Source: Planctomycetaceae bacterium (GTDB lineage Bacteria; Planctomycetota; Planctomycetia; Planctomycetales; Planctomycetaceae). From it: a stretch of DNA of 41,864 nucleotides. Positions 1 to 41,864 of this stretch are shown here, piece by piece (the stretch's first letter is position 1; each line of letters starts with the position of its first letter). The stretch is from assembly GCA_028291605.1 (NCBI GenBank), contig JAQGHS010000010.1, positions 1-41,864 of the forward strand, in the 5' to 3' direction. The notes beneath the pieces are model-generated. The model was not told the DNA's origin and searched no databases. It was given only the letters and a program-made list of their open reading frames with translations. Position numbers and translations under genes: made by a program.

Positions 1-3000
1 TACCAGGTAGGTCTGACCGGAATTCGCTCCGTTCGGATTAGCGAACGGAGCCCCAATCAGCAGGTCCGCGAACCCGTCGCCGTTCACGTCCCCCACGCCA
101 CTGATCGAACTCCCAGATTCGTCAATCGCCGACACGCCATTGAAGACAAACCCCGTCGTTCCATCCAGCGCCGAGAGATTGATCCGCCCGTCCGTCGCAT
201 TCCCACCTGCCGCATCCAGCGTCGCCAAGTTCGCCTGACCGCCAAACACGACATAGGTCTGACCGGCATTCCCCCCGGTGGGATCAGCCCTGAAGGCCCC
301 GATCAGCAGATCGTTGAAGCCATCGCCATTCACATCCCCGGCCGAACCCAACGAACCTCCGGCATAGTCTCGCAAAGCGATTCCATTGAAGACAAATCCA
401 GTCGTTCCGTTCAACGCCGAGAGATTGATCCGACCGTCTGCCGCCGCCCCGCCCGCCGAGTCCAGCGCTGCCAGGTTGGCCGGCCCTCCAAATACCAGGT
501 AGGCTTGTCCCGATCTCGTCCCATTAGGAGTGGCGAAATCCGCGCCGATCAGCAGGTCGGCAAAGCCGTCACCATTGACGTCTCCCGCACCGCTCACTGT
601 AGTTCCGGAGTAGTCATTCGCAACCAGCCCGTTCAACACGAAGCCGTTCGTCCCATTGAGCATAGAGAGATTCAGGTTAGCCTGCGTACCTTCGATCGTA
701 CCGAATACGAGGTAGCTCGCCCCCGCATTCGACCCGGTGGCGGGATCCGCATACGGCGCGCCAATTAACAGGTCGTCCAACCCGTCACCATTCACGTCAC
801 CCACATTGGCCACCGACCTACTCGTTCGGTCACCTGCCGCACCACCATTCAGGGTGAATCCCGCTGTGGCATTACCAATTTGTCCGAGCTCGACCGCGCC
901 AGCGATCCGCACGGTCGCGGCCCCTTGAGTATAGATCGAGTATTCTCGACCGCCGATCCCCTGCAGTCCCGTGAATGTCCAGCCGGTACCGATATTCACC
1001 GTGTCATCGCCATTACGCAACACGGTGAGCGTGTTGGAGTTCGTCGTCGTGTTCGAGGGTTGCGTAATGTTGAGCACTTCGCGCAGATTCAACGTCAGCG
1101 TATTGGATCCGCTGCCGGAAATGTCGATGGTCTCAATGTTCGTGAGCTTGCTATCGGCCAGCGCGGTCAGATCCAGGACGAGACCACTACTGTCGAAACG
1201 AAGTGTGTCGCTGCCATTCCCCCCGTCAATCCGCGCGAACGTGGTGCTCGACACCGCCAGCACATCGTCGCCGGCACCGCCATAGAGGATGTCGGCCCCG
1301 CCGTTGCCGACCAGGATGTCGCTCCCGCGGCCGCCCACCAGCACGTCCACAGCCGCGCTGCCGGTCAGAGTGTCAGCATTCGCCGTGCCGACTTGGGTCG
1401 CGCTGTTAGTAAAATTCCCCCCGAATACCACATAACTCTGACCTGAAAATGTCCCGTTCGGATTCGCATACGAGGTGCCGATCAGCACGTCTGCGAATCC
1501 GTCACCATTCACATCACCGGCACCGCTCGCGGATCGCCCCATCCGGTTGTTGGCAGTGATGCCGTTGAGAGCGAAGCCGGTTTTGCCATTCAGTGCGGCC
1601 AGGCTGAATCGCCCGTCGGCCGCCCCACCCTCTGCCGTGTCGAGCGCGGCCAGATTAGCAGCTCCCCCGAATATCACGTAAGCTTGACCGGAATCCGAAC
1701 CATTTGGATCCGCGCCCTGGGCATAGAGCAGGAGGTCAGCAAAGCCATCACCATTAATGTCTCCGATTTCGCTTAACCCTCGCCCGGAATCGTCGGAATG
1801 GGCGGCTCCATTGAGGACGTAACCCGTCGTGCCATTCAAAACGGAAAGGTTAATTTGGCCGTCTGCTGCCCCACCTCCGGCCGTATCCAGTGTCGCCAAG
1901 TTGGTCTGTCCGCCGAAGATCAGGTAGCTTTGTCCTGAATCGGGGCCATTGCCGTTCGCCACCGGACCGCCCACCAGGATATCGGCGAAGCCGTCCCCAT
2001 TGACGTCCCCCGTGCCGCTCAGTGTGGTGCCAGAGCTGTAGAGTCCGTTGAGAGCGAAGCCAGTCGTGCCATTTAACGCGGAGAGTTCGATGCGACCATC
2101 CGCGGCGGCCCCCCCAGCCGTGTCCAGCGCCGCCAAATTCGTGGGCCCCCCGAAGACGACATAGCTCTGACCGGAATTTGTGCTAAGCGGACTGGCGTCT
2201 GGAGCTCCGATGAGGATGTCCGCGAAACCATCGCCATTAATGTCCCCGCCTCCACTCACTGCAAAGCCGGATTCGTCATTGGTCGCGAGGCCATTGAAAG
2301 CAAATCCAGTCGTACCGTTTAAAGCCCCGAGATTGATTCGACCATCTGCCGCCGTTCCACCGGCCGTGTCCAGTGCAGCCAAATTGGCCAGCCCGCCGAA
2401 GACGACGTAACTCTGACCAGAAAATGCTCCATTCGGCGCCGCGCCAATCGCCCCAATCAGCAGGTCGGCGTAACCATCTCCGTTCACGTCCCCGGCCGCA
2501 CTGACCGAGCTGCCGACTTCGTGGCTCGCCGCCTGCCCATTGAACGCGAACCCCGTCGTCCCGTTCACGGCACCCAGGTTGATTCTGCCGTCCGCCGCCG
2601 TGCCACCCGCCGTATCCAGCGCCGCCAGATTGGCCGCCCCGCCGAAAATCACGTAGCTCTGTCCCGATAGTGATCCATTCGGGTGAGCATACGGCGCGCC
2701 GATCAGCAGATCAGCAAAGCCGTCACCGTTGACGTCTCCGGCACCGCTCACCAATTTGCCCGCCCCGTCTCCCGCGGCGGTGCCCGTCAGCATATAACCG
2801 GTCGTACCATTTAAGGTCGAGAGCTCCAGATTGGCCTGCGTCCCTTCGATCGTTCCGAAGACCAGGTAACTCACTCCAGCATTCGTACCGGTGCTGGGAT
2901 CGGCATTGAACGCGCCGATCAGAATGTCGTCCAGTCCGTCACCGTTGACGTCGCCGACATTAGCCACAGCCCGGCCCGAGCGATCGTCAGTCGCCGCGCC

Positions 3001-5379
3001 GTTGAGCAAGAATCCGGTACTGCCGTTGCTGGTCTGGCTGAGCTCTGCCTCGCCGCTGATCCGCAACGTCGCGGCCCCCTGCGTATAGACCGAATATTGC
3101 CGCCCACCAACTCCCTGCAGTCCCGTGAAAGTCCAGCCAGTACCGATGTTGACTGTGTCATCGACGTTGCGAACGACATTCAGGGTGTTGGAGGTCGTCG
3201 CCCCATTCGAGGGCTGGGTGATATTGAGCACTTCCCGCAGATTCAACGTCAGCGTATTGGCTCCGCTGCCGGAAATATCGATGGTCTCAATGTTCGTGAG
3301 CTTGCTATCAGCCAGCGCGGTAAGATCCAGCGTCAGCCCGCTGCCATCCAGACGCAACGTGTCGCTGCCGTTCCCGCCATCAATCCGCGCGAACGTCGTG
3401 CTCGACACCGCCAGCACATCGTCGCCCGCCCCGCCATAGAGAATGTCGGCTCCGCCATTCCCGATTAAGGTGTCGTTTCCACGGCCCCCGATGAGAACAT
3501 CCACCGTCGCGCTGCCGGTCAACGTGTCGGCATTCGCCGTGCCAACCTGGGTAGCGCTGTTGGTGAAGTTCCCACCGAATACGACGTACGATTGGCCCGA
3601 GATCACACCGCTCACAGCCGCGTTATAAGCGCCCACTAAGAGATCGGCAAAACCATCGCCATTGACGTCTCCTGCCGAGCTCACCGAAAAGCCCGATTTG
3701 TCGCCCGCCGCGATGCCATTCAGCGCAAAGCCGGTCGTGCCGTTTAACACCGTCAGATTGAACCGACCGTCCGTTGCTCCACCGCCTGCCGCATCCAATA
3801 CGGCCAGATTCGATTGACCTCCGAAAATGACATAAGACTGACCTGAAAACGAGCCGTTGGGAACCGCACCAAAGGCCCCGATCAACAGATCGCCGTAGCC
3901 GTCGCCGTTCACATCGCCCGCGCTGCTGATCGAACATCCGGATTGGTCAATCGCGGCCCCACCAGTCACCAGGAAACCGGTCGTCCCATTCACCGCCGAA
4001 AGATTAATTCGTCCATCTGCTGCACCACCGCCCGCGGTATCGAGCGCGGCAAGGTTCGACTGCCCCCCAAATACGAGATACGTCTGACCCGAGGCCGACC
4101 CATTGGGATCCGCTAAAGGGGCGCCAATCAGCAAGTCGGCAAACCCATCACCGTTCACATCACCGGCACCACGGGCGGTCCGGCCAGAATAGTCGTCAGC
4201 CAGAGCTCCATTGAGAATGAAGCCAGTCGTTCCATTCACGGAGGAAGGCACGATCTGTCCGTCAGTCGTTCCATCTGCCGCGTCCAGAACGGCGAGATTG
4301 GATGCGCCTCCGAATAGCAGGTAGCTCTGCCCCGATTTTGATCCGTTTGGATCCGCACCACTCGCGCCGATCAATACATCAGCAATGCCGTCACCGTTTA
4401 CGTCTCCGGCATTAGCGACTGAATTACCTGCGAAATCTCCGGGCAATACTCCATTAATAACGAAGCCGGTCGTCCCGTTCAGTGCTGAAAGATTAATTCT
4501 CCCATCCGCTACAGAACCTCCAGCAATATCGAGACTCGCCAGGTTCGATTGGCCACCGAAGATGAGAAACGCCCGGCCTGAATTAGTCCCATTCACATCG
4601 GACTGGAAGGCCCCGATTAGCAAGTCTGCGAATCCGTCTCCATTGACGTCCCCCGCGCCGGCCACTGAATTGCCGGAGTAATCACTCGCAGCCGATCCAT
4701 TGAATGCAAAACCGGTCGTACCGTTCAGCGACGACAAAGTAATTCGCCCATTCACCGTTCCGTCAGCCGCATCTAGTGCAGCGAGGTTGGCATTACCTCC
4801 AAACACGAGATAAGTCTGTCCGGCGTTCGTCGCATTAGGATCACCTCGGAGCGCACCGATCAGCAAGTCGGCAAAACCATCGCCATTGACGTCCCCCGCG
4901 GCAATCACCGAGTAGCCAGCATTGTCCTGCAGAGCCCCCCCCACGAAGCTAAAGCCATTGGTCCCGTTCAGGTTGGCGAGGTTCAGGCTCGCCTGAGTCC
5001 CTTCCACCGTACCGAATACTAGATAACCTGCTCCGGCATTCGTTTGGCCATTCGGGTCTGCAGAGGATGCCCCGATCCACAAATCGTCCAGTCCATCGCC
5101 ATTGACATCTCCCGCACTGGAGACCGCCTGACCTGAGGTCTGGTTCTCTACTCCCCCATCAATCGTGAATCCCGTTACGCCAGTACCGCCATTGGCCGCG
5201 AGCAGACTGCTGAGCTGGAACGGATTGGTCGCCGCCAGTACTATCCGCGATTCCAGGTACTCGGTCCGGTTCGCCACCGCGGCCAAGCGCCGGCGAGCGA
5301 CCACTCTCTTGCCGACGCGGCGGCGCAACAGGCGGGAACAATCATTTCGCAGTTCAGCCAGCCAATGCCCGATACGCAT
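1..5379 (-). CDS. Giant exported FG-GAP/RTX repeat protein, N-terminal 1,793 codons (3' end outside window)
   Basis: The minus frame from ATG at 5379 has no stop to the window edge; I read every triplet of almost all lines. The N-terminus is Arg-rich (residues 16-31) and carries LESRIVLA (42-49), like the LEPR-XLL signature of very long planctomycete exported proteins. Next come blades with the Ca-binding GDVNGDGFADLLIGA core, each followed by SGQxYxVFGG and an NGTTGFxFNG segment, about 243-247 bp per blade. Core positions near 5092, 4876, 4630, 4386, 4143, 3898 and 3652 make seven blades; a beta-roll/RTX-like linker lies at about 3560-3065 (residues 607-772). Seven more blades follow (2935 to 1498), a second linker (1400-905), then four blades up to the edge. 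The seven-blade grouping matches integrin-type beta-propellers. No enzyme domain is visible, so a surface structural or adhesive role is inferred. The start lacks a strong Shine-Dalgarno (GAGAAAG is the best), but it is the only ATG before the signature. Confidence 0.88.
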   Translation of the reverse strand, partial: MRIGHWLAELRNDCSRLLRRRVGKRVVARRRLAAVANRTEYLESRIVLAATNPFQLSSLLAANGGTGVTGFTIDGGVENQTSGQAVSSAGDVNGDGLDDLWIGASSADPNGQTNAGAGYLVFGTVEGTQASLNLANLNGTNGFSFVGGALQDNAGYSVIAAGDVNGDGFADLLIGALRGDPNATNAGQTYLVFGGNANLAALDAADGTVNGRITLSSLNGTTGFAFNGSAASDYSGNSVAGAGDVNGDGFADLLIGAFQSDVNGTNSGRAFLIFGGQSNLASLDIAGGSVADGRINLSALNGTTGFVINGVLPGDFAGNSVANAGDVNGDGIADVLIGASGADPNGSKSGQSYLLFGGASNLAVLDAADGTTDGQIVPSSVNGTTGFILNGALADDYSGRTARGAGDVNGDGFADLLIGAPLADPNGSASGQTYLVFGGQSNLAALDTAGGGAADGRINLSAVNGTTGFLVTGGAAIDQSGCSISSAGDVNGDGYGDLLIGAFGAVPNGSFSGQSYVIFGGQSNLAVLDAAGGGATDGRFNLTVLNGTTGFALNGIAAGDKSGFSVSSAGDVNGDGFADLLVGAYNAAVSGVISGQSYVVFGGNFTNSATQVGTANADTLTGSATVDVLIGGRGNDTLIGNGGADILYGGAGDDVLAVSSTTFARIDGGNGSDTLRLDGSGLTLDLTALADSKLTNIETIDISGSGANTLTLNLREVLNITQPSNGATTSNTLNVVRNVDDTVNIGTGWTFTGLQGVGGRQYSVYTQGAATLRISGEAELSQTSNGSTGFLLNGAATDDRSGRAVANVGDVNGDGLDDILIGAFNADPSTGTNAGVSYLVFGTIEGTQANLELSTLNGTTGYMLTGTAAGDGAGKLVSGAGDVNGDGFADLLIGAPYAHPNGSLSGQSYVIFGGAANLAALDTAGGTAADGRINLGAVNGTTGFAFNGQAASHEVGSSVSAAGDVNGDGYADLLIGAIGAAPNGAFSGQSYVVFGGLANLAALDTAGGTAADGRINLGALNGTTGFAFNGLATNDESGFAVSGGGDINGDGFADILIGAPDASPLSTNSGQSYVVFGGPTNLAALDTAGGAAADGRIELSALNGTTGFALNGLYSSGTTLSGTGDVNGDGFADILVGGPVANGNGPDSGQSYLIFGGQTNLATLDTAGGGAADGQINLSVLNGTTGYVLNGAAHSDDSGRGLSEIGDINGDGFADLLLYAQGADPNGSDSGQAYVIFGGAANLAALDTAEGGAADGRFSLAALNGKTGFALNGITANNRMGRSASGAGDVNGDGFADVLIGTSYANPNGTFSGQSYVVFGGNFTNSATQVGTANADTLTGSAAVDVLVGGRGSDILVGNGGADILYGGAGDDVLAVSSTTFARIDGGNGSDTLRFDSSGLVLDLTALADSKLTNIETIDISGSGSNTLTLNLREVLNITQPSNTTTNSNTLTVLRNGDDTVNIGTGWTFTGLQGIGGREYSIYTQGAATVRIAGAVELGQIGNATAGFTLNGGAAGDRTSRSVANVGDVNGDGLDDLLIGAPYADPATGSNAGASYLVFGTIEGTQANLNLSMLNGTNGFVLNGLVANDYSGTTVSGAGDVNGDGFADLLIGADFATPNGTRSGQAYLVFGGPANLAALDSAGGAAADGRINLSALNGTTGFVFNGIALRDYAGGSLGSAGDVNGDGFNDLLIGAFRADPTGGNAGQTYVVFGGQANLATLDAAGGNATDGRINLSALDGTTGFVFNGVSAIDESGSSISGVGDVNGDGFADLLIGAPFANPNGANSGQTYLV
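905..1400 (-). repeat. RTX-like beta-roll linker, copy 2
   Basis: Encodes GGxGxD-type nonapeptides (ILYGGAGDDVLAVSS, IDGGNGSDTLRF), then SKLTNIETIDISGSG and an RNGDDTVNIGTGW segment. This architecture is common in planctomycete and cyanobacterial RTX proteins, where the nonapeptides bind calcium. It is closely similar in nucleotide sequence to the copy at 3065-3560. Confidence 0.75.
3065..3560 (-). repeat. RTX-like beta-roll linker, copy 1
   Basis: Same module as 905-1400: GNDTLIGNGGADILYGG nonapeptides followed by SKLTNIETIDISGSG and an RNVDDTVNIGTGW segment. It sits between the first and second seven-blade groups. Long runs match the other copy with only occasional substitutions. Confidence 0.75.
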
Positions 5380-5516
5380 GTGTTTTCAGCTTTCTCAGGA
5401 ATGCAAACGCAACCTGCACGATGGACTTCAGCTCACCGACCCGATATCCGCGTGACATCATAGCGGCGGACGTGCCGTTTCATCGCCACAAAGTCTGCTT
5501 TCAAATCGACTTCAAT

Positions 5517-5562
5517 GGCATCTGGTCTCACCGATTTTTGAAATCGAGTGAGACCAGATGCC
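5517..5562. repeat. Long near-perfect hairpin (21-bp stem, one bulge)
   Basis: The left arm GGCATCTGGTCTCAC (5517-5531) plus CGATTT pairs with AAATCG and GTGAGACCAGATGCC (5548-5562). There is a 3-nt loop at 5538-5540 and one bulged A at 5547. No T-tract follows on either strand and both flanking genes point away from it, so it is not an obvious terminator for them. It could be a regulatory RNA structure, a protein-binding palindrome, or a mobile-element remnant. Confidence 0.8.
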
Positions 5563-5724
5563 GTCCGAAGTCGTTCAGTTAAGCACTGTTGGACACGGCC
5601 AAGAAACTTGCTGAATCGCGGCTGAGCCGCTTTTCGATGGCGAAATGGGGATCTTCCGACAATTGCGATTCCCACGGAATTCTGTCGGAAGTATGAAGTA
5701 TTCAGAATGCGAACCAATTTGCTA

Positions 5725-5754
5725 GAACAGGTCGAACAGTTTACCGACCTGTTC
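5725..5754. repeat. Perfect 10-bp inverted repeat, operator-like
   Basis: GAACAGGTCG (5725-5734) and CGACCTGTTC (5745-5754) are perfect inverted copies separated by 10 nt. The dyad spacing of about 20 bp centre to centre would suit a dimeric regulator, but it could equally form a hairpin. It lies about 350 bp upstream of the left giant gene and about 710 bp upstream of the kinase. Confidence 0.55.
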
Positions 5755-6465
5755 ATGGTGCCTGATTATGGCAACCCCAGTGAACCCTTAACAAGCAGAA
5801 ATGCCCCGCTGGTTCGTCAAGAACCGATTCGAATTGGGCGCCGGGAGACAAGACGTTACTGCTTAACTCATTTCATGCAAACCACCCGAAGACAACACCC
5901 TCACTTCTTGTCATCTCTGTGCACGGAGACCTTGGATCTAGCCTGGCGGCGCTGTGCCAGTGTTTCTGTATGGGGCCGAATGCACACTCTTCAATGAGTG
6001 ACAACGCCGACGTGGCAGTGCAGTGGAGTAGGTGTGATCTCCCCGGAAGGGTCCCTTTTCGTAACAATGCTCTTTGTCGCCAGAGAGAGAATCACAGCAA
6101 GTACTGGCTTTAATGCGGTTTACGGTGACTCGGCACTTTTGTGTTGGACGGGCAGAAGACCAAAGAGAGAGTTGCTTGCGATTGATTCAATACTGTGCCA
6201 TCAAGAACTGTTGGTTTCTGAGTCCTGTTAACCAGTGGGTTACGGATTCGAGACAGCAACGGTGAGCCTTGAATTTAACCTGGCGTAATATACACACATG
6301 TTCGAAACAATCTTATGTTCACATCCCGAGTCATTTAGAGTAGTTGATGGACAGATCTGAATTCTTGGAAACTTGACGTCCTGACTCGCGGTATTGCGAT
6401 TGGTCAGTCATTATCAGAAATTAACGCTTGGTAAGGAGTGTCGCCCATTGTAGGAGACGTCGTCG

Positions 6466-9400
6466 ATGTCGATGCAGGCTAGCTGCCCGGGATGTAATAG
6501 TTCGGTGATTTTATCGCACAGCGACGCGCAGACATTATTGTGCGAATCGTGCGGGCGCGAGTTTGCAGTGGGCGAAGTCTCGGGAGACGCTACTGACAAC
6601 TACAGAACAATGATCGTCTCGGCTGCTGAAACATCTGCGACCGTTCAATCTAAGGCTCGTTTTGCGTTGCTCGATAAAATCGGCGAAGGCTCGTTCGGCA
6701 GCGTTTGGAAAGCTTGGGATTCGCAGCTTCAGCGCAACGTCGCATTGAAACTACCGCGGGTCGACAATCTCCCTGCCCGCGAGTTGGCGGAGTTCTTGCG
6801 TGATGCCAAGGCCGCCGCCCAGCTGGACCACACCCATATTGTCCGGGTGTTCGACATTACTGAAATCGAGAAACAAACGGCGATTGTTTCAGAACTGGTT
6901 GAGGGAGCCGATCTCAAGGCCTGGCTGCTGAAACAGAAAGGGGCATTGACGTTCCAGCAAACGGCCGAACTCATTGCCAAGATCGCAGACGCCCTGCACC
7001 ACGCACATACGCGAGGAATCATTCACCGCGATCTCAAGCCGGGCAACGTCATGATGACGGTCGAGTTGGAACCCAAGGTCATTGATTTCGGACTGGCCCG
7101 TCGTGAATCTCACGATCCGACGCATCATATTCCAGGAATGCCGTTGGGGACTCCAGCATACATGCCTCCCGAACAAGCCCGAGGCGAGGGAAATACTGCC
7201 GACGGACGATCTGACGTTTATTCGTTAGGAGTCATGCTGTTTGAGATGTTGACGGGGAACCTTCCTTTCCGTGGCCTCTCGATGAAAGATTTGATCGCGC
7301 AACACATCAGCGTCGAACCTCCACGTCCCAGCCAGCTCAACACCAATGTTCCGCTCAGCCTGGAAACAGTCTGCCTCAAGTGTTTGCACAAGGAACCCAG
7401 TCGGCGATTTCAAAGCGCCAGGGAAGTCGCCGAAGAGTTACGCCGCTGGTTGGCTGGAAAGCCGATTCATTCTCGCCCCGTCAGTTGGATGGAGCGGTTC
7501 TGGTTGTTATGCCGTCGCAATCCGCTCCATTCAACCGCGTACGGCGTGGCTGTGTCGGCATGCGTTGCAATTCTCGTCGTGGCATTTGTCAGGATTGCAG
7601 CCGCTAGAGACCGCGAACGGGTCCAGAAGGAGAAGGCCCAATCGCTGGCGCAATCCAATTTGATTCTGGCGATCGAGGAGAAGAAGAGTCGCCAGTCAGC
7701 AGAGAATAGTCGAGACCTGGCTTTGTCGCGGTTGACCGATGCTCGCGAGGCAGTCGACATGTGGCTCACGACGGTCGGCGAGCAACTGCGCTTCGTGCCC
7801 GGACTCACGCGTGAACGCGAGCAGCTTCTTAAGCTCGCCGAGCAGGATTACGTGAAATTCACCGGTCAGTCTACCGACGACCCCCAGTTGGAATTGGAGC
7901 GGGGGCGAGTCCTGATGCGATTGGGACAAGTGCGACGCGCCCTCGGCACATTAGCCACCGCACGCGAATCCTTCGAACAGGCGCGCACGCTCTTCGAACG
8001 GTTGTCGCGCCCCGCAACAACAGCCACTTCAACCACCTCGCAAAGTGTCCCCAAAATCGCGAAGCTGGCCTGGTGTGATGCCAGTATCTGGCTGGGACTG
8101 CTGTCGCAAGACGCCGGTGAATTCGCTGCGGCTGACAATGACTTTCAACTGGCCGTCAGGCGCTTGCAGGAACTCCGCACGGCCGACGGGAAAACAGATG
8201 CCCTGGATGAGGCGCTCGCCGTAGCTCTGTTCAATCGCGGAGCCTTGCTGCTCCGGAAAGGTCAGATGGCAAGCGCGCAGCCGCTAATCGAGCAGGCGAA
8301 TCAATTGTTCGCGGTACTGCGTGCGGCCGATCGAGCCAGTCGGCGCCTCGATTCGCTGGCGGCAGGTGGACTGGAACTTCTGGGTGCGGCGGCCCGTGAA
8401 TCGGGTCAGTTTCAGGTCGCGGATCGTTACCTTAAGGAGGCGATTGAAATCCTGAAGGAACTTGTCGACTCCGAGACCTGGAACCTTGACTGGCAGGCTC
8501 AACATGCCCGGGCCTCGCTGCAGCACGCCGCGATCATGCAGCAGCTCGGTCGCGATCGCGACGAATTGGCCGACATCCAGTCGGCCATCCGCGATTACGA
8601 ATCGGTGACGCAGGCTCACCCAGAGATTTCGTCATATCAGCAGGAATTGGTCCTGGCACTCATCGACGCTGCACGACTGCGACTCGTACAGGGACATTTG
8701 TCTGACGCGGATACGTTGCTCGCTAAAACGGAAGGTCCGATTCAACTGCTCCGTCAACAGGCAAACCCCGGAGCAATTGTGGACCAATTGGTGGCACATA
8801 GCTTTGACGTTCGCGGTCAGGTCCTGCTGGGCCTTGGACAATCCGCCACAGGACTGGAACATGTTCAGCGGTCATGTGAGCTGTTCGGACAACTCGTGGC
8901 CGACAACCCGGACTTCCCCGACCTGAAGGTCAATCTCGCACTTGCACAACTCCATCAAGCTCAGGGACTGGAACAAGCGCCCGACAAGGAGCAGCCGAAT
9001 CTCGCCTACTCACGCGCCGTCAACACGGTCGAGTTGTTAGTGAATCGAGATCAGGCGAACGCGGCGCAGCAATATGTCGCGGCCTACATCGCGGCAGCGC
9101 GGGCTGATTTTTTACGACGCCCCGACTCCCCGATTGAAGAGGCGGATCGGCAAAAGCAACTGGCAGACACGGAGTCTGCTCGAGCTGTCGAAATGTGGCA
9201 GAAGGTGATGGCCGGCGGAACTTCCGCACCTGATCATGTTCTGGAGTACTGCAAGTTCCTGCTAACTCACAGTGATGTGCAACGGCGCGATCCCGCACGC
9301 GCACTAAAACTGCTTGAGCAGTTGCGCCCTGCGCTCCCGGAGAGTGCCAATCTATTCCAGATCCGTGGACTCGCCCTCATTCGACTGAAGCAGTTCGTCG

Positions 9401-9612
9401 AAGCCGAAGAATCTGTGCGCCAGGCAATAAGTCTTCGAGGTGCAGAAGATGCACGTGACTGGTATTGCCTGAGTTTGGCTCAAGCGGGGCTGCAACAAAC
9501 TGCCGCGGCGAAATCCAGTTTGGAAAAAGGCATTGCCTGGCAAACACTGCACGCTCCCGCACTGCCGGATGTCGTACGACTCCAGGCAGAAGCGACACGA
9601 AGTCTGCAATAG
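6466..9612 (+). CDS. Membrane Ser/Thr protein kinase with zinc ribbon and TPR-like C-terminal region
   Basis: 1,048 residues. An N-terminal zinc ribbon (C7, C10, C26, C29) precedes a Hanks-type kinase domain (about 66-340): glycine loop GEGSFG 73-78, ATP-anchoring Lys95 in VALK, catalytic loop HRDLKPGN with Asp189 and Asn194, metal-binding DFG 207-209, and GTPAYMPPEQ substrate loop. All key residues are present, so it should be active. One membrane helix follows at about 356-380, then a long Ala/Leu/Gln-rich helical region with TPR-like repeats to the end, predicted outside the cytoplasm. The cytoplasmic-kinase/extracytoplasmic-TPR layout is frequent in planctomycetes. AGGAG at 6452-6456 lies 9 nt before the ATG and supports this start; another ATG is two codons downstream. 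It is divergent from the left giant gene and 219 bp upstream of the receptor gene. Its substrate is unknown. Confidence 0.93.
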   Translation: MSMQASCPGCNSSVILSHSDAQTLLCESCGREFAVGEVSGDATDNYRTMIVSAAETSATVQSKARFALLDKIGEGSFGSVWKAWDSQLQRNVALKLPRVDNLPARELAEFLRDAKAAAQLDHTHIVRVFDITEIEKQTAIVSELVEGADLKAWLLKQKGALTFQQTAELIAKIADALHHAHTRGIIHRDLKPGNVMMTVELEPKVIDFGLARRESHDPTHHIPGMPLGTPAYMPPEQARGEGNTADGRSDVYSLGVMLFEMLTGNLPFRGLSMKDLIAQHISVEPPRPSQLNTNVPLSLETVCLKCLHKEPSRRFQSAREVAEELRRWLAGKPIHSRPVSWMERFWLLCRRNPLHSTAYGVAVSACVAILVVAFVRIAAARDRERVQKEKAQSLAQSNLILAIEEKKSRQSAENSRDLALSRLTDAREAVDMWLTTVGEQLRFVPGLTREREQLLKLAEQDYVKFTGQSTDDPQLELERGRVLMRLGQVRRALGTLATARESFEQARTLFERLSRPATTATSTTSQSVPKIAKLAWCDASIWLGLLSQDAGEFAAADNDFQLAVRRLQELRTADGKTDALDEALAVALFNRGALLLRKGQMASAQPLIEQANQLFAVLRAADRASRRLDSLAAGGLELLGAAARESGQFQVADRYLKEAIEILKELVDSETWNLDWQAQHARASLQHAAIMQQLGRDRDELADIQSAIRDYESVTQAHPEISSYQQELVLALIDAARLRLVQGHLSDADTLLAKTEGPIQLLRQQANPGAIVDQLVAHSFDVRGQVLLGLGQSATGLEHVQRSCELFGQLVADNPDFPDLKVNLALAQLHQAQGLEQAPDKEQPNLAYSRAVNTVELLVNRDQANAAQQYVAAYIAAARADFLRRPDSPIEEADRQKQLADTESARAVEMWQKVMAGGTSAPDHVLEYCKFLLTHSDVQRRDPARALKLLEQLRPALPESANLFQIRGLALIRLKQFVEAEESVRQAISLRGAEDARDWYCLSLAQAGLQQTAAAKSSLEKGIAWQTLHAPALPDVVRLQAEATRSLQ

Positions 9613-9831
9613 CCTGGCTTTCTTCGCTCAGGCTAACTGGCCGTTACTGGGCAGATCCACCTTCAGCGGTGCTTGCCGCACTACTTAACAATTCGGTACT
9701 TTTTATCTCTCCGCATACAGTGCGCTGAAGCGTCATGCACAGTTGTCCGATAGAAGGATTACAAAATTGTGATCACCTGCGAAATCTCCTAGCAGCCGGA
9801 TAAACCGGGTACTCTGCATGACTGAGAGAAG

Positions 9832-12333
9832 ATGAGCTCCCGGCGCATGCAGCTACTAACCTGGGTTCCGACCGTCCTGCTGTTGATGGTTCTTCTGACC
9901 GCTGTTCCACTCGCTGGGCAAACGGTAACTGAAGAATCTCCCCCAGACACCATGCCGGAGAGCACGGTTCGTCGAGAACTAACGGAGAGTGCGACCACTG
10001 AGCCCGAAGGTGAAGACACGGAGACTTTCCTGGCCCCCTTGGTGCAGCCTGACGAGATTTTCGGGACCCAGCCACTGATCCTGCCTTCCAGCCACTTGCA
10101 GCCCCGCCCATTGCTGGTCCCACAGCCGGAGGTCGCTCCACAAGTCCAATTGCCCAACGCAGCCAACTCGCGCTTTCAGGAATCGACCTCGTTCGGAGGA
10201 CGCAATGGCATTCCGCTGGCTGCGGGCGCTGGATCGATACGCCGAGTCGGAAGCACGAGCGTTCCGGGAAGTGAAGCCAGAGCTCGATCCACTTCGGATT
10301 CCGGGTCCATTCTGGATCGCTCACCGATGATTCTCGGGGTGGGTGTGCAACGGCGCACACCGATCGTCAGCGACCCCCGCATTCGGGGCAGTCGTGTCGG
10401 TACTTTGGCGGCATCAGGCTCCTATTGGGTTCCGGCCCGACTGGACCTCGACACCATGTTGAGCAAGATCGACTCGCGAATCGTGAGCAACATCACCGTG
10501 ATCAAAGGACCCTATAGCTCGCTGTATGGTCCCGGTTCGAATTTTGTCGACGTTCAATTGAAACGCACACCGCGCTATGAGCAGTCCGAAATCCATGGCA
10601 GTACCAGCCTGGACTATAAGACCAACGGGCAACAGTGGTATGGCCGGCAAAGTTTTTGGGGCGGCGATGAAAACTCCGGTTTCCGTGTGGGCTTTGGAGA
10701 CAAGGAAGGTAACGACTACCAGTCGGGTAACGGGACCAACATGCCTGCCAGCTATCATTCGCAGGACTTCGATGTCGCATTCGGATATGACTTCACCCCC
10801 AACAGCCACATTGAATTCAACTATCTGCGGTTGGATCAGACCAATGTTCTGTTTCCGGGGCAGGCATTCGATATCAATTATCTTGTAACCGACGCATTCG
10901 AGGTGGGCTACGAACTCACCGACTCCGATTTCTCTGATCGCATCAATATCGACGCCTGGTACAACCGGACTCGTTTCCAAGGCGACAATTTGCGGCCCTC
11001 CAAGCGAGTGCAGTTTCCGCTCTACAACTTTCTGGGTTTCAAGGCCACCACCGACGTCGATTCCATGTCCACTGGGACGCGGGCCTCCTCCACCTGGAAC
11101 CATACCGAGGTGTCCTCGACGACAGCCGGAGTTGACTTCCGCGAGATTCGGCAGGACTTGAACGAAATTGGCGTCGCTCCTGGCCTGGGCGTGACCAACC
11201 CCAGCAACTCACCCGTCCCTCGTTCTAGTTCCGCGAATCCCGGGCTCTTCTTCGAACATGTCGCAAGTCCCTGGGAGGCGCTGAAACTGACCTTCGGATC
11301 ACGCGTCGATCTCGTCGATGCAGAACTGAATGCCAGCGCCAATTCCATCGCCGCGCTGGGACTGAGCAATCCCCAGGCCTCGCTGGCAAACTTGTTGGGA
11401 ACCAGCCACTACGATCGCAACTTCACGCTCTTCTCATTGTTCGCAACCGGCGAGTATGCCCTGAACGACAACTGGTTGCTCACCGCCGCTGCGGGGCGGG
11501 GGCAGCGGGCGCCGAATTTGACCGAAATGTATGCGGCCGGCCCATTCATGTTTCTGCTTCAGAACGGTCTGAATACGGTCACCGGTGATCCCAGTCTGAA
11601 AGCCGAGCGCACCTTTCAGATGGATGTCGGGACACAGTACAATTCCGATGTGGCCAGCGCCGGGCTGACAGGATTTTATGCCTGGACCCGGGATTTTATC
11701 ACCTTCGAAAATGTCAAGACAGTGACCGGTCCGCCGTATAACTCCGTGGAGCAGGTCAACCTGCAGTTCGTCAACACCGATCTGGCCACGCTGGGGGGAT
11801 TCGAAGCGCACGCTCAATACGAGCACACCGGCTGGCTGACATCGTTTGCCACAATGAACTATGTGGCAGGGACGGATCGCACGCGCAACGGAAATTTCGC
11901 GACCAAGCCCGGGACTGCAACGAAGCCCAAGAAAGAGGATCCGAATCACGTGCGGGGATTCTACAGCCACACCCCTGGCGACAGTCAGGAACCGTTGCCA
12001 CAAATTCTTCCGCTGCAGTCACGGCTGGGTATTCGGCTGCATGAGGAGGAAGTGCAACCGCGCTGGAATGTCGAATTGTCGACGAGAATCGTCGACCGTC
12101 AACGGCGGGTCGCAACCAGCCTGCTGGAGCAACCGACTCCCGGATTCACCTTGTGGGATCTACGCGGCACCTGGCAAGCCTCGCGCAAACTGTTGCTGGT
12201 TTCAGGTATTGAGAATTTCACTAACAAGAATTTCCAGGAACACCTCGATTATCGCCCCCAACCCGGCGGCGGTTCATTCCGCACCCTGCAGCCAGGAGTC
12301 TTGTTCTATTTCGGGTCGGAAGTCAATTATTGA
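9832..12333 (+). CDS. TonB-dependent outer-membrane receptor
   Basis: 833 residues. A basic start and hydrophobic stretch (about 6-28) form a signal peptide, followed by a Pro/Glu/Thr-rich linker to about 130. A plug domain occupies roughly 165-255, with the characteristic segment IKGPYSSLYGPGSNFVDV. The rest is a beta-barrel of alternating aromatic strands, including AAGRGQRAPNLTEMYA, a conserved receptor motif, and GDPSLKAERTFQMDVGTQY. It ends in an aromatic strand (LFYFGSEVNY) as expected for barrel insertion. Such receptors move siderophores, cobalamin or glycans across the outer membrane using TonB energy; the substrate cannot be told here. No CarboxypepD_reg domain or clear TonB box was seen. 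The Shine-Dalgarno is weak (GAGAGAAG directly before the ATG), and Met6 is an alternative start. It converges with the giant gene, with 95 bp between the stops. Confidence 0.9.
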   Translation: MSSRRMQLLTWVPTVLLLMVLLTAVPLAGQTVTEESPPDTMPESTVRRELTESATTEPEGEDTETFLAPLVQPDEIFGTQPLILPSSHLQPRPLLVPQPEVAPQVQLPNAANSRFQESTSFGGRNGIPLAAGAGSIRRVGSTSVPGSEARARSTSDSGSILDRSPMILGVGVQRRTPIVSDPRIRGSRVGTLAASGSYWVPARLDLDTMLSKIDSRIVSNITVIKGPYSSLYGPGSNFVDVQLKRTPRYEQSEIHGSTSLDYKTNGQQWYGRQSFWGGDENSGFRVGFGDKEGNDYQSGNGTNMPASYHSQDFDVAFGYDFTPNSHIEFNYLRLDQTNVLFPGQAFDINYLVTDAFEVGYELTDSDFSDRINIDAWYNRTRFQGDNLRPSKRVQFPLYNFLGFKATTDVDSMSTGTRASSTWNHTEVSSTTAGVDFREIRQDLNEIGVAPGLGVTNPSNSPVPRSSSANPGLFFEHVASPWEALKLTFGSRVDLVDAELNASANSIAALGLSNPQASLANLLGTSHYDRNFTLFSLFATGEYALNDNWLLTAAAGRGQRAPNLTEMYAAGPFMFLLQNGLNTVTGDPSLKAERTFQMDVGTQYNSDVASAGLTGFYAWTRDFITFENVKTVTGPPYNSVEQVNLQFVNTDLATLGGFEAHAQYEHTGWLTSFATMNYVAGTDRTRNGNFATKPGTATKPKKEDPNHVRGFYSHTPGDSQEPLPQILPLQSRLGIRLHEEEVQPRWNVELSTRIVDRQRRVATSLLEQPTPGFTLWDLRGTWQASRKLLLVSGIENFTNKNFQEHLDYRPQPGGGSFRTLQPGVLFYFGSEVNY

Positions 12334-12428
12334 TCGTGGCCTTGGCAATGAGAACTCCAGGCGGTTTCTGGAATTGCGGAAACAACATCGAGCCCGACTG
12401 CCATTCCCTGTCAAGACGGAAATTGAAC

Positions 12429-15400
12429 TTACGGAACGACTTGAATCTGCCTGGAGGCCGGGATCGCATTCCCAATCTGGAATTTCACCGTCCGGGGGCC
12501 AGCGATCTTATCGACGGACTTAAAGCCGATACTGCGCAGCAACATTTGCACGGCGTTTTGAGTCGCGGCGGCGGTCAAGCGAACCGTCAGCGGTGCAGCT
12601 TTCTTGCCGCCAGCGAACGTTCCGATGACGGTGGTCCCGAACAACACGTTCTTCCCTTTCAGGCCGATTCCGTTCTGCTTGATGATTGACAACGTGTCCT
12701 TGGCCGATTGACCTGATACCGTGAGGGTCGATCCAGTGAACTGAACCGGCTCCGCATCAGCGTCCGAAATTGTCGCTGTGCCATCAATCGGCACGATTGA
12801 TTTCGACTTGACGCTATACACCAGCGGTTGCGAGTTCAATGTAATGACCGTGGGATCGTCCACCGCATGCACGGTGACCAGGAAAGTCTGGAATGTGGAC
12901 TGTGAGCCATCGCTCACGGTCACCGTGATCGTCGCCGTACCGCTCTGATTATGTAACGGAGTGACCACCAGGTTGCGATTGGCACCCGTGCCGCGGAGCT
13001 CCAGGTTCGCATTTGGAATCAGGGCCGCGTTGGAAGAGGTCGGAGTCACCGTCAGATTGACAGCCGGCGTTTCCGAATCACCCACAGTGAAGGGCAGGGC
13101 CGCCGTAGCAAAGTCTTCCTGAATGTCTTGATTGGCGATGCCGGAAATTGTCGGTAATTCATTGACGTCGTCCACGTTAATGGTGAGTGGCTTATCGAAC
13201 GTCAGACCTCCCTGGTCAGTGACTCGCACCCGGATTTGATAACTGCCCCTGGTCTCAAAGTCGGCACTGGAAGTAAACCTCAGGACGTTGCCGGACAGAT
13301 TAAAACTGCCGTTGTCGGCGCTGCCCGACCCGGCGACCAGGCTAAACGTGAACGTATTGCCGGCATTGGGATCGATGGCGCTTAAAGTTCCAACCGTGGC
13401 GTTAGGGACGTTGTTCTCCGGGAAATGAGTCGTCGAGAGTGTAAGGTCGGTGGGAGCCGCATTTCCGCTCAGCACGCTGATCACGAACGGCTTTTCAAAT
13501 ACCAAACCGTCCTGATCGGTGACCCGCAGGCGAATGGCATAGCTGTTCTGCGTCCCAAAGTTGGTGACGGGAATGATCCTCAGACTATTCCCGGAAACGG
13601 AGAAGCTGCCATTGTCGGCACTGCCGGCGCCCCCGACCAGGCTGAAGGTGAACGTACTGCCGGCATCGGAATCAGACGCACCCAGTGTTCCCACGCTGGC
13701 ATTGGGGGCGTTGTTTTCAATGAGGCTGCTCGCCGACAGCGAGATGTCCGTAGGCGCTTCGAACACGTTGGTGACGTTGATGGTCAGCGGTTTCTCAAAC
13801 GCCAGGCCACCCTGATCAGTCACGCGAACTCGGATGCTATAGTTGTTCCTGGTCTCAAAGTCGGTGCTGGCAGAGATCTTCAGACTATTGCCAGAAATGA
13901 CGAACGTGCCGTTGTCGGTGCTCCCGGCTCCTACAACCAGGCTGAACGTGAACGTGTCGCCGGCATTGGGATCCGTCGCGGCCAGCGTACCGACAGTCGC
14001 ATTCGGGACATTGTTCTCCGCAATGTCGGTCACAGATAGAGAAAGATCCGTGGGTGCGATGTTCGTGCCGGTCACCTTGAGCACGTTGATCACAAGGGGC
14101 CTTTCGAAACTCAGGCCTCCCTGATCGGTGACGCGCAGACGAAGGGCATAACTGCTCTGCGTGGCAAAGTTAGTGACCGGAGTAATCTTGAGACTATTAC
14201 CGGAAACCGTGAAGCTGGAGTTGTCAGTGCTGCCGGCTCCCGGGACCAGGCTGAATGTGAACTCGCTGCCGACATCGGGATCGAGCGCACTGAGTGTCCC
14301 GATGGTGGCATTGGGGGAGTTGTTCTCCGAGATACTGTTCGCGGACAGGGTGAGATCGGTGGGCGTTTCGTTCACGTTCGTGACGTTGATTGTCACGTTC
14401 GTTGAATTGGTCAGTGCCGGACCGGGGCCGTTGTCACTGACTTGCACCGTCAGCGTCACCGCGATGACCGCTTCACGATCCAGGTTCGACTTGTCCGCCA
14501 CACTGATCACGCCGGTTGACGGATTGATCGCAAAAATGCCCAGCCCATTGCCACCCGAGATGGAATAACTCAACCCACCATTCGTGGCATCACTGTCCGC
14601 ACCACTGACCGTTCCCACTGGCGAACCGTTCGCCGAATTCTCCGGCACATTAAACGGCCCCCCGCTGACCGTGGGACTGAATTCATTCACATCAGTCACG
14701 TTAATCGTCACGTTCGCCGTTGCCGTGCGGGGGACACCCGGGCCACCGTCGCTGACTTGCACCGACAACGAGACTGCTGAGACCGATTCACGATTCAGAT
14801 TGGTCTTGTCTGCAATCGTGATCGCCCCGCTGGCCGAGTTGATCGTGAAAATGCCCAAGCTGTTTCCCGCGACAATGCTGTAACTGAAGGTCTTGTTCAA
14901 ATCCGCGTCGGTCGCCGCGAGAGTCGTCACCACGCTGCCATTGGCCGTGTTCTCCGGGACACTCAAGGTGAGATTGTTCAGAACGGGTGCGAAGTCATTC
15001 CGATTCGCGCCGTAGTCTGCCAGGATCTCGGCGGGTGACCGAACGCGATTCGAAATTTGAAAATCGTCAAACGCCGCTTGTGCCGATGACAATCCTAGCG
15101 TATCCGCACCAATCGACAGATACGAGCTCGAAAAACTGTCGATGACGACGCCGTTGCTGATTGAGCCGATCGATTGGCCATCAAGATACAAGGCCAGTTG
15201 GTGCGACGCGCCGTCCCATGTGGCAGCGATGTGATGCCACTCCCCGGCCACCCAATTGCTGACATCGACTGACACTCCACGCTCCGCAAACTTCTCAATG
15301 ACTGGTGTTGTCGGGTCGTCGCCCCATTGGAAAAGCCGCAGATTGCTATTACCGTCAATTGCCAGCAACATGCCATTATTAAAGTTGTCTCCAACCTTGA

Positions 15401-18400
15401 AGAACGCAAACCCCGTGTTCGTATTTCCGTTCCAGTCAGGCCTGATTTCAAATTCCACCGTGCCTCGCGCCGCCAGAACATTGTTGTCGGTCGCGTAGTC
15501 GATGAAACCCAAAGCGTTCACATGCACCGCCTGCAGCGACTGCCCCGCCGTGAAATTCGTCCCGGCACTGGCCGTTGGCAACTCGCCGGAGACTCCAGTC
15601 AACGATCCGTCGAACGGCAGGAGTAACAATATGGAAGGATCAACAAATGGAGTCACATTAATTGTGAAGGCCTTGTCGAAAGCCAGCCCGCCCTGATCAG
15701 TGACCCGCAAACGAATGGAATAGCTACTTTTCGAACTGAGACTCGCCACTTGTGTGATTTTCAGGAGATTCGTATTCGTGGGAATAAAGAAGCTGTTGTT
15801 ATCAGTGCTGCCGACTCCTGACACCAGACTGAAGGTGAACGCCGGGAGGGTATCGGGATCCATGGCGCTGATCGTGGCGACTGTTGCATTGGGGGCATTG
15901 TTCTCCGCGATACTGGTTGCAGACAACGAGATGTCCGTGGGATTTTCGTTAAGATCATTGACGGTGACGGTGAGGATCTTATCGAACGATAAAGTCCCCT
16001 GGTCAGTGACACGGACGCGTATGCTATAACTATTCTTGTTCTCAAAATCAGCACTCGGAATGATTTTCAACGTATTCGTATTTATCGGTATCGAGAAGCT
16101 GGCATTGTCGGTACCGCCAGCCCCGGCAACCAGGCTGAATGTGAACGCTCCGCCACTATCTGGATCGGACGCGATCAGTGTCCCGACAATGGCATTCGCA
16201 AGATTATTCTCTGCGATGCTGCTCGTGGATAGCGACAGGTCGAAAGGCGCCTCATTGACGTTATTGACCAATATGGTGAATTGCTTGTCGAATGACATTC
16301 CTCCCTGGTCACTGACGCGCACCAGGATGCTATAGCTGTTCTTGAACTCGTAATTGGTAGACGATTTTATCGCCAGGGTATTGCCCAAGAAGTCGAAGCT
16401 CGCATTGTCGGTGCTGCCAGTTCCCGAAATCGGAGTATAGGTAAAGATGTCACCGGCATTGGGATCTGTCGCGCTAAATGTCCCGATCACAGCACCGGGG
16501 ATATTGTTCTCTGCGATACTGGTGGCAGAAAGGGTCAAATCCGTAGGTGCCTGATTGCCGACTGTCACATTGATGGTGAACGATTTATCGAACGTCATTC
16601 CGCCCTGATCAGTGACCCGCAATCGGATGGCATAGCTGCTTTTGGCAGCAAAGCTGGTCACCGGAGTGATCTTCAAAGTATTGGTGTTCGCCGGAATGGT
16701 AAAGTTGCTGTTGTCGGTACTGCCTGAACCGGAAACCAGGGAGAAAGTGAACGTGGCTCCGCCATCGGGATCCAAGGCAGTGAGGGTCCCAACCGTAGCA
16801 TTCGGGGCATTGTTTTCGCCGATCGTCGTCGACGATAAAAAGAGATTCGAAGGGGCTTCATTGACGTTGCTGACCGTGATCGTGAGCGGCTTGTCGAACG
16901 TCAGCCCTCCCTGGTCGGTGACGCGAACCAGAATGCTATAGCTGGCTTTCGCTTCAAAGTCGGCACTGGGAATGATCTTCAGGGTGCTCGTATTGACGGG
17001 AATGAAGAAGCTCGCGTTGTCGGCGCCGCCATTTCCCGCAACCAGCGTGTAGGTAAAGGTGTTACCAGAATCGGGATCAGTCGCGCTCAGCGTTCCGACC
17101 GTTGCATTGGCAGCGTTATTTTCGGCCAGTGTACTGGGGGACAAGGATAGATCGGTCGGCGCCCTATTGATTTGATTAATCGTAATGGTAAAGGTCTGCG
17201 GACCGCTGGTATCAACTCCACCGTTCGCGGTCCCCCCATTGTCATGGATCCGAACAGTAACTGTTACCGTACCAAACGCATTGGCAGCTGGAGTGAATGC
17301 CAGGCTGCCGTTAGCCAATACAGACGGTTGCACACTAAACAGACTGCTGTTGTTACTACTGACCAGGAAATTCACCGCCTGGCCCGCTTCATTGGCCGGT
17401 CCGGCGCTGATCGCAGTGGCCCACGCATTGAATACTTGCGGTCCGCTGTTTTCCGCAATCTGGAGATTGAGGCCCACCACAAAGCTGGGGACTTCGTTCA
17501 CGCGGCCACCCGAAAGTGTATTGTTCCCTGGCCCGCCGTCGAGCAGATTGGCTCCAGTCTGTCCGTCAAGCGTATCATCGCCCTCGCCCCCGTAGAGGAA
17601 ATCGTCCCCCAACCCACCAGTGATAATATCGGCACCCCCACGCCCGTCCAAAACATCCTGGCCATCATTCCCGTTGATGTGATCCGGGAATTCACTGCCC
17701 GTAATATTGTCCGAGCCCGCATTGCCATTCACTGTGACGTTGACGCCGCCCGCGTGAATATATCCTGTCGCCGCACTGACCCGGGACAGATCGATCCGGT
17801 CGGCACCGCTGCTGCCTTGAATCACGATCCCGGTGATGGCGCTGGCGGCGACTTTCAAAGTGCTATAAACGACACCTTGAATGCGCAATTCCACCTGTGT
17901 GCCCACGCTGCCCAGTTCAATGTCGGTCTGAACTGGCAAGGTAATCGTCAGTTGCCCGGAACCCGAATCAAAGTTGACCTGTGGGCTGCTACCGATTCCA
18001 AAATTGATATTGTTCGGTGCACTCGAGGCGCCGTCGATCGTCAGCCGAACTGTCTGGCCGCTGCGAATCGGACCATTCCGCAGCACGCTGACTGTTTTCG
18101 TTGAACTGTTGACGACGACGAGATCAGGGTCATTGTCCTTGTCCAGATTGCCGGCACGCAACACCATTCCGGTGGCCGTCTTGACACCGTTGAAGTCGAA
18201 GATCGACGCCCCATAGGCGACGGACTCGCTATAAGGCTGAGTATTGTCCCCGGAGTGATAGAAGACCACCAGCGGCTGCGAACTGTCATTACCGTCACCC
18301 AATGTGACTGCCAGATCCGGACCAAATTGCCCGTCGAAGTTGGCAGCCTGGATCGAACTCGGGGCAATGCCCAGGAGCAACGTGGACAAGGTCGTCCACG

Positions 18401-21400
18401 TACCCGTTCCGCTGTTGGCCAGCACCGTGACAGCCTCCGCACCGGCATTCACGATCGCCAAATCCAAGCCACCGCCGCCATTCGCCTGCAACACCGTCAA
18501 GTCTGTAGGACCGTCAAGGACCGTCGTTGATTGCGCGGTCGCCGGGAATCGTGTCGTCCCGGAATTGAGATTGGGCCAGAACAAGAGTTGATTCAAGTCG
18601 GGAACGGTGCCCGCCAGATCGGGGCTGCCGTCGCCATTCAGATCGGCAGCCACGAGCCCCTTGACATTGTCGAGGGTCGTCAGGATCTGCGGAGCCGCAA
18701 ACGAAAAGTCTCCGGGAGTCCGCAAGAACACAAACACCCGCGGATGATCGGCATGGGAGTCGACAACGGCCAGGTCCGGCAGCGTATCGTTATTGAAATC
18801 CGCGGAGACCACTGCCCCCGGGACGCCATTGTCGGAATCGCTTCCATTATTCAGGATCAGTGCTTTGGGCAGACCGCCGCTCTTCTGCTCCTGAAACTGG
18901 TCGTTCCCCAAGTTTTTCCACAAGGAAATGTGTCCGCCCTGAGCTCGACCAATAGCCAGATCGGGCAAGCTGTCCCCATCCATATTGATCAGCGTCACGG
19001 AATTGGGAATGCCTGATACGTAAAGCTGAGTCACATCGACGAACTTCTGGTCCCCGGTGTTTTTCCAGAGTGTAACGGTGTCTAGCTCGGAGTCGGCGAC
19101 GATCAGATCATTGAACCCGTCGTTATTCCAATCACCGATCGTGACGGTCCGCGGCGTGCCCGTGGTTTCGGGATCCGAGTTGACCAAATCGGTCGGTGAC
19201 AGGGCGACCTGGTGGCTGGTGGTCAGGGCCAGAGCCAGATTCGGATCGGCGAGCAGTACGTCATACAGGATTGGATCCAGTCCATCAAACAAATACTCTC
19301 CGGCCTTCTTAATCGGAGTACTGGTAAGATCTGCGGCGAACGTCACCGTAGTATCATCACCCGCGTCCAGAATCCCATTGCGATTCTTATCCAGGAATAC
19401 CGTGACTCCGGAGATCCCCGGTTCCGAACCATCCTGGGCCTGTTGACCGTCATTATTGACATCATTAAATACGACGCCGCTAATGCTGTGGCTCCCTGAA
19501 GCACCAATGACTTGAGGTCCTGGATCAAATCTTGCGAAATCCAGCCCTGTTGCGATGTCACCGGGGCTCAGCAGGACATCCCAGGCGCGTCGATCATTCG
19601 TGGGATCGGTCGAGCCATTAATGTTGTCCATCGACCGTTGGAACTGCGGATGCAAGTTAACCCGCCAGACCGTGGCAGCCCCTGACGTCCCATTATCGAT
19701 GACATACAAACTGTCATCGGAATAGGTCAAACTGGCGAGATCGCGGAACCGCTCATCCGCCGCAATTGGCTGCAGGGTCTGATTGCTGACAGTCAACGAA
19801 TAGATCACCTGTTGACCCAATACGTAGATCACTCCGTCGTGAACGGTAATGCCCCGCGGACGGGTCGCGGCAGCAGTGGTGCCGTAGTAAGACAATGCCG
19901 GCAGTTCGCCAGTAAATAGTGTTGTATAGGCTCCCCCCGCCAGCGGAATTGACAAGATCCGGGCCGCGATGTCGTGAGATCGATCATCGCCCGCGGCGAC
20001 ATATCCCGGGTCAACGACATACAGGACGCCGTTGTCTTCGTCCAGATACTCGAGGTGCGACTCTTCGAGTTTGCCCGAGGAACGAGCCGCACCGATCGAA
20101 GTAACCAGATCGTCGGTGATATCCGTAGTCGTCGGCAGGCGTGAAATCTGTCCCTGCAAGCTATCGATGGCCACCAAAGATCCCGGGACAGTGGGCAAAC
20201 TACCGGGGACAAAATCCAGCCCCGTGGCGTCGATAATCTGTCCACTGCCGTCAGTCTGCGCAACCGATGCGTAGACCAGTTCACGCACAGTTCCGTTCAA
20301 GAGCTGCCGATAAATTCGCGTGTGCGTACCATCGGCATCTCGATCGACCCAATAAGCGTAAGTGCCGTCACTCGTCACCCCTTGGGGATGATCAGCAGGA
20401 GCGAATTCGGTCACGACCTGGCCATTGGCCGTCACGTGCAACACGTCCTGCTGGTTGAAGCCGGATGTGGTCCCGGCGGTACCCGTCAACAGGAACCCAC
20501 CGAGGCCGTCGCTCGTGATGTCGTAACCGGTTCGGAAATTCGGGTTTCTAACATAAGCCGTCACCTCAGCCGTCCCATAGAGCCGCTGGGGAAGCGACGA
20601 TGTTAATTCAGCGCGGTCACCGTCATAAAGCTCCACAATGCGATAATGTGCCAGATTTAGGGAGGTGGGCAGACTCGAAAACACGTACTGCCCGCTCGCA
20701 TCAGAGAGTACGACCTGCTCCGCAACCAGGTCTTTCACCCCATTGTCATTTAAATCGAGCAAGATGCTGACATTTGGCACGGCGGGCTCGCCTGAATCAC
20801 GCAGACCGTTACCATTCTTGTCGTCAAATACCATTCCTCGAATCTCGGCGGCTTTCGGAACGATACCAAAATCGACATTTGATCGAGGTTCCGCCGCGTC
20901 CAGCGTCAGCGGACGGCGATTGTCGGCACGCCCATAGACCAGATATACGCCGCTGTTAAACAGAGGTAACCCCACAGGGTTTACAATCCCATTTTGCGGG
21001 CTGCCCCCCACCAGCACATCCGCGAGACCATCGCCATTGAAGTCGCCAATGCCACTTACGGAAAAGCCCAACTCGGCTTTGTCGGCGGATCCGCTCAGCC
21101 GAAAACCATTCTGGCCATTCAGCCCGGACAGGTTGAACGTGCCGCTCGTGAATGCCGTCTTGGAACCAAACACGACATAGGCTGCACCGACATCAGTAAT
21201 GTTCGAACGGATGACGGGATCAACACGGTCAGCCCCAATCAACAGATCCGCCAACCCGTCGCCATTGACGTCTCCCGCTCGACTGACAGACACTCCCGCC
21301 TCGTCTCCGCCGGCAGCGCCGTTGATGCGGAACCCGTTGGTACCGTCAAGCGAGGCGACGGAGATGGCTGAAGTGAACGGACTCTTGGACGCATCTTTAC

Positions 21401-24400
21401 CGAACAGAACATAGCTGGCCCCCGAATTCTGGCCGTTGGGATCTGCATGGTCGGCGCCGATCAGAACGTCGTCGAAAGTATCGCCGTTGACATCACCGAC
21501 GCCAGCTACAGAAATGCCAAGTTCGTCGTCATTTACTGCTCCTCGGACGACGAAGCCATTCGCTCCATTCAGGACCGCGAGGTTGATTGACGCATCCCAG
21601 ACGGCCTTCTTGCCGAACACGACGTACGCTTTTCCGCGGCGCACAACGGTGCTCGTTTCGGAGGGTACCAGACCGACCTTGGCACCGATGATCAGGTCCG
21701 CGACCCCGTCGCCATTCAGATCTCCCGCCGCGCTGACCGAGCTGCCCCCCGCCGTGATTCCCGTCGCGGAGACGTCATTTCCAAGGCGGTCTTCATCGGC
21801 CCCATCCAAGCGTACGGCCGACACGCCGTTCAGCGTCGATGGCGTCAGTTCGAAGACATCAGAAAACGGATTGGTTTGAGTGTTTCGGCCGAAGATGAGG
21901 TAGGCGGACCCGGAATGCCGAAAGGAATCAACCCCCGGCGCGGCGACGACAAAATCGTCGAAAGTATCCCCATTTACATCGCCCACGCCGCTGACACTGC
22001 TGCCCAGCGAATCGGACGCATTGCTGCCGTAAATGGCAAACCCATTCTTGCCATCCAGAAACGGCTGGAACGTGTTCGTCAGATCAATCAGCGCCGGATA
22101 GCCGCCGGCCTTGCCAAATATGACATAGGCCGCACCCGATTGCGTGCCGTTCACATCTGCCAATGGGGCACCAATCAGGATGTCGCCAAACTGATCGTGG
22201 TTGATGTCCCCTGCAGCCGCTACCGTACTGCCCGCGGCATTACTGTTCGCGACGGCATCGTAAGCGAGTATCGCAAATCCATTGCTTCCATCGAGATTTA
22301 GGAGGCTGAAATTGGCGGGCAGTCCGGCAGGTCCTCCGAATACCACATACGTATAACCGAACGAGGTAGGGGGCACCGCACTCGAACCGTTCCCCACCGC
22401 CGGTCGGCCGACCAGGAAATCGTCGAACCCGTCTCCATTGATATCTCCCGCGCCACTGACCGATGTCCCCAGCTTATGATTCTCCGACAAATCTGAATAA
22501 GCAAAGCCGTCTTGAGCGGTCAGCGTCTGCGAAGTGAACTCCGCCGGAAATGTCGTCGGAGCCCAGCCAGCGGGAACCAGCGCAGTCACGATCTGACGAG
22601 TCTGCGCGGGAACATTCGTGAAAGTATATGTTCCGTCGGGAGCAGTGAGCGTGAACAACTCATTGGCATCCAGAATCCCATTTTCGTTCTGATCGAGAAA
22701 TACCTTCCAGCCCGACAGTGGCGTCTCAAGAGGACTCCACTTGCCATTACCATCCGAGTCGACAAATTCTCGCCCGTGAATTTCACCCGTGTTCGCATAG
22801 TTACCGAAATCGAGATTGCTGAAATTCGCGCCAGGGGTCACGGAAATCTGATGACGGCCGGGTGTGGGTAACGCTGGACCCGGATAAATCGTCTCCCAGA
22901 TAGGACGCTTGCCAAGCAATTGAATCGTGTCGATATTCCACCCAGTCCCACCCGTACTGGAGTTGGATAAAAACCGCCAGCGAAATTGCAGCGTAGATCC
23001 GATTCCGCTCTCCGGCAGATTGACGAGCGTCGTATTGAAGACACTCGAGCTGCCCGACCATCCACTGCGCCCGGTGGTAATCGTGGAGTTATAACCACCC
23101 GTCACGAAACTTCCCCCGGCCGCCAGGATATCGTTAAAGGCACCGCCGTTGACGGAGACCTCCAGGACACCGCCATCAGTTCCGGCTTCCGTGTTATAAC
23201 TGTTTTGGAATTTGAGTTGGGGATGTACTTGAGTAATGACGATCGACGGTGAAGTCAGCTGGCTGTCGCTGGTACCGGCCGAGTCGGGAACGAAAGCATG
23301 ATTTGGCGAGGAACTGCTGTCTCCGGTAACAGTCACCCAGGCCACATTCCCCGCGACCGACCAACCTGCTGGAAAATTGGGAACACTCAGGCCGCCGATC
23401 CCCGAAGAATTGACCACCTCGACAGTGAACGATGTAAACGAACTCATGCCGCCGGTATCGGTGACGGAGATGTTGATCATCGCCGTTCCCGTTTGATCGG
23501 CACTGGGAACCAGTATCAAACTGCGCAGAGAACCCGAACCGCTGAATGCGAGACTGGAATTGGGAATCAATGACTGATTTGAGGAAGACACGGAAAGGTT
23601 CAAGTTGTCTGCCGGAGTCTCCGCATCCCCCACAATAACTAGGAAACTCAGTGGAGGCGACTTCTTGAGCAGCGTCTGGTTCGGAATTCCAGAAATCGTC
23701 GGGGCTTCGTTAGCATTGACGACGCTGATCGTAAACGGCTTTTCAAACGACAGGCCACCTTGATCGGTGACCCGAATCCGTATGGCATAGCTGCTCTGCG
23801 TCTCAAAATCGGCCATCGAGTTGATGACCAATGTATTGCCGAGGATTGAAAAACTGCCGTTATCGACGCTACCCGCCCCACCCGCCAGGCTAAAGCTGAA
23901 TGTGTCACCGGAATCGCTGTCCGTCGCACTCAATGTCGCTACGACCAAATTGGGAGCGTTGTTTTCCGTGATACTGGTACCGGATAACGTAATGTTCGTA
24001 GGGGCTGAATTCAGGGTCAATACGTTGGCAATAGTGACTGTAGCGGTCCGATTTGCCGAATTCGAATCAAGTGTGATATCGGCGTCGTGGGCTCCGAATC
24101 CGGTCAATGTCACGCCGACGGTCTCGGTTGACTCCGCAAGGACGTCGTTGATCACCACGACATCAATATCCGCAATCGTCTGTCCCGCCAGAATCGTAAC
24201 CTGCCCCGAGAGTCCGTTGTAATCAACGCCCGAAGTGGCGGTGCCGTCAACGGAGTAATTGATAACGGTGTCGCTGGAACTCGCTGTGGTCAGCGTGACG
24301 CGGAATTTGCCGTTGGTGGGAGGACTGGTTTCACCGCCGTCCAGGATTTTCGAGATCGACACTGTCGCAGAGTCATCATCGGTAATACTTGAAACGGCCG

Positions 24401-27400
24401 ACTGCGAAGCACCGTTCGAGGACGAGGTCACGATGAAGTTGGAGAACACGATTGTCGCCGCACCGAAAATCCCATCAACACTATGCATGCGGAACCCAAA
24501 TGTGTCCCCCGCATGAACGGTAATCTGCAGAGTTCCGCTCTGGCTGGTACTGCCACTCAAGCCATAGCCCGGCAAGATGGTCGCGACGCCATTCAGCAAG
24601 TAGAGCGGATAATCATAGTTCGCTCCGTCGCTGGTGGTGTAACTCCAATTGAAACTCAGAGTGCCATCCGCCGTGATCGAGTGACTGTAACTGGTGTCGC
24701 TGAGGGTGCCTGTATTACCCGATACCAGTGAGATTGAAGCCGGTGCCGAGGCAGTACTAACTGAGCCCGCGGGCGCAGACACAAAGGACCATGTATCCGG
24801 AGAATACGTGCCGACAAAATTCGTCTCGACGTTCAAATTGGGCGCAATCGCGACATCCGCAGCACCGTCCACACTGGTCAAAACCAGGGTGATCGTCTCG
24901 GTCCCTTCGACGATGTTATCGTTCAATACGGCAACATTAATATCAGCCGTGATTGACCCGGCGGGAATGGTGATGGTCCCAGGGAGTGTTGTAAAGTCGA
25001 TACCGGGCGTCGCCGTGCCGCCGACCGAGTAATGCACTGTTGTGCTGACTGCACTGACAGCGGATTGTGTCACCCGGAACTTGGCTTGAACCGGCGAGCC
25101 TGTTTCAGCTCCATCCTGAATCTTCGCCAAAGATACTTTGGTGGAATTCACGCTAGTTATGTTGATCGTGAACGGCTTATCGTACGTGAGGCCATCTTGA
25201 TCTGTGACTCGAACCCGAATGAGGTAGGTGCTTTGTGTGCCGAAATGGGCTGTTGGGATGATTTTCAGACTGGTGCCAGAGATCAAAAAGCTGCCGTTAT
25301 CGGTGCTGCCGGTCCCTGAAGCCAAACTGAATGAAAACGTATTCCCGGGATCGGGATCAGTGGCACTCAGAGTACCGACAGTAGCATTCGGAGAGTTATT
25401 TTCCGGAATGCTCGTGGCTGACAACGCAATGTCTGTCGGGGCCTGATTCAAGTGCGTGATGGTGAGCGTGACGGTGGCGGTAGAACTCGCTCCGACACTG
25501 TCGGTCACCGTATACGTGAATGAGTCCACTCCAACATAGGTGCCGCTGGGTGTGTATGTCGCCTGGCCAGTCAGCTGGTTGACGGACGCAGATCCATGAC
25601 TGGGGGAAGTCTTCAAAGCATAAGTCAGGGCGTTGCCATCTGGATCGGTGGCCGGCAGCATGAACATCGTGGCTTGATTGTCAAACACGGAAATCGAGAC
25701 GTCCGCGGCCTGCGGTGGTGAATTCGCCGATGCATTAGCCAGCGAATAATCGACTCGACTGTCAAATGTCCCATTACCATGTCCCAGGAAGACACTCACC
25801 GATTCGCCTGACTGATTGGCCGTAACCAGATCGAGTTTTCCCGGCACAGACGTTAACCAGAGGGGTGCACTACCGGTGGACCCGGCAGCGATATCACTGA
25901 CGCGCACCGTCCCGGCGGCCGTGCCGTCCGATTTCCAAAGTTCGGTCCCCCCTGCGGCATCCGTGGCGCTGAAATAGAGTGTGCCCGAGAAACTTTGCAA
26001 GTTATTGGGAGATGAACCGGTGCTGCCTGAGAAGATATCTTTAACCAGCGTGGTCCCCAGCGCCGTACCATTCGTCTTCCATAATTCCGAGCCGACGGAA
26101 CCATCCGCTGCCGCGAAGTAGAGAATAGAGCTCACATTCTTGAGACCACTCGGTGAAGAACTGCCCGTCCCCGCCAGGATGTCCTTCACCTGGGTCGTCC
26201 CCGCCGAAGTTCCATCCGATTTCCATAGTTCCGTGCCACCCGCGGCATCGGTGGCAGTGAAATAAAGCACGCCGTTGACGTTTGTCAATGAGCCCGGTGA
26301 ACTGCTACCGGAACCGGTGACGATGTCCTTTACCTGTATGGTGCCGGCCGCAGTTCCATTGGACTTCCACAGTTCCACGCCCGTAGAACCGTCGTTGGAC
26401 GTGAAGTAGAGAGTTCCATTCACATTCGTAAGCGAGGCTGGCGCACTGCCACCGGAACCGACAACGATGTCCTTAACCTGCACAGTACCAGCCGAAGTCC
26501 CGTCGGACTTCCACAGTTCTGTACCTCCCGCGGTGTCGGTCGCGGTGAAGTAGAGGACACCGTTCACATTCGTCAGCGAAGCGGGAGAACTGTTGCCCGT
26601 CCCCGCGACGATATCCTTGACTTGCACAGTTCCGGCGGTGGTGCCATCTGACTTCCAGAGCTCGATACCACCACCGTTGTCAGCTGCGGTAAAGAACAGG
26701 GTTCCGTTAACATTAATAAGATTGCGTGGATTCGATGAAAATATCCCGGCAAAAATGTCCTTGACCTGTACTGTTCCGGCAGATGTCCCGTCTGACTTCC
26801 ACAATTCATTTCCGCCAGCACCTTCGCTCGCCGCGAAATAGAGCGTGCCATTAATCGCTGTCAAATAGGTCGGCACTGATCCGCTCGAACCATCTTTAAT
26901 GTCTTTGACCAGTACCGTACCGGCAGCCGTTCCGTCGGACTTCCAGAGTTCCGGACCGGTGAGACCATCGGTAGCGTTAAAAAACACTGTGCCATTGACG
27001 TTGGTCAATTCAACGGGAAACGAACTACTTGTGCCGGGGCGAATGTCTTTGACCAGCACTGTTCCCGCCGCAGTTCCATCCGACTTCCAGAGCTCGCGGC
27101 CCCCTGCCGCATCACTGGCGCTGAAATACAACGCGCCAGAATTCCCCTTCAGTGACGTGATAGCAACTGATCGAGGGGTCAATCCCGTGGACAAATCTGT
27201 CTTCGATTGAAATGTCCCATTTCCATTTCCCAGCAGCAGACTGGCACTATTTCCAAAATAGTTCGCGGTGACAATGTCAGAAATGCCGTCATTATTCATG
27301 TCGGCCAAAGCGACAGAGGCGGGGCCAAAGCCGGTGCTAAAGTCCTGCTTCGCTTGAAATGCGCCGTTGCCCAATCCCAGCAGAACACTCACGTTATCGG

Positions 27401-30400
27401 CGAAGACATTGGCCGTTACGAGGTCCGGCTTGGCATCTCCATTGATGTCCGAGATGGCGACTGCAAAGGGATACGCGCCGGTGGCAAAATCCTGTTGCGA
27501 CTGGAAGGTGCCGTCGCCTTTACCCAACAATACGCTCACACTGTTCGAGCCATAATTAGTGGTGATGAGATCGGGTTTTGCATCCCCGTCCACATCAGCC
27601 ACTTTCAGCGAATTCGAGGTCGTCGTCTGGCCGTCAAACTCAATGCCGTCATAATAAATTTGAAAGCCCGATTCCCAGGTGTCTTGATGGATCTCCATTG
27701 AGGTGACGAAAGATCGATTGAACGTCCCTGACTGCGTCACCTGCCAAACAAAGTCTCCTGCCAGCGGAACGATCAATTTGGTCCAATCGCCGTTGGACAT
27801 CAACTGCTGGTTCGGCTCCAGGCGGAGGCTTCCGCTGGGGCTGTTGAGAACGACAATCGGTTGATTGCCCTGCCAGCCTGTGGGCGTATTATTCTCGCCG
27901 TACGCCCAGAATTTCAGGAAGTAAGCCTGCGTGAGATCCCAGTGGCCGCTGGGTGCCGCCATGCGAATTCCCGTGTCGAATCCGCTTTGGGTCGTGAATT
28001 TTAAGGATTGCGTGCCCACCATTACGTGCGTCGTATCATTACTGACAGATGCCGCCGCGGAGTCACTGGCAAATGTGGTCCACGCCGAGGCATTCCCCTC
28101 TGTGAGGTCGCCCACGATAACCATACCGGGAGTCGGGACATCCGTCTTAGCCTGGAATGTCCCGTCGCCGTTCCCCAGCAAGACGCTCACATTGCTATTC
28201 AGGTTGACGGTCAGAATGTCGGGCACGCTATCGACATTCACGTCCGCCACGGCGACAGACTGTGGGGAATACCCTGCGGCATAATCGGTTTTCGCCTGGA
28301 AAGTTCCATCGCCGATCCCGCGTAGCACACTGACAGTCCCGTCGTACGGATTCGCAGTGATCAGATCCAGTTTTCCATCATTGTTGAGATCTGCAATGGA
28401 AACCGAAATAGCAAACGATCCGGTTGGATAATCGTGCTTGGGATAAAATGTACCATCGCCGTATCCCAGCAAGACGCTAACCGTGTCAGACGAATTCGCT
28501 GTCACAATGTCGGATATGCCATCCCCGTTGAGATCTCCAGTCGCCACGGCATAGGGATTTGTGGGAAAATCTGGAGTGAGCGTAACCGTCGCTGGTGCGC
28601 TGGTCCGTGACGGTCCACCTGCCGTGTTATCATCCGTCACCGAGAACGTGAAGCTATCGGCCCCCTTGTAGGTGGGGGAGGGGATGTAAGTGACTTCGCC
28701 AGTGATGGGATTCAAACCGTTCAGGGTCCCGTGGGCCGGGTAAGTCACAATGGCAAACGAGGTCGCTTGAATGAAATCCGGGTCACCGTCCGAGCCAGTC
28801 AGGGTGATGAGCCTGTTGGTCCCATTGTTGGACCGCGTCTGAGAATCGGCCAGCGGTAAGTCGTTGACCGCCAGGACATTGATCCAGACCGTGACCGGGA
28901 TACTCGTCAGCGCCGCGCCACCTGCTGTATTGTCATCCGTGATCGAGAACGTGAAACTATCTGGTCCGCTGAAATTCGGTGCAGCAATGTAGTTCACCGC
29001 CCCGCTGAGCGCATTAAATCCAAACAGCGTTCCGTGTGCAGGTCCCGTCTCGATCGTAAAAGTGAGCGTCTGTGTTACTTCGGGATCACCGTCGTCACCG
29101 AACAGTGTCGTAGTGAGGATCGAGTCTTCGTTGGTACTTAAAGCTTGAGGAAACGCCACGGGAGCGACGTTCACGGGCGTCGCCAACGAATCAAAGTTCT
29201 CGAAGTCTTGAACGATCGACGGCAAGTTCGTTGCAGCGGTCGAATCTTTCAAAATCTCAGTGACGATATAGTCCCCCGGAGGTACGTTCTTAAAAGAGTA
29301 CCTGCCATCGGTGCCACTAATCGTGCTCCACTCGCCGACATCGAGAATCTGATTGGCATTGGCGTCCAGGAAAATCGTCCAGCCCGCGAGCGGCTGCTCC
29401 AGCGAATCAAACACTCCATTCTGGTTGGCGTCATAGTACGCTGTCCCCGAAATCGTTCCGAAGAGTACGAATTCGACGGCACCAATATCAATCGTAGCCG
29501 AACCCGAATCGTCTCCATCCACAACGCGAGTAAATCCACGCTGGTCGACCTGCGGAGTGTTCGCATCCGTAGCGCCATGATCTATTACGAGACTTCCAAT
29601 ATTAGGCCGATGGGTGCGCGTCGGCCCCCCGTTGTATGCAAGCGGGGCGAGATTCGGATCGATCGGGATGATCGATGTTCCGATTAAATCTCCCTGGCCG
29701 AGAGAGAAGCCTGTCGCGCTGCCGATGACTCCAATGAGATTGTGGCCATTACTGATAAAGGCCGCTGCGGAACTGATGTCGCGGGCGTTTCCATCAGTGG
29801 AAAAGTTTCCGGCCACGATCGTATCGGTCAAACTGGTAGTACCGCTGGTTTTCGACAAACCACCCCCAGCAGTGGACGCGGAGTTGAGCGTGATCGTCGA
29901 ATAGCTGATCGTCAGCGATCCACCAATCGCCGCCAAACCTCCGCCGGTGGTCGCCGTATTTGCCGAAAATGTGGCATTGGTAACGGTCGTCGTATTGGCC
30001 TGCACGGCCAGACCGCCGCCCGAGCCTTGAGCCACGTTGGCATCAAACGTACTGCGCTGGATTAGCGTCTTCCCCTTTTGAACGCGCAGCCCGCCACCAT
30101 CGCCTGTCGCCAGGTTACCACTGATCGTACTGTCATCGATTTCCAGCGTGACCGTCGTGGCAGGGGCAGTCGTATTATTATTCAAGATGCCACCGCCGCT
30201 GGGGGCCGTGTTGAACAGGATTTGCGCTTGCTGTAGATTCAGGAATCCTTGATTCAGGACACCGCCCCCTCCAGGTGAGGCCGCAGCATTGCTGGTCACA
30301 ATCACGTGATCGAGCGTCAGGTTCCCTTCATTCAGGATGGCACCGCCCCCCTTGGCGTCGGTGGCGTTTCCCCCACGCAGAGTCAGATTCTTCAACGTCA

Positions 30401-32774
30401 CCGTGACTCCGGGGAAGACATGAAAGATCCGATCCAATCCACTGGCATCAATGATCGTGCTGGCTGCGCTGACGCCAACAATGGTGACATTCTGCCGTAG
30501 ATCGAAGTCTCCCCTGGCAGCAAAAAGTTCATTCACGCCGGAAATGGCGAGGTTATAGGTCCCGGCAACCAGGTTGATCGTGTTGGCATCAGGATCAAAG
30601 TTGGCTTCTTGAATTGCCGCTCGCAACGTCGCCAGCCCTTGGGCATCGGCGATCACTCCGTCCCCGATTACATTGTCGGTACTGTCGATCACGCTGGTTA
30701 CGTGCATGTCATCCGGTGCAGGAATGTTGATCTTAAATGTACCCAGCACAGTTGCCAGGTTCTTGTTCGCGAAGACGGTATCCGTCACCTGGTTGGGAAC
30801 CACACTTACTACATAGTCACCATTGTCCGCGTTAGTCCATTTCCCACTCGGCGCCAATAACTGATAGGTGGCGACAATCTGGGCCGCATCGACCGAGACT
30901 GACGTACTCTGCAACGTGATCGTAAACGCATGGCCGTCAGCGCGTGTCACCAGAAGATCGGCCCCATCCAGCGTCGACCATTTGACCGCGACATTGTCCA
31001 CATACTTGACAGTAATTGTCTCAGGGGTACTGCCTGTACTCGTAATGTCGGGAGCACTCACCAACGTGGACCGGGGCGAAATCGTATCGAATCCCAACGT
31101 CTTCTGAATGTTCAACCGCCCACCCGAAAAGACCTTGCCCGTCAGGCTCGGAAACTGGTCCACACCATTCAACAATGCCTGCTTGACTTCCGCCGCAGTG
31201 GCCTGAGGGAACCGCGCCCAGAACAGTGCCGCAGTACCCGTGACAAACGGCGTTGCCATGCTGGTACCGGTACGTGTTCCGTAATTTCCGCCGGGCTCGG
31301 TACTCAGGATATCCAATCCCGGGGCCGCCAGGTCCACCGTCGTCGACCCATAATTGCTGTTGACCAGCAAATGATCCGTTGCATCGACGGCGGCTACGCT
31401 GACCACCAAATCAGGGATACCATCCGGGTTCGGCGAGGGCACCGTATATGCGGCCGGCAAACTGGGAAATAAAGTCGTGTTCAGATCCTGTGGTACTTCT
31501 CCCACACCATTACCTGCCGCAGCAATCAGCAACATACCCGATTGGGCGTTTGCGGCGATCACATCTTTGAGTGCCTGCGTAGACGAAGATGCAGACGATC
31601 GAATCTCCCAACTATTATTCGAAATTCGCACGTCGGGTGCATTCGGATGATTATTATCCTGATGACTTTGCCGGAATTGCGTCACGTAGTTCAGGGCACT
31701 CATCGCCTGGCTCGCATCGCCATGCAGTCGTTTATCCAGAAATTTGACAACCATGATCTGGGCCGACCAGTTAACCCCGGAAATCCCGGTTCCATTGTTA
31801 CCCGTGGCGGCCAGAATTCCCGATACGTGTGTGCCGTGGCCATTCTCATCGAACGGCACCGCATCGTCGTCGGTAAAGTCCCAGCCGATCAGATCGTCCT
31901 TTTTCCCATCATTGTCGTCGTCCGTGTGGTTCATCCACGTTGGACTCTGTAACAAATCACCGGCATCGATATACCCGTTACCATTGAGGTCGGGCACCAA
32001 ACCGGCATTTTGAGGAGAATTCAAATCGCGGAATGTGATCAGACCGTCAGTATCTGTTTGAATCAGAACATTTCGCAGACTGTCTGGGATTTCACCCTGG
32101 TTCAGCCAAATGTTTAAGTACAAGTCGGGGCTCGTGTAATCAATTCCCGAGTCCACGACGGCAACCACCAGCGGACTGCTCCCCGTTGTCGAACCCCAGG
32201 CGGTTGTGGCACCAATCCGATTCAGTTCCGTCTGTTGTGCAAACAGCGGGTCGTTGGGCAGCGCGGTGGCCTGCACATCCGAATTTCGCTCGAAGTAGGA
32301 GACTTGAGGATTGGCCGCCAGCGCAGCAGAAATCTCCGTCGACGTACCGCCCGACGCGCGGACCAGAACCAATCCTGGTAAACCAAGCCCTTGGACAACC
32401 TGGAAGTTCAGTTGCCCCACATCCAAGACACGTTGACTTTCTTCTACGGAAGTGACACTGGCCAGTGCGTCGGCGGTCAAGCGGACAATCCACTCCGTAT
32501 CGACTGACTCTGCACCGCTAGTACCACTCTCCGATCCCGTGGTGCTCGAACTCCCCGGCGCGACCACATCAAACCATTGCGGAGCAATGACGTCATAGGC
32601 CGCAGGCTGCGCGCTACTCAGGACGATTCGTTGGTCCAGACGCTCAATCTGACGCGCAATCGTCTTCCGCCGCCGGATCCGACCGGCCCCCAGAAGATGG
32701 CTCCGACTTCGCAACGGCCAGCGCAGTCGTAAGCAATTCAACCAATCTGCGAACACCATTGAACAGCCCTTCAT
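12429..32774 (-). CDS. 6,781-residue exported multidomain protein: subtilase fused to propellers, cadherin-like, Calx-beta, RTX and LamG-like modules
   Basis: N-terminal LDQRIVLS (46-53) resembles LEPR-XLL. A subtilisin (S8) domain follows, with Asp208 (VVDSGID), His313 (GHGTHVSG), oxyanion Asn422 and Ser505 (GTSMATP). Then, approximately: beta-helix with GGG repeats ending in a choice-of-anchor-Q-like segment (685-1099); SdrD_B-like (1102-1175); Ig/cadherin-like pair; VCBS propeller with inserts (1406-2346); Calx-beta, first one interrupted (2545-2919); beta-sandwich; SdrD_B-like (3329-3402); seven FG-GAP blades (3426-3962); SdrD_B-like; NHL-like region (4059-4379); SdrD_B-like; seven VCBS blades (4535-4902); eight RTX nonapeptides (5017-5090); five PTDL repeats; LamG-like (5711-5922); two cadherins; four PTDL repeats; unique C-terminus. 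No C-terminal sorting signal was recognised, and no cysteine seen after residue 14. Met6 may be the true start: AAGG lies 8-9 nt before it, while Met1 has no Shine-Dalgarno. The role is probably surface adhesion with proteolysis (inference). Confidence 0.95.
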   Translation of the reverse strand: MKGCSMVFADWLNCLRLRWPLRSRSHLLGAGRIRRRKTIARQIERLDQRIVLSSAQPAAYDVIAPQWFDVVAPGSSSTTGSESGTSGAESVDTEWIVRLTADALASVTSVEESQRVLDVGQLNFQVVQGLGLPGLVLVRASGGTSTEISAALAANPQVSYFERNSDVQATALPNDPLFAQQTELNRIGATTAWGSTTGSSPLVVAVVDSGIDYTSPDLYLNIWLNQGEIPDSLRNVLIQTDTDGLITFRDLNSPQNAGLVPDLNGNGYIDAGDLLQSPTWMNHTDDDNDGKKDDLIGWDFTDDDAVPFDENGHGTHVSGILAATGNNGTGISGVNWSAQIMVVKFLDKRLHGDASQAMSALNYVTQFRQSHQDNNHPNAPDVRISNNSWEIRSSASSSTQALKDVIAANAQSGMLLIAAAGNGVGEVPQDLNTTLFPSLPAAYTVPSPNPDGIPDLVVSVAAVDATDHLLVNSNYGSTTVDLAAPGLDILSTEPGGNYGTRTGTSMATPFVTGTAALFWARFPQATAAEVKQALLNGVDQFPSLTGKVFSGGRLNIQKTLGFDTISPRSTLVSAPDITSTGSTPETITVKYVDNVAVKWSTLDGADLLVTRADGHAFTITLQSTSVSVDAAQIVATYQLLAPSGKWTNADNGDYVVSVVPNQVTDTVFANKNLATVLGTFKINIPAPDDMHVTSVIDSTDNVIGDGVIADAQGLATLRAAIQEANFDPDANTINLVAGTYNLAISGVNELFAARGDFDLRQNVTIVGVSAASTIIDASGLDRIFHVFPGVTVTLKNLTLRGGNATDAKGGGAILNEGNLTLDHVIVTSNAAASPGGGGVLNQGFLNLQQAQILFNTAPSGGGILNNNTTAPATTVTLEIDDSTISGNLATGDGGGLRVQKGKTLIQRSTFDANVAQGSGGGLAVQANTTTVTNATFSANTATTGGGLAAIGGSLTISYSTITLNSASTAGGGLSKTSGTTSLTDTIVAGNFSTDGNARDISSAAAFISNGHNLIGVIGSATGFSLGQGDLIGTSIIPIDPNLAPLAYNGGPTRTHRPNIGSLVIDHGATDANTPQVDQRGFTRVVDGDDSGSATIDIGAVEFVLFGTISGTAYYDANQNGVFDSLEQPLAGWTIFLDANANQILDVGEWSTISGTDGRYSFKNVPPGDYIVTEILKDSTAATNLPSIVQDFENFDSLATPVNVAPVAFPQALSTNEDSILTTTLFGDDGDPEVTQTLTFTIETGPAHGTLFGFNALSGAVNYIAAPNFSGPDSFTFSITDDNTAGGAALTSIPVTVWINVLAVNDLPLADSQTRSNNGTNRLITLTGSDGDPDFIQATSFAIVTYPAHGTLNGLNPITGEVTYIPSPTYKGADSFTFSVTDDNTAGGPSRTSAPATVTLTPDFPTNPYAVATGDLNGDGISDIVTANSSDTVSVLLGYGDGTFYPKHDYPTGSFAISVSIADLNNDGKLDLITANPYDGTVSVLRGIGDGTFQAKTDYAAGYSPQSVAVADVNVDSVPDILTVNLNSNVSVLLGNGDGTFQAKTDVPTPGMVIVGDLTEGNASAWTTFASDSAAASVSNDTTHVMVGTQSLKFTTQSGFDTGIRMAAPSGHWDLTQAYFLKFWAYGENNTPTGWQGNQPIVVLNSPSGSLRLEPNQQLMSNGDWTKLIVPLAGDFVWQVTQSGTFNRSFVTSMEIHQDTWESGFQIYYDGIEFDGQTTTSNSLKVADVDGDAKPDLITTNYGSNSVSVLLGKGDGTFQSQQDFATGAYPFAVAISDINGDAKPDLVTANVFADNVSVLLGLGNGAFQAKQDFSTGFGPASVALADMNNDGISDIVTANYFGNSASLLLGNGNGTFQSKTDLSTGLTPRSVAITSLKGNSGALYFSASDAAGGRELWKSDGTAAGTVLVKDIRPGTSSSFPVELTNVNGTVFFNATDGLTGPELWKSDGTAAGTVLVKDIKDGSSGSVPTYLTAINGTLYFAASEGAGGNELWKSDGTSAGTVQVKDIFAGIFSSNPRNLINVNGTLFFTAADNGGGIELWKSDGTTAGTVQVKDIVAGTGNSSPASLTNVNGVLYFTATDTAGGTELWKSDGTSAGTVQVKDIVVGSGGSAPASLTNVNGTLYFTSNDGSTGVELWKSNGTAAGTIQVKDIVTGSGSSSPGSLTNVNGVLYFTATDAAGGTELWKSDGTSAGTTQVKDILAGTGSSSPSGLKNVSSILYFAAADGSVGSELWKTNGTALGTTLVKDIFSGSTGSSPNNLQSFSGTLYFSATDAAGGTELWKSDGTAAGTVRVSDIAAGSTGSAPLWLTSVPGKLDLVTANQSGESVSVFLGHGNGTFDSRVDYSLANASANSPPQAADVSISVFDNQATMFMLPATDPDGNALTYALKTSPSHGSASVNQLTGQATYTPSGTYVGVDSFTYTVTDSVGASSTATVTLTITHLNQAPTDIALSATSIPENNSPNATVGTLSATDPDPGNTFSFSLASGTGSTDNGSFLISGTSLKIIPTAHFGTQSTYLIRVRVTDQDGLTYDKPFTINITSVNSTKVSLAKIQDGAETGSPVQAKFRVTQSAVSAVSTTVHYSVGGTATPGIDFTTLPGTITIPAGSITADINVAVLNDNIVEGTETITLVLTSVDGAADVAIAPNLNVETNFVGTYSPDTWSFVSAPAGSVSTASAPASISLVSGNTGTLSDTSYSHSITADGTLSFNWSYTTSDGANYDYPLYLLNGVATILPGYGLSGSTSQSGTLQITVHAGDTFGFRMHSVDGIFGAATIVFSNFIVTSSSNGASQSAVSSITDDDSATVSISKILDGGETSPPTNGKFRVTLTTASSSDTVINYSVDGTATSGVDYNGLSGQVTILAGQTIADIDVVVINDVLAESTETVGVTLTGFGAHDADITLDSNSANRTATVTIANVLTLNSAPTNITLSGTSITENNAPNLVVATLSATDSDSGDTFSFSLAGGAGSVDNGSFSILGNTLVINSMADFETQSSYAIRIRVTDQGGLSFEKPFTISVVNANEAPTISGIPNQTLLKKSPPLSFLVIVGDAETPADNLNLSVSSSNQSLIPNSSLAFSGSGSLRSLILVPSADQTGTAMINISVTDTGGMSSFTSFTVEVVNSSGIGGLSVPNFPAGWSVAGNVAWVTVTGDSSSSPNHAFVPDSAGTSDSQLTSPSIVITQVHPQLKFQNSYNTEAGTDGGVLEVSVNGGAFNDILAAGGSFVTGGYNSTITTGRSGWSGSSSVFNTTLVNLPESGIGSTLQFRWRFLSNSSTGGTGWNIDTIQLLGKRPIWETIYPGPALPTPGRHQISVTPGANFSNLDFGNYANTGEIHGREFVDSDGNGKWSPLETPLSGWKVFLDQNENGILDANELFTLTAPDGTYTFTNVPAQTRQIVTALVPAGWAPTTFPAEFTSQTLTAQDGFAYSDLSENHKLGTSVSGAGDINGDGFDDFLVGRPAVGNGSSAVPPTSFGYTYVVFGGPAGLPANFSLLNLDGSNGFAILAYDAVANSNAAGSTVAAAGDINHDQFGDILIGAPLADVNGTQSGAAYVIFGKAGGYPALIDLTNTFQPFLDGKNGFAIYGSNASDSLGSSVSGVGDVNGDTFDDFVVAAPGVDSFRHSGSAYLIFGRNTQTNPFSDVFELTPSTLNGVSAVRLDGADEDRLGNDVSATGITAGGSSVSAAGDLNGDGVADLIIGAKVGLVPSETSTVVRRGKAYVVFGKKAVWDASINLAVLNGANGFVVRGAVNDDELGISVAGVGDVNGDTFDDVLIGADHADPNGQNSGASYVLFGKDASKSPFTSAISVASLDGTNGFRINGAAGGDEAGVSVSRAGDVNGDGLADLLIGADRVDPVIRSNITDVGAAYVVFGSKTAFTSGTFNLSGLNGQNGFRLSGSADKAELGFSVSGIGDFNGDGLADVLVGGSPQNGIVNPVGLPLFNSGVYLVYGRADNRRPLTLDAAEPRSNVDFGIVPKAAEIRGMVFDDKNGNGLRDSGEPAVPNVSILLDLNDNGVKDLVAEQVVLSDASGQYVFSSLPTSLNLAHYRIVELYDGDRAELTSSLPQRLYGTAEVTAYVRNPNFRTGYDITSDGLGGFLLTGTAGTTSGFNQQDVLHVTANGQVVTEFAPADHPQGVTSDGTYAYWVDRDADGTHTRIYRQLLNGTVRELVYASVAQTDGSGQIIDATGLDFVPGSLPTVPGSLVAIDSLQGQISRLPTTTDITDDLVTSIGAARSSGKLEESHLEYLDEDNGVLYVVDPGYVAAGDDRSHDIAARILSIPLAGGAYTTLFTGELPALSYYGTTAAATRPRGITVHDGVIYVLGQQVIYSLTVSNQTLQPIAADERFRDLASLTYSDDSLYVIDNGTSGAATVWRVNLHPQFQRSMDNINGSTDPTNDRRAWDVLLSPGDIATGLDFARFDPGPQVIGASGSHSISGVVFNDVNNDGQQAQDGSEPGISGVTVFLDKNRNGILDAGDDTTVTFAADLTSTPIKKAGEYLFDGLDPILYDVLLADPNLALALTTSHQVALSPTDLVNSDPETTGTPRTVTIGDWNNDGFNDLIVADSELDTVTLWKNTGDQKFVDVTQLYVSGIPNSVTLINMDGDSLPDLAIGRAQGGHISLWKNLGNDQFQEQKSGGLPKALILNNGSDSDNGVPGAVVSADFNNDTLPDLAVVDSHADHPRVFVFLRTPGDFSFAAPQILTTLDNVKGLVAADLNGDGSPDLAGTVPDLNQLLFWPNLNSGTTRFPATAQSTTVLDGPTDLTVLQANGGGGLDLAIVNAGAEAVTVLANSGTGTWTTLSTLLLGIAPSSIQAANFDGQFGPDLAVTLGDGNDSSQPLVVFYHSGDNTQPYSESVAYGASIFDFNGVKTATGMVLRAGNLDKDNDPDLVVVNSSTKTVSVLRNGPIRSGQTVRLTIDGASSAPNNINFGIGSSPQVNFDSGSGQLTITLPVQTDIELGSVGTQVELRIQGVVYSTLKVAASAITGIVIQGSSGADRIDLSRVSAATGYIHAGGVNVTVNGNAGSDNITGSEFPDHINGNDGQDVLDGRGGADIITGGLGDDFLYGGEGDDTLDGQTGANLLDGGPGNNTLSGGRVNEVPSFVVGLNLQIAENSGPQVFNAWATAISAGPANEAGQAVNFLVSSNNSSLFSVQPSVLANGSLAFTPAANAFGTVTVTVRIHDNGGTANGGVDTSGPQTFTITINQINRAPTDLSLSPSTLAENNAANATVGTLSATDPDSGNTFTYTLVAGNGGADNASFFIPVNTSTLKIIPSADFEAKASYSILVRVTDQGGLTFDKPLTITVSNVNEAPSNLFLSSTTIGENNAPNATVGTLTALDPDGGATFTFSLVSGSGSTDNSNFTIPANTNTLKITPVTSFAAKSSYAIRLRVTDQGGMTFDKSFTINVTVGNQAPTDLTLSATSIAENNIPGAVIGTFSATDPNAGDIFTYTPISGTGSTDNASFDFLGNTLAIKSSTNYEFKNSYSILVRVSDQGGMSFDKQFTILVNNVNEAPFDLSLSTSSIAENNLANAIVGTLIASDPDSGGAFTFSLVAGAGGTDNASFSIPINTNTLKIIPSADFENKNSYSIRVRVTDQGTLSFDKILTVTVNDLNENPTDISLSATSIAENNAPNATVATISAMDPDTLPAFTFSLVSGVGSTDNNSFFIPTNTNLLKITQVASLSSKSSYSIRLRVTDQGGLAFDKAFTINVTPFVDPSILLLLPFDGSLTGVSGELPTASAGTNFTAGQSLQAVHVNALGFIDYATDNNVLAARGTVEFEIRPDWNGNTNTGFAFFKVGDNFNNGMLLAIDGNSNLRLFQWGDDPTTPVIEKFAERGVSVDVSNWVAGEWHHIAATWDGASHQLALYLDGQSIGSISNGVVIDSFSSSYLSIGADTLGLSSAQAAFDDFQISNRVRSPAEILADYGANRNDFAPVLNNLTLSVPENTANGSVVTTLAATDADLNKTFSYSIVAGNSLGIFTINSASGAITIADKTNLNRESVSAVSLSVQVSDGGPGVPRTATANVTINVTDVNEFSPTVSGGPFNVPENSANGSPVGTVSGADSDATNGGLSYSISGGNGLGIFAINPSTGVISVADKSNLDREAVIAVTLTVQVSDNGPGPALTNSTNVTINVTNVNETPTDLTLSANSISENNSPNATIGTLSALDPDVGSEFTFSLVPGAGSTDNSSFTVSGNSLKITPVTNFATQSSYALRLRVTDQGGLSFERPLVINVLKVTGTNIAPTDLSLSVTDIAENNVPNATVGTLAATDPNAGDTFTFSLVVGAGSTDNGTFVISGNSLKISASTDFETRNNYSIRVRVTDQGGLAFEKPLTINVTNVFEAPTDISLSASSLIENNAPNASVGTLGASDSDAGSTFTFSLVGGAGSADNGSFSVSGNSLRIIPVTNFGTQNSYAIRLRVTDQDGLVFEKPFVISVLSGNAAPTDLTLSTTHFPENNVPNATVGTLSAIDPNAGNTFTFSLVAGSGSADNGSFNLSGNVLRFTSSADFETRGSYQIRVRVTDQGGLTFDKPLTINVDDVNELPTISGIANQDIQEDFATAALPFTVGDSETPAVNLTVTPTSSNAALIPNANLELRGTGANRNLVVTPLHNQSGTATITVTVSDGSQSTFQTFLVTVHAVDDPTVITLNSQPLVYSVKSKSIVPIDGTATISDADAEPVQFTGSTLTVSGQSAKDTLSIIKQNGIGLKGKNVLFGTTVIGTFAGGKKAAPLTVRLTAAATQNAVQMLLRSIGFKSVDKIAGPRTVKFQIGNAIPASRQIQVVP
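13165..14370 (-). repeat. Four further tandem cadherin-like repeats (PTDLSLS type)
   Basis: Same family as the block at 15660-17160. ENN codons lie near 14322, 14011, 13718 and 13411. Single additional copies occur at about 25440-25150 and 24010-23710, giving eleven copies in the protein. Confidence 0.87.
14390..15000 (-). repeat. Two classical cadherin repeats
   Basis: Two ~105-residue copies: VPENTANGSVVTTLAATDAD ... FTINSASGAITIADK ... LNRE ... VQVSDGGPG, and VPENSANGSPVGTVSGADSD ... FAINPSTGVISVADK ... LDRE ... VQVSDNGPG. The PEN, (L)(N/D)RE and DxND-like positions are the calcium-binding signatures of cadherin domains. Confidence 0.88.
15010..15645 (-). other. LamG/concanavalin-A-like domain within the giant protein
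   Basis: Residues about 5711-5922 contain LLLPFDGSL, RGTVEFEIRPDW, EWHHIAATWDG, LALYLDGQSIG, LSIGADTLG and AAFDDFQISNRVRSPAEI. This is the classical order of a LamG-type jelly roll, which generally binds glycans or proteins. It separates the two blocks of PTDL repeats. Confidence 0.82.
15660..17160 (-). repeat. Five tandem cadherin-like ~100-residue repeats (PTDLSLS...IAENN type)
   Basis: Five copies start with APTDLSLS-like strands, contain AENNxxNATVGTLxATDPD and close with SYxIRVRVTDQGGL and DKxxTINV. The ENN codons recur about every 300-309 bp (near 17121, 16815, 16506, 16206 and 15900). The DxD and DQG positions suggest calcium-dependent Ig-like folds, as in cadherins. Confidence 0.88.
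17505..17725 (-). repeat. RTX calcium-binding nonapeptides (about eight)
   Basis: Residues about 5017-5090 contain GNAGSDNIT, GNDGQDVLD, GRGGADIIT, GGLGDDFLY, GGEGDDTLD, GQTGANLLD and GGPGNNTLS, plus one degenerate unit. This beta-roll binds calcium in known RTX proteins. It lies in the middle of the protein rather than near the C-terminus, unlike classical type I secreted toxins. Confidence 0.88.
18070..19170 (-). repeat. Seven VCBS/FG-GAP-like blades
   Basis: Residues about 4535-4902. Cores are GDWNNDGFNDLIV, INMDGDSLPDLAI, ADFNNDTLPDLAV, ADLNGDGSPDLAG, QANGGGGLDLAIV, ANFDGQFGPDLAV and GNLDKDNDPDLVV, each followed by a VxxWKN/VLxN type strand. Blades five to seven have degraded Ca-loops but keep the PDL/LDL anchor. 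Confidence 0.82.
20890..22500 (-). repeat. Seven FG-GAP (integrin-alpha type) blades
   Basis: Seven blades (residues about 3426-3962) with cores GDINGDGFDDFLVG, GDINHDQFGDILIGA, GDVNGDTFDDFVVAA, GDLNGDGVADLIIGA, GDVNGDTFDDVLIGA, GDVNGDGLADLLIGA and GDFNGDGLADVLVGG. Each is followed by a YxVFGK/R strand. The DxNxDG loops are expected to bind calcium. Seven is the number needed to close an integrin-type propeller. Confidence 0.88.
24395..24840 (-). other. Beta-sandwich domain inserted in the first Calx-beta domain
   Basis: The first Calx-beta reaches TITLVLTSVDGAADVAIAPN and its closing strand (VSSITDDDSATV) appears only about 150 residues later. The intervening segment (about residues 2646-2794) has alternating strands, including GTLSFNWSYTTSDG, GTLQITVHAGDTFGFRM and a closing FSNFIV, typical of a secreted beta-sandwich. 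The second Calx-beta (24365-24020) has no such interruption and serves as comparison. Confidence 0.55.
25850..27165 (-). repeat. ELWxxDGT repeat array, nine copies of 48 residues (144 bp)
   Basis: Nine consecutive copies read like ELWKSDGTAAGTVLVKDI followed by a Ser/Gly turn and an LTNVNGTLYF strand. Spacing is exactly 144 bp where I measured it. The family is the ELWxxDGT repeat, found in large exported bacterial proteins; its function is unknown. The array is embedded in the last blade of a VCBS propeller, whose second half resumes at about 25845. Confidence 0.9.
27615..28110 (-). other. Beta-sandwich domain inserted between VCBS blades 3 and 4
   Basis: Within the 6,781-residue protein (residues about 1556-1720) a non-repeat segment separates TDVPTPG of blade 3 from SLKVADVDGDAKPDL of blade 4. 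It contains GTQSLKFTTQSGFDTGIRM, LKFWAYGEN, NGDWTKLIVPL and FQIYYDGIEF, a pattern like carbohydrate-binding-module jelly rolls. The ligand is unknown and no family was assigned with certainty. Confidence 0.6.
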
Positions 32775-33468
32775 GACTCGAAATCAGTATACACGGCAAC
32801 ACAAGCTCTGATCCGAACTTGTTTTCTCGTGGCTGGCTGCAAATACCTCAACTTTGTGGCGGGGACTGACGCAAGGCTGGGAGCCGGGAATGGGACCAGG
32901 GCGGGGGACTAACTGCCAATAAATCAGAGTCGGATGCGCGGCCCGTCCCGACAACTCTGCGTCCCGTAGATCATGCCGAGCAGCATTTCAAGAATAGTGC
33001 CACCGATTACGGCACCGGACGAATTGAAGATCATTTGCAGATCCATCCGTATGAGCTGCAATGAGCCCACATTTGGTCCGAAAAATGTGGCTTGGCCCGA
33101 AATCTACCAGAGCGTTGCGCTCGCTCTTACAAATCTTCATATCTGCTCGCTAGAACGGGTGTCAAGCCAAAACAGGACTTTATAGAATCCCCTGAATTTT
33201 CACCCAATTGTCTTGTCAATAATGCTGGCGCTGACGAACTAGCGCTAGAGAAATGAAGAGCAAGAAGGGCATGCTGGCGCGATGACATCATGTGTCATCA
33301 AATTGCAGCGAATTCTTTTTAAAACGCTCTGCGGATGCTCGCCAAAATGGATCCACGTCAAAATCGATAATCAATCCGATAAGACACTTCGCCGCAACAT
33401 TGTACCCGACACGTATATCTGTGATCGTTCGTCGCCCGCGAACGGTTTGGATTGAGCGCCGTCGCTAG
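32775..33468. other. Intergenic region upstream of the giant gene
   Basis: No supportable gene. On the minus strand TATACT lies about 13-18 bp before the Met1 codon of the giant gene and could be a -10 box, although I saw no matching -35. If used, transcription would begin almost at Met1, which again favours Met6. An inverted repeat CCACATTT/AAATGTGG (33067-33074 and 33083-33090, 8-nt loop) is the only other structure I noted. Confidence 0.45.
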
Positions 33469-33762
33469 GTAGGCGACTCCGGAACCGAGGCGCTGGCCCA
33501 CCGGTTCGAACGGTTGATACAAACTGGCGTCGCGGCCGACTACGCGGACCTGGCGCGATTGGGGCACGTCACGCGGGCGCGCGTGACACAGATTATGAAT
33601 CTGCTCAGCTTAGCGCCGGATATTCAGGAACAGATCCTGTGCTGATCGCCGGTGACGGAAGGGAAAGATCCAATCTCGGAGCGGGCACTGAGGACGGTGG
33701 TCGCGGAGTTGGAATGGGGCCGACAGCGACCGTTGTACAATTCAGTGCTTGGGTCGATGTGA
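33469..33762 (+). pseudogene. Decayed small HTH gene of the type associated with serine recombinases
   Basis: The plus frame with codons beginning at 33469 reads EALAHRFERLIQTGVAADYA, then DLARLGHVTRARVTQIMNLL and LAPDIQEQIL. A TGA interrupts it at about 33643, after which SERALRTVVAELEWGRQR continues in the same frame to TGA at 33760-33762. An in-frame TAG lies at 33466 and I find no start codon, so both the 5' end and the middle are broken. From family knowledge (memory, not a search), proteins with ARVTQIMNLLxLAPDIQE accompany site-specific serine recombinases in planctomycetes and other bacteria. No recombinase remains here, so this is probably the scar of a lost mobile element. Confidence 0.65.
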
Positions 33763-33861
33763 CCGACGTACCTTCCATCCCGGGCCGCTCAATTTGAACG
33801 CATGCTGTTAGCCTCGATTGATTCGCAATTGCAGATTTTACCCAGCGTCGTGAAAGTGACT

Positions 33862-35082
33862 TCAAGAGCCTGACTTTCCAAGCGTTTCCAGCAGCCCGAT
33901 CACGGCCCACGCGGTGCCCCAGTAGTGGTAGATTTCGTCGCGAACTCTCAGGCGTTCGGGGTCGGTGGACTTCGTGAAGTTCTTGGCCGGAGTCAGCCAG
34001 GAACCGTCGGATTGCTGCGACGCGAGCAACCATTTGCGAGCGTCTCGAAAGACGGACGAGTCATCGCCGGCTCGGACCTTCACCAGAACGTAGATCACCA
34101 GGCCGGTCGTGAGGGCATCGCTTGGTACGCCTTTTTCCCACCCCCACGCGCCGTCGCCGTTCCGAGCATCGAGCAATTGTCGACGCAGTTTCGCGACTTC
34201 CTCGTCCGACCCAAACCGACGCTCAAACAAGAGCCGCATCGCCAACCATTCGCGATTATCGGGATTCGGCGTCTGTTGCCGTTGATAGGCAATGGCTTTC
34301 TGAATCGACGCAGATCTCTTTGGATCCGGTGTGTCGTAAGAGGCAAGTGCAAGCGTCGTCCACATCGTGGTCGCTTGAGTTGCCGTCGGAAGTGTCCAGC
34401 GGCGCATTCCGGCGAACTGACCGCCCGTCGTCCACGAGCCGTCCGCCAACTGAATCTGGCTCATCAGGTCGATCACGCCGTCGCGAAATTCAGGTTGAGT
34501 CAGAACACTCGCAGTCCCTTGACTGGCGATCAGCAATGGGCCCAGGGCCTCGAGGCCGCCTCCGACACGATCGAAGATGTCAACTGTCCGCTCGGAAATC
34601 TTCAGCACGGTCGCCCGATGCGCCTTCATTTCGTCTTCCGTCAGCAGCGGAGTCAGCTCCGCAAGGAACTCAGCTTCAGTTTGAAACGCGCGTAGGATCA
34701 ACGGCTTGAGCTTGTCTTTCACGGCCAGCGGCAGCGTCGCCGCTTCGGGTCTGCCGAGGTCGTAATTCCGCAGCCGGAACAGAATGCGATTTGCGAGCGA
34801 ATCCTTTCGAGTCCACTCGTCCCACTCCGTCAACTTCTGGGCATCGACCGTGAAGCCTTGCGCCTGAGCCGATCGATGCGACCACAGCAGGAACGGCACA
34901 TGATGGCACGACATGCAGCCGTGATCTTTCATCCAGGCCACTCCCTCTTCTTCCAGGAAGGGAAGGCTGCGTGACACGGCATCCCGAACCGCAGTATCGT
35001 TGACTTGTGCCGGATCATCGGCCCAGACCATCGCGCTGAGGGTACCGAAGCAAAACAGGGTCGCAAAGATCACGCGGGTCAT
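33862..35082 (-). CDS. Exported CXXCH protein with terpene-cyclase-like alpha/alpha-toroid repeats
   Basis: 406 residues from Met at 35082. I prefer this to the upstream ATG at 35193 because GAGG precedes it by a few nucleotides and it begins directly with a signal peptide (about 1-21, ending MVWADD). Cys56-x-x-Cys59-His60 (GCMSCHH) is a heme-c attachment motif. The remainder is helical with QLADGSW and QQSDGSW motifs and NGDGAWGWEKG, the QW-like repeats of squalene-cyclase/prenyltransferase toroids. The DxDD catalytic motif of true cyclases was not seen, so cyclase activity is doubtful; an electron-transfer or sensor role is possible. Minus strand, 237 bp downstream of the DUF1080 gene. Confidence 0.88.
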   Translation of the reverse strand: MTRVIFATLFCFGTLSAMVWADDPAQVNDTAVRDAVSRSLPFLEEEGVAWMKDHGCMSCHHVPFLLWSHRSAQAQGFTVDAQKLTEWDEWTRKDSLANRILFRLRNYDLGRPEAATLPLAVKDKLKPLILRAFQTEAEFLAELTPLLTEDEMKAHRATVLKISERTVDIFDRVGGGLEALGPLLIASQGTASVLTQPEFRDGVIDLMSQIQLADGSWTTGGQFAGMRRWTLPTATQATTMWTTLALASYDTPDPKRSASIQKAIAYQRQQTPNPDNREWLAMRLLFERRFGSDEEVAKLRRQLLDARNGDGAWGWEKGVPSDALTTGLVIYVLVKVRAGDDSSVFRDARKWLLASQQSDGSWLTPAKNFTKSTDPERLRVRDEIYHYWGTAWAVIGLLETLGKSGS

Positions 35083-35319
35083 GCTGGACCTCACTCGTTT
35101 GGCGGTGGCGCTTCCGAGACTTGAGGATCGTCGACTAAGCTGCGTGCCGCGTCTGTCGACAATCAAGAGATTCAGACGACAGTCTACCGCCATTCAACGG
35201 GACTGTGAATCCACGCCCGTAACGTGCCAGTCGTTTGGGGCATTTTTCGGGATGGCCAGAAGACTACTCTGGTGCGAGATTCTCATACTAAGTATTGCAC
35301 GACCTCACGCGAGCAGATC

Positions 35320-36441
35320 TCAACGACGATCAACAACCCAGATGTTGCGGTACAGCACGCGGCGTCCGAAGGCTTCAAACCAAATGGGGCCATCGGGAGT
35401 CTCCGGTCCTTTGAAGCCGTGCGGCGTCGGGCCATTGACTTCCTGCTTGTCGACCGTCTGATGCCCATTCAACTTCGCTGAGATCACCGCCTTCGATGTC
35501 TTCTTTCCTGCGCTGTCGAATCGAGGTGCCGTGAAGTCGATATCGAGTGTCTGCCAAACCAGCGGCGGCAGGCACGAATTCGGGACGTTGCTCGGGTAGG
35601 TAAAAACACTTCCACAGACGCGCGGCGCGTTGTTGTTCTTCGCCACCGGAAACTTCGACGACGTGCTCTTCTCATCGAGTAACTTACCGCGCTGCGGACT
35701 CGTCGCGCCAGACAGATCAAAGTCGAAGCCAAAGCTATCGCCGATCGCGACTTCGTATCGCGAGAGCATATAGATGCCCGCATCGGCTCGGCGCCACGGA
35801 ATGTTCTGCGGCTCCCACCCAGTCATGAACTCCACGTGCAACTGGTAGTCTTGGAACCGCCGCTTCGTGACGGCCCCGGCGAGCATGTGTCCTTCAAACA
35901 TCGTCGGGGCGGTCAATCCTTCGATGTCCTTGCGCTCCTCGAATGCGTCCATGTTGGGAGTCGCACCACCGAACAGCACGATCGCTCCCGCAGGAGGCTG
36001 CTGACCGAGCGTCGGGCTCTTGCGTTCCACTCGCTTCAACAGAGTCTGTCGCTCACCGCGCTTCAACATCAGGCCGTTTTCATCCAGAACCGAGCTGACT
36101 CCCTCATCCGTCAGCGAACGAAACTCCGCTCGCCCTTGCGACAACGGTGCGCTCTCCAATAGTCCATAACGCCCCCCATCCCAACCATCTCCCGGCAATC
36201 CGCCTTCGAGGACCAGAGCATGAAACGACTTCTCGCCGCGCGTCACGACCTGCGCACCGACCGACTTCTCGCCCTCCTTACCGACGTATTCCCCCTGCAA
36301 CTTCAGCTCGACTCCGATCGCCTGAACATCGAACAGCTTCCGCGTCGCCGCCTCAGTCGCGGAGTCCAACGTCTGCGCCGGAGCCACTGCGGGCCACGCG
36401 ATAACCAAGCACAGCGCCAAACTTGTGACTAACTTTCTCAT
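35320..36441 (-). CDS. Secreted DUF1080 (3-keto-disaccharide hydrolase-like) protein
   Basis: 373 residues from Met at 36441; an upstream ATG at 36486 only adds KNRHFKGAKGKRNS before the obvious signal peptide (MRKLVTSLALCLVIAWPAVAPAQ). The first half (about 25-150) has strands EKSVGAQVVTRGEKSFHALV and is family-specific. The second half carries the concanavalin-like DUF1080 fold: GHMLAGAVTKRRFQDYQLHV, ADAGIYMLSRYEVAIGDSFG, WQTLDIDFTAPRFD, AVISAKLNGHQTVD, and GPIWFEAFGRRVLYRNIWV at the end. Family members hydrolyse 3-keto-glycosides or bind glycans in the periplasm. It lies among exported genes on the same strand but with about 240-bp gaps, so operon membership is uncertain. Confidence 0.92.
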   Translation of the reverse strand: MRKLVTSLALCLVIAWPAVAPAQTLDSATEAATRKLFDVQAIGVELKLQGEYVGKEGEKSVGAQVVTRGEKSFHALVLEGGLPGDGWDGGRYGLLESAPLSQGRAEFRSLTDEGVSSVLDENGLMLKRGERQTLLKRVERKSPTLGQQPPAGAIVLFGGATPNMDAFEERKDIEGLTAPTMFEGHMLAGAVTKRRFQDYQLHVEFMTGWEPQNIPWRRADAGIYMLSRYEVAIGDSFGFDFDLSGATSPQRGKLLDEKSTSSKFPVAKNNNAPRVCGSVFTYPSNVPNSCLPPLVWQTLDIDFTAPRFDSAGKKTSKAVISAKLNGHQTVDKQEVNGPTPHGFKGPETPDGPIWFEAFGRRVLYRNIWVVDRR

Positions 36442-36631
36442 CGAGTTTCTTTTCCCTTTAGCACCTTTGAAGTGCCGGTTTTTCACTTTTTGTTCGCCGA
36501 CGAATTTGTAGCCGAGCTACACGGACGGACTGCCGCGCGACATGAGACAGCGTTCACGCCAAGATCTCCTGCACCACCGAGCCGTGGCTCGTCTCGACTG
36601 AATCTATCTTTTGCGCACTGGTGTTTAAAGC

Positions 36632-36667
36632 CATACCCCCCGGCTGAAGGATGCGGCCGGGGGTATG
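36632..36667 (-). terminator. Hairpin just downstream of the cupin gene
   Basis: CATACCCCCCGGC (36632-36644) pairs with GCCGGGGGTATG (36656-36667) with one extra C and an 11-nt loop. It begins 22 bp after the stop of the minus-strand cupin gene. No long T-run follows (CTTTAAACACC), so it may be a weak terminator or a dispersed palindrome that also insulates the mRNA end. Confidence 0.45.
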
Positions 36668-36688
36668 TGGACTAGCGACGTCGCGCGA

Positions 36689-38017
<1,329 letters not shown>

Positions 38018-38610
38018 GAGCATTACTCTTCAATGAGCCTAAACGAAACGTGTCGGTTCCAAAACATCTTGGAGAGACGAAGAATATTTTCATTTTGCTA
38101 AAACGCAACGAGGCGGCCGAATGACCGAATTTGCCGGGGTTATAGCAAAGGGAGGAGTGTAAGGAAAAAACTGGCAGGAGGGAATGGCATTTGAATTGGC
38201 GTAACACGCACGAGAGAAAGGAAATCGACTGATTTGGACCTAAAATGCACGTTTGTCACAAAGGTCTTACCAAACCGTCACCTCCCATTGCAAAGGAGGA
38301 CAGAAAGTTTCGGTCGATGTGACTGTCGATGTGACCGATGCGCGCCAACTGCGTTCTGTCAGCCAGCGGTGAACCAATTGAATTCCGATCCCCTTGTTGA
38401 ACTTCGTATGGAAGCATCGCGACCAACTCACAAAACAGACTCTGCTGTGGAGGACGTTATCCTTGACTGTATTGTCCCCCCAATTTTGAAAGGCTGCGGG
38501 GATCTGTTAATTGGGCAACTGTTTTTTCGCATACGCGGAACTCAAGAATTCGTGCCGACTCGTGAATCGCGCCAGCTTTCGGGAATGAGTCCGACGTCAA
38601 CGACTGCCGG
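38018..38610. other. Intergenic region, no supportable gene
   Basis: About 590 bp between the cupin gene and the next minus-strand gene. An open plus-strand frame starting at 38234 mostly lies antisense to the neighbouring gene and shows no motif. A 14-nt string gtcgatgtgaccga at 38325-38338 also occurs at 33753-33766, and its first 11 nt also at 38313-38323. I see no promoter or terminator I can defend. Confidence 0.5.
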
Positions 38611-39864
38611 TCAGTATTTGGGAAAGACGGCTGGGGACGGGAAGCGGACTTCAGAGGAGTTCCCGTCACTCAAATATTCCTCACGCGGCACGGTGAGTTC
38701 GGGCCAGCTTGCCGGGCGCACGCGGACGACTCGGCCGGGGCGGATGCCTTCGATGATCAGGTCAGTCTCGAAGCGGACTTGGATGCCGCTGCTGCCGAGA
38801 GGAATGTCACTTGTCGCCTTCGTGACGTCGAGGATGGCGCCTCGGGATGCCATGTGCGCAGGCCCGTAATCGCCGCCCGCATGCTTCAGCGTGTTCTCGG
38901 AGGCGTTCATCACTGCCTGGTCTCCTTTTTTGAAGTCGGAGTACAGGGAATCGTCCATTCCACCGAACAGCGTCACGGTGACGATCGCACGGCCGAACTT
39001 GCCGTACTCGACGGCATCGACAAACGCGGGCATCCAGCGGCTGCGGATGAGCGCCTTGTGCGTCTCGGATTGATTCTGCGCGGCACGCTGCATGGCGGTC
39101 TCATCCAGCCAGATGTCTGAGATGTGGTAGCGCAGGAACACTCCGCCCGGAGTGGGCTGCCAGGTGAGCCCAAGCTGCACGGCCTGGCCTGCCAGAGACT
39201 TTTTACCAGCGGCGGGCCACGTACCCTCGGCAACCAATTCGGCTACGGTCAGACATTCGCGGCCTCGCCAAAGGCGAGTGGCGGCATTGAAAGTCAGCTT
39301 TTCCTCTGTGCCATTGCTGTCTCCGCCCCCTGCTTTGGGTTCACGGCTGGCGATAATCGTCCCTTGGTTCTGCTGGCCATCGATCTCCTTCAACTTCCAG
39401 ACTTTGCCTTCGCGCAGACAGAAGCTGGGCTCGTCTTCGAGGAGCAGCACGTGGTTCTCGGCAGGCCGCTCGGGTGGTCCATTCTGAGAAACCGGCACGA
39501 CCGACGTCTTGGGATCTGGCGGGAGATAAGCGCGTACGTGCAAGACGGTGCCCAGCGGAATGTCTCGCAGATCGGCCGGCGCGCCGTGACGGCGGACTAC
39601 GCCGTAAGGCAGCATGGCGAAAGGATGCGGCGGATTGCGGAAGAACTCACCCGTAGTTTCCACACGGAGGCTGCCACGACGATTCGCATGGTCGACGAAC
39701 GCCAGCACGCCTCGATAAGACCGCGCTTTATCCAAGGACGGAAACTTATTCGCTCCTGGTTCTTGGTTCTTAGTTCCTGGTTCTTGGCTGGTGGCTGTCG
39801 CGGTCACGACGAGACAGCCAAGCAGCACGAACATCGAACTACATAGACCTACGAACTGTTTCAT
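38611..39864 (-). CDS. Secreted or lipoprotein, hypothetical (417 aa)
   Basis: ATG at 39864 is preceded by AGGTTA. Residues 4-24 form a hydrophobic signal (SSMFVLLGCLVVTATATS). LLGC with Cys17 could be a lipobox, although the -2 Leu is not ideal; otherwise signal peptidase I cleavage after ATA is likely. The short stretch SQEPGTKNQEPGAN is encoded by a 7-bp tandem repeat (separate entry). The rest appears to be mixed beta strands, with RGVLAFVDHANRRGSLRV, LPPDPKT, EKLTFNAATRLWRGRECL, YHISDIWLDETAMQRAAQ and EYLSDGNSSEVRF at the C-terminus. I recognise no family or catalytic motif. It lies 177 bp downstream of the DUF1552 gene on the same strand, with a palindromic element between them. Confidence 0.85.
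   Translation of the reverse strand: MKQFVGLCSSMFVLLGCLVVTATATSQEPGTKNQEPGANKFPSLDKARSYRGVLAFVDHANRRGSLRVETTGEFFRNPPHPFAMLPYGVVRRHGAPADLRDIPLGTVLHVRAYLPPDPKTSVVPVSQNGPPERPAENHVLLLEDEPSFCLREGKVWKLKEIDGQQNQGTIIASREPKAGGGDSNGTEEKLTFNAATRLWRGRECLTVAELVAEGTWPAAGKKSLAGQAVQLGLTWQPTPGGVFLRYHISDIWLDETAMQRAAQNQSETHKALIRSRWMPAFVDAVEYGKFGRAIVTVTLFGGMDDSLYSDFKKGDQAVMNASENTLKHAGGDYGPAHMASRGAILDVTKATSDIPLGSSGIQVRFETDLIIEGIRPGRVVRVRPASWPELTVPREEYLSDGNSSEVRFPSPAVFPKY
39753..39787. repeat. Heptamer array (TTCTTGG-type, five copies) inside a coding sequence
   Basis: Five consecutive heptads read ctcctgg, ttcttgg, ttcttag, ttcctgg, ttcttgg. On the minus strand they encode the low-complexity EPGTKNQEPG just after the signal peptide of the 417-aa protein. 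The same heptad array occurs at 41407-41434 in a non-coding setting. Confidence 0.85.
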
Positions 39865-39914
39865 TACATAACCTAGTAAGAGCTATTAGCTGCTAGCGAT
39901 TATATTGACAACTA

Positions 39915-40018
39915 AGGTGAGCCCCGTCCCGTTAGGGCGGGGGTAGGGAATCGACTCACGCTGTAAGTGAAAACCACCTCGCCACCCCACCCCGGGGCTG
40001 ACGCCGCCGGGCTCACCT
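39915..40018. repeat. Palindromic intergenic element with 10-bp terminal inverted repeats
   Basis: AGGTGAGCCC (39915-39924) and GGGCTCACCT (40009-40018) are perfect inverted copies flanking about 84 bp, which itself holds a GTCCCGTTAGGGCGG hairpin near the left arm. It fills the gap between the DUF1552 gene and the 417-aa gene. It has the form of a small non-autonomous element or dispersed repeat and may also act as a transcription end. Confidence 0.7.
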
Positions 40019-40041
40019 GTCGAATCTATTCAAGAACTATT

Positions 40042-41397
40042 TCACAACTCAACCGCCTTATTACTATCCCCGAACTTATCCGTTTCTACGCCCATCCGCT
40101 GAGCCATCAACAGGAGCAGGTTGCTCAGGTGGGCATCCGGGTTTGCGGGTCGGCTGCAGAGCGAGTAATGCTCACCGGGCTTGTCTAGCTGATAGCCCTT
40201 GAAGTGCCCTTGGTTAAAGTCGAGATGGCTGCCATGCTGCAGCCCAAGGTCTGATCCACCGGCGAGCACCAGGGGCAGGTTGGCGTTGCCGTGGCTGTGT
40301 CCGTACGACATACCGCTGCCGAAGAGGGACATCGTTGTATTCAGGAGCGGCTGGCCGCTGAGATCCTTCGTTTCCGCCAGGCGGGTGAGGAAGTAGCTGT
40401 ACTGCTCGATCGCGAAGGTATCGTAATTTGTAAGCTTCTCGATGTAGCCGGAATCGCCGCCGTGATGGCTGAGTTGATGGCGGGACTCCGTGATGCCGAT
40501 CTCGGGAATGGCGATGGCGTCTCCCTCACCACCTAGGCTGAAGGTGGCCACGCGCGTCAAATCGGTCTGGAAGGCGAGCACGATCAAATCATAGACAGTG
40601 CGGAAATAGTCACCCGCCATGGTGTGAGCAATGTCGCGGTTGGTGCGTTGGCGATCGGCGGCCGAGACGGACGGCAGCGGCGTGTCGAGCCAGGCGTCGG
40701 CCCGCCGCGTGCGAATCTCTGCCTCACGGACCGACGTCAGATATTGTTCCATACGGCCTTTGTCCGCCGCTCCCATTTTTTGTTCGATCTTGCGTACTTC
40801 GGCGAGGTTGGCGTCGAGGACACTCCCTTTGCGGCGCAAGACCCTGCGCTGGGCGCCCTTGCCACCTTTGGGTTCTTCAAACAGCGAGGCAAAGATCTCG
40901 CTGCAGCGACGCATCGCGGGAAGCCGGACGCCATCTGCTGTCCAAGCCAGAGAATCCTGCGTGATCGCAATTTCCAGCGACGAGTACCGCGTATGCATCG
41001 CGGTAATTTCGGCCATTTTCTGGTCGACGGAGATGGTATTACGATCCGTAGGACCGAGATTACCACCAGTCAGCCAGACCGAAATGCAGTTGTGATGGTG
41101 ACTGAGCGCTCCCGGATGATGCAGGCCGCTGATCGGCGTGATCACGTCACGGTGCTTTTCCAGCGGCTTAAGCGACCGGGAGAACGTGTAGTCCTTGCCA
41201 GGCGTGGTGACCTGGTAATTCAGTGAGTGTACGCCATTCGCAAGATAGATAAACGCACTACGTCGCGGAGTCGCTGTTTTGTCTTCAGCGGCCTGCAGCG
41301 GCACCATGCATTCCAGGAATGGTAGGGAAATGCATGTGCCTAGGGCGCGCAATGCGTGTCGGCGGTCTAGTAGCCAGTTTTGCGAGAGGTAGGGCAT
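40042..41397 (-). CDS. DUF1552 family exported protein
   Basis: 451 residues, the usual length for this planctomycete-rich family. The N-terminus has a twin-arginine-like segment ([10 protein letters not shown], Arg12-Arg13) before a moderately hydrophobic stretch ending near LQAAED, suggesting Tat export of a folded protein. Family signatures are [13 protein letters not shown], the His-rich [22 protein letters not shown]-like region (about 90-110), [64 protein letters not shown] and PLVLAGG. These resemble DUF1501/sulfatase-related alkaline-phosphatase-like folds; the reaction is unknown. DUF1552 genes usually sit next to a DUF1592/DUF1588-type cytochrome gene, not seen here within the window. 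A heptamer array fills its 5' leader. Confidence 0.94.
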
Positions 41398-41406
41398 GTT
41401 ATTAGC

Positions 41407-41434
41407 TTCTTGGTTCTTGGTTATTAGTTCTTGG
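41407..41434. repeat. Heptamer array (TTCTTGG-type, four copies) upstream of the DUF1552 gene
   Basis: Heptads ttcttgg, ttcttgg, ttattag, ttcttgg lie 10-37 bp upstream of the DUF1552 start codon on its leader side. The only ribosome-binding candidate (AAGAAG) is part of this array. It matches the array at 39753-39787. Confidence 0.85.
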
Positions 41435-41480
41435 CCGCGCTAATTGCTAACGAATTCCCCGGAGGGGATATGCATCATAG

Positions 41481-41636
41481 CCCAGGGTTGCCCGCTTTAG
41501 CGGGCTACCCTGGGTAGATCGTCCATTTCGACATCTACCCTGAAAGGGTTACTTCCTGCGACAGACAAAACCCTTTCAGGGTATGGTCACTCTGGGAATC
41601 CATCCCCAGGGTAGCCCGCTGGTGCGGGCAACCCTG
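41481..41636. repeat. Composite nested palindrome (REPIN-like)
   Basis: Hairpin A is at 41481-41514 (CCCAGGGTTGCCCGC-TTTA-GCGGGCTACCCTGGG, one T-T mismatch). Hairpin A' is at 41607-41636 (CAGGGTAGCCCGC-TGGT-GCGGGCAACCCTG), an inverted copy of A. Between them a perfect 15-bp inverted repeat TACCCTGAAAGGGTT (41536-41550) / AACCCTTTCAGGGTA (41569-41583) has an 18-nt loop. The order A-b-b'-A' makes one large nested palindrome, the layout of paired inverted REP elements. Confidence 0.85.
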
Positions 41637-41681
41637 CGCTATGTTACATAACCCCGTTGGGGTATTAATTTGCTAGCCGCC

Positions 41682-41751
41682 GGGTGCCACTGGCTCTGCC
41701 AGTGCCAAGCGCCATTCGACTCGCAATGCACTGGCCAAGCCAGTGGCACCC
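41682..41751. repeat. Double-hairpin palindrome ending at the stop codon of the right-edge gene
   Basis: GGGTGCCACTGGC (41682-41694) and GCCAGTGGCACCC (41739-41751) are perfect inverted copies. Each half also folds on itself: CACTGGC-tct-GCCAGTG on the left and CACTGGC-caa-GCCAGTG on the right, so either one long or two short hairpins can form. Its last base is the last base of the TAG of the minus-strand partial gene, so it could end that transcript. Similar CACTGGC/GCCAGTG repeats are, to my recollection, dispersed in planctomycete genomes. Confidence 0.8.
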
Positions 41752-41864
41752 TACGCCGTTAACCCTTTTTGGATCATCGCTCTAACCTCTTTTGCACGGG
41801 CGACTTGTTTTGGAGTGGCGTCGCTAATAATGGGGCAGCCGGGCGGAGTCTCTTTCTTCTTGCG
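41751..41864 (-). CDS. C-terminal fragment of an unidentified gene (5' end outside window)
   Basis: The minus frame entering at 41864 stays open for 37 codons to TAG at 41753-41751. It encodes a Lys-rich stretch, then PPGCPIISDATPKQVARAKE and a helical end, VRAMIQKGLTA. Open frame, helix-friendly composition and a palindrome at the stop support a real gene end. It is too short to name and does not resemble the cytochrome partner usually found beside DUF1552 genes. Confidence 0.45.
   Translation of the reverse strand, partial: RKKKETPPGCPIISDATPKQVARAKEVRAMIQKGLTA

Follow-up and report, generated by a model that had tools for sequence, protein, structure and literature searches.

It is, to our knowledge, still open how IS200-type elements gave rise to REPs and REPINs. 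In the REPIN/RAYT (TnpA_REP) system, as described in PMC3116915 and PMC2817692, a Y1 transposase gene lies between two inverted hairpin repeats. The REP itself is given a length of 20-40 bp in one account (PMC3733652) and of 21-65 nt in another (PMC6006769), and T-T mismatches are reported to occur in REP-related DNA (PMC7709200). Known members of the IS200/IS605 family are characterised as having no terminal inverted repeats (PMC2817692). Subclass 1.2 of TnpA_Y1, recognised by the signature Y---Q--HH, is described by Quentin et al. 2018 (PMC6006769) as generally devoid of the typical terminal IS200 structures and as occurring mostly in Cyanobacteria and Bacteroidetes. A search of the main texts of the open-licence literature yielded no description of REP-like arms for this subclass.

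The element considered here combines features of both sides. We regard it, with a probability of about 0.8, as a non-autonomous REPIN-type mobile element in which both ends of an IS200-type element with a TnpA_Y1 (subclass 1.2-like) transposase are kept and the gene is missing.

Palindromes in the gap beside a DUF1552 gene

The window, i.e., the whole stretch of 41,864 nucleotides that was analysed, is contig 497 of a draft genome (G000, the host genome below) of 9.1 Mb in 1049 contigs, 87 % complete. Its gene content (DUF1552) and its relatives suggest a planctomycete host. Roughly half of the window is occupied by a single open frame of 6781 aa on the minus strand (12429-32774). The palindromes lie in the gap 41398-41750, between a DUF1552 (HXXSHH) gene on the minus strand (40042-41397) and a frame that is cut by the contig end.

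The larger part of the cluster is a gene-less element, called A1, at 41451-41668, in which a three-hairpin unit is followed after an 18-nt spacer by its inverted copy. The left unit (41451-41550, plus strand) is of the L type with a AATTCCCC end, the right unit (41569-41668, minus strand) of the R type with a AATACCCC end, as defined by an alignment of arms and by R1, a covariance model of the 100-nt A1 unit built from one family. R1 gives the two units 107.8 and 102.9 bits, scores to be read with the window's own arms forming part of the model. In the left unit an outer small hairpin (41456-41468), which carries an A-U/U-A swap between L and R arms, precedes the foot ATAG (41477-41480), directly 5' of a large hairpin with a T.T mismatch (41481-41514, seen both in the palindrome search and in the arm alignment); an inner small hairpin closes the unit (41536-41550). 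The right unit repeats this order on the minus strand, with the inner small hairpin at 41569-41583 and the large hairpin at 41605-41638, both from the palindrome search, the foot at 41639-41642 (CTAT on the plus strand), and the outer small hairpin, taken from the arm alignment, at 41651-41663. A preliminary description of this DNA had reported two inverted copies of one hairpin around a 15-bp inverted repeat, and this is what we find, the repeat (41536-41550 and 41569-41583) being perfect; in addition, there is a small hairpin at both outer ends, and the two arms of the 15-bp repeat each fold into a small hairpin of their own.

A palindrome search recovers the A1 element as a structure with 69-nt arms that are 80 % complementary (41446-41514 and 41605-41673). 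In the region 41441-41760 the best hairpin scores 12, compared with at most 9 in 500 dinucleotide shuffles, and two hairpins reach a score of 8 or more, against a shuffle mean of 0.06 and a highest shuffle count that is also 2; the whole window holds 11 such hairpins, these two included. Folded as single-stranded DNA, the 218 nt of 41451-41668 give z = -12, and none of 200 shuffles is equally stable.

The remaining palindrome, a REPIN-like pair of a separate family B (GGGTGCCACTGGC...), occupies 41682-41751 with 24-nt arms that are 92 % complementary. The preliminary description had also singled it out as a double hairpin whose edge overlaps a stop codon, correctly so: the codon lies at 41751-41753 (CTA on the plus strand) and ends the minus-strand frame cut by the contig end. 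In the host genome, 13 of the 20 family B rows viewed (19 places, L057 and L066 being one and the same) show two inverted cores within about 76 bp, and several of the non-paired rows are short matches. With one substitution at most allowed, the B palindrome is absent from 29 PF01797 loci of the genomes G001-G003 and from L007, L009-L012 and L113, and equally from L005-L012, L070-L080 and L111-L140; no cognate transposase was assigned to the family. A homologous gene end in G001 (L207, 74 % identity over 121 nt) lacks the palindrome and keeps the sequence over the stop codon, so the palindrome was probably acquired at the gene's end. In four contigs (window 41682-41751, L042, L044 and L051) B pairs or halves lie next to one recurring gene end (TACGCCGTTAACCCTTTT); three of the four sites are near contig ends, and some may represent one locus or copies of one gene.

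That several families should meet in one gap had been read as suggesting a hotspot. As a general rule this was rejected: family B occurs within 300 bp of only one of 17 A1 or A2 elements, the window's own, with 0.075 cores expected. One further gap, on contig C583, contains two families. The preliminary reading of a REPIN-type element with a RAYT-like transposase in a hotspot is, as a whole, partly supported.

Dispersed units, an empty site and the longer frame

An exact pattern for the large hairpin matches 16 times in the host genome and never with the reversed control. BLAST with the A1 element returns 36 rows, from which 14 places were taken as two-armed copies, including two that a contig end truncates. 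The 26 arms of these copies align as a 100-nt unit composed of a small hairpin, a CATAG foot, a large stem, some 22 nt and a second small hairpin. The large stem has 15 steps, and its T.T mismatch is invariant in all 26 arms. In the aligned arms 97 % of the structure cells pair, compared with 95 % in shuffles, and a change on both sides is seen at two pairs only, chiefly the A-U/U-A swap between arm types. Since covariation is this slight, the structure of the unit rests more on its repeated palindromy.

Searching the host genome with R1 gave 111 rows. Once five rows below 24 bits and the echoes on the opposite strand are set aside, at least 79 non-overlapping units are left; the unit counts are lower bounds, with 150 of 2161 candidates scored and all subfamilies pooled. 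Inverted pairs account for 62 units (31 pairs), and the other 17 are single, some of them at contig ends. Every one of the 31 close pairs runs plus then minus, 14-68 nt apart, and no other orientation was seen, so that both the further copies and the genome-wide paired inverted organisation anticipated in the preliminary description are borne out. By eye, the units fall into subfamilies: A1, to which the window belongs, A2 (CAAATAG-CCTAGGGTTGCC), A3 (AAAG-CCTAGGGTCGCC) and A4 (TTAG-CCCCGGGTTGAGCG), and an A5 type was likewise noted.

Among 32 A1 pairs examined, 30 consist of one L-type and one R-type arm (binomial p = 1.2e-7, copies taken as independent); the exceptions are L234 (R/R) and L236 (L/L). 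This count leaves aside C343 and C326, which are cut by contig ends, and the gene-bearing locus L113, whose two arms are of one type; it takes the arm types of L016 and L017 from the arm alignment, and the sister genome G003 has A1 units beyond those counted. The predominance of L/R heterodimers supports the view that the pairs are copied whole.

At contig C256 a copy present in the host genome is absent in G003, where its two flanks abut and about 375 bp are missing. The C583 site, compared by eye, has an A5-type pair in G003, whereas the host genome shows an A1 pair together with a single A5 arm. A clean empty site corresponding to the window copy was not found: in G003 the homologue of the DUF1552 gene (91 % over 1398 nt) lies in a 4.4-kb locus that has no unit, and its neighbour gene differs.

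The insertion at C256 includes more than the two arms. Part of the A1 copies, at least six of 14 in the host genome and nine of 20 examined in G003, are enclosed by a frame of about 80 nt, whose terminal repeat near CTGRTGTGATGAAAAG is present on one side or on both (L015, L018-L021 and L025; L224, L225, L227-L232 and L237), as is an A2 element (C549); the unit that moved at C256 was therefore about 375 bp long and not 230. The copy in the window represents the short form. Beside the C256 element, at L015:1785-1816, there is also a palindrome around CCGACGCTGGCAGCGTCGG, of which a dozen or so places are found among the matches listed for G002 and G003.

These frames allow a different account, in which a CTGRTGTGATGAAAAG-framed form of about 375-390 bp would be a MITE of a DDE-type insertion sequence, the hairpin pair its cargo and the window copy a truncation. 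The terminal repeats are indeed inverted, they occur (with one mismatch at most) at 11 places in G000 and G003 against none for the reversed control, and the C256 insertion spans the frame. However, all 11 places are beside A1 or A2 elements; in these two genomes the terminal repeat was not seen apart from them at this stringency, and the frame as an independent MITE was rejected. The short copies moreover end, as judged by eye, near the same point as the transposase-bearing element at L113. A DDE-type origin is therefore unlikely.

Transposase genes between matching arms

The PF01797 profile has eight matches in the host genome. At one of them (L007, on contig 199), which encodes a protein of 151 aa (P0001), an A2-type unit scoring 63 bits lies upstream and a small hairpin downstream, at the contig end. 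The host assembly, which is 87 % complete and has several of its 1049 contigs breaking inside these repeats, yielded no transposase with A1-type arms. In the sister genome G003, locus L113 has a Y1 (PF01797) gene between a plus unit of 102.9 bits and a minus unit of 92.1 bits. These arms closely resemble those of the window element, and the gene occupies the position of the 18-nt spacer; the window element accordingly looks like the L113 element without its gene. Genes are bracketed in the same manner in L071, L072 and L074, from records labelled Blastocatellia, Hydrogenedentota and Bacteroidaceae, respectively.

Around 44 transposase loci (four from the host genome, the query among them), R1 units (E <= 0.01, within 250 nt) are present on both sides in 20, on one side in nine and on neither in 15. 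R1 derives from one family, and a model-free test was therefore added, in which the 5' flank of each locus was compared with the reverse complement of every 3' flank; it covered 41 loci, with L007, L080 and L135 left out for short flanks. In 33 of the 41, the 5' flank finds its best inverted match in the 3' flank of its own locus; among these are loci that R1 had missed (L005, L075, L078, L130-L132, L134 and L136). The own partner ranks second in the near relatives L124, L126 and L127 and far down in L070, L077, L121, L129 and L138, and its lead is small in L073, L076 and L079. The arms thus mostly match per gene. By eye, A2 resembles the arms of the transposase on contig 199, A3 those of the L122 transposase (G002) and A5 those of the L137 transposase (G003).

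By pattern, 38 of the 40 bracketing arms have NNAG as the foot before the large hairpin; in the other two, from L074 and L119, it was read by eye as ACAG, the pattern having matched, in one L074 arm, a base stretch ahead of the true foot. GTAG occurs in three of the 40 transposase-flanking arms; the foot in the window is ATAG. In L073 and L129 the units face the wrong way relative to the transposase gene, which, like the 15 loci with no unit in bracket position, counts against the reading as a gene-less TnpA_Y1 element. In L073, from a Pirellula-labelled MAG, the units beside the transposase (2713-2808 and 3526-3619) point outward, the HUH motif of the protein reads HVQ and the frame contains a stop. 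A more divergent Y1 gene in the host genome (L009, G000:C739) is flanked by hairpins AAAAAAGGTGTCAGGAACCTTTTTT and AAGAAAAGGTTCCTGGCACCTTTTCTT, which are perhaps another REP-like pair.

As to the class of the enzyme, P0001 scores above the cut-off of the IS200/IS605 model (62 bits against 55). None of the three host proteins scanned reaches the cut-off of 80 bits set for the REP-associated tyrosine transposase model NF047646: P0001 gives 23 bits, another 28 bits and the third no match. An alignment of 40 proteins, without the partial genes of L080, L129, L135 and L136, has Y---Q throughout, so that the class 2 motif Y---NP is absent; the HUH motif is seen in 39 and the subclass 1.2 signature Y---Q--HH in 38. 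In the two exceptions, L113 and L007, the first H is replaced by R, yet these are the proteins closest to the window's families through their A1-like and A2-type arms. The transposase is therefore an IS200-side TnpA_Y1, subclass 1.2-like, with a signature that L113 and L007 carry only in part. The preliminary description had expected a RAYT-like transposase with matching flanking palindromes: a Y1 gene with matching arms exists, in G003, and it is not a canonical RAYT, as judged by the failure of P0001 with the REP-associated model and by the Y---Q motif. Because defining features of a RAYT transposase are lacking, we do not file the element under the RAYT system.

Of the 59 genomes searched, the host included, 24 have units and 26 have the transposase. 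The two coincide in 20 genomes; four have units only, six the transposase only and 29 neither, with G013 entered as transposase-positive on a short weak match. Fisher's test gives 5.7e-7 for this co-occurrence, a value that overstates the association among related genomes and is no true probability. Among 18 genomes with at least three units, three have no detected transposase (G018, G030 and G054). The transposase itself is at low copy number, with one to eight matches per positive genome, fragments included.

We infer that the small transposase of the sister genome moves the window element, which is REPIN-like in form and probably also in action. Its hairpins follow one another as an outer small one, a large one with an AG foot and an inner small one, and the second half repeats them in inverted order. 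The Y1 transposase would bind the hairpins on single-stranded DNA, strand polarity being given by the T.T mismatch and the NNAG foot as in REP/TnpA_REP; it would cut by its tyrosine and mobilise the pair as a whole in trans.

A conserved structural RNA, or a terminator or attenuator that is merely repeated, would also account for the very stable fold, and there are weak sub-threshold Rfam matches, the best to mir-449 (E 5.6e-4, over family B) and PrrB/RsmZ (E 7.9e-4, over the A1 element). However, none of the six Rfam matches in 41000-41864 attains the gathering score, and they were rejected as chance; the C256 copy is present in one sister genome and absent from the other, and such an RNA would leave both the inverted duplication and the likeness to transposase arms unexplained, which makes it very improbable. 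Remnants of an ordinary IS200/IS605 insertion sequence can be dismissed almost entirely, for although the transposase passes the IS200 model, the arms are inverted and symmetric, and each genome has only a few, diverse genes alongside numerous gene-less pairs.

Position among known Y1 systems

Read as a gene-less TnpA_Y1 element, the locus belongs to a series whose stages can be seen side by side: a gene-bearing element, a similarly ended pair that lacks the gene, and, within a single genus, several transposase-arm families. This suggests a second lineage of Y1 enzymes with their own miniature mobile repeats. More broadly, we lean towards the idea that the IS200-side subclass 1.2 is itself a REPIN-maker, in which genes would lie between inverted three-hairpin arms and gene loss would give rise to dispersed pairs; the REP/RAYT lifestyle would then occur on either side of the Y1 family, whether through ancestry or through convergence. 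The loci also provide a short list of enzyme-substrate pairs for direct tests of hairpin recognition and movement.

The comparison with REPIN/RAYT systems, as portrayed in the sources cited above, is close in several respects: a Y1 gene flanked by a pair of inverted hairpin repeats, numerous inverted pairs that lack the gene, one repeat family per transposase, an AG-ending foot 5' of the hairpin, and an imperfect stem. It differs in that the transposase here is on the IS200 side (Y---Q) whereas theirs is of class 2 (Y---NP), in arms of about 100 nt with three hairpins instead of one short REP, and in a foot that is NNAG, with GTAG in 3/40 arms, where RAYTs have GT[AG]G. Ordinary IS200/IS605 insertion sequences, defined by the lack of terminal inverted repeats, are set apart by the inverted arms.

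Subclass 1.2, as outlined in PMC6006769, shares the signature (38/40), a short protein and a low copy number. Its members are described there as generally without terminal structures, unlike the inverted arms present here, and the hosts also differ, being in our case presumed planctomycete relatives and records labelled Blastocatellia, Hydrogenedentota and Bacteroidaceae. TnpA_Y1 class 3, in the same account, is similar in being found principally in Planctomycetes, Acidobacteria and Proteobacteria and in its atypical multi-copy flanking structures, but it combines Y----Q with a CnGA foot, in contrast to Y---Q with NNAG. Finally, the GTAG-15 dimers of Anabaena variabilis, according to PMC3733652, likewise consist of an inverted REP pair inside an inverted frame, and the frame is reported as not found without the pair; their sequences and host are different, and in the genomes studied here only some of the copies are framed.
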